64,000 bases of DNA, taken from NCBI GenBank assembly GCA_016839055.1, contig JAEKNX010000005.1, forward strand, positions 62,001 to 126,000, given 5' to 3'. The stretch comes from Spirochaetales bacterium (GTDB taxonomy: Bacteria; Spirochaetota; Spirochaetia; UBA9216). Positions 1 to 64,000 of the stretch are shown in pieces. Numbering within the stretch: the stretch's first letter is position 1; every line of letters begins with the position of its first letter. The position numbers and the translations under genes are program-made. The notes beneath the pieces are model-generated. The model was not told the DNA's origin and did not search any database. It saw only the letters and a list, made by a program, of their open reading frames with translations.

Positions 1-705
1 GATGAGAAATTCCTGGGTTATCTCATCGGACGGGAACACCGAGGTTGTGGCGCCGAGTTCGGCACCCATGTTGGTAATGGTTGCCCTCTCCGGAACACTG
101 AGGGTTTTAACGCCCTGTCCGTGATATTCGTAAACCTTGCCTAGGCCGCCTTTGACCGTCTCGGACTGAAGGACTGTCAGGATGATGTCTTTGGCGCTGC
201 ACATGGGCTGCAGGCTGCCTGTGAGACGAACTCCGACTACCTCGGGGGCTTTCAGAAAGAAGGGTGCTCCAGCCATTGCGGCGGCCACATCCAGTCCGCC
301 GGCACCGATTGCAAGCATCCCGAGACCGCCGCCTGTAGGGGTGTGGGAGTCAGAGCCGAGCAGGGTTTTTCCTGGAACGCCGAAGCGTTCGAGATGTATC
401 TGATGACAGATGCCGTTTCCGGGCCGTGAAAAATGAAGACCAAATTTAGCTGCCGCCGATTGGAGAAAACGATGATCATCCATGTTGCGGTAGTCGGTCT
501 GAAGGGTGTTGTGATCAACGTAGGAAACCGATAATTCAGTCTTTACCCTGGGAATTCCCATTGATTCGAACTGAAGGTATACCATTGTTCCTGTGGCATC
601 CTGAGTCAATGTCTGATCAATTCTGATTCCTATTTCATTACCCGTCTTCAGTTCGCCTGAGATGAGGTGTTCTTTAAGTATTTTTTCAGTCAGGGTAATT
701 CCCAT
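1..705 (-). CDS. acn: Aconitate hydratase, N-terminal part (runs off the window)
   Basis: The first 235 codons of an aconitase lie here; the 3' part is outside the window. The enzyme interconverts citrate and isocitrate in the cytoplasm using a 4Fe-4S cluster. Visible family motifs are YVDHNTLQ (residues about 62-69), GNGICHQIHLERFG (97-110), GSDSHTPTGGG (117-127) and GAGGLDVA (135-142). The protein resembles the roughly 640-residue bacterial aconitase type more than LeuC, judged by eye from the long conserved N-terminus. The start at 705 follows a strong ribosome site (GAAGGAG). A promoter matching TTGACG-17-TATTAT lies just upstream. The neighbouring lipoprotein gene is divergent. Confidence 0.9.
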   Translation of the reverse strand, partial: MGITLTEKILKEHLISGELKTGNEIGIRIDQTLTQDATGTMVYLQFESMGIPRVKTELSVSYVDHNTLQTDYRNMDDHRFLQSAAAKFGLHFSRPGNGICHQIHLERFGVPGKTLLGSDSHTPTGGGLGMLAIGAGGLDVAAAMAGAPFFLKAPEVVGVRLTGSLQPMCSAKDIILTVLQSETVKGGLGKVYEYHGQGVKTLSVPERATITNMGAELGATTSVFPSDEITQEFLI

Positions 706-750
706 GGCCGGCTCCTTCAATAAAAAATCATCTAATTGTTTTCAACTGTT

Positions 751-779
751 ATAATACAGATCAAGCATTGACGCGTCAA
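751..779 (-). promoter_or_regulatory. Promoter of the aconitase gene
   Basis: On the minus strand the -35 TTGACG (779-774) and -10 TATTAT (756-751) are 17 bases apart. The -35 is half of the palindrome TTGACGCGTCAA (768-779), whose other half can serve the divergent gene. Confidence 0.6.
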
Positions 780-796
780 TTCGGTTCTGGTAGCAT
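768..796 (+). promoter_or_regulatory. Promoter of the divergent lipoprotein gene
   Basis: -35 TTGACG (768-773), 17-base spacer, -10 TAGCAT (791-796). Transcription would begin about one or two bases before the ATG at 805, so the mRNA may be leaderless. A second candidate is an extended -10, TGTTATAAT, at 747-755. Confidence 0.45.
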
Positions 797-804
797 TTTG
801 TTTA

Positions 805-1491
805 ATGAAAAAGATATATTTAAACAGAATGTTCATGTTTTTCCTTCTTCTTACTCTATTTTGGTCCTGTACGCAATCCGGAAAAAAGCAGCCGGCTGAG
901 ACTATCGGCGGCGGGGCCGCAGAGGCACAGCAAACCGATGCCGCCTCCGGTGACGGCGAAGAAAAAAACTCCTCTGCCGGCTCTGGTGCGGCCTCGGTAT
1001 CAGAACCCAAGGGTAATGATTTTCTTCTTTTTTCAGAGATGAGAACTGAGCCGGTTATCGCGCAGGACTTTGAATTAGGCCCGCTTCAGCGGGGATTTGG
1101 AAATGAAGGGATAACTGCCGATATATTCAGTACCGCTGAAGTTTTTCTTCGCGGGCTTGAGACAGGTGAAGTTGTTTCTTCACTCATCGGTTCAGGTAAA
1201 AAGAGCATGGTTGAGCGTATGATGAGGGACGGACTGGCTATATCAGTCCCGGACGGTTTCCGGATAGGAGAGATCAATATAATTTCTGTTCCGGCTCGTG
1301 CTGGGGTGAAAATGTACGGTAAAGACGGCTATAGTAGCGGAACAATGTATTTTATACGTGAAGGCGGATGGAAGGTTTATGATTTCCATTTTGATTTTGC
1401 TGATCTTGAGAAACCGGTTCGACATGAACCGGAGGTCTGGGATCCTTCTGATAGAAAAATGATAGAGGTCGAGTATGGGAAATACAATTAG
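805..1491 (+). CDS. Hypothetical lipoprotein
   Basis: A 228-residue protein of unrecognised family. It has a basic start, a hydrophobic stretch (residues about 8-20) and a loose lipobox FWSC, so it is probably a membrane-anchored lipoprotein with Cys22 as the lipidated residue. Residues 25-65 are low-complexity and rich in Gly, Ala, Ser and Glu, typical of a linker. The C-terminal two thirds look like one compact alpha/beta domain with no motif I can name. It overlaps the next gene by 17 bases, so the two are probably co-transcribed and translationally coupled. Confidence 0.75.
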   Translation: MKKIYLNRMFMFFLLLTLFWSCTQSGKKQPAETIGGGAAEAQQTDAASGDGEEKNSSAGSGAASVSEPKGNDFLLFSEMRTEPVIAQDFELGPLQRGFGNEGITADIFSTAEVFLRGLETGEVVSSLIGSGKKSMVERMMRDGLAISVPDGFRIGEINIISVPARAGVKMYGKDGYSSGTMYFIREGGWKVYDFHFDFADLEKPVRHEPEVWDPSDRKMIEVEYGKYN

Positions 1492-2689
1492 CAGAATAGA
1501 AAGAGAGTTTATAATTAAGGCTCTGGATGACAATAAGTTTCCGGTAATGCTTCACGGTCTCCGCAAAGAAGTTTGTGTTGTTATTTTGAATTATGAGGAT
1601 GAGGAATTTATAGAGGTTTCTTCCAAGGACAGGAACCTTTATGAATTCGAGAAGGGGGAGGCTGTACGTCTTTTTTTCTCATACTATGGACATGTGATGA
1701 CTTTCAATTCTAAGATTCTTTCCGGGAATGAGGATAAGCTGAGGCTTTCCTATCCCGAACTGGTTCTGAAGAACCTCCAGCGTAAATATGAGCGGGTTCA
1801 TCCTCCTGAGGGAATTGATCTGTCTTTTACCGTTGATAATGTTAAGGTTGAACTCACGTTTCCTGAGTCAGGGCAGTTTACAAGACTTGAGGATTACAGC
1901 GGTAATGACAGCTTTGATATTTCCAGCCTTAATACGCTTATAGCTGAATTTCGGGGGATAATCTCTTCGCACTGTGATATTGACCGTATAACGATGTTTC
2001 GCGACCGCGAGCCCGAAACCTTCGAGGAGAAGCTTGTAGCCTCGACCGGTAGAACCTTCTTCATGCAGTCGATATATGAAGGTTTGAATCTTCCGGAAAC
2101 AAGTGATGATATTCCCGTTATTGACAAGAATCATTTGAAACCTGAAGAAATTGAGAAGCTGCTCTCTGACATGAAGAAACAGGGCCAGTATTCGGTTATT
2201 TACTGTCCTATTTTATATCACGAGTACACGGCTGGATATATTTACCTGTGCAATAAGAAGAACAAGAAAATTGAAATTGATACGCTTGAATATGTTTATC
2301 AGTTTTCTAAAATTCTGGCATGGGTTCTGAACAAGAATAACTATTTCTCCGGCGGGCAGACCCGGGCTCAGGAGTTTAATTCACAGATAATTGATATCAG
2401 CGCGTCAGGTTTGATGTTTACAGATAATTCAGAGAATTTAAGTGATGTCCTGAGCATTTACACAGATCTTAATATTGAACTGAGAATTGGACAGCGCAGA
2501 ATGCCAATATTCTGCCGGGTAATGCGGAAATATCACAATAAGGGAAGAACATTCTACGGTCTTCAGTATATGGATATTAAACCTGACGATTTCAGATATC
2601 TTTTTGAATATGTGTACGGAAGGGTATTTACCGAAACCGACAGTTCTCTCTGGGAAGGAGGCTCAAGGCCTCCTACACTCGAGCTTTAA
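1475..2689 (+). CDS. DUF1577/PilZ-like c-di-GMP effector candidate
   Basis: A 404-residue soluble protein. The N-terminal 110 residues resemble the beta-barrel module that precedes PilZ domains (YcgR-N-like), with RKYERV at about 103-108. Residues about 150-290 look like a GAF-like middle domain. The C-terminal 110 residues carry a PilZ-like pattern with DISASG at 307-312, the D/N-x-S-x-x-G motif. Such proteins bind c-di-GMP or are relics of binders; the basic RxxxR half of the motif is not obvious. The start ATG lies inside the preceding lipoprotein gene, and the downstream signalling gene follows closely. Family assignment is from memory of spirochaetal DUF1577 proteins. Confidence 0.65.
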   Translation: MGNTISRIEREFIIKALDDNKFPVMLHGLRKEVCVVILNYEDEEFIEVSSKDRNLYEFEKGEAVRLFFSYYGHVMTFNSKILSGNEDKLRLSYPELVLKNLQRKYERVHPPEGIDLSFTVDNVKVELTFPESGQFTRLEDYSGNDSFDISSLNTLIAEFRGIISSHCDIDRITMFRDREPETFEEKLVASTGRTFFMQSIYEGLNLPETSDDIPVIDKNHLKPEEIEKLLSDMKKQGQYSVIYCPILYHEYTAGYIYLCNKKNKKIEIDTLEYVYQFSKILAWVLNKNNYFSGGQTRAQEFNSQIIDISASGLMFTDNSENLSDVLSIYTDLNIELRIGQRRMPIFCRVMRKYHNKGRTFYGLQYMDIKPDDFRYLFEYVYGRVFTETDSSLWEGGSRPPTLEL

Positions 2690-2708
2690 AAATGCCGATA
2701 TTAAATTT

Positions 2709-5468
2709 ATGAAAAGTTTTTACCTCTTTATCGAAGTTAGCGGGTTGCAGCAGTTTCTTGCTGTCAAGGATTCCGCTGTATCAGAGTTTATGCGGGACTG
2801 CGGCAGAATTATAAATAACGTGAAGAAGTCGGAAATGATTGTTCACGACTCATTCATTATTTTTCAAATTGAATCAGAGATAGAATCTTCAAGAGCGGTT
2901 CTTGAGTCGGCGTTGAAAGTTCTTGGAAATATGAATGCTCTGTCGGAAGAACTTCATGAGTTTTCGATGATGTTGATATACCGTGATTCTTCTGATGCCG
3001 AGCGGCTGATAGGAAAGTTTAAACAGGATTATTTTATCCGTTGTGTAGATTCGGCAATTATTATTGAAAATCTGATAATAGAATCGGCCGGTATGGACTC
3101 AGTAAAAGAGGAGCAGCCCGGATTTTGCATTCTATATTCGGAGGAGCCACAGGCACCGGGCAGTAACGGTATATATGATGAATATCTTGTTGAGCAAGAG
3201 GAAGTGGTCAGGCTTATTGAGATTATTATTCCAGAGTTTGGGGCAGAGACAAGAAATACTAGAATAATCCTGACGGGAAAATCTGATATTGTTCTTTTTT
3301 CGGTTTTTGATGCGGCTATTAAGAAGATTGGGGGAGAGGCCGGGGCAGTTGTTATAAATTTTCTCGAAGGCGAGTCCGGAACGATAATGCCGTTTTACAG
3401 GAGTATAGATCCGGATTTTGTTCTGCGCGCGGGTGAATACTTATCCGGTATTGAATTGAAAAGCTGGAACAACAGGTTCGGAATACTGTCTAATATTAAT
3501 TCTGATTATCCTGAGGAATCTTTTTTCATTTCCTACTGCCTCTACCTGAAGGCAAGGCTGAATGCTTTTAAAGAAGATCTGCTGCCGGAAATTATATTAT
3601 TTGACGGCCTTGCATTTGCGTCGGTTGAGATTATGAGTTATCTCGGCCGGATTCTGGATTATCTTTCGGCGGAGTCGAAGCCTGTCCTCATCTTCTTTGA
3701 AAATGAAACCTTCCCGATAAGAAGTGAAATACGCTCTCATGAGATATTTTCCGGTGCCGTGGAATTTAACTGCTGTCCTGACATTCGGATGCCGCGGGAC
3801 AGCTCTAATATGAAATATGTTCTCAAGCGGCTGCTGTTTACAATATCATTGACCGAAGGTCTTTTTGATCGATCTGTCCTACGGCGTTTTTTGGAAGGCT
3901 TTGGATATGACAGAATGGAAATACAGACAGGTCTTGGCAGGCTTGCTAAAACAGGCTATATCCGGGACGGTCGTTACCTGCATATCCTGAAAAGCAGAAT
4001 TTGTAAAGAAATAATAAATGAAATTACAGACAGGGGTGACGTCTATACTGCCGTTGCCGCCTTTGTAAATGAGAATATTTACAAGCTTAATAGTTTTGAT
4101 TACGCACTTGTGGTGGAAAGGCTTATGTCTCAGCTCTGTGACAATGAAGTTGCCTCGGCTGTTTACGTATGCCTTTCCCGGATCCTGGATTACGGGGGCA
4201 GCGGAAAAGTCAGTAATTACCTTTCCCGTTGTAAAGGCTTGCCGCAGAACATGCTTTCATCATTAACACTGCGCGCTGCTCTTATAAGCGGCGACAAGGG
4301 AAGCTGTAAGGAGTTGTTGCAGAATTTTCCGGAAAAACCGGAGCCGCCGGAAGATCTAAGCAGCACTGCGGTGCTGCTTGAAACCTCAAGATATTTTCAT
4401 GCTTTAAATGACTATCCCAGGGCTCTTGATTGTGTGAAGAAGGCTCTTATTTTTCTTCAGGAAGAAGATTATCCCGGGATAGAAGGCACTGCCTTCATCG
4501 AGCTTGGTTTTATTATGCTGTGCAAGGGGAAGCTGCTTGAGTCTTCTGAATACATGAGTCTTGCCGTCGATAAGCTTCTTCACAGCGGAGATGAGTTTAA
4601 TTTGATGAAGGCGTATATTTTCAGTGCCCTAGGTCAATATTTATGGGGAAGCATAGATTCTGCACTCGATTTTACCGATAAGGCGGCCTTGAAGGCGGCT
4701 GATGGTAATTTTGAAAACTGGCATTTTTTTATCGATTTTTTCAAATGCCGGTTATTCTTCGAGCTTGGAAGATACTATGATGCTGAGAAGCTGCTCTCAG
4801 GCTGTCTTCTCAGGAATGAGATATACCCTGATGAGAAGAGGCGTAGGCTGTTCCTTGCATGGACGGCGAGGGCCTGTGTGTATCAGGGCAAGGTATACCG
4901 CGGGCTTGCCATACTGAAATCTCTTAAGGAAGACCCGGAAGTTCTGATGTTTATTGCCGAGGCTTATTTTTTTCATGGAGACCTCGAGCCCGCTGTTCAG
5001 AGTGCTAAAAAAGCCGGAAGCATGACAGAATATTTCACGCCGGCTTTTATTCCGCTTGAGAATATTAATTGGGACAACGGTTTCGTCTCTGTCGAGGACA
5101 GGGCCCTCCGGTCGGCCGAGGGAACCGGTGTAATGCTGCACCTGGCCCGTGCCTTCCATGCATATTTTCTCGGGCTTTCTGGCGACAAGGAGGGAGGTAT
5201 TGAAATTATTTTTGCTCTCACCCGCGACCAGAAAATATCGGAGGTTGATCCGTTTAACAGACTGTATTTTTATTTTTTCTGTATTCTTTATGACAAGAGC
5301 AGTAATGCTGACATTGTTGATAAACTCACGCTGATTAGCAAGGCCCTTAAATATCTGCAGCAGACTTTAAGCCGGATTACCACTCCGGCAGTTCGTCAGG
5401 AGTTCATGATGAAGAATTACTGGAACTCTAAATTAGTTGGTGAGGCACGAAATGAAAAACTGATCTGA
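2709..5468 (+). CDS. Large TPR-repeat signalling protein with a degenerate STAND-like core
   Basis: Start chosen at ATG 2709 (919 residues). An earlier in-frame ATG at 2604 would overlap the PilZ-like gene by 86 bases. The N-terminal 120 residues alternate strands and helices as in a class III cyclase fold, but catalytic aspartates are not evident. A roughly 300-residue alpha/beta region follows, containing LTGKSD where a Walker A could have been and a winged-helix-like segment (GLGRLAKTGYIRDGRYL). The second half is helical with TPR-like pairs. The order cyclase-like, ATPase-like, TPR matches the plan of STAND regulators, but no intact P-loop is seen. Co-transcription with the PilZ-like gene suggests a scaffold or sensor role. 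Confidence 0.65.
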   Translation: MKSFYLFIEVSGLQQFLAVKDSAVSEFMRDCGRIINNVKKSEMIVHDSFIIFQIESEIESSRAVLESALKVLGNMNALSEELHEFSMMLIYRDSSDAERLIGKFKQDYFIRCVDSAIIIENLIIESAGMDSVKEEQPGFCILYSEEPQAPGSNGIYDEYLVEQEEVVRLIEIIIPEFGAETRNTRIILTGKSDIVLFSVFDAAIKKIGGEAGAVVINFLEGESGTIMPFYRSIDPDFVLRAGEYLSGIELKSWNNRFGILSNINSDYPEESFFISYCLYLKARLNAFKEDLLPEIILFDGLAFASVEIMSYLGRILDYLSAESKPVLIFFENETFPIRSEIRSHEIFSGAVEFNCCPDIRMPRDSSNMKYVLKRLLFTISLTEGLFDRSVLRRFLEGFGYDRMEIQTGLGRLAKTGYIRDGRYLHILKSRICKEIINEITDRGDVYTAVAAFVNENIYKLNSFDYALVVERLMSQLCDNEVASAVYVCLSRILDYGGSGKVSNYLSRCKGLPQNMLSSLTLRAALISGDKGSCKELLQNFPEKPEPPEDLSSTAVLLETSRYFHALNDYPRALDCVKKALIFLQEEDYPGIEGTAFIELGFIMLCKGKLLESSEYMSLAVDKLLHSGDEFNLMKAYIFSALGQYLWGSIDSALDFTDKAALKAADGNFENWHFFIDFFKCRLFFELGRYYDAEKLLSGCLLRNEIYPDEKRRRLFLAWTARACVYQGKVYRGLAILKSLKEDPEVLMFIAEAYFFHGDLEPAVQSAKKAGSMTEYFTPAFIPLENINWDNGFVSVEDRALRSAEGTGVMLHLARAFHAYFLGLSGDKEGGIEIIFALTRDQKISEVDPFNRLYFYFFCILYDKSSNADIVDKLTLISKALKYLQQTLSRITTPAVRQEFMMKNYWNSKLVGEARNEKLI

Positions 5469-5474
5469 AACTTA

Positions 5475-5504
5475 TTGACATTTAAGGCCGCGCTCTGGTA
5501 TATT
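5475..5504 (+). promoter_or_regulatory. Promoter of tRNA-Met
   Basis: Consensus -35 TTGACA (5475-5480), 18-base spacer and -10 TATATT (5499-5504), about 20 bases before the mature tRNA 5' end. Confidence 0.7.
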
Positions 5505-5529
5505 GCTGTAGCTTGCAAAGCGAGAGCGC

Positions 5530-5602
5530 GGTGGTGTAGCTCAGTTGGTAGAGCATTCGGCTCATATCCGAACGGTCAGGGGTTCAAGTCCCTTCGCCAC
5601 TA
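5530..5602 (+). tRNA. tRNA-Met (anticodon CAT), elongator type
   Basis: A 73-base cloverleaf can be drawn by hand: acceptor GGTGGTG with CGCCACT (a G-T pair at the end), D stem GCTC/GAGC, anticodon stem TTCGG/CCGAA around CTCATAT, T stem AGGGG/CCCTT with loop TTCAAGT, discriminator A. CCA is not encoded. The anticodon stem lacks the three G-C pairs of initiator tRNA. A lysidine-modified tRNA-Ile2 also has CAT and is the only real alternative. Confidence 0.9.
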
Positions 5603-5604
5603 TG

Positions 5605-5643
5605 AAACCTGTTTTAAGGGAAACCTTGAAACAGGTTTTTTTT
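5605..5643 (+). terminator. Intrinsic terminator after tRNA-Met
   Basis: Perfect 10-base inverted repeat AAACCTGTTT (5605-5614) and AAACAGGTTT (5629-5638) running into eight T residues. Confidence 0.85.
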
Positions 5644-5871
5644 GGTTTCCGCAGCCCTTTCCTGAATCTTCGCGCTAGGGATTCAGAGGCTTCTGCATTG
5701 ATAGACATATGCGTTTTTTAAGGTGGATGTTTTTACCTGCGGTAAAATCTCCAGAGGAACTGAAAGTTCCTTCAGTCCCGGAGAAATCCGGCTATAGAGA
5801 GGGGCAGCACCTTGAAAAAAATTACTCTTAAATTTATTATTAGTGTATAATGACTTAGAGGCTTGGTTTTG

Positions 5872-7356
5872 ATGCTTAATTATAAATGTTACATGAAATC
5901 ACATGGTAAATTTCAGGCAGAATTAAAGGTTAGATATCCTGTTTTCAATAGAAAGAACAGGTATGGTCTTGATGTTTATATTTTCTCTCCGAAGGTGCTG
6001 ACCGTAGACAGTAAAAGTTACGGTATCGCCGCCTTTCTTAAAGATTTACGTACTATGACGAGAATCTCGACTCCTGAAATTGTACTGCCCCAGCTGGTAG
6101 ATCAGAATTGCAGTGAAAGTCCTTTGAGCAGAATCAAGATCGAACTTGAAAAGGCCTCTGGCGGCGGGCGGATTAAAAACCAGAGGCTTATATATGAGCT
6201 CAGGACCCTTGCCAGTATTCTTAGAGTTCAGATGAGGAAGAGCCGTGTTTTCTTGAGCAGTAAACTTGAGAGCGGCGAGGATGTAGAGCTTCTAGGCCCA
6301 TGGCTTGTCGATTTCTTAAAGCAGACTGATGATTTTCTTGAATGTTTCAGGGGCCTGAAGAAACTTTTTGTGAACCCTCAGATTGATGATCAGCTGAACC
6401 TTGCATTTGATTGGACGGATGAGTCGATTAGTCTGAACATTCAGAGGGAAATAGGCGTCATGCAGCGGATATGCTCGCATAGTCATGTGATGAGCGGCTG
6501 CGGCAAGCTGCTTATTAACGTCATAGACAGGGAGATTAAGCACAGGACTCAAAAGGGTTATCTTACTGGAATCGGAGCTCCAGACAGTAGTAATACTGGA
6601 GAGCTGCTGGTGTTTCGGGAAAATATCCTTAAGAAGTGGTCACAGTCGGCAATGTATCTGAATGTTTCAAAGAGCAGAACACCGGCCCGGGTAGGCCAGA
6701 TAATAGCAGGAGTGGCGGCGGCGGCGGCGATGACCTTTGCCGTCCTGGCGACTATTCTGACCAATCATTTTTTTCCTGCCAATACCAAGGCCTGGGCTTT
6801 CGCAGCTGTTGTGGCCTATATTTTTAAGGACAGGATAAAAGAGACTCTTCGCGCGGGGATTAAGACATTAATGCCCCATCTCATACCGGATCGGATGATT
6901 ATTCTCCGGGATTCTTCGGTACAGAAACGAAGCGGCAGCACGAAGTCTTTTGTGAAGTTCAGCTCGGCAGGGAATGTCCCTGAGGAGATTCAGAAGGCGA
7001 GGGGCTGGGATAGAAAGCCGTTTCGGGAGCTGCTGCCGTCTGAGAACGTGATAAGATACCGGCATGATGTTGTCCTAGACGGCCGGAAGTTTTTCCGAAA
7101 TCATGAGAGAATGGAATCGGTAACTGAGATACTCAGACTCGAGCTTCACAAGTTCCTTCAACTGATGGATGACCCGGACCAGATTTATTATTATGCCGAG
7201 GATGGGCAGCTTAAGAAGAAGCGCCTTCGCAGGGTTTATCACCTGAATGTTGTTACGGTACTAACCGATAGAACAGAAGCAGAGGAGAGTATTCTTCATC
7301 ACAGGATTATTCTGAACCGCGACGGTATTGTCCGGATTGAAAGAGAAGATTTATAG
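5872..7356 (+). CDS. Conserved-looking membrane protein of unknown function
   Basis: About 494 residues from ATG 5872; TTG at 5863 or 5869 is possible, since AGAGG at 5857-5861 is best spaced for 5869. A long soluble N-terminal part (residues 1-270) has no motif I recognise. Two hydrophobic segments follow at about 276-297 and 303-322, the first very Ala-rich. A soluble C-terminal 170 residues end the protein. With both flanks on the same side of a two-helix hairpin, the large domains are probably cytoplasmic. A TATAAT (5846-5851) lies upstream. The gene stands alone, between tRNA-Met and a convergent lipoprotein operon. Confidence 0.7.
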   Translation: MLNYKCYMKSHGKFQAELKVRYPVFNRKNRYGLDVYIFSPKVLTVDSKSYGIAAFLKDLRTMTRISTPEIVLPQLVDQNCSESPLSRIKIELEKASGGGRIKNQRLIYELRTLASILRVQMRKSRVFLSSKLESGEDVELLGPWLVDFLKQTDDFLECFRGLKKLFVNPQIDDQLNLAFDWTDESISLNIQREIGVMQRICSHSHVMSGCGKLLINVIDREIKHRTQKGYLTGIGAPDSSNTGELLVFRENILKKWSQSAMYLNVSKSRTPARVGQIIAGVAAAAAMTFAVLATILTNHFFPANTKAWAFAAVVAYIFKDRIKETLRAGIKTLMPHLIPDRMIILRDSSVQKRSGSTKSFVKFSSAGNVPEEIQKARGWDRKPFRELLPSENVIRYRHDVVLDGRKFFRNHERMESVTEILRLELHKFLQLMDDPDQIYYYAEDGQLKKKRLRRVYHLNVVTVLTDRTEAEESILHHRIILNRDGIVRIEREDL

Positions 7357-7397
7357 TCCGATACAAGGCGTTCTTAAGAACGAAATCAATATAAGGT

Positions 7398-7422
7398 AAA
7401 AAAACCGGGCCCATGGCCCGGT
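7398..7422 (-). terminator. Terminator of the PEGA-protein operon
   Basis: On the minus strand, ACCGGGC and GCCCGGT form a stem followed by seven T residues. Its A-rich side on the plus strand makes it a poorer terminator for the convergent gene ending at 7356. Confidence 0.75.
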
Positions 7423-7448
7423 GAAATTCTAATCTAATCCTGAAAAAA

Positions 7449-8465
7449 CTAATTCTTTATAACCGCAAATCCGAAGTTAAGCTCGAATGAATAGATCTCT
7501 CCGGCTTTAACGTTGATAGTCTGCTGGGCGGCAAGGCCTCCCGATACTATCCTGATTGTATGCTGTCCCGGACTAAGCTGCATATCGCCGCTAATCTGGC
7601 TTCCGTTATCAAAAACAACAACCTCTCCCGCTGGATTCGGAATAGTATAATTAAGAATATCATTAGGGATTACAACGTTCAGTTTGGCAGTCTTGGGCTG
7701 CAACTGAAAATCAACAGTCTGGCTGCCATTGAGCTGGACTGTTTTATCAAGTGCAAAGTAGCCCGGGGCATTAACCTTGATATCGTATGTTCCCGGAGGA
7801 AGAACGGTGCTGAAGCTTGTGTTGCCGTTGATAGTTCCGTTTATTGCCGACCCCTTTATTTGAACCTTCGCGTTTACGACATTACTCGTGACAGAAAGGC
7901 TGTAATTCTCTGCCTCGAGGTTGAAGTTCAGTGTTGTCGAGGATGAGAGATTTACCGGTTTTGTCTGACTGACGTATCCCGGAGCGCTGACAGTTACCGA
8001 GTATTGACCCTTATCAAGCAGGGCGGTAAAGGGGGCCGAGCCGCGGGCAATACTTCCATTTTTGTACGGAGTGCTGATTTCAACTGTGGCATTCCTAACG
8101 TTACATGAAACAGTTATTCCGGGTTTATCGGCTTCAAGGTTGAAGTTCAGCGTTGTGGAAGAGGAGAGGTTGATCGATTGGGACTGACTGACGTATCCCG
8201 GAGCGCTGACTGTTACCGAATATGAGCCATTTTCAAGGACGGTGGTAAAAGGTGTTCTACCGCGAACCACATTTCCATTTTTATACGGGCTGCTAATTTC
8301 AACTATTGCGTTTGCAGCATTGCAATTTACAGTCAGAGTTGGATTCTGCGGAACGGAAGATGTTCCTGACCCTGACAAGTTGCCGGTCCTCTGTGCGAAG
8401 ACCGGGACTGTAAGAGCCGAGAGAACCAGGCATAATATAAATATCTTTTTCACAGTGTTTTTCAT
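7449..8465 (-). CDS. Secreted PEGA-repeat protein
   Basis: A 338-residue protein with a clean Sec signal peptide (KKIFILCLVLSALTVPVFAQ, cleavage probably after VFA). The mature part has at least three PEGA repeats of about 70 residues, two almost identical. Each follows the pattern of an NA.VEISSPYKNG-type strand, a PF.T.L hinge, SVTVSAPGYVSQ and SSTTLNFNLEA. A fourth, diverged repeat ends the protein. PEGA domains are beta-sandwiches of cell-surface proteins. The gene follows a lipoprotein gene by four bases, with GGGAG inside the upstream gene's end, so they form one operon. No enzyme motif is present. Confidence 0.8.
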   Translation of the reverse strand: MKNTVKKIFILCLVLSALTVPVFAQRTGNLSGSGTSSVPQNPTLTVNCNAANAIVEISSPYKNGNVVRGRTPFTTVLENGSYSVTVSAPGYVSQSQSINLSSSTTLNFNLEADKPGITVSCNVRNATVEISTPYKNGSIARGSAPFTALLDKGQYSVTVSAPGYVSQTKPVNLSSSTTLNFNLEAENYSLSVTSNVVNAKVQIKGSAINGTINGNTSFSTVLPPGTYDIKVNAPGYFALDKTVQLNGSQTVDFQLQPKTAKLNVVIPNDILNYTIPNPAGEVVVFDNGSQISGDMQLSPGQHTIRIVSGGLAAQQTINVKAGEIYSFELNFGFAVIKN

Positions 8466-8469
8466 TCAA

Positions 8470-9525
8470 TTACTCCCAGATTATGCTTTTAATTCCGCCG
8501 TATAAAACATCTGCATTTGCCATGTCAGATGAAATTGCAAAATCAGCAGCACCGGTAAAAGTATCATCCACGGCTGTATTGTAATCAATCGTTAAGATTT
8601 TAAGAGTGTCTTCAGAAGTGTTCCAGGGGAGTACCCAGGTGCCGTAATGCGTGATTCCATACATTACATCAACCTGTGCATAGGCAGAAACGTACGTTCC
8701 TTCCTCACCTGTCAGAGACTGATAAGGGATAGCTGTAGGATTAGTTATTCCTTCTTCACTATCCCAGTATGAATCTAGATAGAAGAAGAGAACATCTCCA
8801 TCAGTCAACCAGTCTGAATTATATATGGTTATAGTTTCAACTCTTGGAATAGCAGCATCTGTTTTATCGGTGATTGATGTGGGGTCGCCGTATGTTGCAC
8901 TATAAATATCCCTATCCAGCTTTATTCCATCTATAGAACCTACTGCATCTTGATAAATTTTAGTTCTCTCACCGGGGTCAGGATTCTGAACTCCTGCAAC
9001 AGCCGTCCAATCCTGGGTAGTTCCGTTTATCTCGCCATATGTAAGGATAGCATCTACGTCTATATCAGTGTCGCTCCAGCTGGCGATTAATGTAATTTGA
9101 CCTGCATTAACGCTAGGATAGGCGAGGAGGTCCGGGAAATCGGCGCCACTGCCTGATATTTCAATATATCTGGGAACAAAGGTCCAGCCGGTTTTAACGG
9201 CAGTGAGCTTGTACATATTAGGCTCTAGGGCCGTAAATGTAAATGAACCGGTGGAACTGACAGTCGCGGATTTTGCGGCGGTTGCCGAATATCCGCCTGT
9301 TGTACTGTCGTATGCGTAGAGGCTTACGAGAGCGCTTTCAAGGGTTACAGCATCCGAGACCTTCCAGTATGACTCTGTTGTTCCTGCTGCTTTAACGTTT
9401 ACAGCCTTACCTGTGTAGTCACTTAAAGTGAATGTAATTGTTAACTCATCACAGCTAGCAAGAAACAATACCAGGACAGATATTGCCGCAAACAACGTAA
9501 TTTTCTTCTTTGTCTTGTTTTTCAT
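8470..9525 (-). CDS. Hypothetical lipoprotein, first gene of the PEGA operon
   Basis: A 351-residue protein with a basic start, a hydrophobic segment and lipobox FLASC (lipid-bearing Cys25). The mature region is acidic, Thr/Ser/Asp-rich and probably all beta. Residues about 30-130 resemble a carboxypeptidase-regulatory-like beta sandwich (VSSTGSFTFTALEPNMYKLT). The rest is unassigned. The ribosome site AGGAGG is strong. An extended -10 (TGTTATAAT, with TATAAT at 9570-9565 on the minus strand) is the likely promoter. Both products of this operon are exported, so a shared cell-surface role is likely. Confidence 0.7.
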   Translation of the reverse strand: MKNKTKKKITLFAAISVLVLFLASCDELTITFTLSDYTGKAVNVKAAGTTESYWKVSDAVTLESALVSLYAYDSTTGGYSATAAKSATVSSTGSFTFTALEPNMYKLTAVKTGWTFVPRYIEISGSGADFPDLLAYPSVNAGQITLIASWSDTDIDVDAILTYGEINGTTQDWTAVAGVQNPDPGERTKIYQDAVGSIDGIKLDRDIYSATYGDPTSITDKTDAAIPRVETITIYNSDWLTDGDVLFFYLDSYWDSEEGITNPTAIPYQSLTGEEGTYVSAYAQVDVMYGITHYGTWVLPWNTSEDTLKILTIDYNTAVDDTFTGAADFAISSDMANADVLYGGIKSIIWE

Positions 9526-9636
9526 TTTAGGATTCCTCCTGAGATTTTATCCATAATTACGTTAATTATAACACTTTTATCATTCAAAATCGTTACCTGG
9601 AATTGAAAAATATGAGAAAATATCCAAATATACTAT

Positions 9637-10185
9637 ATGAATAAAGAAATTGAACTGAAAGCTCCGGTCTTTGACCCGGATAATCTGAAAGGTATTTTAA
9701 TCGAAAAATATGGTGACTATACTTCTATTGACAAGGATGATATCTATTACCGCTATCCTTCGGGTCAGCTTGCCAGGCTGCGGAAGGAAGGCGGGAGTAA
9801 TTGTATAACCGTCAAGAAGAAGACCTTGGCAGGAGGTATAGAGATAAATGATGAGCTTGAGTTCCGCGTGGATGACGGTGAGAGTTTTCTTTCGTTTATG
9901 CAGATAACTGGTGCCGAAGAATACCTCAGCAAGATTAAAAAAGGATACCGGTTCCTTAGCGAAGACGGCGCGGTAATCGAGCTGTGTGAGGTGAGTAATC
10001 TCGGCTGGTTTATAGAGATTGAGAAGGTGGTCCCTATATCGGAAGATCAGGCCGGCACCAGGGCTGAAGGCAGACTGATAGATGATGCAAAGTCTGTTAT
10101 TCTTGGAGTGCTCGAGTCTCTGGGAATCCCTGAGAGCAGGCTTGAACACCGGTATTACTCGGAACTACTGCTTGGCAGGAAGTAA
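9637..10185 (+). CDS. CYTH-domain protein (class IV adenylate cyclase / triphosphatase family)
   Basis: A 182-residue CYTH triphosphate-tunnel protein. The family signature ExExK is seen at E4, E6 and K8 (EIELK). Further basic and acidic tunnel residues follow in RLRKEGG, ITVKKK, DELEF and EIEKV, with HRYYSELL near the end. Members cleave or cyclise triphosphate substrates (ATP, thiamine triphosphate or inorganic triphosphate). It resembles CyaB-type class IV cyclases, but substrate cannot be read from sequence. No ribosome site is evident before the ATG. Confidence 0.8.
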   Translation: MNKEIELKAPVFDPDNLKGILIEKYGDYTSIDKDDIYYRYPSGQLARLRKEGGSNCITVKKKTLAGGIEINDELEFRVDDGESFLSFMQITGAEEYLSKIKKGYRFLSEDGAVIELCEVSNLGWFIEIEKVVPISEDQAGTRAEGRLIDDAKSVILGVLESLGIPESRLEHRYYSELLLGRK

Positions 10186-10221
10186 TCTTATTACCGCTGT
10201 TTCGGCTGAAATGGTTGCTGC

Positions 10222-10584
10222 CTAAATAACAATGCGGCGCCACTCAAGATATGAGCCCTGGAAATTTACCAGTATGCCCAGCCTGCAGCCTGAAATATGC
10301 AGATAGTTTATAAGCTGGGCAATATGAGCTTCAGAGAAACATTTTGCTGATTTGAGTTCAATGATTATTTTATTCTCAACTACCAAATCAGCGAAATACT
10401 CACCAACAATGTTGCCCTTGTAGCTTACATTGAATGGAACATTATAACCGGTTAAAAACCCCATACCTTTAAGCTCATAAAATAATGCATTATGATAACA
10501 CTGCTCAAGCAGCCCCGGCCCTAGTTGGGAGTGAACTTTTAAACAGCAGCCAACAACCTCAAATGCTAATTCCTTATATATCAT
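10222..10584 (-). CDS. GxxExxY family protein (PD-(D/E)xK nuclease-like)
   Basis: A 120-residue protein with the hallmark GPGLLEQCY (G-x-x-E-x-x-Y) at about 22-30. It also has a nuclease-like core, D at GEYFADLVV then IIIELKS, matching the D...(E)xK pattern of PDDEXK_3. The family's biological role is unknown to me. It is common in genomes with multiple copies and is often seen in accessory loci. The ribosome site AGGAGG is strong. The gene faces away from an unusual 99-base hairpin that begins about 30 bases upstream of its start, suggesting that the pair may be a mobile or cassette-like unit. Confidence 0.8.
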   Translation of the reverse strand: MIYKELAFEVVGCCLKVHSQLGPGLLEQCYHNALFYELKGMGFLTGYNVPFNVSYKGNIVGEYFADLVVENKIIIELKSAKCFSEAHIAQLINYLHISGCRLGILVNFQGSYLEWRRIVI

Positions 10585-10612
10585 AATTTCCTCCTGAAAT
10601 TTTCAATCAAAA

Positions 10613-10711
10613 CAACAACTCCACTTTTCAGGCGGTCAAGATTGAGCGACAGCAGCATAGCTGCGTCGCGAACTTGCATTGATCTTGACGGCATGAAAAT
10701 GGAGGTTAAAA
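10613..10711. repeat. Long two-tier palindromic hairpin, attC-like
   Basis: Outer arms at about 10617-10645 and 10679-10707 pair imperfectly: AAC-TCCAC-TTTTCAGGC on the left against the complement of GCATGAAAA-TGGAG-GTT on the right, followed by GTCAAGAT/ATCTTGAC. An inner stem GCGAC-A-GCAGC / GCTGC-GTCGC (10646-10656 with 10660-10669) is closed by an ATA loop. AAC/GTT ends, a five-base spacer that does not pair in register, a bulged second box and a variable terminal stem are features of integron attC sites. The left end CAACAAC does not fit the RYYYAAC consensus. Confidence 0.5.
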
Positions 10712-10911
10712 TGAAAAAACAGAAGGAGGAATCAGATTAGCCCCTGCCTTTTTCTTTATTGCCGCAGCCTTTACTCCGGCAGTGTTCGTGGCAAAATAAA
10801 TAAAGTAGGTACCTCCTTAAAGGGGAAATGATAACAATGGTGGGGGAGTGAATATCAGCTTCGTTAATTTTAATAATCATTACTGCAGCCTCGGCTTGAA
10901 ATCCATGAATA
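10712..10911. other. Gene-poor stretch, possible gene remnant
   Basis: No convincing gene between the hairpin and the terminator at 10912. A near-perfect ribosome site (GGAGG, 10701-10705) precedes an ATG at 10711 that opens only nine codons (stop 10738-10740). A second frame then encodes a hydrophobic run (APAFFFIAAAFTPAVFVAK, stop near 10791) without its own start, as if a small signal-peptide gene had lost two bases in the A-run after the ATG. Nothing else is recognisable. Confidence 0.3.
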
Positions 10912-10950
10912 CAAAAAAAAGACCCGCCTGATTCAACGAATCAGACGGGA
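10912..10950 (-). terminator. Terminator of the HTH-EIIA gene
   Basis: Minus-strand stem CCCG-CTGATTC / GAATCAG-CGGG (10923-10949, one mismatch) is followed by a run of T residues, the complement of 10912-10920. The 146 bases between here and the stop codon at 11097 would be a 3' untranslated region. Confidence 0.75.
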
Positions 10951-11096
10951 AAGGAGGTTGATTAAAAAAGGAGGTGTTTAGAAAACAGCAGGTAATCGAC
11001 CTGCTCCGCTTCTTTCGAAACGATCTAATATATAAAATCTTCCGGCGAATCAACGAGACGCTTTCCGATATTTACAGATAAATTAATATCAGTTAT

Positions 11097-11783
11097 CTAC
11101 TTTTTTAGCAATACCCGCATCACCTCTTTAGGTGTGCTTGCGGCTATTAACTCGCTTGAATCAACAAAGTTCCTTAAGAAATTGTTGATCTTGCTAATTA
11201 TGCGCAAATGCGCAATTTCGTTGTTCGTGTACACGAGAAAAAACAACTTTACAGGACCATCATCAGAAGCACCGAAGTTTGTTCCTTCACGGCAAATGCC
11301 GATTACAACCACCGGTTTCCCCGACAAATTCTCCCGGGGGTTACGGATGTGCGGCATGGCTACACCCTTTCCCAGGACGGTCGAAATCATCTGTTCACGC
11401 TCAATGAGTTTTAGAACAAATTTCTCATGATCCATCACTATGCCCGCGGTTACAAGAGGCCTGGACAATTCACGCAGAATTTCTTCTTTGCTTCCCGGCT
11501 TCAGATCAGTGATAATAAGATCCTCGGATGTAAGCCGTGAAAGGGGTACGCTGTCGGCGTCATCATGCATGAGACGTGTAAGCTCATCAACCCCGGTATT
11601 ATTCATTTTATCAAGGATCCAGCCGTCGATAAGTCCCCTGTCAAAGCGCCATTGGCTGGCAATTTTAACGCAGGGAATTTCGTTCTTTTGAATCATTCTT
11701 AGTACTGTTTTTTCAGCTACCTTGAGATAATCTGCTATCTCCGACAAAGTCATAAGGTTGCCTGATAATGTATTATGTTTCAT
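11097..11783 (-). CDS. Excisionase-type HTH fused to PTS EIIA (fructose/mannitol type)
   Basis: A 228-residue protein. Residues about 8-60 form a MerR/excisionase-like DNA-binding domain (MTLSEIADYLKVAEKTVLRMI...WRFDRGLIDGWI). Residues about 75-228 form a PTS_EIIA_2 domain with the phosphorylated His in GVAMPH. The fusion suggests a phosphorelay-controlled regulator rather than a sugar transporter part, since no EIIBC is nearby. An upstream ATG at 11813 was rejected: it overlaps a good -10 (TATAAT), and ATG 11783 has AGAGG five bases ahead. Function as a transcription factor is an inference. Confidence 0.8.
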   Translation of the reverse strand: MKHNTLSGNLMTLSEIADYLKVAEKTVLRMIQKNEIPCVKIASQWRFDRGLIDGWILDKMNNTGVDELTRLMHDDADSVPLSRLTSEDLIITDLKPGSKEEILRELSRPLVTAGIVMDHEKFVLKLIEREQMISTVLGKGVAMPHIRNPRENLSGKPVVVIGICREGTNFGASDDGPVKLFFLVYTNNEIAHLRIISKINNFLRNFVDSSELIAASTPKEVMRVLLKK

Positions 11784-11811
11784 AAGACCTCTTGTATGTC
11801 TAACGTTGTCC

Positions 11812-11839
11812 ATTATAGTCTATTTCTGTACTTCGTCAA
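11812..11839 (-). promoter_or_regulatory. Promoter of the HTH-EIIA gene
   Basis: Minus-strand -35 TTGACG (11839-11834), 16-base spacer, -10 TATAAT (11817-11812). Transcription should start near 11805, 22 bases before the chosen ATG. It sits in the 60-base gap after galM. Confidence 0.6.
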
Positions 11840-11843
11840 GTAC

Positions 11844-12923
11844 CTATTTTACAATTCCAAAACGGATCATTGTCTGATGTTTATAATTTTTTCCAGGTAA
11901 AAGGATTGATGATGGAAAATTCGGCTGATTTGGCGAATCCGGAAAGTTCTGCGTTTCAAGGCATAAACCGGAATGCGTGCTGTAGTCACCTAAACGGCCG
12001 GGCTCTTTATTAAGAAAATTCCCGGAATAAAGCTGAACCCCCGGCTGACTAGTGAATAGCTCGAGTTTTCTCCCTGTTTCGCCGTCACTCAAGACAGCAA
12101 ACGGCTCGTTTTCTGATGCCGGGAAACAATTTTCAGAGGCTGACAATCCGTCCTCACCCGGTTTATAGCAGGAAGTTGTAAAACAATGATCATATCCGCC
12201 GGCTTCATCAATACCTGACCCGATAGTTTTTTCTTTCCTGAAATCAAAGGGGGTGCCGGTCACATCCTTAATTTCTCCTGTAGGAATCATCACTTCATTT
12301 ACCGGCAAAAAACTTTCGCAGTTAAGCTTCAGTCTGTGATTGAGAATGTCCGTCGATTCCGGACCTGATAGATTCCAGTAGACGTGATTTGTTAGATTAA
12401 CCGGTGTGGCCATGTCGCAGACAGCCTCATAATCGAAGAGAAGTTCGGAATCCTCTGTTAGAGTGTAGGTAACCATTATATCGAGAGTACCCGGAAAACC
12501 TTCCTCGCCGTCAGCGCTTATGTATGAAAACTTAACGCCGGCTTTTTTCTCTTCTTTAAAAGGGAAAATGTCCCATATCATCTTGTCAAATCCATTAGGG
12601 CCGCCGTGAAGACAGTTCGGACCATTGTTTTTAGGAAGGCTGTATTCAATGCCGCCGAGGCTGAATTTCCCATTGGCTATTCTATTGCACACCCTCCCGA
12701 CAGTACTGCCGAAATACGGATGTCCATCTTCATAGCCTGAAAAATCCGACTTTCCGAGAGTTATTTCTTCTATGTTTCCGTCCCTGTCGGGTGTTTTTAC
12801 TGAAATAAGGGTTGCCCCGTAACTGATGGCTGAGATTGACAGTCCGCTGCTGTTGGAAACAGTGACCCTGTCGATTCTGTCTCCTGAAACGGTTTTACCG
12901 TAGGTTTTGCCTTCAATAATCAT
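11844..12923 (-). CDS. galM: Aldose 1-epimerase (mutarotase)
   Basis: A 359-residue cytoplasmic enzyme that interconverts alpha and beta anomers of hexoses. Family motifs are YGATL near residue 35, the substrate-binding FGSTVGRVCNRI, NCLHGG, the catalytic-His segment NLTNHVYWNLSG (about 175) and the catalytic-Glu segment CLETQNFPDS (about 321). Length is normal for GalM. The start is two bases after the stop of the AAA+ gene, with GGAG about 11 bases ahead, so the two are one operon. The pairing with an AAA+ ATPase is not one I can explain. Confidence 0.92.
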   Translation of the reverse strand: MIIEGKTYGKTVSGDRIDRVTVSNSSGLSISAISYGATLISVKTPDRDGNIEEITLGKSDFSGYEDGHPYFGSTVGRVCNRIANGKFSLGGIEYSLPKNNGPNCLHGGPNGFDKMIWDIFPFKEEKKAGVKFSYISADGEEGFPGTLDIMVTYTLTEDSELLFDYEAVCDMATPVNLTNHVYWNLSGPESTDILNHRLKLNCESFLPVNEVMIPTGEIKDVTGTPFDFRKEKTIGSGIDEAGGYDHCFTTSCYKPGEDGLSASENCFPASENEPFAVLSDGETGRKLELFTSQPGVQLYSGNFLNKEPGRLGDYSTHSGLCLETQNFPDSPNQPNFPSSILLPGKNYKHQTMIRFGIVK

Positions 12924-12925
12924 TT

Positions 12926-14665
12926 TTATTTTTCTCCAAGAAGAATTTTAAGCTGTTGTATCTCACTGATGATTTTGTTCTTATCAAGATTCCGGAATTT
13001 CGCCGGTATCATATCACGGCTGGTGCATTCGAGAACCGCTACCAAATTCTGTAGTTCAATCTCATGCGGGTAGGAGGGTGGCAGGAATTCCCTGACCGTT
13101 GTTTCTATGTCTGCATGATTGATAATTACCCGGTTATCAAGGGCTGCCGTAAATCTTGCCCTTATGAGGATTGCTTCAAGATCAGCGCCGGACAGGCTTA
13201 GATGATACTTCCCAAGAACCTTTGAGATAGAAAATCCGTCAGTCTTTAATTTTAGTTTCCGTAGGAGGATTTCAAAAAGATTATCGACTTCCAGAGGAGA
13301 ATCAGGAAAAAAGAGTGCGAGATGTTCTTCGGCACGGCCCTGACGCTTTAAATCAATGGGAATACGATCAGGCCGGTTCGTCGCTATAAACCAGATTATC
13401 TTACCTCTGTAGGCTGTATTGCCCATGAACTCCGCTATGCGGGTGAAAAGGCTCGTCCCGGTTATGCTGTTAACACTCTTGCTGTCTTTTCCAAGGAGAG
13501 AGTCCGCTTCATCAATCAGTACGCCGACAGGCGACATAGCCTTGAGAATGTTCATTACCTTGTCGAAGTTTGATTCTGAGGCTCCGGCCCAGCCTGAGCG
13601 GAACTTTACAATTGGAATGCCGACTTCGCCAGCAAATGCTGTTACCAGGAAGGTCTTTCCGGTTCCAACAGGACCCGCAATGAGATATCCCATTGGAAGG
13701 ACATCAGCCCGCCCTTTTTTTATGGCTTTGGCGGCATTTTTCAGGCGGTTTTTTGCGAAATCATGCCCGGCAACCATCGAAAGATCATATTCTGTTTCTA
13801 TGAACTCAAGAAGACCTGCCGCCTCATTCTCTATTATTTCCTTCTTCTTATCACGAAGATAATCGAGGGTTATGGTCTTGTCTTCCTGAAAGGATTCGGC
13901 CGCTATCTGGTTGAGGTTCATAAGGTTAAGGCCGCTTGTAATCGAGGCAACCCTGTCATTATTGAGTCGGCTTTCAAGAAGGAGGTAGTCGCGTTTAGAA
14001 GTAAAATCAAGAAACGCCTTCCTTACCTGGTAATCGGGGAAGGGGACGGTGAGTTTGACGGTATTCGGGGAGCGTACGAGCCTTGCGTTCATGTCGGAGA
14101 TATTCTCGGAGAGCAGCATTATGGAAATGTCGGCCTGTGTAAAGATAGGGTCATGAGACCATCTGTTCAGGGTTACAAGGCAGTAACGGTCCTCCTCCGA
14201 GAGATCGGAAATTTCCGCGTTCGGAACTATAGTCTCGGCAAAATCGATGATGAGCACCATTCGGTATTTATTCGAGATATTCATCATGAAGTACTTTTCA
14301 AGATTATCGAAGGCGATGGATGGTTTTGATGAAAAAAGTTCCTTATCTGTTAAATCAGGAAAGGCTTTTTTCATGGTTTTCTTGTATTCCTCTCTCATCT
14401 CCTGAGTACAGAAGTTGATTCCCGAAGATCTGTCATAATAAACGATTATATCTTCATTTCCAAACAGGACTTCGGAGATGAATTCCTGAATCCTGACAAA
14501 GACAAATTCTCCCTCATACATCTTATTCGGAAGAAAATCCCTGATATTTCCGTGAATCAGATAAAGATTTGCTGTTTCAGAACAGTATTTATATGAAAGT
14601 TCCTGTGCCCATCCCGGAAGAATTTTGATGAATTCGAGATTTTTTAATATCAGCTGTTCGGCCAT
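12926..14665 (-). CDS. AAA+ ATPase with a degenerate N-terminal AAA-like domain
   Basis: A 579-residue protein. The C-terminal half is a canonical AAA module: Walker A GPVGTGKT (about residue 330), Walker B GVLIDEADSLL, sensor-1 FIATNRPDRIP and arginine-rich LKRQGRAEEH, then a lid helix region (LSGADLEAIL). The N-terminal half keeps the fold features of a first AAA domain (VLIIDFAETIVP as Walker B, MLLSENISDMNARLV) but has no Walker A. This layout recalls the Ycf46-like and two-domain COG0464 ATPases. It heads an operon with galM and has a strong ribosome site (GGAGGGG). Substrate unknown. Confidence 0.8.
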   Translation of the reverse strand: MAEQLILKNLEFIKILPGWAQELSYKYCSETANLYLIHGNIRDFLPNKMYEGEFVFVRIQEFISEVLFGNEDIIVYYDRSSGINFCTQEMREEYKKTMKKAFPDLTDKELFSSKPSIAFDNLEKYFMMNISNKYRMVLIIDFAETIVPNAEISDLSEEDRYCLVTLNRWSHDPIFTQADISIMLLSENISDMNARLVRSPNTVKLTVPFPDYQVRKAFLDFTSKRDYLLLESRLNNDRVASITSGLNLMNLNQIAAESFQEDKTITLDYLRDKKKEIIENEAAGLLEFIETEYDLSMVAGHDFAKNRLKNAAKAIKKGRADVLPMGYLIAGPVGTGKTFLVTAFAGEVGIPIVKFRSGWAGASESNFDKVMNILKAMSPVGVLIDEADSLLGKDSKSVNSITGTSLFTRIAEFMGNTAYRGKIIWFIATNRPDRIPIDLKRQGRAEEHLALFFPDSPLEVDNLFEILLRKLKLKTDGFSISKVLGKYHLSLSGADLEAILIRARFTAALDNRVIINHADIETTVREFLPPSYPHEIELQNLVAVLECTSRDMIPAKFRNLDKNKIISEIQQLKILLGEK

Positions 14666-14751
14666 TTCCCCTCCAAGGTATAATCATATTATATGCTCAA
14701 TAGTATTTTTTGTCAGTATCAAAGTGCCTCTTGATTTAACGGGCTCCATCG

Positions 14752-14757
14752 TATAAT
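14752..14757 (+). promoter_or_regulatory. -10 element of rnhA
   Basis: A perfect TATAAT eight bases before the rnhA ATG; the -35 is weak (TCTTGA at 14729-14734, 17-base spacing). The spacing predicts a leaderless or nearly leaderless transcript, in line with the lack of a ribosome site. Confidence 0.45.
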
Positions 14758-14765
14758 TTATCATT

Positions 14766-15209
14766 ATGATTGAAATATACACAGACGGCGGATGCTCGGG
14801 AAATCCTGGACCGGGAGGCTGGGCCTTTGTGCTTAGCGCGGATGGCCGGCGAATAAAGAAATCGGGCGGCGAAGCCCATACTACCAATAATAAAATGGAA
14901 CTCTCGGCCGTGATAAACTCACTGAAGGAAGTCAACACGAACTCTGCATTAGCAGGGAATCCTGTAACAGTTGTAACTGATTCACAGTATGTTAAAAACG
15001 GGATAACAGCATGGATCCATAACTGGGTAAAAAACGGATGGAAGACATCTGCCAAACAACCTGTAAAAAACAAGGAATACTGGATAGAGCTTAAGGCTCT
15101 GGTGGACAGTCTTGATGTCTCCTGGAGATGGGTAAAAGGCCATTCCGGAAACGAACTTAACGAAGAATGTGATACCATGGTCGGGCTTGAGATGGATAAA
15201 TTCCGGTAA
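14766..15209 (+). CDS. rnhA: Ribonuclease HI
   Basis: A 147-residue enzyme that cuts the RNA strand of RNA-DNA hybrids, clearing primers and R-loops. All four carboxylates are present: D7 (YTDGGC), E45 (NKMEL), D72 (TDSQYV) and D136 (NEECDT). The catalytic His (GHSGN, H126) and the basic handle (WIHNWVKNGWKTS) are also seen. Length is typical of type 1 enzymes. There is no ribosome site, and a TATAAT ends eight bases before the ATG. The DHFR-like gene follows by 29 bases. Confidence 0.95.
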   Translation: MIEIYTDGGCSGNPGPGGWAFVLSADGRRIKKSGGEAHTTNNKMELSAVINSLKEVNTNSALAGNPVTVVTDSQYVKNGITAWIHNWVKNGWKTSAKQPVKNKEYWIELKALVDSLDVSWRWVKGHSGNELNEECDTMVGLEMDKFR

Positions 15210-15238
15210 AATCGAAATTATGGCACTGAGAAAGAACA

Positions 15239-15793
15239 ATGAGTAACATCGTCTATATCGCCGCGAGCCTTGACGGATTTATTGCAGACAAGGATGGCGG
15301 ACTTAACTGGCTTCAGTCGGTTCCCAACCCTGAGAATTCAGACCTTGGATTTGCTGATTTTTTGGACAGTATTGATTGTATTGTTATGGGACGGAACACA
15401 TTTGAGACTGTCGCTGCTATGGACATTCAGTGGCCGTACCCAAAGCATGTATTTGTACTCAGCAATGCTCTTAAATCCGTACCGGAAAAGTTGAAGGGCC
15501 GGGTAGAAATTATAAAGGGAAGTCCAGATGAGATTACAGCGATGCTGGACGAGCTAGGATATGAACGGAAATACATCGACGGCGGAAAAACTATCCAGAT
15601 ATTTCTTGAATGCGACAGAATTGACGAGATGATTATCTCAAGGTTGCCGATTCTTCTCGGAGGCGGAACCCCTTTGTTCGGCGTACTGCCGGAGCATTTG
15701 ATGTTTGAACATACAGCAACGGATGTACTATTAAATGAAATTGTTGTTTCCCGTTACAGGCGTAAAAGATTATCGGCGACTGAAAAGAAATAA
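15239..15793 (+). CDS. Dihydrofolate reductase / RibD-C-like reductase
   Basis: A 184-residue protein of the DHFR superfamily, YyaP/YwjB type. The N-terminal strand and loop YIAASLDGFIAD, the dinucleotide-binding VMGRNTFE (about 58-65), YIDGGKTIQIFL and the C-terminal LLGGGTPLFG are the family marks. It probably uses NADPH to reduce a pterin- or flavin-precursor-like compound; the true substrate is unknown for this subgroup. It is not a housekeeping FolA by sequence. It is probably transcribed with rnhA. Confidence 0.85.
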   Translation: MSNIVYIAASLDGFIADKDGGLNWLQSVPNPENSDLGFADFLDSIDCIVMGRNTFETVAAMDIQWPYPKHVFVLSNALKSVPEKLKGRVEIIKGSPDEITAMLDELGYERKYIDGGKTIQIFLECDRIDEMIISRLPILLGGGTPLFGVLPEHLMFEHTATDVLLNEIVVSRYRRKRLSATEKK

Positions 15794-15831
15794 CAGCCGT
15801 CAATGAAGGCCTTAATTATTGAATTTTCTGT

Positions 15832-15966
15832 TTACTCATTTTTAGCTCTTTTACCAACCAGGGACCAGATAAGCATAATGATCGCCAGCGGAACAAAGAT
15901 GAGATGTCTGGTATATTGGTAGATACTGTTTGAAACTTGTTGAAAGAAGAGTGCTAGTGTGATTTG
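15832..15966 (-). pseudogene. Possible 3' remnant of a membrane-protein gene
   Basis: An open minus-strand frame ends at the TAA at 15834-15832 and encodes a tail with one hydrophobic helix (HLIFVPLAIIMLIWSLVGKR) after a segment LALFFQQVSNSIYQYTR. The frame remains open upstream only into the AbiE promoter and has no good start, so it looks like the C-terminal end of a gene cut by the arrival of the AbiE module. It could also be chance. Confidence 0.3.
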
Positions 15967-16014
15967 TGTGACAAAACGTTGACATTTATCTATATTAGTA
16001 TACAATTAGTCACA
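15967..16014 (+). promoter_or_regulatory. Promoter and candidate operator of the AbiE operon
   Basis: -35 TTGACA (15979-15984), 16-base spacer, -10 TACAAT (16001-16006). An inverted repeat TGTGAC (15967-15972) / GTCACA (16009-16014) brackets the promoter and overlaps the start codon. It would suit autorepression by the AbiEi antitoxin, as known for AbiE systems. The ATG is only seven bases beyond the -10, so a leaderless mRNA is predicted. Confidence 0.55.
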
Positions 16015-16613
16015 TGGTAGATCAAAAAAGTATTGTGAAACAGCTTCTATTGAATAACACTATCATAAGTGCAAAGGAACTTTCTTCAGTTGGCGTGCAC
16101 AGAGAAACAATTCGTCGGCTTATACAAACCGGTGAAATGATACGAATTGATAAGGGCCTCTATTCTTCTCCTCAATTTATACCAAATGAAAAGTATTCGC
16201 TTATTATAGCTCAGAAAATCGTGACAAGAGGTGTTGTTTGTCTTCTAAGCGCACTCAGCTTCCATGAGGTTGGTACACAGAATCCCTCTGAAGTATGGAT
16301 GGCTATTTCACGACCAAGTCGAGTGCCTCGTACTGATAATACTCCTGTTAAAATAATTACATTCTCTGGAGCTTCATTTACTGAGGGCATTGAAACGCAT
16401 CAAATAGATAATGATCAAATCTATGTATACTGTATATCTAAAACCATCGCTGATTGCTTCAAGTATAGGAATAAGATCGGGCTTGATGTCGCAATTGAAG
16501 CGCTGAAAGATGTAATCCAGAATAAGCGTGCTACCATAGATGAAATTATCCACTATGCAGAAATATGCAGAGTAAAAGAGATTTTGCGACCATATATGGA
16601 AAGTTTAGCATGA
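16014..16613 (+). CDS. abiEi: AbiEi-type antitoxin / autoregulator
   Basis: A 199-residue protein with an N-terminal winged helix (residues about 5-50, SAKELSSVGVHRETIRRLIQTG then RIDKGLY) and the AbiEi C-terminal domain (VCLLSALSFHEV, VYCISKTIADCFKYRNKIGLDVAIEAL). In type IV toxin-antitoxin systems this protein neutralises the AbiEii nucleotidyltransferase and represses its own promoter. Local composition is more AT-rich than the flanks, consistent with acquisition. The toxin start overlaps its stop (ATGA). Confidence 0.85.
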   Translation: MVDQKSIVKQLLLNNTIISAKELSSVGVHRETIRRLIQTGEMIRIDKGLYSSPQFIPNEKYSLIIAQKIVTRGVVCLLSALSFHEVGTQNPSEVWMAISRPSRVPRTDNTPVKIITFSGASFTEGIETHQIDNDQIYVYCISKTIADCFKYRNKIGLDVAIEALKDVIQNKRATIDEIIHYAEICRVKEILRPYMESLA

Positions 16614-17353
16614 GTGAAGCACAAAAGGATTATGCTGCTTCAGTACTTGCGAGATTATTGAATCACAGCCGTAAACATAAAGAAGATTATCAGTCATTAT
16701 TGATTCGGTATCTGGCTGAGAGGTTCCTTTACAGGTTGGGGCAATCGGATTATCGAGAGGATTATGTGCTCAAAGGAGCATATCTTCTTACAATTACATT
16801 AGAAGATCAGGCATACCGAACAACCAAAGATATCGACTTTCTTAAAACTGGCAATACCGAAAGAGAATATATCCTTGAATCTATCAAGAACATTTGTGCC
16901 ATCCAATACCCAGAAGATGCTGTGAAGTTTAATACTGAAACTATTACTCTTCAGGATATCAAGGAACAAAATAATTACCATGGACAAAGAGTAAAAGTCC
17001 AGGCCTATATAGGAAAGGCCCGAGTATCATTGCAAATTGATATCGGTATTGGCGACTCGGTTCATCCTGGGCCTGTATCGAAGTCTATACCATCTCTATT
17101 GGAAATTGAAACTGCTGATATTGAATCCTACCCAATAGAAACAGTCATTGCTGAGAAACTAGAAGCGTCAGTTGCTCTAAGCCTTCTTACAAGCAGGATG
17201 AAAGACTTTTACGATTTATATATTATAATTCGGACCTTTAGATTAAGTAGGAATATGCGAAAAAGCCTGTCCGGTCGAAGCCATAGATATGGTGGGATAA
17301 CTATTGAAAGTCAGAGTAAGCGCTTCTGTGGTTTATGGAGCGCTGATGCTTAG
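16610..17353 (+). CDS. abiEii: AbiEii/AbiGii-type nucleotidyltransferase toxin, C-terminally truncated
   Basis: Starts at ATG 16610, overlapping the antitoxin stop by four bases (247 residues). The nucleotidyltransferase core is intact: KGAYLL (about 55-60), RTTKDIDFL with the D-x-D metal site, ETVIAEKLEA and RMKDFYDLY. After residue about 215 the family's helical C-terminus is missing and is replaced by an unrelated tail (RNMRKSLSGRSHRYGG...), which runs 21 bases into the convergent lipoprotein gene. Full-length relatives usually have about 50-80 more residues here. The toxin may therefore be inactive, leaving the antitoxin as a relic or orphan regulator. Confidence 0.75.
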   Translation: MSEAQKDYAASVLARLLNHSRKHKEDYQSLLIRYLAERFLYRLGQSDYREDYVLKGAYLLTITLEDQAYRTTKDIDFLKTGNTEREYILESIKNICAIQYPEDAVKFNTETITLQDIKEQNNYHGQRVKVQAYIGKARVSLQIDIGIGDSVHPGPVSKSIPSLLEIETADIESYPIETVIAEKLEASVALSLLTSRMKDFYDLYIIIRTFRLSRNMRKSLSGRSHRYGGITIESQSKRFCGLWSADA

Positions 17354-18094
17354 GGTTCCTGTCTCCCCCTCAAGCAATCGCCACTCCTGCACAACTTCGC
17401 CCTCCGTGACATCGGTGAAAGTAATCTCGGCTGTATTCGGGCTGACACTTCCCTCGTTGACGGCAGTAATACTTAAGGTGTTGGTTCCTTCCTGTAGATA
17501 AAGGGTCAAGCTTGTCCCCGGAGATCCTGCAAGGATATGCTTCGCATCCAGAACGCTGCCGTTTAATGAAATTGAGATTGTATCATCGTCGATAACCGAC
17601 CCGTTGTCGGTAAGAGTTATTTCGATGATTCGGGAGGAGACGGTAATATCTGAAAGTCCTGAGACGAAATCAGTGAGAATTGCGAACTCTTCGGAGAAAC
17701 CGAAAATTCCTGAGTCATTTTTGTAATATTTCCCCCTCACCAGTATTCGGTAACTTTCCCCCGGAGGGAAATCTTCGGGAATAATCCAGGAGAAGGGAAA
17801 TGGGCCCGAATAATTATCAATAAGAGTTGTTTCGCCGCCCCGCTTGTCTACAAGTACTATTGAAACCGATCCAGTAATTTCTGAAGGGCTTATTGAAATC
17901 AGGAGTTCTTCACTACGATACGCCAGATTATCACCGCTCTCGGTTATTACGGTTACGTCAAGCCCTCCTTCAGTTTCAGACGGTTCATCCTCGCCCTGGT
18001 ATGTGTTATTCGGATTAAGTACTTCGAAATGACAGCCGAACAGAATAGCGGTACAAATTAATATTAAGATACTATATAGAAATATTCTTGTCAT
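17333..18094 (-). CDS. Hypothetical lipoprotein with Ig-like beta domains
   Basis: A 253-residue protein with a signal peptide and lipobox AILFGC (lipid-bearing Cys21), an acidic linker (EDEPSETEGG) and then two beta-sandwich-like segments rich in Thr, Ser and Gly. The second (DITVSSRIIEITLTDNGSVIDDDTISISLNG...) resembles bacterial Ig-like or flagellar-hook-decoration folds. No catalytic motif. It stands alone, convergent with the truncated AbiEii gene and overlapping it by 21 bases. Confidence 0.7.
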   Translation of the reverse strand: MTRIFLYSILILICTAILFGCHFEVLNPNNTYQGEDEPSETEGGLDVTVITESGDNLAYRSEELLISISPSEITGSVSIVLVDKRGGETTLIDNYSGPFPFSWIIPEDFPPGESYRILVRGKYYKNDSGIFGFSEEFAILTDFVSGLSDITVSSRIIEITLTDNGSVIDDDTISISLNGSVLDAKHILAGSPGTSLTLYLQEGTNTLSITAVNEGSVSPNTAEITFTDVTEGEVVQEWRLLEGETGTLSISAP

Positions 18095-18229
18095 AGGTTT
18101 TTCCTCTTATCATCCTAAAAGATTTAACACCTACGGCTATAAGGTTTGTTACCTGGAATACTTCAATTTTTCACGAATATTTGAATCAGAAAAAAAATAA
18201 TACGGTTATAGTCAGATGGAGATGCGCAG

Positions 18230-19780
18230 ATGACTATAACAAGTTTTGCCTCAAACGGATTTACCGGTCAGCTTGTCCGGGTTGAAGTCGACATAAGACG
18301 CGGAATTCCAGGCATGGATATAATCGGACTGCCGGACGGAGCCGTTCTTGAGTCGCGTGAGAGAGTCAGGGCGGCGCTCCGAAACAGCGGCTTTGAGCTT
18401 CCCAAGGGCAGAATCCTCATAAACCTGGCACCTGCCGGCCTGCGTAAGGAAGGTGCCTCCTTCGATCTCTCCCTGGCCGCGGCCATCCTCATCGAATCTG
18501 GAGGTATAACAATTAAAGCCGACCTCAGAGTAATGATTCTCGGAGAACTGATGCTTTCGGGCGAAATACGGCCTGTACACGGCGTACTCTCGGCAGTTTC
18601 CGCGGCTTCTGCGGCAGAGGTAGGAATAATTATCATTCCGGATAAGAATGTTGCCGAGGGTACGGCTCTCGGATGGGGAGAGATCTACGGTATCAGGAAC
18701 CTGTCCGAACTTCCTCTCCTTCTTACCGCCATCTATCATGGAAAGGCAAATGCCGCCGGATACAGTCAGGCAGAGAATAAAAAAAATGACCCTGTTGACC
18801 GCAGCAGTATTGATTTTATGGATATCAGAGGACTGCCCTTTGTGAAGCGCGCTCTGGAAATAGCGGCGGCGGGGCGTCATAATGTTCTGCTGTTCGGACC
18901 CCCAGGCGGGGGCAAGACAATGAGCGCGAGGGGGCTTAAGGGAATACTTCCGCCGCTTGACCGGGATGAGTCAATTGAGGTGACTCGTATATATTCAACA
19001 GCGGGAATGCTGCCCGCTGATTCAGGTCTGATTAAGAACCCTCCCTTCCGCGAGCCGCACCACTCAGCCTCTGAGGAAGGAATAATAGGCGGAGGCAAGA
19101 CGATAAAACCGGGAGAGGTTTCCCTGGCGCATCATGGAGTACTTTTTCTCGATGAGACTCCGGAATTCAACAAGAATCTTCTTCAGTCTCTCCGGGAGCC
19201 GGTGGAGGAAGGCCGGGTGGATATTGCGCGGGCCGGCAGAAGCTGCATCTTTCCTGCTGACTTTCAGCTGCTTCTTGCCGCGAATTCCTGTCCCTGCGGG
19301 AACCTCGGAAAAAAAGAAGCTGTCTGTGTATGCAGCCGTAAGGAAGTAATGAGCTACTGGAAAAAACTCGGCGGAGCTCTGCTTGACCGCATAGATATTA
19401 GAATTCCTGTTGAGCCGGTCTCAATTAATCCCGCCTCGGACTCTAATGAAGAGAGCAGTGAAAAAATCCGGGACAGAGTCGAAGCTGCCGTCGTCATTCA
19501 GAAGGAGAGATACAAGACTGAACCTTTCAGCCGAAATGCCAGAATAAGCCAGAACAGACTGAAATACTATTGCGGCATGACCCCCGAGGCCGAGAAAGTC
19601 TACATGGATGCCGTGAGGAAGATGAGAATATCATCGAGGGCCTGTGTCTCGATAATGAAGAGTGCAAGAACTATTGCCGATCTTCGCCTCGAGAAGGGTA
19701 GGATTGGGCAGAGTGATATCCTTGAGGCCGTTCAGCACAGGAGATACGGAGAACAGGATTTTTTCTGGTGTAAATTATAG
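18230..19780 (+). CDS. comM: YifB/ComM family AAA+ ATPase (Mg-chelatase-like)
   Basis: A 516-residue protein. The N-terminal ~170 residues form the ChlI/Lon-protease-like domain (MTITSFASNGFTGQLVRVEV, GLPDGAVLESRERVRAALRN). The central AAA domain has Walker A GPPGGGKT (about 222-229), Walker B VLFLDETPEF and LLAANSCPCGN with C-x-C and further Cys residues. The C-terminal domain is the Mg-chelatase helical type (ISSRACVSIMKSARTIADL). ComM drives branch migration during recombination of transformed DNA in studied species. It overlaps the convergent ROK gene by six bases. Confidence 0.92.
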   Translation: MTITSFASNGFTGQLVRVEVDIRRGIPGMDIIGLPDGAVLESRERVRAALRNSGFELPKGRILINLAPAGLRKEGASFDLSLAAAILIESGGITIKADLRVMILGELMLSGEIRPVHGVLSAVSAASAAEVGIIIIPDKNVAEGTALGWGEIYGIRNLSELPLLLTAIYHGKANAAGYSQAENKKNDPVDRSSIDFMDIRGLPFVKRALEIAAAGRHNVLLFGPPGGGKTMSARGLKGILPPLDRDESIEVTRIYSTAGMLPADSGLIKNPPFREPHHSASEEGIIGGGKTIKPGEVSLAHHGVLFLDETPEFNKNLLQSLREPVEEGRVDIARAGRSCIFPADFQLLLAANSCPCGNLGKKEAVCVCSRKEVMSYWKKLGGALLDRIDIRIPVEPVSINPASDSNEESSEKIRDRVEAAVVIQKERYKTEPFSRNARISQNRLKYYCGMTPEAEKVYMDAVRKMRISSRACVSIMKSARTIADLRLEKGRIGQSDILEAVQHRRYGEQDFFWCKL

Positions 19781-21043
19781 AAATTTTCCATTGTTATCTT
19801 GGAGAGCATTCGGGATGTTAAATTTCCCCTCAATTGTTTTTGTGAAATTACGTGATGAGAAAATATCTTCTATGATTAAACGGCCTGAACCGATAGGTCC
19901 GCATTTATCCTGCAGATCTGTGTATCTTATCTGCAGATCTATGGTAGCTATATGAGTTGCTTTTCGGAGAATCTCTTCTCTGATTGCAGACAAGTATAAT
20001 GTTCCTGATTTGGTGACTCCACCGCCTATAACAACCATTCCGGGATTAGCAAAGATGACTAATTTTGCAAGCACACTTCCCAGATTTTTTCCGCTCTCCT
20101 TGATTATTCTCAAAGCGAACATGTCTCCCATCTGGGCAGCCTCGCCGACATCTTTTGATGTCACCTTATGATTTTTAGCAAGTTTTTTTTGGAGAATGGG
20201 GCTGTCTCCCGTCATGGCAACTTCAAGCCCTTTTTGGGCTATGGAAGGGGCTGCAGCAATGGTTTCAAGACATCCAATGTTGCCGCAGTGACAAAGCTTT
20301 GTTTCCCTGTCTAAAGCAATGTGTCCTATATCTCCGGCGCTACCTTTCGCTCCTCTGTATACCCGGCCTTCCATGAAGAGTCCGCAGCCTATTCCATTGC
20401 CGACCTTTACGAATATAAAGTCGTTTTCATCCTGAGCGATTCCTGAATATGCTTCCCCCAGAGCCATAACATTAACATCGTTATCCAGCAGTACCGGGCA
20501 TGAAAAGTGGTTTTCATATATTGCCTGAACAGGGTATTGATGCCACAAAGGCAGGTTTGGAGGAGCTTCTGAAATCCCCTGATGGAAATCAACAGGAAAA
20601 GGAAAACCCAGGCCTATTCCCCATAAGCTCTTTTTCTGGATTTTAGCTTCGGATATCAGCAGATCTATTTTCTTAATGATAAGTCTGTTGATGAACTCAG
20701 GATTTAAAATAGATTCAAGGTCATAGACGGCTTCCAGGATGGTTTCCATCCTGAGGTTGAAAAGGCTGATGCTTAGACGGTGAATTCCGAGGAATACGCC
20801 AATAACGTAGCCGGCGTCAGGAACAATTTCGATCTGTAATTTTCTAACGGTATTTTCAGATTTTTTCGGTTTAATTTCCTGTATGATTCCTGTTTCAATC
20901 AATTTGTTGATTTGAAGAGAGACGGTAGATTTTGCAAAGCCTGTATTTGCAACCAAATCGGTTCTATTTATGGAACCTTCATTTCTTATTATATTGAATA
21001 TGATCGAATCAGCAGAAGGTGATTCATAACTAGTCTTTCTCAT
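19775..21043 (-). CDS. ROK-family transcriptional repressor of the sugar operon
   Basis: About 422 residues from ATG 21043; TTG 21052 is an alternative. The N-terminal winged helix (SINRTDLVANTGFAKSTVSLQINKL, residues about 27-51) is followed by a ROK sugar-binding domain with LDNDVNVMALGEA, the zinc site GHIALDRETKLCHCGNIGCLE and VVIGGGV. NagC/XylR-type relatives release DNA on binding a sugar. It is divergent from the ten-gene catabolic operon. A palindrome CGAACAAAATTGTTTG overlaps that operon's -35, so repression of the operon is the natural reading. No strong ribosome site is seen. Confidence 0.88.
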   Translation of the reverse strand: MRKTSYESPSADSIIFNIIRNEGSINRTDLVANTGFAKSTVSLQINKLIETGIIQEIKPKKSENTVRKLQIEIVPDAGYVIGVFLGIHRLSISLFNLRMETILEAVYDLESILNPEFINRLIIKKIDLLISEAKIQKKSLWGIGLGFPFPVDFHQGISEAPPNLPLWHQYPVQAIYENHFSCPVLLDNDVNVMALGEAYSGIAQDENDFIFVKVGNGIGCGLFMEGRVYRGAKGSAGDIGHIALDRETKLCHCGNIGCLETIAAAPSIAQKGLEVAMTGDSPILQKKLAKNHKVTSKDVGEAAQMGDMFALRIIKESGKNLGSVLAKLVIFANPGMVVIGGGVTKSGTLYLSAIREEILRKATHIATIDLQIRYTDLQDKCGPIGSGRLIIEDIFSSRNFTKTIEGKFNIPNALQDNNGKFL

Positions 21044-21105
21044 TGTAATCAAATTAAATGATCATCCCTATGAAGTCAATACTTAATTCTTATAAGGACG
21101 ATTAT

Positions 21106-21147
21106 CGAACAAAATTGTTTGACAAATGAATAAAAAGGTTTTACCAT
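21106..21147 (+). promoter_or_regulatory. Promoter with ROK operator for the sugar catabolic operon
   Basis: Palindrome CGAACAAAATTGTTTG (21106-21121, CRAACAA/TTGTTYG arms) overlaps the -35 TTGACA (21119-21124). After 17 bases comes a -10 TACCAT (21142-21147). Overlap of operator and -35 fits repression by the divergent ROK protein. The predicted 5' leader is about 95 bases and has no structure I recognise. Confidence 0.55.
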
Positions 21148-21250
21148 AATTCTAAAATGAATCTTGATTAGAAAAGCTGTATAAAAAAGTTCTTTATTCT
21201 TGCCTTGGCAGGTTGGTTGAAAAAGACTGCAAGCAGACTGTAATTTGGAG

Positions 21251-22327
21251 ATGAATGTGATTAAAGTAGCCGGAATTGAATTCTCGCATTTACATATGGG
21301 TGATAATTTACGAATGGTTTGGGAACATCCTGAGGCAGAAATATGCGGAGTCGCTCATCCTGATAAATCACTGATGGATCAGGCTATTAAGAACTTTCGG
21401 ATTTCTGATGATAAAGTTTTTACTGATTGGGAAGAGTGCATGAGGCAAACCAAACCTGATGTGGTCATACTCTGTCCCCCGACGGCTGAACATGCCAGGT
21501 GGGTAGAATTGATTGCCGCCTTTGATGTTCATATTATCCTGGAAAAACCCTTTGCTTCAACTCTTGAGGGAGCTGACAGGATAATCAATGCACTCAAGGG
21601 AAGGGACAAGCTTTTTGCCGTGAACTGGCCTTTGGCCTGGTATCCTCCCCATGTAAAAGCTAAAGAGCTCCTTGATCAGGGGCTAATCGGAGATATTCGG
21701 GAGGTTCATTTTTACGATGGAAACAGAGGGCCCCTCTGGCATTCATCTGATAAGCTTGAAACAACCGCCGAAGACGTGGAGAGAGAAAAGCCGAAAAGCT
21801 GGTTTTATAAAAAAGAATCAGGAGGTGGCTCTCTCCTTGACTACCTGGGTTACGGAACGACCCTGGGTGCCTGGTACCATGGCGGAGCAAAACCTCTGGA
21901 AGTTACTTCTTCAGTCTATCAGTCTGAAGGTCTGGAAGTAGATGAGCACAGCATCACGACCGCCCGCTATGAATACGGTCTTTCAAAATTTGAGACGAGG
22001 TGGGGTACTTTCACAGACCCCTGGCTTTTTCAGCCTCAGCCGAAATGCGGATTTACTCTTGTAGGAACCGAGGGGACTATCAGCAGTTATGATTTTGAAA
22101 AAACTGTACGGGTTCAGACAAGAGAACATCCCGAAGGAATCGAGTATCCTGCTGATTCTCTGGAAGCCCCGTTTCATAATCCTGTGGCCTATATGATCCA
22201 CTGTATTCAGAACAATCTTTCCATTGAGGGACCGCTCTCCATCGAAATGGCCCGTATAGGACAGCAGATTGTAGATACAGCCTATAAATCTGCAGAATCA
22301 AAGAAAACTTTGAATCTCATAGGCTAG
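21251..22327 (+). CDS. Gfo/Idh/MocA family oxidoreductase (first of three)
   Basis: A 358-residue NAD(P)-dependent dehydrogenase; start at ATG 21251, just after TTGGAG. The N-terminal Rossmann fold starts VIKVAGIEFSHLHMG, with an unusual glycine pattern (A-G-I-E-F-S-H instead of G-x-G-x-x-G). The family Lys motif EKPF is at about 99-102. The C-terminal domain has SGGGSLLDYLGYGTTLGAWY, where G-x-x-D-x-x-x-H is varied to LDYLGYGT. The family oxidises sugars, cyclitols or glycosides at a ring hydroxyl. First gene of the operon, so it may act first or last on the imported compound. The altered glycine loop sets it apart from the other two. Confidence 0.82.
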   Translation: MNVIKVAGIEFSHLHMGDNLRMVWEHPEAEICGVAHPDKSLMDQAIKNFRISDDKVFTDWEECMRQTKPDVVILCPPTAEHARWVELIAAFDVHIILEKPFASTLEGADRIINALKGRDKLFAVNWPLAWYPPHVKAKELLDQGLIGDIREVHFYDGNRGPLWHSSDKLETTAEDVEREKPKSWFYKKESGGGSLLDYLGYGTTLGAWYHGGAKPLEVTSSVYQSEGLEVDEHSITTARYEYGLSKFETRWGTFTDPWLFQPQPKCGFTLVGTEGTISSYDFEKTVRVQTREHPEGIEYPADSLEAPFHNPVAYMIHCIQNNLSIEGPLSIEMARIGQQIVDTAYKSAESKKTLNLIG

Positions 22328-22334
22328 GTGAGGT

Positions 22335-23447
22335 ATGGAAGAGAAAGATCGTTACGGCATAGGCAAAACCGGAAGCACAGCAAAAATTAAAGCTCCTCTA
22401 ATTGATTATCTTCCGCCGAAACCCCGTAGTTATAATCCTTCTTTAGCTCTTATAGGCTGCGGCGGCATATCCGAACAGCACCTGATAGCATATACAAAAG
22501 CCGGTTGGAATATTTCGGTACTCTGTGATGTTAACCGAGAAAAGGCTGAAGAGGCTAAGAAGAGGTTTAATTTGAGCTCCAGAATTGAAGAGGACTGGGA
22601 GAATCTGATTAATGACGATGAGATAGATGTGGTTGATCTGGCTGTCCATCCCAAGGTGCGGGACAGAATGTTTGAACCCTTTATCAGCAGCAAAAAACAC
22701 ATTCTCTCTCAGAAGCCTTTTGTGACGGACATAGCCAGAGGTCAGGAAATCGTCGCAAAAGCCGCCTCTGCCGGTATTAAATTGGGAGTGAACCAGAATG
22801 GGCGCTGGTCTCCCCATTATTCCTACATAAGAGGTTTGATAGACAGCGGAGCCCTGGGGGACGTTCAGGCAATCCGTCACTCAATATCCTGGGATCATAG
22901 CTGGACGAAGGGGACTCCCTTTGAAGATATACATTATTTAATCCTTTTTGATTTCGGAATTCACTGGTTTGACATGGTGAACTGTTTTTTGAAAGGTCAA
23001 AAGGTTAAATCAGTCTTTGCAAAAGCTTCTTACGCGGCAGGCCAGGACGAAAGACCTCCACTCTTATCTTCAGTTATCTTTGATTATGAAGGGGGACAGG
23101 CATCAATCGATTTCAATGCTTTTACCCGCTTTGGTCAGGAAGATAGAACCCTTGTTGTCGGAACTAAAGGTACGGCTCAAAGTTTCGGTCCGGATTTATT
23201 ATCACAGAAAGTAACATTCAGCTGCGCATCCGGCCGGGCCGTTCCAGAACTTGAGGGCAGCTGGTTTCCGGATGGCTTTGCCGGTGCTATGGGTGAACTC
23301 CTGTGCGCAATTGAAGAGGACAGGCAGCCCTTGAATAATGCCGCGGAGAATCTGCTCAGTCTCCGTTATTGTTTTGCGGCCCTGAAAAGTGCCAGGACAG
23401 GTCGTCCAGTTGATCCGTTTGAGTCCGGCCTGTCTTTAGTTAAGTGA
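22335..23447 (+). CDS. Gfo/Idh/MocA family oxidoreductase (second)
   Basis: A 370-residue dehydrogenase. About 35 residues precede the Rossmann motif ALIGCGGISEQH (about 38-49). The catalytic-Lys motif QKPF is near 127-130 (usual EKP), and the C-terminal domain has LILFDFGIHWFDMVNCF (G-x-H-x-x-D pattern). The N-terminal extension (IDYLPPKPRSYNPSLALIG) occurs in a subgroup that handles larger glycosides or cyclitols, as far as I remember. It follows the first oxidoreductase by seven bases with a GGTGAGGT ribosome site. Substrate not identifiable. Confidence 0.85.
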   Translation: MEEKDRYGIGKTGSTAKIKAPLIDYLPPKPRSYNPSLALIGCGGISEQHLIAYTKAGWNISVLCDVNREKAEEAKKRFNLSSRIEEDWENLINDDEIDVVDLAVHPKVRDRMFEPFISSKKHILSQKPFVTDIARGQEIVAKAASAGIKLGVNQNGRWSPHYSYIRGLIDSGALGDVQAIRHSISWDHSWTKGTPFEDIHYLILFDFGIHWFDMVNCFLKGQKVKSVFAKASYAAGQDERPPLLSSVIFDYEGGQASIDFNAFTRFGQEDRTLVVGTKGTAQSFGPDLLSQKVTFSCASGRAVPELEGSWFPDGFAGAMGELLCAIEEDRQPLNNAAENLLSLRYCFAALKSARTGRPVDPFESGLSLVK

Positions 23448-23496
23448 ATTCCCTATTCGTTGGAATGGGTAAAGTATACAGTGAAAGGAGAAGTTT

Positions 23497-24534
23497 ATGA
23501 AAAAGAGTATGTTGCTTCTTTGTGTGATGATGCTGATTGGCAGTTTTTCCGCTTTTGCCGGAGGACAGGAAGAAGGCGGAGACGGATACACTATTGGTAT
23601 CAGTAATGCCTGGGTCGGAAGTGAATGGCGAACACAGATGGTAGATGATGTAAAAGCTGCAGCTAAGCCTTATATCGATCAGGGACTGATTAAAAAGATC
23701 ATTGTTCAGAGTTTTGATGTGAGCACGGAAGGTCAGATTGACCAGATTCGAAACCTGATTTCCAGCGGTGCTGATTTGATTCTAATCAATCCCGCAGATG
23801 CTACTGCTTTGACACCTGTTATCGCTGAAGCTAAATCTCAGGGAGTCATTGTTATCGGGACAGATACTGAATTATCATCTCCTGATGCCGTCAATGTCGC
23901 TATAAATCAGAAAGAGTGGGCTGCTATTTCTGCCCGTTGGCTCGTTGAAAAACTAGGTAAAAAGGGCAATGTTGTGTGCATTAACGGTTATGCCGGTCAT
24001 CCCGCCAATACCGCTCGTGTAGCAGGATATACAGAAGTCTTTAATTCTTATCCTGATATAAAAATACTTAATGAGGTCAATGCTGACTGGGATAACGCAA
24101 AAGGGCAGGCCGCCATGGCTGATATGCTTGCTACCTATCCCAATATCAATGGCGTATGGGTTCAGGATGGTATGGCTGCCGGTGCTTTCAGAGCCATTCA
24201 GGCTGCCGGAAGAGATGACATCTTCTCAACAGGTGAAGCCAGAGTTGACTTCCTGAAAATGTGGAAGACTGAAGGACTGGACATGATAGGTGTGGCCAAT
24301 CCTCCCGGAGCAATGACTTCCGCTTTCTTTGTGGGAATGCAGATGCTCGCCGGTAAAGAGTTCAAGGATGGAATCTTTGAAGGTCCCTATGGAAACACAA
24401 TTTATGTACCGGTTCCCACAGTTGTAACTAATATCAACTTTGATACAGTCTATAACGCCTATAAAGATTACCCTGATTACTTTGCTGTTGACGGGCATCT
24501 GACAGAGGCTCAGGCTTCTGCGTATTTTAAATAA
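23497..24534 (+). CDS. Sugar ABC transporter substrate-binding protein (RbsB family)
   Basis: A 345-residue exported protein. The signal peptide ends near FSAFAGGQEE and lacks a clear lipobox Cys. The mature part is a type I periplasmic binding fold: YTIGISNAWVGSEW, QGLIKKIIVQSFDV, SSGADLILINPADA, VIVIGTDTELSS, NGVWVQDGMAAGA. It should bind the sugar imported by the two following permeases. Ribosome site AAAGGAG. A 28-base stem-loop after the gene probably favours its higher expression relative to the membrane components. Confidence 0.9.
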   Translation: MKKSMLLLCVMMLIGSFSAFAGGQEEGGDGYTIGISNAWVGSEWRTQMVDDVKAAAKPYIDQGLIKKIIVQSFDVSTEGQIDQIRNLISSGADLILINPADATALTPVIAEAKSQGVIVIGTDTELSSPDAVNVAINQKEWAAISARWLVEKLGKKGNVVCINGYAGHPANTARVAGYTEVFNSYPDIKILNEVNADWDNAKGQAAMADMLATYPNINGVWVQDGMAAGAFRAIQAAGRDDIFSTGEARVDFLKMWKTEGLDMIGVANPPGAMTSAFFVGMQMLAGKEFKDGIFEGPYGNTIYVPVPTVVTNINFDTVYNAYKDYPDYFAVDGHLTEAQASAYFK

Positions 24535-24562
24535 GAGAGTTCTCTTAGCGTGAAATTTCGAT

Positions 24563-24590
24563 CCTGGAGAAAGTGTAAATTTTCTCCGGG
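24563..24590 (+). promoter_or_regulatory. Intercistronic stem-loop after the binding-protein gene
   Basis: CCTGGAGAAA (24563-24572) pairs with TTTTCTCCGGG (24580-24590) around a short loop, with no T-run. Such hairpins behind binding-protein genes commonly stabilise the upstream mRNA or partly terminate it. Confidence 0.55.
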
Positions 24591-24616
24591 ATACATATTT
24601 TTAGGATAGGTATATC

Positions 24617-26104
24617 ATGGTTCCATTGCTAGAGCTCAGAGGTGTAACAAAAAGGTTCGGAGGGGTACAGGCCCTCAGTCAAGGCGATTTTGTTCTGAAT
24701 AAGGGTGAGATCCACTTTCTTGTAGGAGCCAATGGTTGTGGTAAAAGTACCCTCAGTAAAATTATTGTCTGTGCCCTTGAAAAAGACAGCGGCGAGATTT
24801 TCTATAAAGGTAAGGCTCTAAATCTTTCAAGTCCGGCTGAAGCCCGCAGGGCGGGGATTGCCGTAGTCTTTCAGGAATTGAGTCTCATTCCTGATTTGAC
24901 TGTTCAGGAAAATATGTTTTTGGGTAGTAAGAATCAGGGAATGCTTGGTTTTGTAGATTCAAAATCTCAGAAAAAGATGTGTGAAAAGGCTCTTGCCCGT
25001 TTTAAGGCTGTACTATCCAAGGATATTTGCCCTGAAACTCCCGTGACCCGCTTGTCTACTGATGAAAGACAGATTATTGAGATTCTGAAGGTACTAATAC
25101 GGGAACCGGAGGTTCTTATTCTTGATGAAGCGACTTCATCGCTGCATACCACGCAGGTCGAAATCCTTTTTAACATAGTCAGGGAGTTAAGGGATGAGGG
25201 ATGTTCCATCATTCTGATCTCTCATAAAATGAAAGAGCTCTTCGAGATTGGTGATAGAGCTACCATCATCAGAAACGGTGAAACCGTCGCTACTGTGGAT
25301 TTGAAATCCGCAACACATGATGAAATTGTCACCCATATGGTGGGAGAAGAACTTTCATCTTCCAAAAATGAGGAGAGGGAAATCAGTGAGAACGTACTCC
25401 TTGACGTCAGAAACCTAAGTGCTCATGGACTGAAAGATATCAATTTCACCCTTAATAGAGGTGAAATCCTCGGACTCAGCGGGCTTCAGGGACAAGGCCA
25501 GTCTGAATTATTATTAACTCTTTTCGGGAATTCTTCTGATTTCAGGGGAGAGGTCGTGCTGGATAATAAATCCCTGGGGCTGAAATCTCCCGGTCATTGC
25601 GTGAGAGACGGCTTATCATATATCTCGGGCGATAGAAAGAAATATGGTGTATTTCAGATCAGATCTATTCTGGAAAACACTGCCCTGGCTTATATAAGAA
25701 AGAAAAGGGTTCATCTATTCAGTAGAAAAAAATTAAAAATATCAGTTCTACCAATACTTGAGAGACTCAGTCTTGTTTACGACAGTCTGGATCAGTCCAT
25801 CTCGAATCTAAGCGGCGGTAATCAGCAAAAGGTTATAATAGGCCGATGGTTGATGACCGAACCGAAGATTCTTCTGATGGATGACCCCACAAAAGGGGTA
25901 GATATAAAAACAAAAGAAGAGCTTTATACTTTAATGAAAGAACTTTGTGATGCAGGAGTTTCAATACTATGGAATTCCTCGGAAGATCAGGAAATCCTGA
26001 AAAATACAGACAGGGTACTGGTTCTGAATGAAGGCCGAATAGTTGATGAGCTCCGTGGGGATAGATTAAGTGAATACGAACTCTACAAAGCCGCGATGGC
26101 TTAA
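24617..26104 (+). CDS. Sugar ABC transporter ATPase, two nucleotide-binding domains (RbsA family)
   Basis: A 495-residue protein with tandem ABC domains. Domain 1 has Walker A VGANGCGKST (about 36-45), Walker B LILDEATSSL, and a weak signature (LSTDERQ). Domain 2 lacks a usable Walker A (LSGLQGQGQSE) but has signature SGGNQQKV and Walker B LLMDDPTKGVD. One competent site per half is normal for RbsA/MglA ATPases. It powers uptake through the two permeases that follow. It overlaps the first permease by 35 bases. Confidence 0.92.
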   Translation: MVPLLELRGVTKRFGGVQALSQGDFVLNKGEIHFLVGANGCGKSTLSKIIVCALEKDSGEIFYKGKALNLSSPAEARRAGIAVVFQELSLIPDLTVQENMFLGSKNQGMLGFVDSKSQKKMCEKALARFKAVLSKDICPETPVTRLSTDERQIIEILKVLIREPEVLILDEATSSLHTTQVEILFNIVRELRDEGCSIILISHKMKELFEIGDRATIIRNGETVATVDLKSATHDEIVTHMVGEELSSSKNEEREISENVLLDVRNLSAHGLKDINFTLNRGEILGLSGLQGQGQSELLLTLFGNSSDFRGEVVLDNKSLGLKSPGHCVRDGLSYISGDRKKYGVFQIRSILENTALAYIRKKRVHLFSRKKLKISVLPILERLSLVYDSLDQSISNLSGGNQQKVIIGRWLMTEPKILLMDDPTKGVDIKTKEELYTLMKELCDAGVSILWNSSEDQEILKNTDRVLVLNEGRIVDELRGDRLSEYELYKAAMA

Positions 26105-27068
26105 AATAGATTGGAAGGAACGCTTCCGAAAAACTCCCTATTTACTGGGAATTGTAATTGTTATACTCCTTATGATCCTTTTAGGAATTCGTAACCCGAA
26201 ATATCTGAGATTTATGTCTCTGTCAGTGAAGCTGAAGTCCTGGATGCCATTATTATTTGCAGCCTTCGGGCAGACCTTTGTTATTCTGACAGGGGGTATC
26301 GATCTTTCCCAGGGGACTATGATCGCCCTTGTGAATGTGATTGTCGTTCAGCTGGTTATGTATTTTGAAGGATCTGTGCAGGGTATTATTATCGCAGTAT
26401 CTGCCGGGATCCTTGTGGGAACCGCGGCCGGAATTATAAATGGATTATTATTGACAAGGCTCCGGCTCCAGGCTCTAATTACTACCTATGCAACCGGAGT
26501 TATCTGGAAAGGCCTGGCTCTGGCAGTTATGGGCGAACCGGGAGGTAAGGTGCCCATGAGCTTCTATCATTTCTTCTCCGGTAAATTTTTATATATTCCG
26601 GTAGCTGTGTACTTGCTCGGTTTTTCGATACTTCTGTATTTTTTTCTGCTGAAAAGAGGGATCATCACAGAGCTCAAAGCCGTGGGAGGATCGACAATGG
26701 CAGCCTTTGAGTCCGGTGTCAATGTAAACTCAAAAAAAGTCATGGCATACGGGATCTGCGGATTTTTTACAGCCTTGGCCACTCTGGCCATTATCGGCGA
26801 AACTATTTCAGGGAGTCCTCTTGCCGGTGCCGGCTATGAATTAGAAGCCATTAGTTCTGCTGCCATCGGAGGGGCGAGTCTCTCGGGAGGCTTTGGCAGC
26901 CCTATAGGAAGCCTGTTCGGGGGAGTCATCACACGGCTTATAAATGATATCATTTTTTTCTATGGTATCGATGTTAAATATCAGCAGTTGATGCAGGGAG
27001 TCATTATTATCCTTGCTCTTTCCTTCGGATCTTTACTGGCTAAGTCTTTGAGCAGGAGAGATAAATGA
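26070..27068 (+). CDS. Sugar ABC transporter permease 1 (RbsC family)
   Basis: A 332-residue inner-membrane protein with about eight to ten hydrophobic segments. Family motifs are FVILTGGIDLSQGTMIAL (about 72-89) and AISSAAIGGASLSGGFGS near 268-285. Start is GTG 26070, with GGGGA eight bases ahead and no other start nearby; this makes the gene overlap the ATPase gene by 35 bases. It partners the second permease, giving a heterodimeric channel. Confidence 0.9.
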   Translation: MNTNSTKPRWLKIDWKERFRKTPYLLGIVIVILLMILLGIRNPKYLRFMSLSVKLKSWMPLLFAAFGQTFVILTGGIDLSQGTMIALVNVIVVQLVMYFEGSVQGIIIAVSAGILVGTAAGIINGLLLTRLRLQALITTYATGVIWKGLALAVMGEPGGKVPMSFYHFFSGKFLYIPVAVYLLGFSILLYFFLLKRGIITELKAVGGSTMAAFESGVNVNSKKVMAYGICGFFTALATLAIIGETISGSPLAGAGYELEAISSAAIGGASLSGGFGSPIGSLFGGVITRLINDIIFFYGIDVKYQQLMQGVIIILALSFGSLLAKSLSRRDK

Positions 27069-28030
27069 ATTTAAATATTAATATATTTTCCAAATTTAAA
27101 AATCCAACAGTCATTGCTGCAGGTATTGCGGTACTGCTTTTGATCATCGGTGAGATGAGTGCTCCCGGATTTGCCAGTTTTCCCCAGATCATTAATATGC
27201 TTACGGTTGCTTCATTCCTTGGAATTGTAGCTGCCGGGCAGAACCTGGTAGTCCTTTCCGGACAGGGCGGAATTGATCTTTCTGTCGGAAAGGTTGTCAC
27301 TCTCGGAGCAATATTAGGTGGAGCCATTGCCAATGGAATGGATTCCGGTATTATCGTGGCTTTTGCAGCCGTTATCATGGCTACATTTTTTGTTGGAATC
27401 CTGAACGGCATTGGAGTGACTCTTATCGGAATTCCCCCCCTTATCATGACCCTCAGCATGGGTATTGTTGTCGAATCGATCAGTCGTTTTATTACAGGCG
27501 GACTTGCTGTAAAAGGAGCAACCCCCTTTATGCTTAAGGTCGTAACAGGGCGTTTTCTGGGAATACCCGGTATTGTGTATATTTGGATTATATTTGCCGT
27601 TATTTTTATCCTGTTTCAGAATAATTCCCGCTACGGGTTGAGCCTGTACACTATGGGGAGCAACAGTGAAGCTGCCCGTTTGTCAGGATTGAATGTTAAA
27701 TGGATCAGAATCCTGTCATACGGGCTTAGTTCCATGCTTGCCGGTCTTGCCGGCTTCCTGTACCTGGGATATCTGGGGTCCATCTATAATATTTCCCTGG
27801 GGAATAAATATAATCTTTCTTCTGTTGTTGCAGTTGTCGTTGGAGGGGTTTCTCTGGCCGGGGGCAAAGGCGGTTACCTAGGAGTCGCTGTCGGCTGTAT
27901 TCTCCTGCAGTTCCTGGAAAGCTTTCTGACTGTTCAGAGCATTCCGTCATGGGGAAGGGAAATTATAATGGGAATAACGCTTTTGGTTCTTTTAACGGCT
28001 TATGCCCGGGAAACAAAACTGCGTCAGTAA
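27065..28030 (+). CDS. Sugar ABC transporter permease 2 (RbsC family)
   Basis: A 321-residue multi-pass permease with LVVLSGQGGIDLSVGKVVTLGA and VVAVVVGGVSLAGGKGGYLG, the RbsC signatures. It overlaps permease 1 by four bases (ATGA), so coupling is likely. Two distinct permeases with one fused ATPase and one binding protein is a common arrangement in the CUT2 family. Confidence 0.9.
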   Translation: MNLNINIFSKFKNPTVIAAGIAVLLLIIGEMSAPGFASFPQIINMLTVASFLGIVAAGQNLVVLSGQGGIDLSVGKVVTLGAILGGAIANGMDSGIIVAFAAVIMATFFVGILNGIGVTLIGIPPLIMTLSMGIVVESISRFITGGLAVKGATPFMLKVVTGRFLGIPGIVYIWIIFAVIFILFQNNSRYGLSLYTMGSNSEAARLSGLNVKWIRILSYGLSSMLAGLAGFLYLGYLGSIYNISLGNKYNLSSVVAVVVGGVSLAGGKGGYLGVAVGCILLQFLESFLTVQSIPSWGREIIMGITLLVLLTAYARETKLRQ

Positions 28031-28070
28031 AAGAAAACAAATGAATAATATACAAAGGAAATTAGCAACT

Positions 28071-28832
28071 ATGAATTATGAATCCTTATCAAAAATGATC
28101 GATCATTCTCTTCTGCATCCTACAATGACGGATGAAATACTTAGAAAAGAATGCGGCGTTGCCGTAAAATACAATGTTGCGTCTGTCTGTATCAAGCCCT
28201 ATGCGATCCCCCTCGCACTTGAAGAGCTTAAGGGAAGCGATGTCCTGGTTGGAACCGTGATTGGTTTTCCTCATGGGAACAGCAGCACGGATATTAAAGT
28301 TATTGAAGCCCGAGCCGCCGCAGCAGCAGGAGCCGGAGAAGTTGATATGGTTATTAATATCGGCAAAGCCCTCGGAGGAGATTGGAATTTTGTACAGCAG
28401 GAAATTAAAGCGGTCAATGATGCAGTCGTCAAAAATGGTTCCATTCTTAAAGTCATTTTTGAAAATGATTACATGACGTCTGTAGAGATAATCAAGCTAT
28501 GTGAAATCTGCAGCGCTCTGAAGGTTGCTTTTGTGAAAACATCCACAGGTTATGGTTTTAATAAGCAGGAGAACGGGATGTATTCATACAGAGGGGCAAC
28601 AGCAGAACATCTTAAGCTAATGAGAGAGCATTCGGCCCCTCAGGTACAGATTAAAGCCGCCGGGGGAGTCCGGACATTGAAAGACCTGATTTATGTGAGG
28701 TCTTTGGGTGTAAGCCGTGTTGGGGCTACGGCTACGGCGGTGATGATGGATGAAGCCAAGGCCCTTCTTGCAGCCGGGGAAGATCTAAATTCACTCGTAG
28801 AAGAAGACCATCAGCTGGGAAGCGGTTATTAG
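28071..28832 (+). CDS. deoC: DeoC-family aldolase with an altered phosphate-binding loop
   Basis: A 253-residue TIM-barrel class I aldolase from ATG 28071 (AAAGGA ahead); upstream in-frame ATG 28041 has no ribosome site. Key residues of deoxyribose-phosphate aldolase are present: D92 (VDMVINIG), Schiff-base K156 (VKTSTGYG) and K195 (IKAAGGVRT). The loop that usually reads G-T/A-S-S-G and holds the substrate phosphate is GATATAVMM (218-226) here. Together with the lack of a sugar kinase in the operon, this suggests an unphosphorylated or differently charged aldol substrate. Cleavage would release acetaldehyde or a related short aldehyde. Confidence 0.85.
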   Translation: MNYESLSKMIDHSLLHPTMTDEILRKECGVAVKYNVASVCIKPYAIPLALEELKGSDVLVGTVIGFPHGNSSTDIKVIEARAAAAAGAGEVDMVINIGKALGGDWNFVQQEIKAVNDAVVKNGSILKVIFENDYMTSVEIIKLCEICSALKVAFVKTSTGYGFNKQENGMYSYRGATAEHLKLMREHSAPQVQIKAAGGVRTLKDLIYVRSLGVSRVGATATAVMMDEAKALLAAGEDLNSLVEEDHQLGSGY

Positions 28833-28833
28833 T

Positions 28834-29967
28834 ATGTATGATAAGAGTGTAGCGGTAATTGGATGCGGATTTATAGGTCCCGTTCATGTTGAGGCCCTGC
28901 GGCGTTTGGGTATAACTGTCAAAGGTGTACTGGGAAGTAGTCCCTTAAAATCCAAAAGAGCCGCAGAAGCCATGGGGCTCAGCATGGGATGGGATTCTCT
29001 CGATGATCTTCTTAAGGATGATGAGATAGGCGTTGTCCATATTACATCTCCGAATAAATACCACTTTGAGCAGACAAAAAAATGCCTGGAAAGCGGAAAG
29101 CATGTAATGTGCGAAAAACCGCTTACTATGAGCTCTTCTGAATCGGCCAGCCTGCTTGAAATAGCTTCCGGCAGCGGGTTGATAACCGGGGTGAACTATA
29201 ACATCCGTTATTATCCCCTTAATATAGAATCAAGAATCCGTTCTAAGAAAATGGGTGCAATCCATGAGGTTTCCGGTTCCTATGTTCAGGATTGGCTCCT
29301 GAAGAAGTCTGATTACAACTGGCGGGTATTATCGGATGTCAGCGGGCCTCTAAGGGCTGTAAGCGATATTGGTACACATTGGCTGGATCTTATCTGTTTC
29401 ATAACTGGTAAAACCATAGAATCTGTTTGTGCAGATCTATATAACATTCATCCTGTCAGAGAACGACCGGCAGGAGAAGTCGAAACATTCTCTAATGAAA
29501 ATACATCAAATTTTGAAGAAGTTCAGATTGATACCGAGGACGGCGGAAATGTACTTATTCGCTTCAGCGACGGCAGCCGCGGCTCTCTCAGGGTTTCTCA
29601 GGTCGCGGCAGGAAGAAAAAACAAGATATCTTATGAAATCTGCGGCGCGCAGGAGACAATCGCATGGGACGGCGAGTCTCCAAACAGCCTCTGGATCGGC
29701 CGAAGAGATGAGATGAACCAGCAGCTGATTAAAAACCCGGCTCTTCAATCGAGTGAAGCAAATTACTTTACCAGCTATCCCGGAGGTCATGCAGAAGGGT
29801 TTCCGGATAGTCATAAGCAGTGCTTTAAGGCTTTCTATGATGCTGTACTCGGAAATCATCCTTCTATTCCTCATCCCAGCTTTGAAGACGGCCATAAAGA
29901 ATTGCTTATTTGTGATGCTATTTTAAAGAGTGCCCTGGAATCCAGATGGGTAAAAATCGAAAAATAA
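28834..29967 (+). CDS. Gfo/Idh/MocA family oxidoreductase (third)
   Basis: A 377-residue dehydrogenase with a standard Rossmann motif AVIGCGFIGPVH (6-17), catalytic-Lys motif EKPL (about 94-97) and a C-terminal domain with DIGTHWLDLICFITG (G-T-H-x-x-D). The arrangement DIGTHWLDL is the classic catalytic Asp/His pair. The start follows the deoC stop by one base. It is only distantly like the two oxidoreductases at the head of the operon, so three separate redox steps, or the two halves of a redox-neutral oxidation-reduction cycle, are plausible. Confidence 0.88.
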   Translation: MYDKSVAVIGCGFIGPVHVEALRRLGITVKGVLGSSPLKSKRAAEAMGLSMGWDSLDDLLKDDEIGVVHITSPNKYHFEQTKKCLESGKHVMCEKPLTMSSSESASLLEIASGSGLITGVNYNIRYYPLNIESRIRSKKMGAIHEVSGSYVQDWLLKKSDYNWRVLSDVSGPLRAVSDIGTHWLDLICFITGKTIESVCADLYNIHPVRERPAGEVETFSNENTSNFEEVQIDTEDGGNVLIRFSDGSRGSLRVSQVAAGRKNKISYEICGAQETIAWDGESPNSLWIGRRDEMNQQLIKNPALQSSEANYFTSYPGGHAEGFPDSHKQCFKAFYDAVLGNHPSIPHPSFEDGHKELLICDAILKSALESRWVKIEK

Positions 29968-29979
29968 AGGAAGGTTATA

Positions 29980-30897
29980 ATGATTGAATTAGGATTTGCA
30001 TCTGCTATTCTGCCGAATTTAGATTTTGATGCCGTAATAGATAAAGCTGCGGAAATAGGTTATTCCTGTGTTGAAGTGATGTGCTGGCCCAAAGGAAAGG
30101 CTGAACGAAGATATGCAGGAATAACCCATATTGATATGGATAGCCTTACTGATGGAGAAATTGCCCGCATACAGGAAAAATGCCGGACAAAAGGAGTCGG
30201 TATCAGTGCCCTGGGTTATTATCCCAATCCCCTTGATCCTGACGCGGAAGCGGCAAAACAGGCGGTCGATCATATAAAGAAGGTTATACAGGGGGCTGCG
30301 AGGCTTGGTATTGGCAGAGTAAATACATTTGCCGGAAGAGACTGGAGGAAATCTGTTGAGGATAACTGGCCGCGATTCTTAAGTACCTGGAAAGATATAG
30401 TTTCAATAGCGGAAAGTTTTAAAGTGCAGGTGGGAATAGAAAACTGTCCGATGTTTTTTACTGATGACGAATGGCCCGGCGGAAAAAATCTTGCAACCAC
30501 TCCGGTCATCTGGGAAAGAATGTTCAATGATATTCCTTCAGATTTCTTCGGATTAAACTATGATCCTTCGCATTTCATCTGGCAGCAGATGGATCATGAA
30601 GCCCCCCTGAGGGATTTTTCCGGGAAAATTTTTCATGTTCATGCCAAAGATGTCAGGCTCGACCGACATAAATTGGACAGAGTCGGGATAATGGCGAATC
30701 CGTTGGAATATCATACTCCAAAACTGCCTGGCACCGGAGAAATCAATTGGGGCCGTTTCTTTTCAATATTGGGAGATACAGGTTATGACGGACCTGTTTG
30801 TGTAGAAGTTGAAGACCGGATTTTTGAGGGAAGCGACGCGGCACGAATTAAATCTCTTGAATTGTCATACAGGTATTTAAAGAATTTTATAGCATGA
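29980..30897 (+). CDS. TIM-barrel sugar isomerase/epimerase (xylose-isomerase-like)
   Basis: A 305-residue AP-endonuclease-2/xylose-isomerase-like barrel. Metal-binding positions are suggested by [10 protein letters not shown] (Glu, strand 5), [11 protein letters not shown] (Asp and His), HVHAKDVRL (His) and [12 protein letters not shown] (Glu near the C-terminus). Members isomerise or epimerise keto-sugars and some cleave 3-oxo-glycosides. Combined with three Gfo/Idh/MocA enzymes this fits pathways that first oxidise C3 of a sugar and then eliminate or epimerise. Good ribosome site AAGGAAGG; overlaps the next gene by four bases. Confidence 0.87.
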
Positions 30898-32147
30898 GCA
30901 AAAAAAAAATTATCAGCGCCATAGAGCATCAGGGAGGGGGAATTCCTGTAGATTTCGGATCGGGTCCGACCACAGGTATTCACTGCAGTGTCATCATGGA
31001 CCTGCGTAAACATTTCGGCCTGGAGAGTAAACCGGTTAAAATTGTTGAACCTTATCAGATGCTCGGTGAAGTGGATGAAGAGCTGAAAAGTATTTTGGGA
31101 ATTGAAACTGAATCGGTAACGGCCAGGAACGGCATGTTCGGTTTTACCAATGAAGATTGGAAAGTATGGCAAACTCCCTGGGCTCAGGAGGTTCTTGTTC
31201 CCGGAAAGTTTAACACTGATGTTGGAGATAACGGGGATATTCTCATTTATCCCGAGGGGGACAGAGCTGCCGCAGCAAGCGGACGAATGCCGGCCAGCTC
31301 TTACTTCTTTGACAGTATTATTCGTCAGAAATATTTTAATGAAGAAAATTTAGATCCTGAGGATAATCTTGAGGAATTCGGACTCTGGGGGAAGGAAGAC
31401 ATTGAATATATAAAAAAAGAGGCTGAGAGAGTTCGTGATTTGGATCGCTATGTCCTGGCAAATTTAGGCGGAACTTCCCTTGGAGATATTGCTCTTATTC
31501 CGGCTCCGTTTCTGAAAGACCCAAAGGGTATACGTGATATTACCGAATGGTATATATCAACAGTCATACGCAGTGATTATATTCATGCGGTGTTTGAGAA
31601 ACAGTCCGAAATCGCTCTTGAAAATCTCAAAAAAGCCTTCGATGTCAGCGGCAGCGCCTTTGATGCCATTTATCTTTGCGGAACGGATTTCGGTACGCAG
31701 AGCTCAACTTTCTGTTCAGCCGGTACTTTCAGAGAGCTCTGGATGCCTTATTATCAAAAAATGACTGGCTGGATTCATAAGAATACCCACTGGAAAGTGT
31801 TTAAACACTCCTGCGGGGCAGTTTCGTCATTTTATCCGCTATTCATAGAAGCCGGTTTTGATCTTATTAACCCGGTACAGCTCTCTGCAGATGGAATGGA
31901 CCCGAGGACGCTTAAATCAAATTACGGCAGAGATGTTGTCTTCTGGGGCGGAGGAGTGGATACTCAGCAGACACTTCCGTTCGGCAGTCCTGAAGATGTC
32001 AGGAAAGAAGTCCTGGCAAACTGCAAAATCTTTTCAAAATCCGGTGGTTTTGTTTTTAATACTGTTCACAATGTTCAAGCCCAAACGCCTGTCGAGAACT
32101 TCATTGCAATGATTGACGGATTAAATGAGTTTAACGGTACACATTGA
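30894..32147 (+). CDS. Uroporphyrinogen decarboxylase-family protein, methyltransferase-like
   Basis: A 417-residue UroD-superfamily barrel, last gene of the operon. It carries HSCG at about 304-307 and a later Cys, the zinc-site pattern of corrinoid-dependent methyltransferases (MtaA/MtbA/CmuA type) rather than of haem-pathway Hem[22 protein letters not shown] and [12 protein letters not shown] are typical of the sugar-operon subgroup. No corrinoid protein is encoded nearby. A role in removing a methyl group from a methylated sugar or cyclitol is an inference. Its fixed position in the operon argues for a catabolic role. Confidence 0.8.
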
Positions 32148-32253
32148 TCCAGAACCTTAAAATTTTTATATTGACTGCAAACCCTGTGTTCCTGTGGAAA
32201 ACTCGGCAGACAGAAAGCTGTTCATTGCATATGGCGGAGTTGTTTGTGAGCAT

Positions 32254-32278
32254 CTCTGGAAAAGCACCTTTTCCAGAG
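32254..32278. terminator. Stem-loop between the sugar operon and sulP, possible terminator
   Basis: Perfect 10-base stem CTCTGGAAAA / TTTTCCAGAG with loop GCACC, without a T-run on either strand. It lies between two converging units and may be a weak bidirectional terminator or an RNA-stabilising end. Confidence 0.4.
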
Positions 32279-32300
32279 AACTCAATTGCAGATAGAAATA

Positions 32301-33842
32301 TTATCCCAGTTTATTTGTAGCGATATGCCAGTTCTTCAAATCTTCATAAACCTTGACATCTACCATGTCGCCGGCAGTATCAAGCAATAGGGCGCACTCG
32401 GGGCTTAAATCTATTAAGTGTAGAGTTTTTCCTAACTTGCAGTACCTCTCAGCGAGGGCGTTGATAGCCTCGATACCTGAATGATCGTGAACTCTTGAAT
32501 AATGAAAATCAATAATTACATCATCGGGGTCGTCTGCGGGATGGAAGAGATCCGCGAAATTTTTTGCCGAACCGAAAAACAGCTGGCCCCGCAGGTGATA
32601 GACCTTTGAACCTTCCTGATTAGTCTCAGAATGGATTTCTATTTGACTTCCTTTTTTCCACGCGAATACAAGTGCTGAAACGATGACGCCGATTAATACG
32701 GCGATTGCGAGATCTTCTACAACAGTAATCACTGATACCAGGATGATAATAAAAGCGTCTGATTTTGGAATTTTTTTAAAATTTCGGAAACTGGTCCACT
32801 CAAAGGTGCTAATGACTACGATGAACATGACTCCAACGAGAGATGCTACAGGTATTACTTCAATGAATCCTGAGCCTAGCATTACAAATGCCAGAAGTGC
32901 GATTGCGGCTGCAACTCCTGACAGCCGACCGCGTCCGCCGGACTTGATATTGATCATACTCTGGCCAATCATCGCGCAGCCTCCCATGGCTCCGAAAAAA
33001 CCGCATATAAGATTTGCCGCTCCCTGACCGAGACATTCTCTGTTTCCATGGCCTCGTGTTTCGGTTAACTCATCAACGAGGGTCAGAGTCAGGAGTGATT
33101 CTATAAGTCCGACTGAGGCTGCGAGAGCTGCATAGGGGAAGATTATCTTCAGGGTTTCAAGATTGAGAGGCACCTGAGGTATGTGAAATGACGGTAATCC
33201 TCCTTTCAGGCTCGTGATAGTCGGATCGAGCATTTTCACAAAATCTATTACGGTTCTCAAGTGAACAATATCGGCACGTCTCAAAACAAAAGCCAGGGCA
33301 GTTGTTACGACGATTGCAACAAGTGATGCGGGAACGGCCTTTGTCAGCCTGGGCAGAAAAGCTATGATAGCCATTGTAAGCAGGACAAGAGCTATCATCA
33401 GGTAGAGCTCGGGCCCGGACATCCATGCCGCATTTTTTCCGGCGCCGTTTTTAAATTGACCCAATTGAGCGATGAAAATTACAATGGCAAGACCGTTTAC
33501 AAATCCCAGCATGACCGGGTGGGGGATAAATCTCACGAATTTTCCAAGTTTTAAGAGTCCGGCTAAAAGTTGCAGAATGCCCATGATTACAACGGCAGCA
33601 AACAGGTATTCAACACCATGACTGACAACCAGAGCAGCCAGTACTACAGCTACCGCGCCGGTAGCACCCGATATCATACCGGGGCGTCCTCCAATTATGG
33701 ATGTTACCAGACCCATTATGAAAGCCGCATATAGACCAATCATAGGTGAGATGTGGCATACGAAGGCAAAAGCAATTGCCTCAGGCACTAACGCGAGTGC
33801 TACTGTCAGACCAGAGAGGAGATCGTTCTTAATATTATTCAT
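32301..33842 (-). CDS. SulP-family anion transporter with STAS domain
   Basis: A 513-residue inner-membrane protein. About ten to fourteen hydrophobic spans fill residues 8-390 (VALALVPEAIAFAFV at the start; NRECLGQGAANLICGFFGAMGGCAMIGQSMINI in the middle). The C-terminal STAS domain (residues about 400-505) contains IDFHYSRVHDHSGIEAI. Members carry sulphate, bicarbonate or other anions, often with Na+ or H+. The ion cannot be told from sequence. It is a single-gene unit converging on the sugar operon. Confidence 0.92.
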   Translation of the reverse strand: MNNIKNDLLSGLTVALALVPEAIAFAFVCHISPMIGLYAAFIMGLVTSIIGGRPGMISGATGAVAVVLAALVVSHGVEYLFAAVVIMGILQLLAGLLKLGKFVRFIPHPVMLGFVNGLAIVIFIAQLGQFKNGAGKNAAWMSGPELYLMIALVLLTMAIIAFLPRLTKAVPASLVAIVVTTALAFVLRRADIVHLRTVIDFVKMLDPTITSLKGGLPSFHIPQVPLNLETLKIIFPYAALAASVGLIESLLTLTLVDELTETRGHGNRECLGQGAANLICGFFGAMGGCAMIGQSMINIKSGGRGRLSGVAAAIALLAFVMLGSGFIEVIPVASLVGVMFIVVISTFEWTSFRNFKKIPKSDAFIIILVSVITVVEDLAIAVLIGVIVSALVFAWKKGSQIEIHSETNQEGSKVYHLRGQLFFGSAKNFADLFHPADDPDDVIIDFHYSRVHDHSGIEAINALAERYCKLGKTLHLIDLSPECALLLDTAGDMVDVKVYEDLKNWHIATNKLG

Positions 33843-33922
33843 GTAAATTATAAAACTCCAGGATTGTTTGGCTTTATATTAAAGCCTTATTAGAATCGCC
33901 ATTAAACCATTATTTCAAAGAA

Positions 33923-34060
33923 ATGATCAAGGAGTATGATGAATTAAAATTAAAAAAAAGCTATATAGAAAAAATTAAGAGCTCAGGCGCCCGAAATTTC
34001 AACAAACATAAATTAAATATTTTAAAAGAATGCAATTCTGAGCTTTCTGTAATACAATAA
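33923..34060 (+). CDS. Small AT-rich ORF or gene remnant
   Basis: A 45-codon frame from ATG 33923, lysine-rich and helical (KEYDELKLKKSYIEKIKSSG). The frame is open further upstream (to about 33850) without a start and without a ribosome site. Base use is much richer in A and T than the neighbours. It could be the tail of a lost gene or an inserted scrap. No family recognised. Confidence 0.25.
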   Translation: MIKEYDELKLKKSYIEKIKSSGARNFNKHKLNILKECNSELSVIQ

Positions 34061-34093
34061 GTGAGAAAAAATTAATATTTAATAAAAACTGGA

Positions 34094-35335
34094 TTGATTT
34101 TGGTAAAAACAGGAAGAAATAAATTTAAATTTTTCAATCTCCTCTTAGTATTCGTATACCTGGCAGTTGTCATATTAATGCTGGTATTTGAAGTAGGGCA
34201 GAGGCGGAAAGAAATAATTGACGGTGTTGATCATCGTCTGCAAGCTGCGGCATCGGTTGTCAAATATCTGCTTGAGGATGATTTTCATGACCGAGCCGTT
34301 TCTCCGAATTCTATCGGAATAGATGAAGAGCGAATGAACCGGCAGGCTATCAAAGATTTTAAAAACCGAAACGGATTTGAATGGGTATACACCGTGGTTG
34401 AGCAGGGCGGCAATTATTATTTTACGGCCCCGTCGGTTTCAGAGCTTGAGGCTATGGAGCGGAAATCCTGGTATTTTTACCCCTTCGATGAGATACCTTC
34501 AGAATTTGCCGATGTTTTCATAACCGGCATACCGGCAGCAATAACATACAGCGACGGCTGGGGAACTCACCGCTCTGTGGCACTAAAGGAAAGATCCCCT
34601 CTTGGAAATGTTTATATCTCCTGCGTTGAATACAATATTTCCACTCTATATTCTGAGGTCTCAGGCGGTATTCTCTCATCGGTCGTCAGATTTGCCATAG
34701 TCGGTCTTGCCGTAATTCCGTTCCTGTTTTTGAATATTGTTTACAGCATAAGAATTAACAGGCTTAATTTTGAGTTGAATGAGTACCGACAGTCTCTTGA
34801 GGGTCTTGTTGATGCCAGGACACATGAACTGACTCGGACGCGGGATGAACTCATAGAGCATGCAATTAAAGATTCGCTTACCGGAGTTTATAACCGGCGG
34901 TTTATGACAAAGCGGCTCGAGGAGGAAATGGGACGTCATACGCGTAACGGCAGGGAGCTGACCATGATGGTGGTCGATCTGGATCACTTTAAACTGGTAA
35001 ATGATCGTTTCGGCCATATTGAGGGAGACAGGATCCTGAAGGATATATCGGACATAATCAAGGAAAATCTTCGGGAACACGATGTTTTTGGAAGATACGG
35101 AGGAGATGAGTTTTTAATCCTGCTGCCTGAGACTGATATTTCCAGCGCTAAATTAGTTGGTGAGAAACTGCTAAAGGTCGTAGATGATATGAGAAGCCAG
35201 CCCGATAGTCAGAGGGTGACACTCAGCATAGGCTCCACTGAATATCTACCCGGAGAAACCGTGAACGAGTTTCTCTCAAGGGCTGACTTTAAGATGTATG
35301 AGGCTAAAAAATCCCGAAACACAGTTTTCTGCTGA
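34094..35335 (+). CDS. Membrane-bound diguanylate cyclase
   Basis: A 413-residue protein with a TTG start (34094; 34100 possible) and no clear ribosome site. TM1 is at about 12-33, a periplasmic sensor of about 165 residues follows (EWVYTVVEQGGNYYFTAPS, single-Cache-like), TM2 is at about 205-225, then a short coiled coil and a GGDEF domain. The active site reads YGGDEF (about 335-340), with DSLTGVYNRR and DLDHFKLVND. The inhibitory site RxxD (REHD) lies five residues ahead, so product inhibition by c-di-GMP is expected. It makes c-di-GMP from GTP and could feed the PilZ-like protein at 1.5 kb. Confidence 0.9.
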   Translation: MILVKTGRNKFKFFNLLLVFVYLAVVILMLVFEVGQRRKEIIDGVDHRLQAAASVVKYLLEDDFHDRAVSPNSIGIDEERMNRQAIKDFKNRNGFEWVYTVVEQGGNYYFTAPSVSELEAMERKSWYFYPFDEIPSEFADVFITGIPAAITYSDGWGTHRSVALKERSPLGNVYISCVEYNISTLYSEVSGGILSSVVRFAIVGLAVIPFLFLNIVYSIRINRLNFELNEYRQSLEGLVDARTHELTRTRDELIEHAIKDSLTGVYNRRFMTKRLEEEMGRHTRNGRELTMMVVDLDHFKLVNDRFGHIEGDRILKDISDIIKENLREHDVFGRYGGDEFLILLPETDISSAKLVGEKLLKVVDDMRSQPDSQRVTLSIGSTEYLPGETVNEFLSRADFKMYEAKKSRNTVFC

Positions 35336-35415
35336 GCCCTATCCTAAACCAGATGAAGCCGTAAAGCTGGCTTTTTTCTTACCGTTAGGATATATTTATA
35401 GCGGAGGTATTATTG

Positions 35416-36639
35416 ATGAAACTTTACAGCCGCAGTCAGGTAGTTCTGATTGTTTGTTCAGCAATACTGCTTGTATTTTTTCTTATTATCGGGTTCGGAT
35501 TCTTTAAATTTCCCGGAACACCCGCGGCCATCGAGGTTAAAACAGAAAAACCTCCGGTTTTTGAACTTCAGACCAATATTTTCCCCGATACAAATTTGCT
35601 TCAGGTTTCAGATTATGAGAATTATTCAGAAGAAGAACGTAATACCATTAGAATATATGAGAAGCTTAATGAAGCTGTCGTAAATATATCAACTGAGACA
35701 ATGGGAATCAATTTTTTCCTTGAGCCGATACCTATGGAAGGCGGCACAGGCTCAGGGTCGATTATCGATAAACGCGGTTATATCCTGACTAATTATCATG
35801 TTGTTGAAAAGGCTTATAAGGTCTTTGTAATCCTCTTCGACGGAGCACAATATGAAGGGGAAGTAATCGGACGTGATCAGGAGAACGACCTTGCGATCAT
35901 AAAATTTGATCCTGAGGGAAAAGAGCTGATAACAATCCCCTTTGGAGCTTCCAGTAATCTCCGGGTCGGCCAGAAAGTCCTTGCCATCGGAAATCCATAC
36001 GGATATGATCGAACACTCACAATTGGGATAGTCTCCGGTCTTGGCCGGCCGGTTAAAACAAATAACGGCCTCGTTATTCAAGGAATGATACAGACTGATG
36101 CCTCAATCAATCCCGGTAATTCCGGGGGGCCCCTGATTGATTCAACCGGAAGGATGATAGGAATAAATACCATGATATTCAGCCCTTCGGGAGGCTCGGT
36201 AGGAATCGGCTTTGCCGTTCCAGTTGACTCGGCAATAAGGGTTGTGCCGGAACTCATCAGCTTCGGAGAGGTGAAAAGGGGTTGGATAAATGTTGTTCCT
36301 ATTCAGCTTGACCGGAACATCATCAGATATGCCAAGCTTCCTGTTGAAGCGGGAATTCTTGTTTCAGAGGTCGAACAAAAGGGAAATGCCGAGAAGGCTG
36401 GAATTAAAGGCGGCGACACATCACGGCCCGTACGTTACGGCAGGGATACAATTTACCTCGGCGGTGATATTATAATAGAAATTGACGGTTTCAAGACTGA
36501 GACTATAGCCGACATGTTTACCGCCCTCGAGGACAACAAGCCCGGAGATGTCATAGAAGTCAAGGTCATCCGCGGGAAACAGAGGAAGGCAATACAGATA
36601 GAACTTTCCAAACGTTCTGAAGGATTAACCTGGAATTAA
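35416..36639 (+). CDS. HtrA/DegP-family serine protease
   Basis: A 407-residue envelope protease from ATG 35416 (GGAGG eight bases ahead). An uncleaved-looking N-terminal membrane segment (VVLIVCSAILLVFFLIIGFGFF) anchors it. The trypsin-like domain has the triad His at NYHVVEKA (about 127), Asp at NDLAIIKF (about 157) and Ser at NPGNSGGPL (about 236). One PDZ domain follows (GILVSEVEQKGNAEKAGIKGGD). It is a DegS/DegQ-like layout for quality control of exported proteins. uvrB starts three bases after the stop. Confidence 0.93.
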   Translation: MKLYSRSQVVLIVCSAILLVFFLIIGFGFFKFPGTPAAIEVKTEKPPVFELQTNIFPDTNLLQVSDYENYSEEERNTIRIYEKLNEAVVNISTETMGINFFLEPIPMEGGTGSGSIIDKRGYILTNYHVVEKAYKVFVILFDGAQYEGEVIGRDQENDLAIIKFDPEGKELITIPFGASSNLRVGQKVLAIGNPYGYDRTLTIGIVSGLGRPVKTNNGLVIQGMIQTDASINPGNSGGPLIDSTGRMIGINTMIFSPSGGSVGIGFAVPVDSAIRVVPELISFGEVKRGWINVVPIQLDRNIIRYAKLPVEAGILVSEVEQKGNAEKAGIKGGDTSRPVRYGRDTIYLGGDIIIEIDGFKTETIADMFTALEDNKPGDVIEVKVIRGKQRKAIQIELSKRSEGLTWN

Positions 36640-36642
36640 CCT

Positions 36643-38634
36643 ATGCCTGATTTTAAAGTAAAAGCAGATTTTGAGCCCGCGGGAGACCAGGCTCAGGCTA
36701 TTGAGAAACTCGCTGAAGGACTCCTTCAGGATCGTCGTAAGCAGACCCTCAAGGGGGTGACTGGTTCCGGGAAAACTTTTTCGATGGCAAAGATTATAGA
36801 GCGGGTTCAGAAACCTACTCTTATTCTCAGTCATAACAAGACCCTCGCCGCGCAGCTATACCGTGAGTTTGTTGATTTTTTTCCTGATAACGCGGTTGAA
36901 TATTTTGTCTCATATTATGATTATTATCAGCCTGAAGCCTATGTTCCGTCTAAAGATCTTTATATTGAAAAAGACTCCAACATTAACGAGGAGATAGACC
37001 GTATGAGGCTGTCGACTACCTCATCTCTCATCGAGAGGGATGATGTAATAGTTGTTGCCTCTGTATCCTGTATCTATGGACTCGGAAATCCGACATCTTT
37101 TAAAAATATGCGAATACCTATTGTTCGGGGAACAAAGACAGGTTTTGATAAAATCAGCCGCGCTCTAGTGTCTCTTCATTACGACCGAAACAATGATGTG
37201 CTCAAGCGCAGTTCATTCCGGATAAGGGGAGATGTTATGGAGATCTTCCCGGCTTATATGAAAACCCTCTACCGAATAGAACTTGAATGGGACGAGATTG
37301 CGCGGATTACCCGTATTCACGCCGTTACGGGAGAAGTTCTCGAGGAACTGGAGCGGTGTACTATTTATCCGGCAAAACACTTCGTGATGCCCGAAGATCA
37401 GATTAAGGCTGCTGTCGGAAGTATTAAAGAAGAACTCGCCGAACGTTATGAGGCACTTACTGCAGCGAACAAGCTGGTTGAGGCTCAAAGAATAAAAAGC
37501 CGTACCGAGTATGATATAGAGATGATGGAAGAGCTCGGATACTGTTCCGGAATTGAGAATTACTCCCGTCCGCTTTCCGGCCGGAAGGAAGGGGAGAGAC
37601 CTGCCGTCCTTCTCGATTATTTTCCCGAAGATTTTCTAACCTTCATAGACGAATCCCATGTTACCCTGCCGCAGATAGGGGCGATGTATGAGGGTGACAG
37701 ATCGAGAAAGATGAACCTCGTCGATTTCGGCTTCAGGCTTCCGTCCGCACTCGACAACAGGCCTCTTTATATCTCTGAGTTTGAGGATTTAACAAAACGT
37801 GTCATTTATGTTTCGGCTACGCCGGGAAAGAAGGAGCTTCAAGTATCAGAATTGATCGCCGAACAGGTTATAAGACCCACCGGCCTCCTTGATCCTCCGA
37901 TTGAAGTCAGGCCGACACAGGGGCAGATTGAAGATCTTTACAGCGAGATTAAAATCCGGATAAAGAGAGAGGAACGGGTGCTCATTACGACACTCACAAA
38001 GAAAATGTCGGAGGATCTTGCTGATTACCTTTCCAATCTTGGAATAAAGGTCAGATATCTGCATTCGGAAATTGAAACAATTGAGCGGGTTGAGATTTTA
38101 AAAGATCTCAGGACTGGTAAAATTGATGTAATAATAGGAATAAATCTCCTTCGGGAGGGGCTTGATCTGCCCGAAGTCTCTCTCATAGCAATCCTCGACG
38201 CTGACAAGATTGGATTTCTTCGCTCCGCGACCGCTCTAATTCAGACTATTGGTCGTGCTGCCAGGAACTCGGAGGGCAGAGTCATTATGTATGCAGACAG
38301 GGAGTCTGATGCCATGCGGGAGGCTATTTCAGAGACCGAACGCCGCAGGGGCATCCAGCGGGAGTATAATGAGAAGCACGGAATAACACCTACTTCGATA
38401 AAGAAGGCCGTACAGGACATTCTTGTCAGGAAGAAGGAAGAAAAGAAGAGAGATGAAAAGGTCAGCATAGACATAATAAAGGGAAACTTCAACGTGATTA
38501 TTTCAAAGGAGAGGAAGGCTCTAATAGCAGCATTGGAGAAGGAAATGTTTGAATGCGCTAAGGATTTAGAGTTTGAGAAGGCAGCCTTTGTACGAGACGA
38601 AATAGAAAAACTTAAGAAGATGGGGGAGCTATGA
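36643..38634 (+). CDS. uvrB: Excinuclease ABC subunit B
   Basis: A 663-residue DNA-repair helicase-like protein that verifies damage and loads UvrC. Seen are Walker A GVTGSGKTFS (about 41-50), the beta-hairpin YYDYYQPEAYVP, the DEAD-box-like FIDESHVTLPQ, motif VI QTIGRAARN and a C-terminal UVR domain (EKEMFECAKDLEFEKAAFVRDEIEKL). Full length. It overlaps coaX by four bases. Confidence 0.97.
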   Translation: MPDFKVKADFEPAGDQAQAIEKLAEGLLQDRRKQTLKGVTGSGKTFSMAKIIERVQKPTLILSHNKTLAAQLYREFVDFFPDNAVEYFVSYYDYYQPEAYVPSKDLYIEKDSNINEEIDRMRLSTTSSLIERDDVIVVASVSCIYGLGNPTSFKNMRIPIVRGTKTGFDKISRALVSLHYDRNNDVLKRSSFRIRGDVMEIFPAYMKTLYRIELEWDEIARITRIHAVTGEVLEELERCTIYPAKHFVMPEDQIKAAVGSIKEELAERYEALTAANKLVEAQRIKSRTEYDIEMMEELGYCSGIENYSRPLSGRKEGERPAVLLDYFPEDFLTFIDESHVTLPQIGAMYEGDRSRKMNLVDFGFRLPSALDNRPLYISEFEDLTKRVIYVSATPGKKELQVSELIAEQVIRPTGLLDPPIEVRPTQGQIEDLYSEIKIRIKREERVLITTLTKKMSEDLADYLSNLGIKVRYLHSEIETIERVEILKDLRTGKIDVIIGINLLREGLDLPEVSLIAILDADKIGFLRSATALIQTIGRAARNSEGRVIMYADRESDAMREAISETERRRGIQREYNEKHGITPTSIKKAVQDILVRKKEEKKRDEKVSIDIIKGNFNVIISKERKALIAALEKEMFECAKDLEFEKAAFVRDEIEKLKKMGEL

Positions 38635-39398
38635 TCCTTGCCGTTAACATAGGAAACTCGAGTCTGAGGTTTGGTATTTTTGAGGGGCGTGATTTTAAAA
38701 CGGGCTGGACTCTACAGACCAAACCGTTTAAGTCCTCCGATGAGTATGTCATCGCCATTCATTCAATGTTTATTCAGCATAAGCTGGATTTGAATCAGAT
38801 TGAAGATATCATAATTGCATCGGTGGTTCCCCCGTTGGCAGCCGCCATCCGTGATGCCGTGAAAGAACTTTTCGGCAGAAACGCGAGGTTTATTAATTAC
38901 CGGATGAAGTCAGGGCTTAGCTTTCCGATAGAGCAGCCGTCCGAGATGGGAGCCGATCTTCTATCTAATGCCGCCGCGGCATATAATCTTTATCATAAGG
39001 ATGTTATCGTCGCAGACTTTGGAACCGCAACGAGTTTTACTATCGTCCGGGAAAACGGCTTTCTTCCGGGAATTGTAATAGCTCCGGGAGTCATCTCAGC
39101 CCTGGGGTCTCTATTTGCGGACACTTCACAGCTTCCGCAGATTGAATTGAAGGTTCCCGATAAGGTAATAGGTATAGATACGGTTGGGTGTATTCAGTCC
39201 GGCATTATCTACGGCTGGGCAGGCCTGCTTGATAATATTGTGCGGAAGATTGATGAGGAACAGGGTACCAGGTCAATGGTGATTATTACCGGCGGAGCGG
39301 GACGCCTTTTTGAGAAGGTCGCATCGAGGGCAGATCTCTATGATCCTCATCATACAATCAGAGGGCTTCAGCTTCTGCATGAGTTGAACCGGGATTGA
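38631..39398 (+). CDS. coaX: Type III pantothenate kinase
   Basis: A 255-residue ASKHA-fold kinase for the first step of coenzyme A synthesis. Motifs: LAVNIGNSSLRFGIF at the start, GADLLSNAAAAYNLY, VIVADFGTATSF, PGVISALGSLF and ITGGAGRLF. The first conserved Asp of the D-x-G-N-T motif is Asn (N5) here; the other acidic residues are present. Type III enzymes lack feedback inhibition by CoA. It is coupled to uvrB and converges on the PAP2 gene with a one-base gap. Confidence 0.9.
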   Translation: MILAVNIGNSSLRFGIFEGRDFKTGWTLQTKPFKSSDEYVIAIHSMFIQHKLDLNQIEDIIIASVVPPLAAAIRDAVKELFGRNARFINYRMKSGLSFPIEQPSEMGADLLSNAAAAYNLYHKDVIVADFGTATSFTIVRENGFLPGIVIAPGVISALGSLFADTSQLPQIELKVPDKVIGIDTVGCIQSGIIYGWAGLLDNIVRKIDEEQGTRSMVIITGGAGRLFEKVASRADLYDPHHTIRGLQLLHELNRD

Positions 39399-39399
39399 T

Positions 39400-39924
39400 T
39401 TAAAAGATGGCCAGACCGATCTTTCCGCTGATTATTCCGAGGCTCGCTCCGGCGAAAACATCAAACGGATAATGAACGCCGTTATATATTCTGGAGAATC
39501 CTATAAGGGCAACATAAAAAAACAGGAAATATTTTATCTCCGGAAAACAGTTGCTTCCGATAATTGCCAGCACGGCGGCGGCGGCGGTGTGTCCGGATGG
39601 GAAACTGAACTCATCCGGCGGAATAACCAGGGAGGTGATGCCTTCAATCTTCTTGAACGGGCGTGCCCGCTTTACTTTTTTCTTTACGATGATGTAAATT
39701 CCCGTATCAATGGCATATGCCGTAATTAGGGCCGGAAGAATTGAAATTGCGTCCCGGGTATATATGATGAGATATATGCCCAGCAATACCGCGTAAAACC
39801 ATCCGTCACCTATCTTGGTGACATAGTAGAAAAAATAATCCAGTATTTTTTTGCCGGAAAGACTGTAGATTCTGAGAAACAGTCTTGCATCAATATTCAT
39901 GCAGCCGTTAAATAATTTTTTCAC
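39400..39924 (-). CDS. PAP2-family membrane phosphatase
   Basis: A 174-residue membrane protein with all three phosphatase motifs: K-x6-RP (KKKVKRARP), PSGH (FPSGHTAA) and SR-x5-H-x3-D (SRIYNGVHYPFD). Four or five hydrophobic helices. The family dephosphorylates lipid phosphates such as undecaprenyl diphosphate or phosphatidate; the substrate is not determined here. Single-gene unit. Confidence 0.9.
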   Translation of the reverse strand: MKKLFNGCMNIDARLFLRIYSLSGKKILDYFFYYVTKIGDGWFYAVLLGIYLIIYTRDAISILPALITAYAIDTGIYIIVKKKVKRARPFKKIEGITSLVIPPDEFSFPSGHTAAAAVLAIIGSNCFPEIKYFLFFYVALIGFSRIYNGVHYPFDVFAGASLGIISGKIGLAIF

Positions 39925-40010
39925 TATTTATTATACCTCTATGACGAAACACATATACATATATAGTACATCATTGTTAAAAGAAAATCAATTTACAGCT
40001 GAAATATTGA

Positions 40011-40955
40011 TTAATCTGCCTTGAAGAGCACAGGATCAAGGGGAAAGGCCGCTATGTGGGGCAGGTAGTCATAAGTTGCATTACCGGTGTTTACAATTGC
40101 GTCAATTGATAAGGCGGTGTATTTATAGGCTTCTATGAAGCTGATATATCCGTCAAAGTTATAATCGGCTCCGGAAGGACTCTTTAATAGAAAATATGTG
40201 AAATATCCATGCCCGATAGAGGGGCTTTCATAAGATTCTTCATTCTCACCCGATGCCGCCATGATGGAAAAACTGCTCTGAGGCAGATCATTAGTCGAGG
40301 GGGAATAGGCGAGATACAATGAAAGCGTTTCGGCCGGCTGAAAAGAGGAGGAAAAATCATACTTAATATAATCAGCAGCGGTCGTATCCAGAGTAAAGCC
40401 GTCTCCGATGAATCCTCCGGAGTAGCAGCTGTCGAGAATAACCATCCTGCTCACTGCCGGTACCGCAGCTAGCAGGATGGCGAGTGAGTCGTCCGACACC
40501 GTTACGCTAAGCACGTCGGCGCTCTGATTGCCGTTTGCATAATCAATGACGGTCGACAGTGAATTATAGAGAAGAAGAATCTCGTCATATGGGTTTGCCG
40601 CTGCCGAGGGTTCGGTGTTTGATAGATTCAGACGGACGCCGTGGCCGGAGTAATAGAACAGAAGTCTGTCGGCGGCAGTTATGATTGAGGAGAGATCCGA
40701 AACGTCGGTTTGAAGTTGGGAGAGGGTTGCCTCACTGTCAATTCTGAGGCGGACATCCCAGCCCTTGGCTGTCAGCAGCCCGGCAAAGGCCTCTGCGTCG
40801 TCATCGGTATAGTTTAGATCATTCGCTCCGCCGTAGTCGGCAACCCCGTAGATCAGGGCGTAACCCTGAGGGATGATCGGCTGGGTACAGGAAGAGATGA
40901 TTGTAATTATTATTAAGAATAGAGCTGCGGACAGCAGTTTTAATAGTGTTTTCAT
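40011..40955 (-). CDS. Caspase-like (peptidase C14) lipoprotein
   Basis: A 314-residue protein with a signal peptide and lipobox IISSC (lipid-bearing Cys23). The rest is one caspase-hemoglobinase-fold domain. The catalytic dyad is present: His105 in YYSGHG and Cys177 in LDSCYSGG. GYALIYGVADY and DLNYTDDDAEAFAGLL form the first strand and helix. The C-terminal segment (ADYNFDGYISFIEAYKY) looks like an EF-hand-type calcium loop. Metacaspase relatives cut after Arg or Lys and often need calcium. Anchoring outside the cytoplasm is unusual. It overlaps the upstream gene by four bases (ATGA). Confidence 0.85.
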   Translation of the reverse strand: MKTLLKLLSAALFLIIITIISSCTQPIIPQGYALIYGVADYGGANDLNYTDDDAEAFAGLLTAKGWDVRLRIDSEATLSQLQTDVSDLSSIITAADRLLFYYSGHGVRLNLSNTEPSAAANPYDEILLLYNSLSTVIDYANGNQSADVLSVTVSDDSLAILLAAVPAVSRMVILDSCYSGGFIGDGFTLDTTAADYIKYDFSSSFQPAETLSLYLAYSPSTNDLPQSSFSIMAASGENEESYESPSIGHGYFTYFLLKSPSGADYNFDGYISFIEAYKYTALSIDAIVNTGNATYDYLPHIAAFPLDPVLFKAD

Positions 40956-41491
40956 TTAAGCAGCATCCTCAACCTTATCCCGGTTGAAAGAAAGAGATCA
41001 GCCTGCTGGTGGATATACACCGTCACAGGGAGATCTAAGAAAAAATCAGCTCCGATAGTCTGCAGATATCTCCATGACGGAAAGAGGCTGAATGACGGCA
41101 GGAAAAACAGGCTGGTGGTTAGGTTGTACCTGTACCAGCCGGCAGTAACCCCGCCGCCGATTCCCCCGTCAGGGAAAAACGGAGGATGATAGAGCAGTTC
41201 AAGTCCGGCTTCAAAACCATCAAAGCCGGGATATGACCAGCCTCCATTGATATCTGAGGATAATGTGTAGATTAAACCCGCGGAGAGTCCCGCAGAAAAA
41301 GTATCGAAAAAATTTATAAAGAAGGCGGCATCAGCATTTATTTTAGCCTGGGGCTTGAGAGTCTTTCCGTCAAACGAGCTTAGCTGAACCTGGGGGGACA
41401 GTCCGAAGCCGCCGCTTAAAAAAATCTCTTCAGAAAAGCACTTGGTTCCGATGATTAAAATAAATGTTAGTGTTATTATCTTTAACTTCAT
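40952..41491 (-). CDS. Putative outer-membrane protein, partner of the caspase-like lipoprotein
   Basis: A 179-residue exported protein with signal peptide MKLKIITLTFILIIGTKCFS. The mature chain alternates short amphipathic strands rich in aromatic and Gly residues and turns with Pro/Gly (DINGGWSYPGFDGFEAGLEL). This pattern suits a small outer-membrane beta-barrel. No family recognised. The last codons overlap the caspase gene, so the two are co-expressed. Confidence 0.6.
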   Translation of the reverse strand: MKLKIITLTFILIIGTKCFSEEIFLSGGFGLSPQVQLSSFDGKTLKPQAKINADAAFFINFFDTFSAGLSAGLIYTLSSDINGGWSYPGFDGFEAGLELLYHPPFFPDGGIGGGVTAGWYRYNLTTSLFFLPSFSLFPSWRYLQTIGADFFLDLPVTVYIHQQADLFLSTGIRLRMLLK

Positions 41492-41533
41492 CCTATAAAG
41501 ATATAATACCAGGAAACCGGGAATTCAAGTGAA

Positions 41534-41935
41534 ATGAAGAAATTGATAAACTTTTTGATAATAATAATCACCTTTGCCTTAATTATGCCGCTTTTAACCG
41601 GCTGTGAGGAGAAGGAGGATACCCTCGGTGATATTGAGCTTCCGCCTACTCCGCTTGTAGTAGCATCTGAAAGCTGCGGGGTAATAGAAACTGCGTATCT
41701 GAGGTTGAGAGAGCGGCCCGATGTGGAATCGAGAATTGTAACAACGCTGTGGCGGGGGTATGTTCTTGAGATAATGTCCCGCTCGCCATCCAGGGACGTG
41801 GTCGAGTATGAGGAAGATTTCTGGTATCAGGTGAATTATGACGGTCTCCAGGGCTGGGTGTTCGGTTCGAACATGACCATCTATACTTCTAAAGAAGAGG
41901 CACAGAGAAAGGCAAGGGCTGTCAGAAGCGACTGA
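41534..41935 (+). CDS. SH3-domain lipoprotein
   Basis: A 133-residue protein with lipobox LLTGC (lipid-bearing Cys24), a Pro-rich linker and one bacterial SH3-like domain: AYLRLRERPDVESRIVTTLWRG then WYQVNYDGLQGWVFGSNMTIY. Such domains bind cell-wall peptides or other proteins in the envelope. It ends tail-to-tail with thiQ, overlapping by 14 bases. Confidence 0.82.
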   Translation: MKKLINFLIIIITFALIMPLLTGCEEKEDTLGDIELPPTPLVVASESCGVIETAYLRLRERPDVESRIVTTLWRGYVLEIMSRSPSRDVVEYEEDFWYQVNYDGLQGWVFGSNMTIYTSKEEAQRKARAVRSD

Positions 41936-42887
41936 GCCTGCTGATTTTCAGTTTAAAAGAAAGACCGCAGTCAAGTTTTTTTCCGCAGTAAAATCTTATG
42001 ATTTCATTGTTTCCGGTAACAGCTTCACAGCTGTAGTAGCCGCCTCGATATTCCGATGAAACAGCCTTCACCTTAATTATGGTATCACCCTCATCAGAAT
42101 GACCCTCCTCGTAAAGACTGCAGTTTTCGGGTCTGAACATCATGCCGGATCCGGCTTCATCTGAAGGGATTGTTATTCTGTTTATGGTTCCTATGAAACC
42201 GGCAGTGAAGATGTTCGACGGCTCATCATAGAGCTGCTCGGGGCTGCCTATCTGGCACACCCTGCCGTCGTTCATGACGGCAATTCGGTCTGATATCGAC
42301 ATGGCTTCTTCCTGGTCGTGGGTCACGTAAATAGCGGTGAATCCAACATTCTTCTGAATCCGCCTTATCTCACGTCTGAGTTCCTTTCTGAGTTTTAAGT
42401 CCAGCGCGCTCAGCGGCTCATCAAAGAGAAGAAGTTCAGGTTCGGGCGCGAGGGCTCTGGCAAGCGCAACCCGCTGTTTTTCTCCTCCGGAGAGTTCATG
42501 TATATTTCTTTTCTCATAACCTTTGAGCTGAACAAGCTCGAGAAGCTCAAGGACGCGATCTTTAATTACCCGGGCCGGGAGCTTTCTTATTTCGAGCCCG
42601 TATGCAATGTTCCTGGATACCGACAGATGAGGAAAAAGGGCGTAATCCTGGAAAACCATTCCAATGTTCCGGGCCGCCGACGGCTGATTTGTTATATCTT
42701 TTTTACCATTCATGATTATCGAGCCGCTTTCAGGCCTGTTGAACCCGGCTATTATTCGAAGGAGGGTAGTCTTCCCGCAGCCCGACGGACCGAGGATGGA
42801 CACAAACTCTCCTGTATCAATGTCGAGATCAGCCTCGAGATCGAAGTCATCATAACTGAATTTTATTTTTTTTATCTCTATACTCAA
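41922..42887 (-). CDS. thiQ: Thiamine ABC transporter ATPase
   Basis: A 321-residue ABC ATPase: Walker A GPSGCGKT (about 34-41), signature LSGGEKQR, Walker B LLLFDEPLSALD, switch His in THDQEEA. An 80-residue C-terminal TOBE-like extension makes it longer than enterobacterial ThiQ and closer to the CysA/PotA shape. The start is TTG 42887, whose TTGA overlaps the permease stop. The thiB-thiP-thiQ order behind a TPP riboswitch makes thiamine (or TPP) the substrate. Confidence 0.88.
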   Translation of the reverse strand: MSIEIKKIKFSYDDFDLEADLDIDTGEFVSILGPSGCGKTTLLRIIAGFNRPESGSIIMNGKKDITNQPSAARNIGMVFQDYALFPHLSVSRNIAYGLEIRKLPARVIKDRVLELLELVQLKGYEKRNIHELSGGEKQRVALARALAPEPELLLFDEPLSALDLKLRKELRREIRRIQKNVGFTAIYVTHDQEEAMSISDRIAVMNDGRVCQIGSPEQLYDEPSNIFTAGFIGTINRITIPSDEAGSGMMFRPENCSLYEEGHSDEGDTIIKVKAVSSEYRGGYYSCEAVTGNNEIIRFYCGKKLDCGLSFKLKISRLSRF

Positions 42888-44572
42888 AATATATCACTCC
42901 CTCCAAAACGGTCTATCAGGTAAAAGGCCAGGCCGCAGATAAACATAAGCAGAGTACCCATCGCGCAGGCCCCGAAAAAATTATATGAAGAAATAAGACG
43001 ATAAATTGCAATTGGAATTGTCGGTATGGCTCCGTCCGACAGGATGAGGGCGGCGTTAATCTCTCCCGCAGAAATACAGAACGCGAAGGCTGCGGCGCTT
43101 ATTATGCTGCCCTTAAGAAGAGGCAGCTCAATCCGGATGAATGTAGCGGCAAAACCGGCCCCAAGGGTCTGTGAGGCCTCAATGAGGCTGACATTAATCC
43201 GCTGTATTCCTGTTGTAAAGGTTCTTACAACAAAGGGCAGAGCGATGACCGAATGCGCGAAGATTATCAGAACCGCCCTGTTCTCGGATGCTGACGGGAT
43301 TATGGACGAAAGGCTGTAGTAGCCCAGCCCTATGACTACCGCCGAAACGCCCATCGGAAGCATGAACATAGTTTCCGAGAATTCGGGAAATCTGATTTTT
43401 TTCCGGACGGAAGCGTAGGCTGCAATGATCCCGGCAGGTATAGAGATTAGAACCGAGGAGAAGGCGAAAATCAGACTGTTTTTTATAGCACTGCCGGCTA
43501 TCCTGCCCGAAAAGGCACTCTTGTAGGCATTCAGCGAGAAAACAAGTCCGCCGGACCAACCCGCTCTGCTCTGAAATGACCGGATTGCAACAGCAAGAAG
43601 CGGTCCTATTATAAGCAGGCTGATTAAGAGCAGATAAAGAAGCATCAGAAGCCGCGCCGGCCGTGAGAGACAGCCGAATTTGCGTAAGGCTATTGGCGCC
43701 TCATCGTTTGAAAAACCGGCGGCGGATTTCTTCTGCAGTTTAATATAGAAGTATGTCAGCAGGGCTGTAATGACGGCGCCGGCAAGGGCTAGGGATGCGG
43801 CCGCCTCGAGATCAATGCTGATTCTCGCGAGCCGGTAGATTTCAACCTCAATGGTCGAAAACGAGGGGCCGCCGCCTAAAACGAGAATTACTGCAAAACT
43901 CATGAAACAGAAAATGAAAATAAGCGATGCCGCCGCTATTATCGCAGGCATGAGGACCGGAAGGGTTACGGTTCTGAAAATCCGAACCGGTCCAGCACCG
44001 AGGATCTGGGCGGCTTCAATCCTGCTTTTCCCGCTCTGGCTCCAGGCCGAGGATACAAGTCTCAGACAGATGGGGAAATTGTAGAAGGTATGGGCCATTA
44101 TTATGGCCTTGAACGAATAAAGAATACGCAGCGGCGTTTTGTCGGTATTCAGTAGTTTCATTAAAAGGCTGTTAATAACGCCGCTGTTTCCGAAGCAGAG
44201 GACAAAACCCAGAACCACGAGAACCGACGGCAGGACAAAGGGGAGAGTTGTCAGGCTGTTTACAAGCCTTTTCCCCCGGAACTCAAGATGCGACATCAAC
44301 CAGGCGCCTGGCAGCCCTATTAAGATTGCCGATAGGGTACTTACCGCTGCCTGAAGAAAGGTGAAGCTTATTATTGAGCGGTAATAGGGATTTTGAAGAG
44401 TATCAATAAAACCGGCGAAAGTGATATTTCGGAAGATAGATAAGACCGGAAATATAAAGAAGACTCCGAGTACGGAAACGGGAAATAAAAAAAGTATTGA
44501 TGAGGCTGAATACCTCCCGCCCGCTCTTTGAGCGGGAAGTATTTTTTCAGCCGAATAATTAAGCAATATCAA
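42884..44572 (-). CDS. thiP: Thiamine ABC transporter permease (fused two-domain)
   Basis: A 562-residue inner-membrane protein with two homologous permease halves, each carrying the EAA-type loop (RIEAAQILGAGPVRIFRTVTLPVL and LIEASQTLGAGFAATFIRIELPLL). About twelve hydrophobic spans. The start is TTG: 44572, or 44566, which is better spaced from AAGGG. A perfect seven-base hairpin (CCCGCTC/GAGCGGG) falls within codons about 13-18 and may reduce expression relative to the binding protein. Confidence 0.88.
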   Translation of the reverse strand: MILLNYSAEKILPAQRAGGRYSASSILFLFPVSVLGVFFIFPVLSIFRNITFAGFIDTLQNPYYRSIISFTFLQAAVSTLSAILIGLPGAWLMSHLEFRGKRLVNSLTTLPFVLPSVLVVLGFVLCFGNSGVINSLLMKLLNTDKTPLRILYSFKAIIMAHTFYNFPICLRLVSSAWSQSGKSRIEAAQILGAGPVRIFRTVTLPVLMPAIIAAASLIFIFCFMSFAVILVLGGGPSFSTIEVEIYRLARISIDLEAAASLALAGAVITALLTYFYIKLQKKSAAGFSNDEAPIALRKFGCLSRPARLLMLLYLLLISLLIIGPLLAVAIRSFQSRAGWSGGLVFSLNAYKSAFSGRIAGSAIKNSLIFAFSSVLISIPAGIIAAYASVRKKIRFPEFSETMFMLPMGVSAVVIGLGYYSLSSIIPSASENRAVLIIFAHSVIALPFVVRTFTTGIQRINVSLIEASQTLGAGFAATFIRIELPLLKGSIISAAAFAFCISAGEINAALILSDGAIPTIPIAIYRLISSYNFFGACAMGTLLMFICGLAFYLIDRFGGSDIF

Positions 44573-44578
44573 GTTCCC

Positions 44579-45622
44579 TTATTTAGTTGTCGCTTCCAGC
44601 CAGCTCTGAAGCCAATTCTCCAGATTCGCATCTATTTCGGCAGTAGGCAGCAGCAGCGGCTTCTCTGAAACAGGGGCATAGGAGAATGACTCGGGGAGTT
44701 CAATCTCAGGATTGACCGGCATCATGAAATTCGTCAGCGGTATTGCCGATTGAAAGTCCTCTGTCAGCATGTAATCGATGAACATCTCGGCGGCTTTTCT
44801 GTGGGGTGCGTCTTTTACAATGGCCATCGCTTCGATGTGCATGTAGTTGCCTTCGTCGAAGAGGACTGCCTTGTAGCGGTCTGTCTTCTCATACTCAACA
44901 TGGTAAGGAGGACTTGTTGTATAACTTAAGACCATGGGAGCCTCACCGGCTGTGTAGAGACCGTAGCCCGAATCCCAGCCGTCTGTAATAGTCAGGATGG
45001 ATGGGGCAAGGCGTTCCCAGTATGCAGGAAAATCGTCACCGTAGACGGAAATTGTCCACAGCAGAAAGCCGAGACCCGGGCCTGAGGTCCGCGGATCCAT
45101 GAGAATCAGTGAGTCCTTGTATTCCGGTTTTGTAAGATCTTCGAGAGTCGCAGGCGGATTAGTGATTTTTTCTGAATCATAATTAATCGCAAAGTATCCG
45201 TAATCGAAGGGAATTGCCCTGAACTCCGGGTCGAAGACGAGGTGCTCCGGTATCATTCCGCTGTTCTTTGGTTTGTAGGCGGTAAGGACATCTTCTTTAA
45301 GAGCCTTCGCAAGCAAATTGTTGTCTATGCCCATGATGATATCAGCCTTCGGGGCCTTTTTCTCAAGAATAGCCCGGCTTAATACCTGACCCGAGTCACC
45401 GGCTGACTTAAGCTCAACATTGATACCGTATTTTTCTTCAAACGGCGGGATGACGGCGCCTGCCGGTCCCCATTCTGAGGCAAAGGAATCATAACAATAG
45501 ATTACCAGTGTTTTTTCTGTTTCCGCGTCCGCGGAACTTTTGTTCTCGTCGTTTTTACTGCAGCCTGTAAAGATGAGGGCCGCTGCCAACATCAAAAGTG
45601 ACAGTTTAAGTGTTTTCTTCAT
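44579..45622 (-). CDS. thiB: Thiamine-binding lipoprotein of the ABC transporter
   Basis: A 347-residue protein from ATG 45622 (GGAGG ahead). The signal peptide has lipobox IFTGC (lipid-bearing Cys20). The mature part is a type II periplasmic binding fold with ThiB hallmarks: LVIYCYDSFASEWGP, DIIMGIDNNLL, DPRTSGPGLGFLLWT and LSYTTSPPYH. It captures thiamine or its phosphates outside the membrane. First gene after the TPP riboswitch. Confidence 0.92.
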   Translation of the reverse strand: MKKTLKLSLLMLAAALIFTGCSKNDENKSSADAETEKTLVIYCYDSFASEWGPAGAVIPPFEEKYGINVELKSAGDSGQVLSRAILEKKAPKADIIMGIDNNLLAKALKEDVLTAYKPKNSGMIPEHLVFDPEFRAIPFDYGYFAINYDSEKITNPPATLEDLTKPEYKDSLILMDPRTSGPGLGFLLWTISVYGDDFPAYWERLAPSILTITDGWDSGYGLYTAGEAPMVLSYTTSPPYHVEYEKTDRYKAVLFDEGNYMHIEAMAIVKDAPHRKAAEMFIDYMLTEDFQSAIPLTNFMMPVNPEIELPESFSYAPVSEKPLLLPTAEIDANLENWLQSWLEATTK

Positions 45623-45667
45623 GAAAACCTCCAGAGTATATTTATGATGTGTGGGTTTGTTCAAGTC

Positions 45668-45760
45668 TCGTTCCCTTCGCCGGCATTATCCGAATCAGGT
45701 TCAAAGGGTATAATCTCAGGCGGCGGAATCAATTTCCGCCGGCCACCCCACGACTCCTAT
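45668..45760 (-). promoter_or_regulatory. TPP riboswitch (THI element) controlling thiBPQ
   Basis: Read on the minus strand, the conserved blocks appear in order: GGGGTG, a variable P3 arm (GGCCGGCGGAAATT...CCGCC), CTGAGAttatACCCTTTGAACC, TGATTCGGATAATGCCGGCGAAGGGAA. The CTGAGA and ACCCTTTGAACCTGAT cores are diagnostic of TPP riboswitches. It ends about 30 bases before the thiB ribosome site. No terminator hairpin is obvious in between, so control may act on translation. Confidence 0.95.
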
Positions 45761-45789
45761 AGCTTAGAAAATGTTTAACGAAGTGTCAA
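45761..45789 (-). promoter_or_regulatory. Promoter of the thiBPQ operon
   Basis: -35 TTGACA (45789-45784), 17-base spacer, -10 TAAGCT (45766-45761) on the minus strand, directly upstream of the riboswitch. Confidence 0.6.
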
Positions 45790-45803
45790 GTGCGGATCAG
45801 ATA

Positions 45804-45812
45804 TGTTATAAT
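45804..45812 (+). promoter_or_regulatory. Extended -10 promoter of the lipocalin gene
   Basis: TGTTATAAT (45804-45812), a textbook extended -10, about 16 bases before the ATG at 45829. It excludes the in-frame GTG at 45790 as a start and overlaps the divergent thi promoter region. Confidence 0.5.
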
Positions 45813-45828
45813 GGGATGGGGTGCTATT

Positions 45829-46365
45829 ATGAGAAAGTTATATATTACAATTTTATTGGTATTATTATTTAGTTCATGCACAACTATATTAACTGATTCA
45901 ACTTCGATGAAATTAGTTTCAAAGGTTGATCTGCAGAAGTATACAGGCCTCTGGTATCAGGTCGGCAGATACCCGCATTTCTTTCAATCTGATGACTGTT
46001 CGGAATCGACAGCTGAGTATTCTTTTACTGAAGATGGGAAAATAGAGGTGCTAAACCGATGCTGGAAGGACTTTTACAGTGGGGAATATACATCTGAAGT
46101 CAGAGCCCTCGGAACTCCAGTCGATGAAAACGGTAATTGGCTGAGAGTACTTTTTTATGGTATTTTTCCGGCTGATTACCTGATAATTGAGCTTGATTCG
46201 GAAAATTATCAGTGGGCGGCAGTTACCTCCCCAAACGAAAATACTCTCTGGATTTTAAGCCGGGAAGCCTCCCTTCCGGAAGAAGTTTATTCGTCCATTA
46301 TATCTTCGCTTGAGAAAAAGGGTTTTGACAGCACTAAAATAATAAAAACTTCCAGACAGAGATAG
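45829..46365 (+). CDS. Bacterial lipocalin lipoprotein (Blc-like)
   Basis: 178 residues from ATG 45829. The signal peptide has lipobox LLFSSC (lipid-bearing Cys17). The lipocalin first motif GLWYQVGRYPHFF (G-x-W-Y/F, about 39-51) and the later WAAVTSPNENTLWILSR are typical of Blc, as are ADYLIIELD and the paired Cys residues (DDCS, NRCW). Blc proteins sit on the outer membrane and bind lysophospholipids or fatty acids. Confidence 0.88.
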   Translation: MRKLYITILLVLLFSSCTTILTDSTSMKLVSKVDLQKYTGLWYQVGRYPHFFQSDDCSESTAEYSFTEDGKIEVLNRCWKDFYSGEYTSEVRALGTPVDENGNWLRVLFYGIFPADYLIIELDSENYQWAAVTSPNENTLWILSREASLPEEVYSSIISSLEKKGFDSTKIIKTSRQR

Positions 46366-46430
46366 TTGTTAATTTGCGATACAATAATAGTTGCCAAGCT
46401 GAATGTCTTTAAGCGAAGCTTCAAAGATAT

Positions 46431-46646
46431 TTAAAGACAGGATGAAGCATAGAAAACCAAGGACCGTGCTTCCCTGTCAAATATCCAGTTTACAAGTTTA
46501 TATTTATCGGTGAAGTGGTAGTAGTAGGTCTGTCGCTTCAGGCCGCATTTTTCGGTAATGTCCTCGATAGATATTCTGCTCAGTGGTTTAGACTTCATTG
46601 TTTCTATAAGGGCCTCTGCAAGAATTATCTTGGTTGAGTTTGCCAT
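46431..46646 (-). pseudogene. TetR-type regulator fragment (DNA-binding domain only)
   Basis: A 71-codon frame encodes just the TetR N-terminal domain: IILAEALIETMKSK, SIEDITEKCGLKRQTYYYHFTDKYKLVNWIF. Full TetR proteins have another 110-130 residues that bind the ligand. Here the frame stops soon after helix 4, and nothing recognisable follows. An inverted repeat GTCTTTAA/TTAAAGAC (46405-46412, 46431-46438) lies at the breakpoint. Probably a decayed gene, possibly a small stand-alone DNA binder. Confidence 0.6.
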
Positions 46647-46821
46647 AGCTTCATTATAGCCGTTACAAATTTAATTGCAAATCAAATTATTGGCCTGGGC
46701 GGGGCCGCTCACTGACATTTTTGCAGTCATAACCGGAATGATTCGGCTTTCAAAGAAAATTGCCCTCAATATCGTAAAATCTGTTTATCAATATCGAGTT
46801 TCAATGTATTCTAAGAAACAG

Positions 46822-47892
46822 ATGAACAAGATAGTAATATTTACCGGCGGAGGAACTGCCGGACATGTATATCCGGGGCTCTCGGTAGCCGAAGCCCTGA
46901 TGAAGAAAGACGGCGGAATTAAAATTGTCTGGCTAGGCTCGGGCAAGGGTATGGAAGCTGATATCGTCAGGCAGTCCGGAATTGACTTTATAGGAATTCC
47001 GTCGGGGAAGTTGCGCAGGTACTTCTCGGTAAAGAACTTTTTTGATTTATTCAAGATTGCGGCGGGACTGGTAAAGGCCTTTTTTGTTATAAAAAAGATG
47101 AAACCCGACCTCGTGTTCTCGAAGGGTGGATTTGTCAGTGTGCCTCCGGTCACGGCCGCGGGTCTTCTGAAAATACCGGTGATTTCTCATGAGTCTGACC
47201 TGACGCCTGGACTGGCAACAAGGATAAACAGCAGGTTTTCAGAAAAAATTCTTGTCTCCTATGAGCGGAGCCTTGATTATTTCCCAGGGGGCAGGGCTGT
47301 TGTAACCGGGAATCCTGTAAGGTCGGCCATATACAGGGCGGACGCGGCAAGGGGACGGAAGCTTGCCGGGGGCGGAGATAAAAAGATAATCTTCGTAATT
47401 GGGGGCAGTCAGGGAGCTCTTCAGATTAATCTGCTGATAGAAGAGCTCATCGAAGATCTGGTGAAAGACTTTACGGTCATCCATCAGATGGGGGCTTATT
47501 CATTCAAGACGTCAAATCTCCACGGCTATATTACAAGGGATTTTATAAAGGAAGAGCTCCCTGATTTCATAGCGGCTTCTGATTTGATAGTAAGCCGTGC
47601 GGGAGCATCCACTCTCTGGGAGACAGCCTCACTCGGGAAGGCGTCCATCCTGATACCGCTTGGAAGCGGAAGCAGCCGGGGAGACCAGATTAAGAACGCC
47701 GAGGTCTTTAAGGAAGCAGGGGCCTCGATAGTACTGTCCGGGGATCTCAAGGCAGAAAGATTGAAGAATGAAATCTACCGGCTGATGTCGGATGAGACTT
47801 TACGCAATAAAATGGGACAGGATGCCCTGGATTTTGTTCGGGGTAATCCTTCCGATAAAATATCTGATATTATTAAAGAGAGGTTAAGTTAA
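46822..47892 (+). CDS. murG: UDP-GlcNAc:lipid I N-acetylglucosaminyltransferase
   Basis: 356 residues from ATG 46822; upstream in-frame starts add a tail unlike MurG. It makes lipid II on the inner face of the membrane. Motifs: FTGGGTAGHVYPGL (6-19), SKGGFVSVPPV, HESDLTPGL, TGNPVR, VIGGSQGALQIN and SRAGASTLWETASLGKASILIPLGSG. The ribosome site is weak. It is followed without a gap by cvpA. Confidence 0.93.
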   Translation: MNKIVIFTGGGTAGHVYPGLSVAEALMKKDGGIKIVWLGSGKGMEADIVRQSGIDFIGIPSGKLRRYFSVKNFFDLFKIAAGLVKAFFVIKKMKPDLVFSKGGFVSVPPVTAAGLLKIPVISHESDLTPGLATRINSRFSEKILVSYERSLDYFPGGRAVVTGNPVRSAIYRADAARGRKLAGGGDKKIIFVIGGSQGALQINLLIEELIEDLVKDFTVIHQMGAYSFKTSNLHGYITRDFIKEELPDFIAASDLIVSRAGASTLWETASLGKASILIPLGSGSSRGDQIKNAEVFKEAGASIVLSGDLKAERLKNEIYRLMSDETLRNKMGQDALDFVRGNPSDKISDIIKERLS

Positions 47893-48392
47893 TGCAGTTT
47901 GGAGATTTTACAATACTTCCTATCGATGTGTTTTTCACAATAATCATCCTGTTTATGATGATAAAGGCGATTGTCCGCGGATTTGTGACTGAGTTCATGG
48001 GACTCGCCGGTTTCGGCATGGGTATCCTCTTTGGTGTCCTTTTTTCGGCATTACTCGGAGATTTCATCAGCTCGAACTTCGGACATTCCAACTGGAATCA
48101 AGTTATAGCCTTTCTTTTAATATTCCTTGTAACCTATGTTCTTATCAAGGTTTTTGAAAATGGCCTGAATGCCCTTATTGACAAGATAAACCTTGATAAG
48201 CTCGATAAATCGCTCGGGCTTTTCTTCGGAATTATTGAGGGAGCCGCCCTGGTGATGATAATTGTTTTTGTGATAGAAATACAGCCGCTGATAAATACCG
48301 AAAAAATTGAATCAGAGAGCTGGTATATACAAACAATTCATAAGTTTATGCCTGACGGGCAAACTCTCATTGATGAGACCCTTGATGCCTAG
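47892..48392 (+). CDS. cvpA: CvpA-family membrane protein
   Basis: A 166-residue protein with four hydrophobic segments. The first two form the CvpA pattern (IIILFMMIKAIVRGFVTEFMGLAGFGMGILFGVLFSALLG), followed by ILIFLVTYVLIKVFENGLNALI and LFFGIIEGAALVMIIVFVI. The family is named for colicin V production; its wider role is in envelope homeostasis and is not well defined. The ATG overlaps the murG stop codon. Confidence 0.85.
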   Translation: MQFGDFTILPIDVFFTIIILFMMIKAIVRGFVTEFMGLAGFGMGILFGVLFSALLGDFISSNFGHSNWNQVIAFLLIFLVTYVLIKVFENGLNALIDKINLDKLDKSLGLFFGIIEGAALVMIIVFVIEIQPLINTEKIESESWYIQTIHKFMPDGQTLIDETLDA

Positions 48393-48411
48393 TGCCCGGG
48401 AGAAATAGAGA

Positions 48412-49587
48412 ATGTTTGAGAATATAATAGGTCAGCAGCGTGTTGTGGAAGAAATTGAAAAGGCGGTAACAGGGAAAGCTCTTCCCGGCTCACTGCTATT
48501 CAGCGGCGATCATTATTCAGGCAAGATTTCCACTGCCCTCGAACTTTCACGAATCTTGACCTGTTCCGGGGATAAGAGCTGGAACTGCGCCTGCAGATCA
48601 TGTGAGAATCAGAGGCTTCTTCTTCATCCCTATATTCAGATTCTCGGCAGCAGTTTTTTCATGGAAGATATAAACGCCTGTGCCGACATTATCAAGGCCA
48701 AGCAGCCTGTTTATGCCAGGTATATGTTTATTAGGGCAGTCCGAAAGCTACTGAAACGATTCGACCCTGTTTTGTGGGAAGGGAATGAGCCGAAGTTCAA
48801 ACAGGTTGCGGCCAATGCTGTTAAGGCGGAAGAGCTGCTTCGCGAAATAAAGATAGATGGAGACCTTGAGCCTACTGTAAAGCTTGCTAAATTAGTCGAC
48901 CGGATAGTAAACGAGTGTGGGAAAATTGCAGACTCCTATAATTCAGATAATATCCCGATAGATCAGATCCGGCGGATTCACAGCTGGGCCCGAACATCGT
49001 CTGAATCCTGTAAGATAGTTATATTTGAAAATGCCGACCTTATGGGAGATTCATCGAGAAATTCTCTATTGAAAATTCTTGAAGAACCGCCGGAAAATTG
49101 TTATTTCATCCTGACTACCAGCCGTAAGGGCGCAATCATTCCGACCATTCTTTCGAGAGTCAGGGTTTATAATTTTAAATCCAGGACCGATACCGAGGCG
49201 GACGAGGTTATAAGAAAGATATTCCGGGAGGATCGGACAGGATACCGCAGCATAAGAGAATATTTTCTCGGCCGGAAGTCCGATATCATCGCTCTGAAAC
49301 AGCTTGCTTCAGATTTTACCGACTCTGTAGTTGAGATGGAAACCGGGAAGAATCTCGGCATTATCGGAAATTTTAAGGATGTTTTCAGCCAGAAGCGGCT
49401 GTTCACCCTGTTTGTTGAAGAATGTGTCGCGATAATGAGAGTGAGGCTTAAGGAAGGCAGGCTTGACGCCCACAGGGCGATGGAGCTGAATGAGCTGTTT
49501 CGTAAGGCAATGCTGAGAAGAGAACAGTATAATCAATCTTCGCAGCTGGTTCTTGAGTCATTGTTTTACAGCGCGGCCGGAAAATAA
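48412..49587 (+). CDS. holB: DNA polymerase III delta-prime-like clamp-loader subunit
   Basis: A 391-residue AAA-fold protein: IIGQQRVVEEIEKAV, a degenerate P-loop GDHYSGKIS (Ile where Ser/Thr is usual after GK), a zinc-type cluster (CACRSCENQRLLLHP), SCKIVIFENADLM, SRNSLLKILEEPPENCYFIL and LSRVRVYNF. Delta-prime does not need to bind ATP, so the P-loop change is acceptable. An insertion (about residues 85-175) lies between the zinc part and the SRC motifs. Confidence 0.85.
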   Translation: MFENIIGQQRVVEEIEKAVTGKALPGSLLFSGDHYSGKISTALELSRILTCSGDKSWNCACRSCENQRLLLHPYIQILGSSFFMEDINACADIIKAKQPVYARYMFIRAVRKLLKRFDPVLWEGNEPKFKQVAANAVKAEELLREIKIDGDLEPTVKLAKLVDRIVNECGKIADSYNSDNIPIDQIRRIHSWARTSSESCKIVIFENADLMGDSSRNSLLKILEEPPENCYFILTTSRKGAIIPTILSRVRVYNFKSRTDTEADEVIRKIFREDRTGYRSIREYFLGRKSDIIALKQLASDFTDSVVEMETGKNLGIIGNFKDVFSQKRLFTLFVEECVAIMRVRLKEGRLDAHRAMELNELFRKAMLRREQYNQSSQLVLESLFYSAAGK

Positions 49588-49605
49588 GATTTTCGGGAGA
49601 CGGAA

Positions 49606-50781
49606 TTGAGGAAATTTTTAGCACGGGCTCTCAGCAAACTAGGGCGTCTTGATGAGGCACAGGTAAAAGCTCTGGTGAAGGAGCTGGCCGACGAGAATGA
49701 AATTCTTGAGAGTTCGCTTCACTCGATGACTGCCGGAGTGATTGTCATGGATTCAAACGGAGTTATTTCATTCATTAACCGTGCCGTGAAAAGGATGATT
49801 CCGCTTCTGACTGCAGAGCCGACGGACAGGCATTACAGTGAAGTCATCGACGATGAAGAAATATTAAAACTAATTAGAAGCAGTGAAGAAAATCAGGAAA
49901 CAATTCATGACCAGGAGTTTGCCTTCGATGCACCTAACGGCGCCAGAATAATTACCTGCAGCATTCTTCCGCTGCTGCTTCATGATGAAATCTCAGGCAG
50001 CCTTATTTCCCTCCGGGATGTTACCGCGAAGAAACTAGCGGATGCCAGGCTCCGGCGGGCTGAAAGCCTTGCCTCACTCACAACAATGACGGCTGGTATG
50101 GCGCATGAAATAAAAAATCCTCTCGGTTCCATCGGTATTCATATCCAGCTGATGCAGAAGGCCCTAAACCGGGATGATGTTCCCGACGGAGCTTTTTTCA
50201 ATAAGAATCTCGGAATCCTCAGTGAGGAAGTTGAGAGGCTGAATGGAATAGTCGTAGATTTTCTCTTTGCTGTTCGGCCTATGGACGTTAATCTGAAAGA
50301 GCACAGTCTCCTTGATATAATTAACGATTCGATGGAGCTTGTCAGGCCGGAACTCGAAGATGCAGGAATTGAGATTGAAACATTATTTGAGGACAATGTT
50401 CCGAAGCTTAAGCTTGATGATAAACTTATTAAACAGGCGCTGCTTAATATTATAAAAAACGCTATGAACGCGATGACCGATGGAGGTCATCTTGCAATTC
50501 ATGTTTTTGCAGAAAATGACACAGTTGTGCTGATAATCAAGGATGACGGTGAAGGTATTCCGGAGGAGAACCTGAACAAGATTTTTGAACCGTATTTTAC
50601 AACAAAAGACTTTGGTTCGGGTCTCGGCCTGACTCTGGTTTATAAAATAATAAAGGAACACGCTGGAGAGATTCAGCTCAAATCAAAGCTGGGCATAGGC
50701 ACGAGCTTTATTATCAAACTTCCTGTTCCGCAGAAAGATCAGCACCTTATTGGCTGGAATGGAGAATCAGATGAAGTTTAA
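49606..50781 (+). CDS. PAS-domain sensor histidine kinase (NtrB-like)
   Basis: A 391-residue cytoplasmic kinase beginning at TTG 49606, with GGGAG six bases ahead. A coiled start leads to a PAS domain (residues about 38-150, MTAGVIVMDSNGVISFINRAVKRM), then the H-box MAHEIKNPLGSI (His167) and an ATPase domain with N (IKNAMNAM), G1 (DDGEGIPEEN) and G2 (GSGLGLTLVYKI). It should phosphorylate the regulator encoded just downstream; the genes overlap by 11 bases. Confidence 0.92.
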   Translation: MRKFLARALSKLGRLDEAQVKALVKELADENEILESSLHSMTAGVIVMDSNGVISFINRAVKRMIPLLTAEPTDRHYSEVIDDEEILKLIRSSEENQETIHDQEFAFDAPNGARIITCSILPLLLHDEISGSLISLRDVTAKKLADARLRRAESLASLTTMTAGMAHEIKNPLGSIGIHIQLMQKALNRDDVPDGAFFNKNLGILSEEVERLNGIVVDFLFAVRPMDVNLKEHSLLDIINDSMELVRPELEDAGIEIETLFEDNVPKLKLDDKLIKQALLNIIKNAMNAMTDGGHLAIHVFAENDTVVLIIKDDGEGIPEENLNKIFEPYFTTKDFGSGLGLTLVYKIIKEHAGEIQLKSKLGIGTSFIIKLPVPQKDQHLIGWNGESDEV

Positions 50782-52129
50782 TCTCTTGATAGTTGATGAT
50801 GAAAAAAATATTCGTGAAGGCCTCGGCACCTCCCTCGAAATGGACGGCTATACTATCATGTTGGCTTCGAATGGAGAAGATGCCCTGAAGATTCTTAACA
50901 GCCATGATGTTGATCTCATAATAAGTGACCTGAAAATGCCGGTTATGAGCGGACAGGAGCTGCTTCGAAAGGTTATTTCCTCCAATCCGGGGCTGCCCGT
51001 AATAATTTTAACCGGACACGGAACCATTGAAACCGCTGTAAATGCGATGAGAGACGGTGCATATGATTTTCTGACAAAACCTGTGAACCTGGACAGACTC
51101 ACCCTCCTCGTGAAGCGTGCTCTTGAAGGCCGGGCCCTCATCCTCGAGCATCGGGCCCTGAAGGATGAGGTTGACCGCCTGAAATCGAAGCAGAAGTTCA
51201 GCCGGATAATAGGAAAGAGCACCGGAATGAAGAGGGTGATGGAGATAGTCGAACAGGTAGCGGCCACCCGCGCGTCGGTTCTCATTACCGGCGAGAGCGG
51301 TGTAGGAAAAGAACTCATTGCCGATGCCATTCATGAGCTGTCGGACAGGAAGGATAAACCCTTCATCAAGGTCCATTGTGCCGCCCTGTCTGAGAGTCTT
51401 CTCGAGAGTGAACTCTTCGGGCATGAGAAGGGCTCCTTTACAGGAGCGATATCCAGAAAACGCGGCAGATTTGAGTTGGCGAATCTCGGTTCAATATTTC
51501 TCGACGAGATAGGAGAGATCGATCAGTCAACTCAGATAAAAATACTCAGAGTGCTCCAGGAAAAAACCTTCGAGCGGGTAGGCGGAGAAGTGACTGTTGA
51601 GGTTGATACGAGAATAATATCAGCAACGAACCGTGATCTGATGGCTGAGATAGAAAAAGGTAATTTTAGGGAAGATCTTTTTTACCGTCTTAACGTCGTT
51701 AAACTTCATGTTCCTCCGCTTCGTGACAGGAAAGAAGATATTTCGCTGATGGCATCCGTTTTTCTCCATGATTTCGCAACTGAAAATAAGCGTAATATTG
51801 ACGGTATAGAGCATAAGGCTATGCTTGCTCTTCACAATCATAATTGGCCGGGCAATGTCCGTGAACTTCGCAACTGTATAGAGAGCGCCGTTGTGATGTG
51901 TAAAGGCGAGGTAATTACAATCGATGATCTCCCTCCGTCAATAACCAGCTCAGCGGATCAAAACTGTATAAGAATCTGCACTGGAACATCCCTGGCCGAT
52001 GCGGAGAAGCAGGTTATCATAGAGACGCTTAACATGGAGAGCGGCAACAAGAGCAAGACGGCAGAAGTCCTCGGTATAGGCCGGAAGACTCTGCATCGAA
52101 AGCTATCTGATTACGGAGTCGATCTGTAA
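50771..52129 (+). CDS. Sigma-54-dependent response regulator (NtrC family)
   Basis: 452 residues from ATG 50771 (GGAG ahead). The receiver domain has phospho-acceptor Asp53 (IISDLKMP). The central AAA+ domain has Walker A GESGVGKE, the sigma-54 contact loop GSFTGA (usual GAFTGA) and Walker B SIFLDEIGEID. The C-terminal Fis-type HTH ends the protein (GNKSKTAEVLGIGRKTLHRKL). Partner of the preceding PAS kinase. Target genes cannot be inferred from this window; no sigma-54 promoter was recognised nearby. Confidence 0.93.
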   Translation: MKFNLLIVDDEKNIREGLGTSLEMDGYTIMLASNGEDALKILNSHDVDLIISDLKMPVMSGQELLRKVISSNPGLPVIILTGHGTIETAVNAMRDGAYDFLTKPVNLDRLTLLVKRALEGRALILEHRALKDEVDRLKSKQKFSRIIGKSTGMKRVMEIVEQVAATRASVLITGESGVGKELIADAIHELSDRKDKPFIKVHCAALSESLLESELFGHEKGSFTGAISRKRGRFELANLGSIFLDEIGEIDQSTQIKILRVLQEKTFERVGGEVTVEVDTRIISATNRDLMAEIEKGNFREDLFYRLNVVKLHVPPLRDRKEDISLMASVFLHDFATENKRNIDGIEHKAMLALHNHNWPGNVRELRNCIESAVVMCKGEVITIDDLPPSITSSADQNCIRICTGTSLADAEKQVIIETLNMESGNKSKTAEVLGIGRKTLHRKLSDYGVDL

Positions 52130-52971
52130 TTACCGTCATCATCAATAAAAATTGAACCGGTATAAATATAATCTGCCGATCCAGTAATGAAGATCTCATT
52201 TGAAGGTTGAAGCCATTGGAAGAAGAATTCTCCCTGCTTGTGAAGGACGGCGGCGTTTCTGTCAAGGAAGCCGTTGACTACAGCCGCAGCGGCGGCAATG
52301 GCGCAGGATGACATGAAGTCATCACCCCGGCTGTTGCGGATATGAACCACGATTTCTTCCCTGCTGTTGACTGTAGCAAAGATCAGCCGCGTTTTCAGAG
52401 AGACTCCGGCGGCTTTCAGGATTTCATCGGCAGTTTCCTTGAGCTGAGGTATGCTGCGGCCTTCTGAAAAAATCACGATTCCCTCTTTCTGAATGTTCAA
52501 AACTGTAACAGGGTATTCATGGCCGGCTGCCGAGATGTTGCGAATATAATCAGTCTCAGGGTTTTCCATAAGTTCGAGACCCTCTTCGGTGAGGGGAATT
52601 CCGAGAGAGAATCTGAAATTATTGCTGTCAATTAGTCCTATCAGATGAGAAATACCGTTAATTTTAAGCTTGAAATCCTCTTTTCCGGATATTCCCGAAT
52701 CGAATATATACCGCGACATACAGAGGGCCGCATCAAAGGCCGGATTACTGAATGTCCCCGAGGGATCGATGAAATAGGCCGAAATTGAATTGGTTGTAAG
52801 TTCCTCGATGGCTATCAGTCCGTTTCCGCCTATTCCGTAATCTCTCCGGCAGATACTTACGGATAGTTCACTGAGCAAAGCCTTGTCCGGCATTTTTTTT
52901 CCTGAAAAATTTACCAGGATGAGATCATTGCCTGCAGCCTGTAGTTTATAAAAGTCAAAATCCATGCTCAA
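52111..52971 (-). CDS. DapF-family epimerase homologue with one catalytic Cys replaced
   Basis: A 286-residue protein of the diaminopimelate-epimerase fold: N-terminal FYKLQAAGNDLILV and RRDYGIGGNG, and the symmetrical second half. By-eye alignment to E. coli DapF places Ala where the first catalytic Cys of Q-C-G-N-G belongs (SNPAFDAALCM). The second catalytic Cys appears kept in FMSSCAIAAAAAV, though the adjoining GE-x-x-A motif is changed. It may be a diverged racemase or a non-catalytic relative. Its stop overlaps the regulator gene by 19 bases (convergent). Confidence 0.7.
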   Translation of the reverse strand: MSMDFDFYKLQAAGNDLILVNFSGKKMPDKALLSELSVSICRRDYGIGGNGLIAIEELTTNSISAYFIDPSGTFSNPAFDAALCMSRYIFDSGISGKEDFKLKINGISHLIGLIDSNNFRFSLGIPLTEEGLELMENPETDYIRNISAAGHEYPVTVLNIQKEGIVIFSEGRSIPQLKETADEILKAAGVSLKTRLIFATVNSREEIVVHIRNSRGDDFMSSCAIAAAAAVVNGFLDRNAAVLHKQGEFFFQWLQPSNEIFITGSADYIYTGSIFIDDDGNYRSTP

Positions 52972-53023
52972 AGCATAGAATAGCAGAGCACAATGGTCAA
53001 CGATAAAAAAATCTTAAAATCGA

Positions 53024-53170
53024 GGGAATTTCAAAAATCGGTTATTTTTGAAATTCCCTTTGCAGTGTTTTTGCATGAATGTATTTAAATATATACAAAA
53101 TAACAAATTGCAAAAAACTGCATTAAAATCTATGGTAGCTCTTTCAAGAAATCTCTGATTTTTGAAAGTG
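53024..53170. repeat. Cluster of inverted repeats upstream of apt
   Basis: Three palindromic units: a 15-base stem GGGAATTTCAAAAAT / ATTTTTGAAATTCCC (53024-53058, loop CGGTT); distant arms near 53058-53074 and 53108-53122 (TGCAGTGTTTTTGCA / TGCAAAAAACTGCA); and CTTTCAAGAAATC / GATTTTTGAAAG (53143-53170). The half-site TTTCAAxAATC recurs four times. They may be operators, an RNA leader or a decayed MITE. Confidence 0.5.
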
Positions 53171-53204
53171 CCTTGATCTAATTATCAAATATATTAATTA
53201 GACT

Positions 53205-53232
53205 GCCTTGATGACAAGGCTGCCATTTTTTT
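53205..53232 (+). terminator. Terminator-like hairpin in the apt leader
   Basis: GCCTTG-ATGA-CAAGGC then TGCCA and seven T residues, ending 26 bases before the apt start codon. An upstream second copy of GCCTTGAT (about 53170) could compete for the same partner, so conditional attenuation is possible. Confidence 0.5.
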
Positions 53233-53257
53233 GTATTCTTATTTCCAAGGAGATGTT

Positions 53258-53791
53258 ATGAGCAAAAATTTTAATCTTGATGATGCTATACGGAAGGTTC
53301 CGGATTTTCCAAATGAAGGAATACTATTCTATGATATAACGAGCATTCTGATGAATCCGGCGGCATTCAGCTACTGCATAGAACAGATGATGAAATTGTA
53401 TAAGAATGAGAAAATTGACGCCGTAGCAGCGGCCGAGGCAAGGGGTTTTCTCTTTGCCGCTCCCTTCTGTGAACGGATGGGCATCCCTCTTATACTCATA
53501 AGAAAAAAAGGCAAGCTTCCCGGTGAGACTCTGACTAAAACCTACGCCCTGGAGTATGGAGAAGATTCCATTCAGATTCATAAGAATGACATTCCTCAAG
53601 GAGGGAAGATTCTACTTGTTGATGATCTTATAGCCACCGGAGGGACACTTAAGGCAGCCGTTGAACTAATAAATCAAGCAGGGGCTGAAGTAATTGGAGC
53701 TTTTGGAGTTGTAGGGCTTCCATTTCTCAATTATGAGAAGCAGCTCTCAGGGATTACCATAAAAACTCTTGTAAATTACTACGCTGAATAG
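53258..53791 (+). CDS. apt: Adenine phosphoribosyltransferase
   Basis: 177 residues from ATG 53258 (AAGGAG ahead); an upstream in-frame start at 53231 would lie in the T-run of the leader hairpin. It salvages adenine to AMP with PRPP. Motifs: IRKVPDFPNEGILFYDIT at the start, AAEARGFLFAAP, IRKKGKLPGETLTKTYALEYG and the PRPP loop LVDDLIATGGTLKAA. Normal length. Confidence 0.95.
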   Translation: MSKNFNLDDAIRKVPDFPNEGILFYDITSILMNPAAFSYCIEQMMKLYKNEKIDAVAAAEARGFLFAAPFCERMGIPLILIRKKGKLPGETLTKTYALEYGEDSIQIHKNDIPQGGKILLVDDLIATGGTLKAAVELINQAGAEVIGAFGVVGLPFLNYEKQLSGITIKTLVNYYAE

Positions 53792-53793
53792 TA

Positions 53794-53822
53794 TTGACAC
53801 ACCGAATAGATTTTAGTAGATT
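53794..53822 (+). promoter_or_regulatory. Promoter of tRNA-Gln
   Basis: -35 TTGACA (53794-53799), 17-base spacer, -10 TAGATT (53817-53822), twenty bases before the tRNA. Confidence 0.65.
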
Positions 53823-53841
53823 ACCTTCAACAATTAGTTAA

Positions 53842-53913
53842 TGCCCGATGGTGTAATTGGTAACACACGTGATTCTGGTTCATGCGTTGAGGGTTCAAGT
53901 CCTTCTCGGGCAG
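53842..53913 (+). tRNA. tRNA-Gln (anticodon CTG)
   Basis: 72-base cloverleaf: acceptor TGCCCGA/TCGGGCA, D stem GTGT/ACAC, anticodon stem CGTGA/TCATG around TTCTGGT, T stem GAGGG/CCTTC with loop TTCAAGT, discriminator G. No encoded CCA. Confidence 0.92.
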
Positions 53914-53944
53914 TCTAATTATTTCGGCATGCCGAAATGATTCT

Positions 53945-53970
53945 GGAGTTTTCTATGAAAACTCCGTTTT
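53945..53970 (+). terminator. Hairpin after tRNA-Gln, weak terminator
   Basis: Nine-base stem GGAGTTTTC / GAAAACTCC with loop TAT, then GTTTT. A perfect palindrome ATTTCGGCATGCCGAAAT (53921-53938) precedes it. The T-run is short, so read-through into tRNA-Glu is possible; no separate tRNA-Glu promoter was seen. Confidence 0.45.
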
Positions 53971-54045
53971 CCAAATGAGAGCAGATGATGTGTGGACGTT
54001 TCCGAAGGAAACTCCAAAAAACAATCTGCGGAGCATGTTGTTTTC

Positions 54046-54116
54046 GGTCCCTTCGTCTATCGGTAGGACAGGAGATTCTCATTCTTCAGAGAGGGGTTCG
54101 ATTCCCCTAGGGACTA
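54046..54116 (+). tRNA. tRNA-Glu (anticodon CTC)
   Basis: 71-base cloverleaf: acceptor GGTCCCT/AGGGACT (terminal G-T), D stem GTCT/GGAC, anticodon stem GGAGA/TCTTC around TTCTCAT, T stem AGGGG/CCCCT with loop TTCGATT, discriminator A. No encoded CCA. Reading the acceptor one base later gives a poorer fold. Confidence 0.9.
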
Positions 54117-54118
54117 AA

Positions 54119-54144
54119 AGCCGGCTTTATGCCGGTATTTTTTT
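54119..54144 (+). terminator. Terminator after tRNA-Glu
   Basis: Stem CCGGC (54121-54125) / GCCGG (54131-54135), extended by a G-T pair, loop TTTAT, followed by seven T residues. Confidence 0.8.
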
Positions 54145-54161
54145 ACTATGCTATGCATAAA

Positions 54162-54180
54162 TATACAGTTATACTGTATA
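54162..54180. promoter_or_regulatory. Palindrome upstream of carA, candidate operator
   Basis: TATACAGT-TAT-ACTGTATA, a perfect eight-base inverted repeat 24 bases before the carA start, in an AT-rich stretch that also supplies -10-like sequences. A repressor site or RNA stem is plausible; no known regulator matches. Confidence 0.45.
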
Positions 54181-54204
54181 AATATAAATATAGAGGCTAT
54201 CAGC

Positions 54205-55335
54205 ATGAAAAAAGACAGCTGCCTGGTTCTGGAAGATGGAAGTTTTTTCCCAGGAATCGGATTTGGTGCGGAACCCGGCGAGAGCTCGGGAGGGGAAATA
54301 GTATTTAATACCGGAATGAGCGGGTATCATGAAATAATCACCGACCCCTCCTATACCGGACAGATTGTGACAATGACCTATCCCCATATTGGTAATTATG
54401 GTGATTTACATGAATGGTCTGAAAGCGGACCGGAGCCTGGTTCGAGAAAGACTATAAAAGTCAGTGGACTTGTTGTCCGTTCAATATACAAGGGACGTGT
54501 GCCGTCCGGACGCAGTACTCTTGATTTTTTTATGAAGGAAAATAATGTATCCGGTATATCTGATATTGATACCCGCGCTCTTACTCTAAAGCTCAGGGAA
54601 GAGGGAAGCCTGAACGGCTGTATAATAAAATGCGCGTTTAAGGACGGAAAGGCCGACGAAAAAGATCTTGCCCGTGCCCTTCAAAAGCTTAAGGCTCTCC
54701 CTGATATGCAGGGGCGGAACCTCATAGGAGAAGTTGGATGTACTGAGGCTGTCGATATAAATCCCGGCGGGAAGATTAAATTCGCGGTCATCGACTGCGG
54801 CATCAAGGCGAACATTATAAATGAGCTGTGCAGGAGAGATGTCTCTGTAAAACTTTTGCCGTCGAGCACTGCCGTCGATGAGGTTCTTAGTGAAAACCCG
54901 GACGGCGTACTCTTTTCAAACGGCCCCGGAGATCCGTCGGTTCTTATAAAACAGATAGAGCTTGTAAAAGCGCTGATAGGCAGAGTTCCCGTATTCGGTA
55001 TCTGTCTCGGGCATCAGCTAATCAGCCTGGGGCTCGGCGCCGAGACTTACAAGATGAAGTTCGGTCATCACGGAATAAACAATCCGGTGAGAGATGAGCT
55101 GACTGGGAAGGTTTTCGTTTCGAGTCAGAACCACGGCTTTGCCGTTGAAGAAAACAGTCTGCCGAAAGATGTAAAACTGTGGTTTAGAAATGCGAATGAC
55201 CAGTCTGTTGAGGGCATTGTCTGCAAAGACAGGAAGATAGCTTCGGTACAATTTCATCCTGAAGCTGCTCCGGGGCCGGTAGATACTTCATGGATTTTTG
55301 ATGAGTTTATAAAAACAGCAAGGGGGGGGAATTAG
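54205..55335 (+). CDS. carA: Carbamoyl-phosphate synthase small (glutaminase) subunit
   Basis: 376 residues from ATG 54205 (GAGG ahead). The N-terminal CPSase domain (LVLEDGSFFPGIGFGAEPGESSGGEIVFNTG) is followed by a class I glutamine amidotransferase with the nucleophile in FGICLGHQL and His-x-Glu in QFHPEAAPGP. It supplies ammonia to CarB for carbamoyl phosphate, used in arginine and pyrimidine synthesis. carB starts three bases after its stop. Confidence 0.96.
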   Translation: MKKDSCLVLEDGSFFPGIGFGAEPGESSGGEIVFNTGMSGYHEIITDPSYTGQIVTMTYPHIGNYGDLHEWSESGPEPGSRKTIKVSGLVVRSIYKGRVPSGRSTLDFFMKENNVSGISDIDTRALTLKLREEGSLNGCIIKCAFKDGKADEKDLARALQKLKALPDMQGRNLIGEVGCTEAVDINPGGKIKFAVIDCGIKANIINELCRRDVSVKLLPSSTAVDEVLSENPDGVLFSNGPGDPSVLIKQIELVKALIGRVPVFGICLGHQLISLGLGAETYKMKFGHHGINNPVRDELTGKVFVSSQNHGFAVEENSLPKDVKLWFRNANDQSVEGIVCKDRKIASVQFHPEAAPGPVDTSWIFDEFIKTARGGN

Positions 55336-55338
55336 GAT

Positions 55339-58300
55339 ATGCCGGCAAGAAAAGATATAAAGAAGATACTTATCATCGGATCCGGTCCGATTGTCATCGG
55401 GCAGGCATGTGAATTTGATTATTCAGGAACTCAGGCGGTAAAGGCGCTGAAGGAGGAGGGGTATAAGGTAATTCTTGTAAACCCCAATCCAGCGACGGTG
55501 ATGACTAGCCCGGGAATTGCCGATGTCGTGTATATGGAACCTCTAGAGCCGGTCTACATAGAGGAAATACTCAAGAAAGAGAGGCCGGATGCACTCCTCC
55601 CGACAATGGGCGGACAGACCGCCTTGAACCTGACTCTTGAACTCGAGAAACTTGGAATTCTGAAAAAATACAATGTGGAGCTAATAGGCGCCGGGATCAG
55701 GGCCATCGAGCTTGCCGAGGACAGGGCTCTGTTCAAGGAGACTGTCAATAATATAGGTCTTGATACCCCATCATCAGCACTGGTTAAAACTGTCGCAGAA
55801 GGCCAGGCCTTCGTTGATGGAAACGGTTTTCCCGTAATTCTGCGGCCAAGCTATACTCTTGGAGGGCGCGGCGGAAGCATTTCCGAGAGTCAGGAAGACT
55901 TTGTTACGCTGATGGAAAAAGCCCTCTTTGAGAGCCCGGTTACCGAGGTTCTGATAGAAGAATCACTAATCGGCTGGAAAGAGTTTGAGCTTGAAGTAGT
56001 CCGCGACAGGGCTGATAACGCCGTTATTATATGTTCAATTGAAAATATAGATCCCATGGGAATACATACCGGCGACAGTATAACAGTCGCACCAATCCAG
56101 ACTCTGTCGGACGTCGAATACCAGAAGATGCGGACGGCGGCAATTGATACCCTCCGGGCAATCGGCGTCGACTGCGGCGGCTCCAATGTCCAATTTGCTG
56201 TGAATCCCGAGACCGGACGGATGATAATCATCGAAATGAATCCTCGGGTGTCGCGTTCATCCGCGCTGGCCAGCAAGGCAACAGGCTTTCCCATTGCCCG
56301 CTGTTCGGCAAAACTCGCGGTTGGATATACCCTTGATGAAATAATAAATGAGATTACCGGAAAGACGGCCTCTTGTTTTGAACCGACGCTCGATTACTGC
56401 GCGGTAAAGGTTCCCCGCTTTGAGATGGAAAAGTTCCCCACCGGCTACAAGAGTCTCGGCACCCAGATGAAATCGGTCGGAGAATCTCTTGCCCTCGGCC
56501 GAACCTTCCCTGAGGCGCTGAACAAGGCCCTTCGGTCGGCCGAAATTGGATATGATGGACTTCGGCAGCTTGACATGGGATACAACGGCCTGGATGAGAT
56601 GCTCGGCAAACAGCACCCCCTCCGCATCTTTGCCATCTATACCGTTCTCAGTCGTGAAGGCGAACGTGCAGTTGACAAGCTCTGCCGCGAAACCGGTTTT
56701 AACGAATGGTTCCTCTATCAGATGCTCGAGCAGATTGCCCTTGAAGAAGAGATCAGTCATGACGGATTAAACAGCGATAATCTCTTAGAGGCGAAGCGCT
56801 TCGGACTCTCTGATTCAAGGATTGCGATGATAGCCGGAGTCTCGACAGGAGATGTTATTAAAAAGAGAGATGATGACGGCCTCAATGCCTCCTATCATAT
56901 TGTTGATACCTGCGCCGGGGAATTTTCGGCTCAGACACCGTACTTTTACTCTACATACGGAGAAATTGATGAGGGCGCTCCCCTTGAGGAAGATGCCGTA
57001 ATCATTCTCGGCAGCGGCCCGAACCGGATAGGTCAGGGCCTCGAGTTCGACACCTCCTGCACCCTCGCGTCCCTTGCCTATCAGAGGGAGGGACGGCAGA
57101 CCATTCTTGTTAACTCAAATCCTGAAACTGTCTCAACCGACTACAATGTGTCAAACAGGCTTTATATAGAGCCTCTGACCTATGAGTACGTTCAGGAAAT
57201 TATTAAGAAAGAGAAAACAAAGAAAGTTGTTGTTCAGCTTGGAGGACAGATTCCGCTTAATATAGCCCGTGAGCTTGAAGCCTCCGGGGCCGAGATTGTC
57301 GGAACTTCGGTGAAGAGCATCTATGACGTGGAAGACAGGGGACTCTTCTCGAAGCTTGTTAACAAGCTTGAGCTTACCCAGCCTGATAATCGGATGGCAG
57401 CCAATGCCGATGAGGTTATGCGATATTCAGAGGAAATCGGCTTTCCAGTCCTTCTTCGGCCCTCTTTCGTCCTTGGCGGACGGAGTATGTTCATAGCTTA
57501 CAAGAGGGACGAGCTTGCCGAATTTCTTCTTAAGGGAATAGTGATGTCCAAGGAAAGGCCGATTCTCGTCGATCGCTTTCTTGAAGACGCATTCGAGTAT
57601 GACCTTGATGCCATCTCGGATGGAGAGAATGTTTATGTAGCGGGAATAATGCAGCATATAGAAGCCGCCGGAGTTCATTCCGGTGACTCGGCCTGTGTTT
57701 TTCCGCCCTTCAAGTCGGAACTCAAGGCTGAGGAAGAGATGATGCAGGCGGCCAAAAAGTTTGCCATTGAGCTCAACGTAATGGGATTCATCAATATTCA
57801 GTTTGCGTTGAAGGACGGTATCCTGTATGTTCTCGAGGTAAACCCAAGGGCGTCACGTACAATACCCTTTCTGTCCAAGGCATCAGGGGTTGATCTCATC
57901 GAGGCGGCGGTTAAAGTCTGGAACGGCATAAGCCTCGAAAAACAGGGACTCACCAAAAACGGCCTTGGACGCGGAGAATGCGTTACCGGCTGGGCTACCA
58001 AGGAAGCTGTTTTTTCATTCGACCGCTTTGCCGGTCAGGATCCGCTGCTCGGACCGGAGATGAAGAGTACGGGGGAAGTAATCGGTACGGGCGATACTTT
58101 CGGCGAGAGTTTCGCGAAGGCTCAAGCCGCGGCTTCAGTTAAACTGCCGAAGCCGGCTGACGGCAAGGTCTTCGTTTCGGTGCATGACCGTGACAAGGAA
58201 ACTATTTTCCCGATTATCGAATCACTGCGGCAGCTCGGCTTCGAGTTTGCCGCTACCCGCGGAACCGCCGAGTTTCTGTTTTCCAAAGGAATTTTCTCGG

Positions 58301-58539
58301 AGGTTGTTATGAAGGTACATGACGGACGGCCAAACGTTGTCGACCATATGCGTGCGGGAAAAATAAGCCTGCTTATAAACACGCCTCTTGGGAGATTTTC
58401 TCAGAAGGGCGACCACGAGATAAGGATTGAGGCGGTAAGAAGCAAGATTCCATATACTACAACCACATCAGCCGCGGAAGCAGCGGCTGTGGGAATAAAG
58501 TACCTTATGGAAGAATCTCCTGTAGTCCGGCCGCTTTAA
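55339..58539 (+). CDS. carB: Carbamoyl-phosphate synthase large subunit
   Basis: A 1066-residue protein with the two duplicated ATP-grasp synthetase halves ([20 protein letters not shown] near the start; [17 protein letters not shown] near 557). Both have LRPS(Y/F)xLGG motifs. The C-terminal MGS-like regulatory domain ([24 protein letters not shown]...GTAEFLF) usually binds UMP or IMP. Full length. Confidence 0.97.
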
Positions 58540-58620
58540 ATAAACTTCAGCTGTCCCGGCCGGTATAGCAACCGGAGGGGGCTGTTACGCCAATGCTGAC
58601 GCGGAGACGTTTGAACAATA

Positions 58621-58652
58621 GAAAAAAACCGTCCGGGCAACCGGACGGTTTA
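58621..58652. terminator. Bidirectional terminator between carAB and the ilv/leu/cim operon
   Basis: Ten-base stem AACCGTCCGG / CCGGACGGTT with a GCAA tetraloop. On the minus strand it runs into seven T residues (strong terminator for cimA); on the plus strand the tail is TTAAATT (weaker for carB). Confidence 0.8.
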
Positions 58653-58664
58653 AATTCATTTGCT

Positions 58665-60242
58665 TTAATTATCTGTCACATATCTGTTGTAAAAATATTC
58701 AAAACTGTCCGTCAGGGCTTCCCATGATGCTTCGACAATATTCTCGGAGACACCTACGGTATCCCAGGTGTGTTCATGATCCGAGGACGTAATAAAAACC
58801 CTTACCTTGGCTGCCGATGCCTGTTCGGGGTTCAGGACGCGTACCCGGTAGTCGACGAGTGATATCTTTTTGATAAATGGATGAAAGGGCGTCAGCGCGT
58901 CTCTGAGGGCCATGTCAAGGGTTTCTATCGGACCAGTTCCGACTCCGGCACCCATCAGATGCTTGCCCATCGCTTCAAGAAAAATCCTTCCTGTTGTTTT
59001 TGACGGCAGTCCTCCGGTTTTGAATGATTCAAGATGATAGTTATTAAGCTCAGACAGCTGTTTGTACAGCCCCAGCTCCTTCCGCACCAGGAGGAAAAAT
59101 GAGGCTTCGGCTGCCTCGTACTCATAGCCGAGGTTTTCTTTTCTCTTTAGCTCTTCGATAATCGCCGCGACTTCGGGAGAGTTTTTCGTATAATTACCGT
59201 ATCTCGATATTTTCTTTACAATTGTGGATTTTCCTGCCAGTTCAGACAGGAGTATTCGACGCTCGTTCCCAACTAAGCTGCCGCTCAGGTGTTCCATCAA
59301 TTCCGGAGCCTTCGAAATAACATCAGCATGCTGTCCGGCCTTATGGCTGAATGCAGCCTGTCCGACATAGGGCGCGCGTTTATTGGGAATGATATTCGCT
59401 TTCTCCGCAACAAAACGGGATAGAGATGTTAAATCTGGCAGGTTTTTCGCTATATTAATTTTATAAGCGGTTTTAAAAGCAATATTCGGGGCAATTGAGC
59501 AGAGGTTAGCATTTCCGCAGCGTTCTCCCCAGCCGTTTATGGTTCCCTGAATGTGAACAGCGCCCAGATCAAGGCTGATCATTGAGTTTGCAACAGCTGT
59601 TCCGCAGTCATCATGAAAATGAACCCCGATAGGAGCCAGTTCTTTTATCGGAAGCCCTCCGATTATTGCGGTGACCTGTCCGGGAAGGGTGCCGCCGTTC
59701 GTGTCGCATAATACAAGACAGTCTGCTCCAGCCTTTGTCGCTTCCCGGAGTAACTCGAGAGAGAAGTTCGGATCATCCCTGTAGCCGTCAAAGAAGTGCT
59801 CGAGATCAAGAATAACCTGATCTGTATGTTTTTTACAGTATTCAATTGATTCGACTATCATAGCGAGGTTTTCTTCAACATTTGTATGAATGACTTTCTT
59901 GACATGCGCCTTCCACGATTTACCAACAATGGTAATTGCCGGCATACCGGTTTTCAGGAGGGCGTTAAGCCCCGGGTCGGATGAGGCTGAGCCTCCCGGA
60001 GCCCGGGTCGATCCGAAGGCGGTAACCTTTGCGTGAGTCAGGTTTTCTTTTTTTATCGCCTCAAAGAAGGCGGCCTCTTTTTCATTTGAAAATGGAAAAC
60101 CGCCTTCGATATAGTCAAAACCTATCTCATCGAGGGCCTTTGCTATCTGGATCTTGTCGGTAAGGGTGAAACTTACATCAATTCCCTGCATCCCGTCTCT
60201 TAGGGTCGTATCATATAGATCAATTTTCACGGGCGGCACCAT
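58665..60242 (-). CDS. cimA: Citramalate synthase
   Basis: A 525-residue HMGL-type synthase that condenses pyruvate and acetyl-CoA to (R)-citramalate, the threonine-independent entry to isoleucine. Features: LYDTTLRDGMQGIDVSFTLTDKIQIAKALDEIGFDYIEGGFPFSN, HFHDDCGTAVANS with the metal His pair, GWGERCGNANL, and a C-terminal LeuA dimer/regulatory domain. The DGMQG motif (not DGEQ) and total length fit the CimA/LeuA-like subgroup rather than LeuA. It overlaps leuA by 23 bases and ends the operon. Confidence 0.9.
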   Translation of the reverse strand: MVPPVKIDLYDTTLRDGMQGIDVSFTLTDKIQIAKALDEIGFDYIEGGFPFSNEKEAAFFEAIKKENLTHAKVTAFGSTRAPGGSASSDPGLNALLKTGMPAITIVGKSWKAHVKKVIHTNVEENLAMIVESIEYCKKHTDQVILDLEHFFDGYRDDPNFSLELLREATKAGADCLVLCDTNGGTLPGQVTAIIGGLPIKELAPIGVHFHDDCGTAVANSMISLDLGAVHIQGTINGWGERCGNANLCSIAPNIAFKTAYKINIAKNLPDLTSLSRFVAEKANIIPNKRAPYVGQAAFSHKAGQHADVISKAPELMEHLSGSLVGNERRILLSELAGKSTIVKKISRYGNYTKNSPEVAAIIEELKRKENLGYEYEAAEASFFLLVRKELGLYKQLSELNNYHLESFKTGGLPSKTTGRIFLEAMGKHLMGAGVGTGPIETLDMALRDALTPFHPFIKKISLVDYRVRVLNPEQASAAKVRVFITSSDHEHTWDTVGVSENIVEASWEALTDSFEYFYNRYVTDN

Positions 60243-61752
60243 TGTTTTCCATCGAAAGCTTGTATCTGTTCATGGCGGCAATATATGCTCGCGCGCTCGC
60301 TTTCAGTATGTCGGTAGATGAGCCCTTGCCTAGGTATTTAATATTATCAATCTCGACGAGGACGGATACCTCACCTATAGCCTGTTTGCCGGAGGTTACT
60401 GCGTGTACGTTGTATTCTACCAGGCGGCCGCTTATACTAGTAGCCTTGTCGATTGCCTGAAAGATTGCGGATATCGGTCCGTCTCCGGTTGCCGCCTCCT
60501 CGAATACTTCGTCTTTAATCTTCACTCTAACTGTCGCGGTCGAAATGACCGTATTCCCGGTGATGATATTGAAGTAATCGAGATTATAGAAAGTTGATTT
60601 TGTTCCCAGAACCGAACCGGCAACCTGCATTATATCTTCGTCGAATACTTCTTTTTTACGATCGGCAAGTTTTAGAAATATTTCGAATGCCGATTTTATC
60701 TGTTCATCAGAAAGAGCTATTCCGAGCTCATCGATTCTTTTTTTGAATCCGTGCAGTCCCGAGTGGCGTCCGAGAACAATTTCACTTGCTTCCCTGCCGA
60801 CAGATTCAGGAGTCATTATTTCGTAGGTTTCCCGGTTACTCAGCATGCCGTGTTGGTGAATTCCTGATTCATGTGAAAACGCATTGGCTCCAACTATCGG
60901 TTTATTCCGTGGAATAGGAGAGGCCATTATGACCGAGAGCAATCTTGATGTATTGTAAAGCTGTTTGGTGTCGATGTTTGAGTTAAGATGATGAAGATCT
61001 TTTCTGACATTGAGTGCCATGATGAGCTCTTCGAGGGCCGCATTACCGGCACGTTCGCCGATTCCGTTTACTGTCACTTCCGCCTGCCTGGCTCCGTTCT
61101 TGAAGGCTGCGAGAGTATTGGCAACTCCCAGGCCGAGATCGTTATGACAGTGAACGCTTATTATTGCCTTATCGATATTTGGGACATTATTCATTATTGA
61201 TTTTATTAATAATCCATACTCATCGGGCATGGTGTAGCCTACGGTGTCGGGAACATTGATTACAGTCGCACCGGCGTCGATTACCTTCTCGATTATCCGA
61301 TAGAGGAATTCAAGCTCAGATCTTGTTCCGTCTTCGGGAGAAAACTCGACTTCAGCGAATTTGTTTCTGGCGTATGTTACTGCCTTTACTGCCGATTCAA
61401 CAACCTGATCGGGGGTCATTTTGAGTTTATATTCCATATGAATGGGGGAGGTTGCAATGAAGGTATGCAGCCTTGAATTTTCAGCTTTTCCGATCGACTC
61501 GTATACGGCATCAATATCTTTCTCAACGGATCTCGCGAGACCGGCAATTGTGGTCCCCTTTACATTCTCCGCGATTAGTTTACAGGCTTCAAACTGGTGG
61601 GGGGAGGAGACCGGAAAACCCGCCTCAATTACATCAACGCCGAGTCGGGCCAGCTGAAGGGCGAATTCGTATTTCTGTTCTATTGTCATTGCCGCGCCTG
61701 GAGCCTGTTCTCCGTCGCGCAGTGTTGTGTCAAAAATTTTAATCGTATCCAT
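60220..61752 (-). CDS. leuA: 2-isopropylmalate synthase
   Basis: A 510-residue enzyme that joins acetyl-CoA and 2-oxoisovalerate as the first step to leucine. [17 protein letters not shown] at the start, [15 protein letters not shown] with the metal His pair, [23 protein letters not shown] and [15 protein letters not shown] are the LeuA marks. The C-terminal ~130 residues form the leucine-binding regulatory domain. AGGAG ribosome site; 30 bases after ilvN. Confidence 0.95.
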
Positions 61753-61782
61753 TTGATTAACTCCTGTTCCTTTTTTTTATTT

Positions 61783-62280
61783 CTATTTTTGGCTGACAGC
61801 CGCGTGTTTTCTGCCCCGTTCAATCGAGACAAGGCCGCTTCGTGCAATTTCTACGATGTTACCATCGAGAAGCTGTACCAGATCTTCTATCTTTTTCTCA
61901 CTGCCGGTCAGTTCTAATATCATTGTATCGCTGCCGACATCCATTACCTTTGCAGCGAAAACTTCGGCTAGCTGGATTATCTCGCCGCGATTGCCTGGTT
62001 GTACTAATAGTTTTAGCAATGCGAATTGTCTGTCGATGGTATGCTTATTTGTAAGATCTGAAACCTTGATAACCTCTATCAGCCGGTTAAGCTGTTTTTT
62101 TATCTGGTCGATGATGGTATCATCGCCCCTGCATACGAGGGTTATCCTGGTTATATCCGGATCCAGGGTTGGTCCGGATGAAAAGCTTTCAACATTATAG
62201 CCGCGGCCGGAGAGTAATCCTGATATTCTGGCCAGAACCCCCGCGTTATTTTCTACAAGCAGTGATATTACATGGTTCAT
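61783..62280 (-). CDS. ilvN: Acetolactate synthase small (regulatory) subunit
   Basis: 165 residues. The N-terminal ACT domain (HVISLLVENNAGVLARISGLLSGRGYNVESFSSG) senses valine. The C-terminal ACT-like half (VQPGNRGEIIQLAEVFAAKVMDV) supports activation of the large subunit. Starts three bases after the ilvB stop. Confidence 0.94.
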   Translation of the reverse strand: MNHVISLLVENNAGVLARISGLLSGRGYNVESFSSGPTLDPDITRITLVCRGDDTIIDQIKKQLNRLIEVIKVSDLTNKHTIDRQFALLKLLVQPGNRGEIIQLAEVFAAKVMDVGSDTMILELTGSEKKIEDLVQLLDGNIVEIARSGLVSIERGRKHAAVSQK

Positions 62281-62283
62281 AGT

Positions 62284-64000
62284 CTACTCCTCTTCCTTTT
62301 CTATACAAAAAACCATTTCGTCAAGGCCTGCTCCGGGAGAAACCATCGGCCAGACATTGGCTTCAGGTTCAATCAAGCAGTCGATGATTATTGGTACGTC
62401 AGTTAACGCAGCGGCTTTTTTTAGAGCATCTTCAAGTTCCGATTTACTCCTGACCCTGCACCCTTCGGCGCCGTAGGCATCGGCAAGCTTGACAAAATCC
62501 GGACTGCCGTCCGGGCTGACTTTATCTTCTTTATCAGCCTTGATTCTGTCATTCAGATGAGTGGAGGAATACCTGCCGCCGTTAAACATCTGCTGCCATT
62601 GTCTTACCATTCCGAGATATCCGTTGTTTAGAATTACTATTACTATAGGAAGCCTGCATTTTACGGCTGTAGCAAGTTCCTGAAGATTCATCTGAAAAGA
62701 GCCGTCTCCGGCAATAGCAACGACTCTTCGATCTTTACATGCGATTGCAGCGCCTATTGCCGCCGGGAAACCGTATCCCATTGTACCGAGACCGCCTGAG
62801 GTAATAAGTGTTCTAGGTTCTTTGAAGTTCCAGAAAAGGGCTGTCCACATCTGATTCTGTCCGACCTCGGTTGTTACAATAGCGTCTGGAAACGTTCTGT
62901 TGACGGTGGAAATAACCTGATACGGCATCAAGTAGCTGCTGTCATCCTCTTTTGCATTGAAACCTTCATAAGCGTTTATGCAGATAGCCTCATCTTTCCA
63001 TTCTTTTATGGTCTTATGCCAAGCTGGCCGGTCTTTTTTATCAAGAAGAGGGTAGAGTTCTTCGAGTACAATTTTTGCATCACCAACTATCGGAATCTCA
63101 ACCGGAACATTTCTTGCTATGGCGGAAGGATCAATATCAAGATGGATTATTTTTGCGAGGGGCGCGAATTTCTCGAGATTCATCGTTACCCTGTCGTCAA
63201 ACCGGACTCCGATACCAAAGAGAAGATCACATTCGGAGACAGCCAGATTTGCCGCGTAAGTTCCGTGCATTCCTATCATCCCGAGATTAAGAGGATTTTT
63301 CGTCTCGAGAGCACCTATTCCCATCAGTGATGTTACAACTGGAATTCCTGTTTTCTCAATAATATTTCTGAATATTTTTGATGAATCCCCGACATTAATT
63401 CCTCCGCCGGCAAAGAACAAGGGTTTTTTAGCATCATTAACGGCTGTTACGGCTCTCTTTAACTGGCCCGCATGACCCTTGCCTGGGGAAGTATATCCTT
63501 GTAGATTCACGTCCTCTGGATATGTCTCTTCAAGCGGCTGGTATAGAATATCTTTTGGAATATCCACTACTACCGGGCCTGGTCTGCCGGTGGAGGCTAT
63601 ATGGAATGCCTCTCTGAGGGTTTTTCCAAGGTTCTCACGTTTGGTGACAATATAATTGTGCTTGGTGACCGGACGTGTTATGCCGACAGTATCGGCTTCC
63701 TGGAACGCGTCATTTCCAATCATGTTTCGGGGAACTTGTCCGGATATGCAGACCAGAGGAACACTGTCGAAATTCGCGGTAGCAAGACCTGTGACGGTGT
63801 TGGTTGCCCCGGGGCCGCTTGTTACAATACAGACTCCGGTTTTACCTGTCGTACGTGCATAGGCATCAGCCGCATGTACGGCAGCCTGTTCGTGTCTCGT
63901 TAGTACTACATTAATATCATCAGCATCAAAAAGGACATCGAAGATTGGAATGACAGCTCCGCCTGGATAGGCGAAAATTGTGTCAACCTTCTCTTTTCTG
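62284..64000 (-). CDS. ilvB: Acetolactate synthase large subunit (5' end outside the window)
   Basis: About 572 codons; the extreme N-terminus is cut by the window edge. It is a TPP/FAD enzyme that forms acetolactate and acetohydroxybutyrate. Seen are TIFAYPGGAVIPI, RHEQAAVHAADAYAR (catalytic Glu), SGPGATNTVTG, MGIGALE, GGLGTMGYGFPAAIGA and the TPP/Mg site GDGSFQMN...LNNGYLGM. First known gene of the ilvB-ilvN-leuA-cimA operon; its promoter is beyond the window. Confidence 0.96.
   Translation of the reverse strand, partial: RKEKVDTIFAYPGGAVIPIFDVLFDADDINVVLTRHEQAAVHAADAYARTTGKTGVCIVTSGPGATNTVTGLATANFDSVPLVCISGQVPRNMIGNDAFQEADTVGITRPVTKHNYIVTKRENLGKTLREAFHIASTGRPGPVVVDIPKDILYQPLEETYPEDVNLQGYTSPGKGHAGQLKRAVTAVNDAKKPLFFAGGGINVGDSSKIFRNIIEKTGIPVVTSLMGIGALETKNPLNLGMIGMHGTYAANLAVSECDLLFGIGVRFDDRVTMNLEKFAPLAKIIHLDIDPSAIARNVPVEIPIVGDAKIVLEELYPLLDKKDRPAWHKTIKEWKDEAICINAYEGFNAKEDDSSYLMPYQVISTVNRTFPDAIVTTEVGQNQMWTALFWNFKEPRTLITSGGLGTMGYGFPAAIGAAIACKDRRVVAIAGDGSFQMNLQELATAVKCRLPIVIVILNNGYLGMVRQWQQMFNGGRYSSTHLNDRIKADKEDKVSPDGSPDFVKLADAYGAEGCRVRSKSELEDALKKAAALTDVPIIIDCLIEPEANVWPMVSPGAGLDEMVFCIEKEEE

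Follow-up and report, generated by a model that had tools for sequence, protein, structure and literature searches.

A conserved palindromic leader in front of GxxExxY nuclease genes in Spirochaetales, a candidate translational lid on a putative selfish unit

A small gene in a Spirochaetales genome is preceded by a palindromic leader that covers its Shine-Dalgarno sequence. As judged from sequence comparison, it is well supported that this leader is conserved and co-evolving in front of the gene, which codes for a small uncharacterised nuclease of the GxxExxY family. Hairpin and gene form a real and conserved pair that is probably functional. We lean towards the interpretation that leader and gene together form an IS-like selfish nuclease unit, with the palindrome limiting translation. 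The hairpin does not qualify as a recombination site of integrons. GxxExxY genes are widespread, yet they are scarcely mentioned in the literature searched. A covarying, conserved leader that is tied to these nucleases is a concrete handle on the function of the family.

The leader and the nuclease gene behind it

The window, which is the whole stretch of 64,000 nucleotides that was analysed, contains a hairpin at 10613..10711 (no strand assigned), as described in the first-pass annotation. It is evident from fold energy and arm complementarity. The region 10600-10725 folds as single-stranded DNA with -28.3 kcal/mol, compared to a mean of -12.5 for shuffled sequences (z -6.4; none of 200 shuffles was as good), and the longest arms (10625-10642 and 10682-10699; 18 nt) are 89% complementary. 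The assigned extent is too small. An outer stem widens the element to 10588..10731 (minus strand, 144 nt), and the 99-base hairpin is its inner portion. The complete leader is composed of an outer stem that includes the Shine-Dalgarno sequence, a long inner stem, an asymmetric bulge with a conserved CAAG, and a terminal stem. The 5' arm of the outer stem (10720..10731; TTCCTCCTTCTG on the minus strand) is complementary to the Shine-Dalgarno region and is predicted to pair with the Shine-Dalgarno sequence of the GxxExxY gene (AGGAGG, 10590..10595, minus strand). A search of Rfam 15 returned no family overlapping 10588-10731 up to E 5, and no phage relatives of the hairpin were found when looked for.

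The gene itself (10222..10584, minus strand) encodes a PD-(D/E)XK nuclease of 120 aa with an intact D66...E76xK78 motif, as assigned by TIGR04256 (132.6 bits, with a curated cut-off of 35), PF13366 (125 bits) and a structure model. D66, E76 and K78 are invariant across 18 homologues. The AlphaFold model (pLDDT 96) has as its nearest solved structures SSO0001 (4ic1, TM 0.64), which we take to be a Cas4 protein, and lambda-type exonucleases; the structural match to a Holliday junction resolvase is weak. Searching the PDB with the protein sequence gave nothing relevant. Among phages and viruses, the only relative was one distant archaeal-virus nuclease, and PADLOC gave only weak matches to known defence systems.

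A homologous hairpin is found directly upstream of relatives of this gene in the same genus, in the same family and in other families of the Spirochaetales. When 17 leaders were aligned by sequence only, 18 of the 28 predicted pairs showed compensatory changes. A larger set of 28 leaders was aligned to a covariance model of the leader (R1). In this set, both-sided pair changes numbered 150 (46.6 when shuffled), 89.8% of cells were paired (70.2% when shuffled) and the covariation score was 0.477 (0.163 when shuffled; none of 500 shuffles was as high), bearing in mind that an alignment fitted to R1 yields counts that lean towards the model. Values were far lower when the partners were slid out of register. 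The unpaired CAAG-type bulge is conserved, and the spacing to the start codon is fixed. The leader in the window, which is itself part of R1, scores 105 bits.

Comparison with integron attC sites

A hairpin that neighbours an accessory gene may be misread as an attC site. The first-pass annotation had indeed proposed a solitary integron attC site accompanied by a GxxExxY cassette, a proposal that we now consider hardly credible. A two-tier hairpin with a bulge speaks in its favour, as does the presence of an integron integrase in the genome. The results for the hairpin itself are contrary. The window was scanned for the motif RYYYAAC...GTTRRRY with paired inner boxes; no attC site was detected in it, while those in the positive controls (two spirochaetal arrays and plasmid integrons) were found. 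The pair of R'' (RYYYAAC) and R' (GTTRRRY) boxes is absent in all 28 homologous leaders, and the AAC/GTT ends that had been pointed out are not conserved among homologues. The hairpin is located 5' of the gene, with its palindrome spanning the Shine-Dalgarno sequence, while a cassette has its attC site 3' of the gene. Other copies of the hairpin occur only as leaders of GxxExxY genes.

A search of the whole genome with an attC covariance model had been suggested as a check. For this, we used a model (R2) that was built from ten spirochaetal attC sites. A mixed alignment of spirochaetal and plasmid attC sites was set aside because MAFFT misaligned the two groups. R2 is narrow, with a plasmid attC site scoring only 14 bits, and it detects dozens of sites in the arrays of two genomes (G029 and G049) and some in a third (G110). 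It found no sites over the whole genome studied here and, with filters off, only noise near the hairpin. Lacking R boxes and conserved AAC/GTT ends, positioned on the wrong side of the gene and passed over by R2, the hairpin was rejected as an attC site.

The earlier statement that no integrase is present holds for the window but not for the genome. An integron integrase is encoded on another contig (G000:C30:51093-52019, locus L025; TIGR02249, 387 bits). At this locus, a Fic-type gene is found beside the integrase at the contig end, and attC sites are not detectable. Because the integrase is near a contig end, the assembly may lack a cassette array; the tests made on the hairpin are unaffected by this. 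Across the class, 36 of 118 genomes have integron integrase matches at E 1e-60 or better.

Occurrence across the class and at empty sites

R1 was searched in 118 genomes of the class and gave 51 matches in 18 of them. Of these matches, 40 have a PF13366 match immediately downstream in the same orientation, and the leader sits 15-30 nt before the GxxExxY coding matches. All matches with at least 46 bits trace to a GxxExxY gene or to its remnant. Three strong exceptions, all from the same genome (G011), are attributed to interruption. At C3:505902 (L096), the first 28 GxxExxY codons are kept after the leader and are followed by intron-like sequence. At C1:320590 (L112), an IS21-like insertion separates the leader from the gene, which is found 2.6 kb on. 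At the equally scoring C1:1743045, a same-strand gene follows 5.8 kb on, and an insertion is presumed. Just below this score range, a 45-bit leader of the R1 type from G067 (L100:1501-1620) precedes an unrelated ORF of 71 aa, which has two CxxC motifs and no match in Pfam or NCBIfam. The other distant matches either score low (about 30-35 bits) or lie opposite a true leader, on the complementary strand. No strong leader match apart from GxxExxY genes or their remnants, and hence no non-autonomous copy, was seen in the 118 genomes. Extending the R1 search across the phylum under stricter filters added no new contexts. The genomes of the class carry up to 15 PF13366 matches, and many GxxExxY genes have no R1 leader. 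Among these is another intact copy in the genome studied here (on C17). The association of hairpin and GxxExxY gene, as suspected in the first-pass annotation, was encountered in essentially every strong case.

The hairpin had been called solitary, which is correct inside the window. A search for further copies, as had been recommended, revealed homologous leaders in relatives and two more leaders elsewhere in the genome (C18:62186 and C39:26501). Both of the latter front decayed GxxExxY genes (G000:C18:62374-62752 and C39:26703-27128). The homology between copies of the unit extends from the 5' arm of the leader to about the stop codon of the gene.

A comparison with a related strain that lacks the locus had also been advised, and such a relative exists. 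The congener G001 is devoid of the whole stretch (about 10186..10913, no strand assigned; comparison L156). In G001, the stop codon of the CYTH gene is directly followed by the sequence that corresponds to about 10914, so that the genome studied here has ~729 bp of extra DNA. In G003, a chemotaxis-receptor gene is found between the same two neighbours. The extra DNA is bracketed by an imperfect direct repeat of ~30 bp (left copy 10183..10212, right copy 10874..10902, both on the plus strand). Its local score of 31 was reached in none of 2000 shuffles and none of 5000 random pairs, for a repeat that was chosen after the fact. The G001 site has no copy of this repeat, which therefore does not amount to a proven target duplication. 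It is possible that the empty site in G001 arose by deletion, one locus having been compared. At a possible second empty site (L052), synteny is restricted to one side, and this site was set aside as uninformative. At one locus, the flank upstream of the unit is common to G001 and G004, which indicates that units can stay put for long. Of the idea that hairpin and gene are a mobile unit, the pairing and the empty site in G001 stand, while movement itself does not follow from them. We infer that the unit is mobile, with the nuclease contributing to its movement.

Translational lid, DNA site or resident regulator

The Shine-Dalgarno sequence is predicted to be buried. Its predicted unpaired probability is 0.00 in the leader of the window, with a median of 0.03 for 26 leaders. 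This compares to 0.18 after shuffling of the sequence upstream (p 2e-5) and to 0.25 in 11 genes of the window that have a GGAGG (p 6e-4). A translational lid may well be the function for which this burial was selected. With the outer stem pairing to the Shine-Dalgarno sequence, a transcript that includes the whole leader would be poorly translated. Such a transcript could originate by read-through from the upstream PTS gene. A terminator-like hairpin (10923..10949, minus strand) follows the PTS EIIA gene, with the same sequence in G001 and G003; it is upstream of the leader on the same strand, so any read-through would enter the leader. In this way, the unit would keep its nuclease at a low level, like insertion sequences that bury the ribosome-binding site of their transposase. 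Leader and gene would make up a small selfish unit, gained and lost at intergenic positions without integron recombination.

The palindrome may instead act as DNA, being extruded as a cruciform or folded as a single-stranded hairpin that is recognised or cut by the GxxExxY nuclease for movement or self-maintenance of the unit, with the burial of the Shine-Dalgarno sequence being a by-product. We judge this rather unlikely but retain it as the main rival because the pairs show no clear preference for G-U over A-C and because the antisense strand folds equally well or better. On the sense strand of the leaders, 36 G-U pairs compare to 22 A-C mismatches, and the two are near parity in the sequence-only alignment with one column left out. 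Antisense folds better in 18 of 27 leaders, with similar energies for both strands. A sense-strand preference was for these reasons dropped as proof of an RNA function, and covariation of this kind counts in favour of a DNA site. The modelled resemblance of the PD-(D/E)XK partner to Cas4-like and lambda-type exonucleases, and weakly to a Holliday junction resolvase, is consistent with a DNA site, as are other GxxExxY genes that adjoin palindromes of short repeats. Against it stand the strong leader matches, none of which was seen apart from GxxExxY genes or remnants, and the palindrome, which consistently ends at the Shine-Dalgarno sequence. As a quite unlikely alternative, the leader might be a cis-regulatory element of a resident, non-mobile gene (e.g., for autoregulation by the GxxExxY protein) that is subject to ordinary gain and loss. 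The conserved, unpaired CAAG-type bulge with its fixed spacing to the start codon would fit this, and so would the position that one locus has in common between G001 and G004. The presence of several paralogues per genome, of copies that are decayed or interrupted and of an empty site in a congener counts against it. Overall, a lid on a selfish nuclease unit appears to be the most likely of the mechanisms considered. We speculate, as an unlikely extension, that GxxExxY nucleases are the core of an undescribed class of minimal selfish DNA units, whose palindrome would serve twice, as the DNA site on which the nuclease acts and as the lid on translation of its mRNA.

Other arrangements of palindromes were seen near GxxExxY genes. 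Where R1 is missing, some of the genes have palindromes of unrelated sequence over the Shine-Dalgarno sequence or the start codon. In G058 (L131), a CATAGATACTCTC...GGAGAGTATCTATG palindrome, unrelated in sequence to R1, covers both of these. The regions upstream of 36 GxxExxY genes from the class have a median fold z of -2.4, compared to -0.5 for 51 ORFs from the window (p 0.0015), in a crude comparison that includes R1 leaders and genomes that differ in composition. GxxExxY units of the genus that includes G011, G036 and G071 are found amid palindromic modules. Clusters of such modules occur on both sides of the units in G071 and G036 (flanks of L047 and L089), e.g., GCCGCCCGCTGCGCTTGATGAAGAGGAT... 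or AACCACGAC...GTCGTGGTT.

The leader resembles integron attC sites in being an imperfect, bulged hairpin whose spacer is asymmetric. It differs by having other conserved parts and no R boxes, by its location 5' of the gene and over the Shine-Dalgarno sequence, and by the silence of the attC model. REPIN/RAYT systems are similar in that palindromes are associated with the gene for a DNA-processing enzyme (PMC3116915). They differ in that no leader palindromes dispersed by themselves were seen here and that the enzyme is of the PD-(D/E)XK type rather than a RAYT. Within the GxxExxY family (TIGR04256, PF13366), the present gene is a clear member; a leader palindrome is nowhere described for the family in the literature searched. 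In IS200 and IS10, the 5' leader of the mobile-element gene is folded and takes in its ribosome-binding site. The same kind of leader precedes the transposase gene of ISPpu9, where the structured leader is reported to limit translation (PMC8450116). The gene of ISPpu9, IS200 and IS10 codes for a transposase, whereas the present one codes for a PD-(D/E)XK protein of the GxxExxY family.
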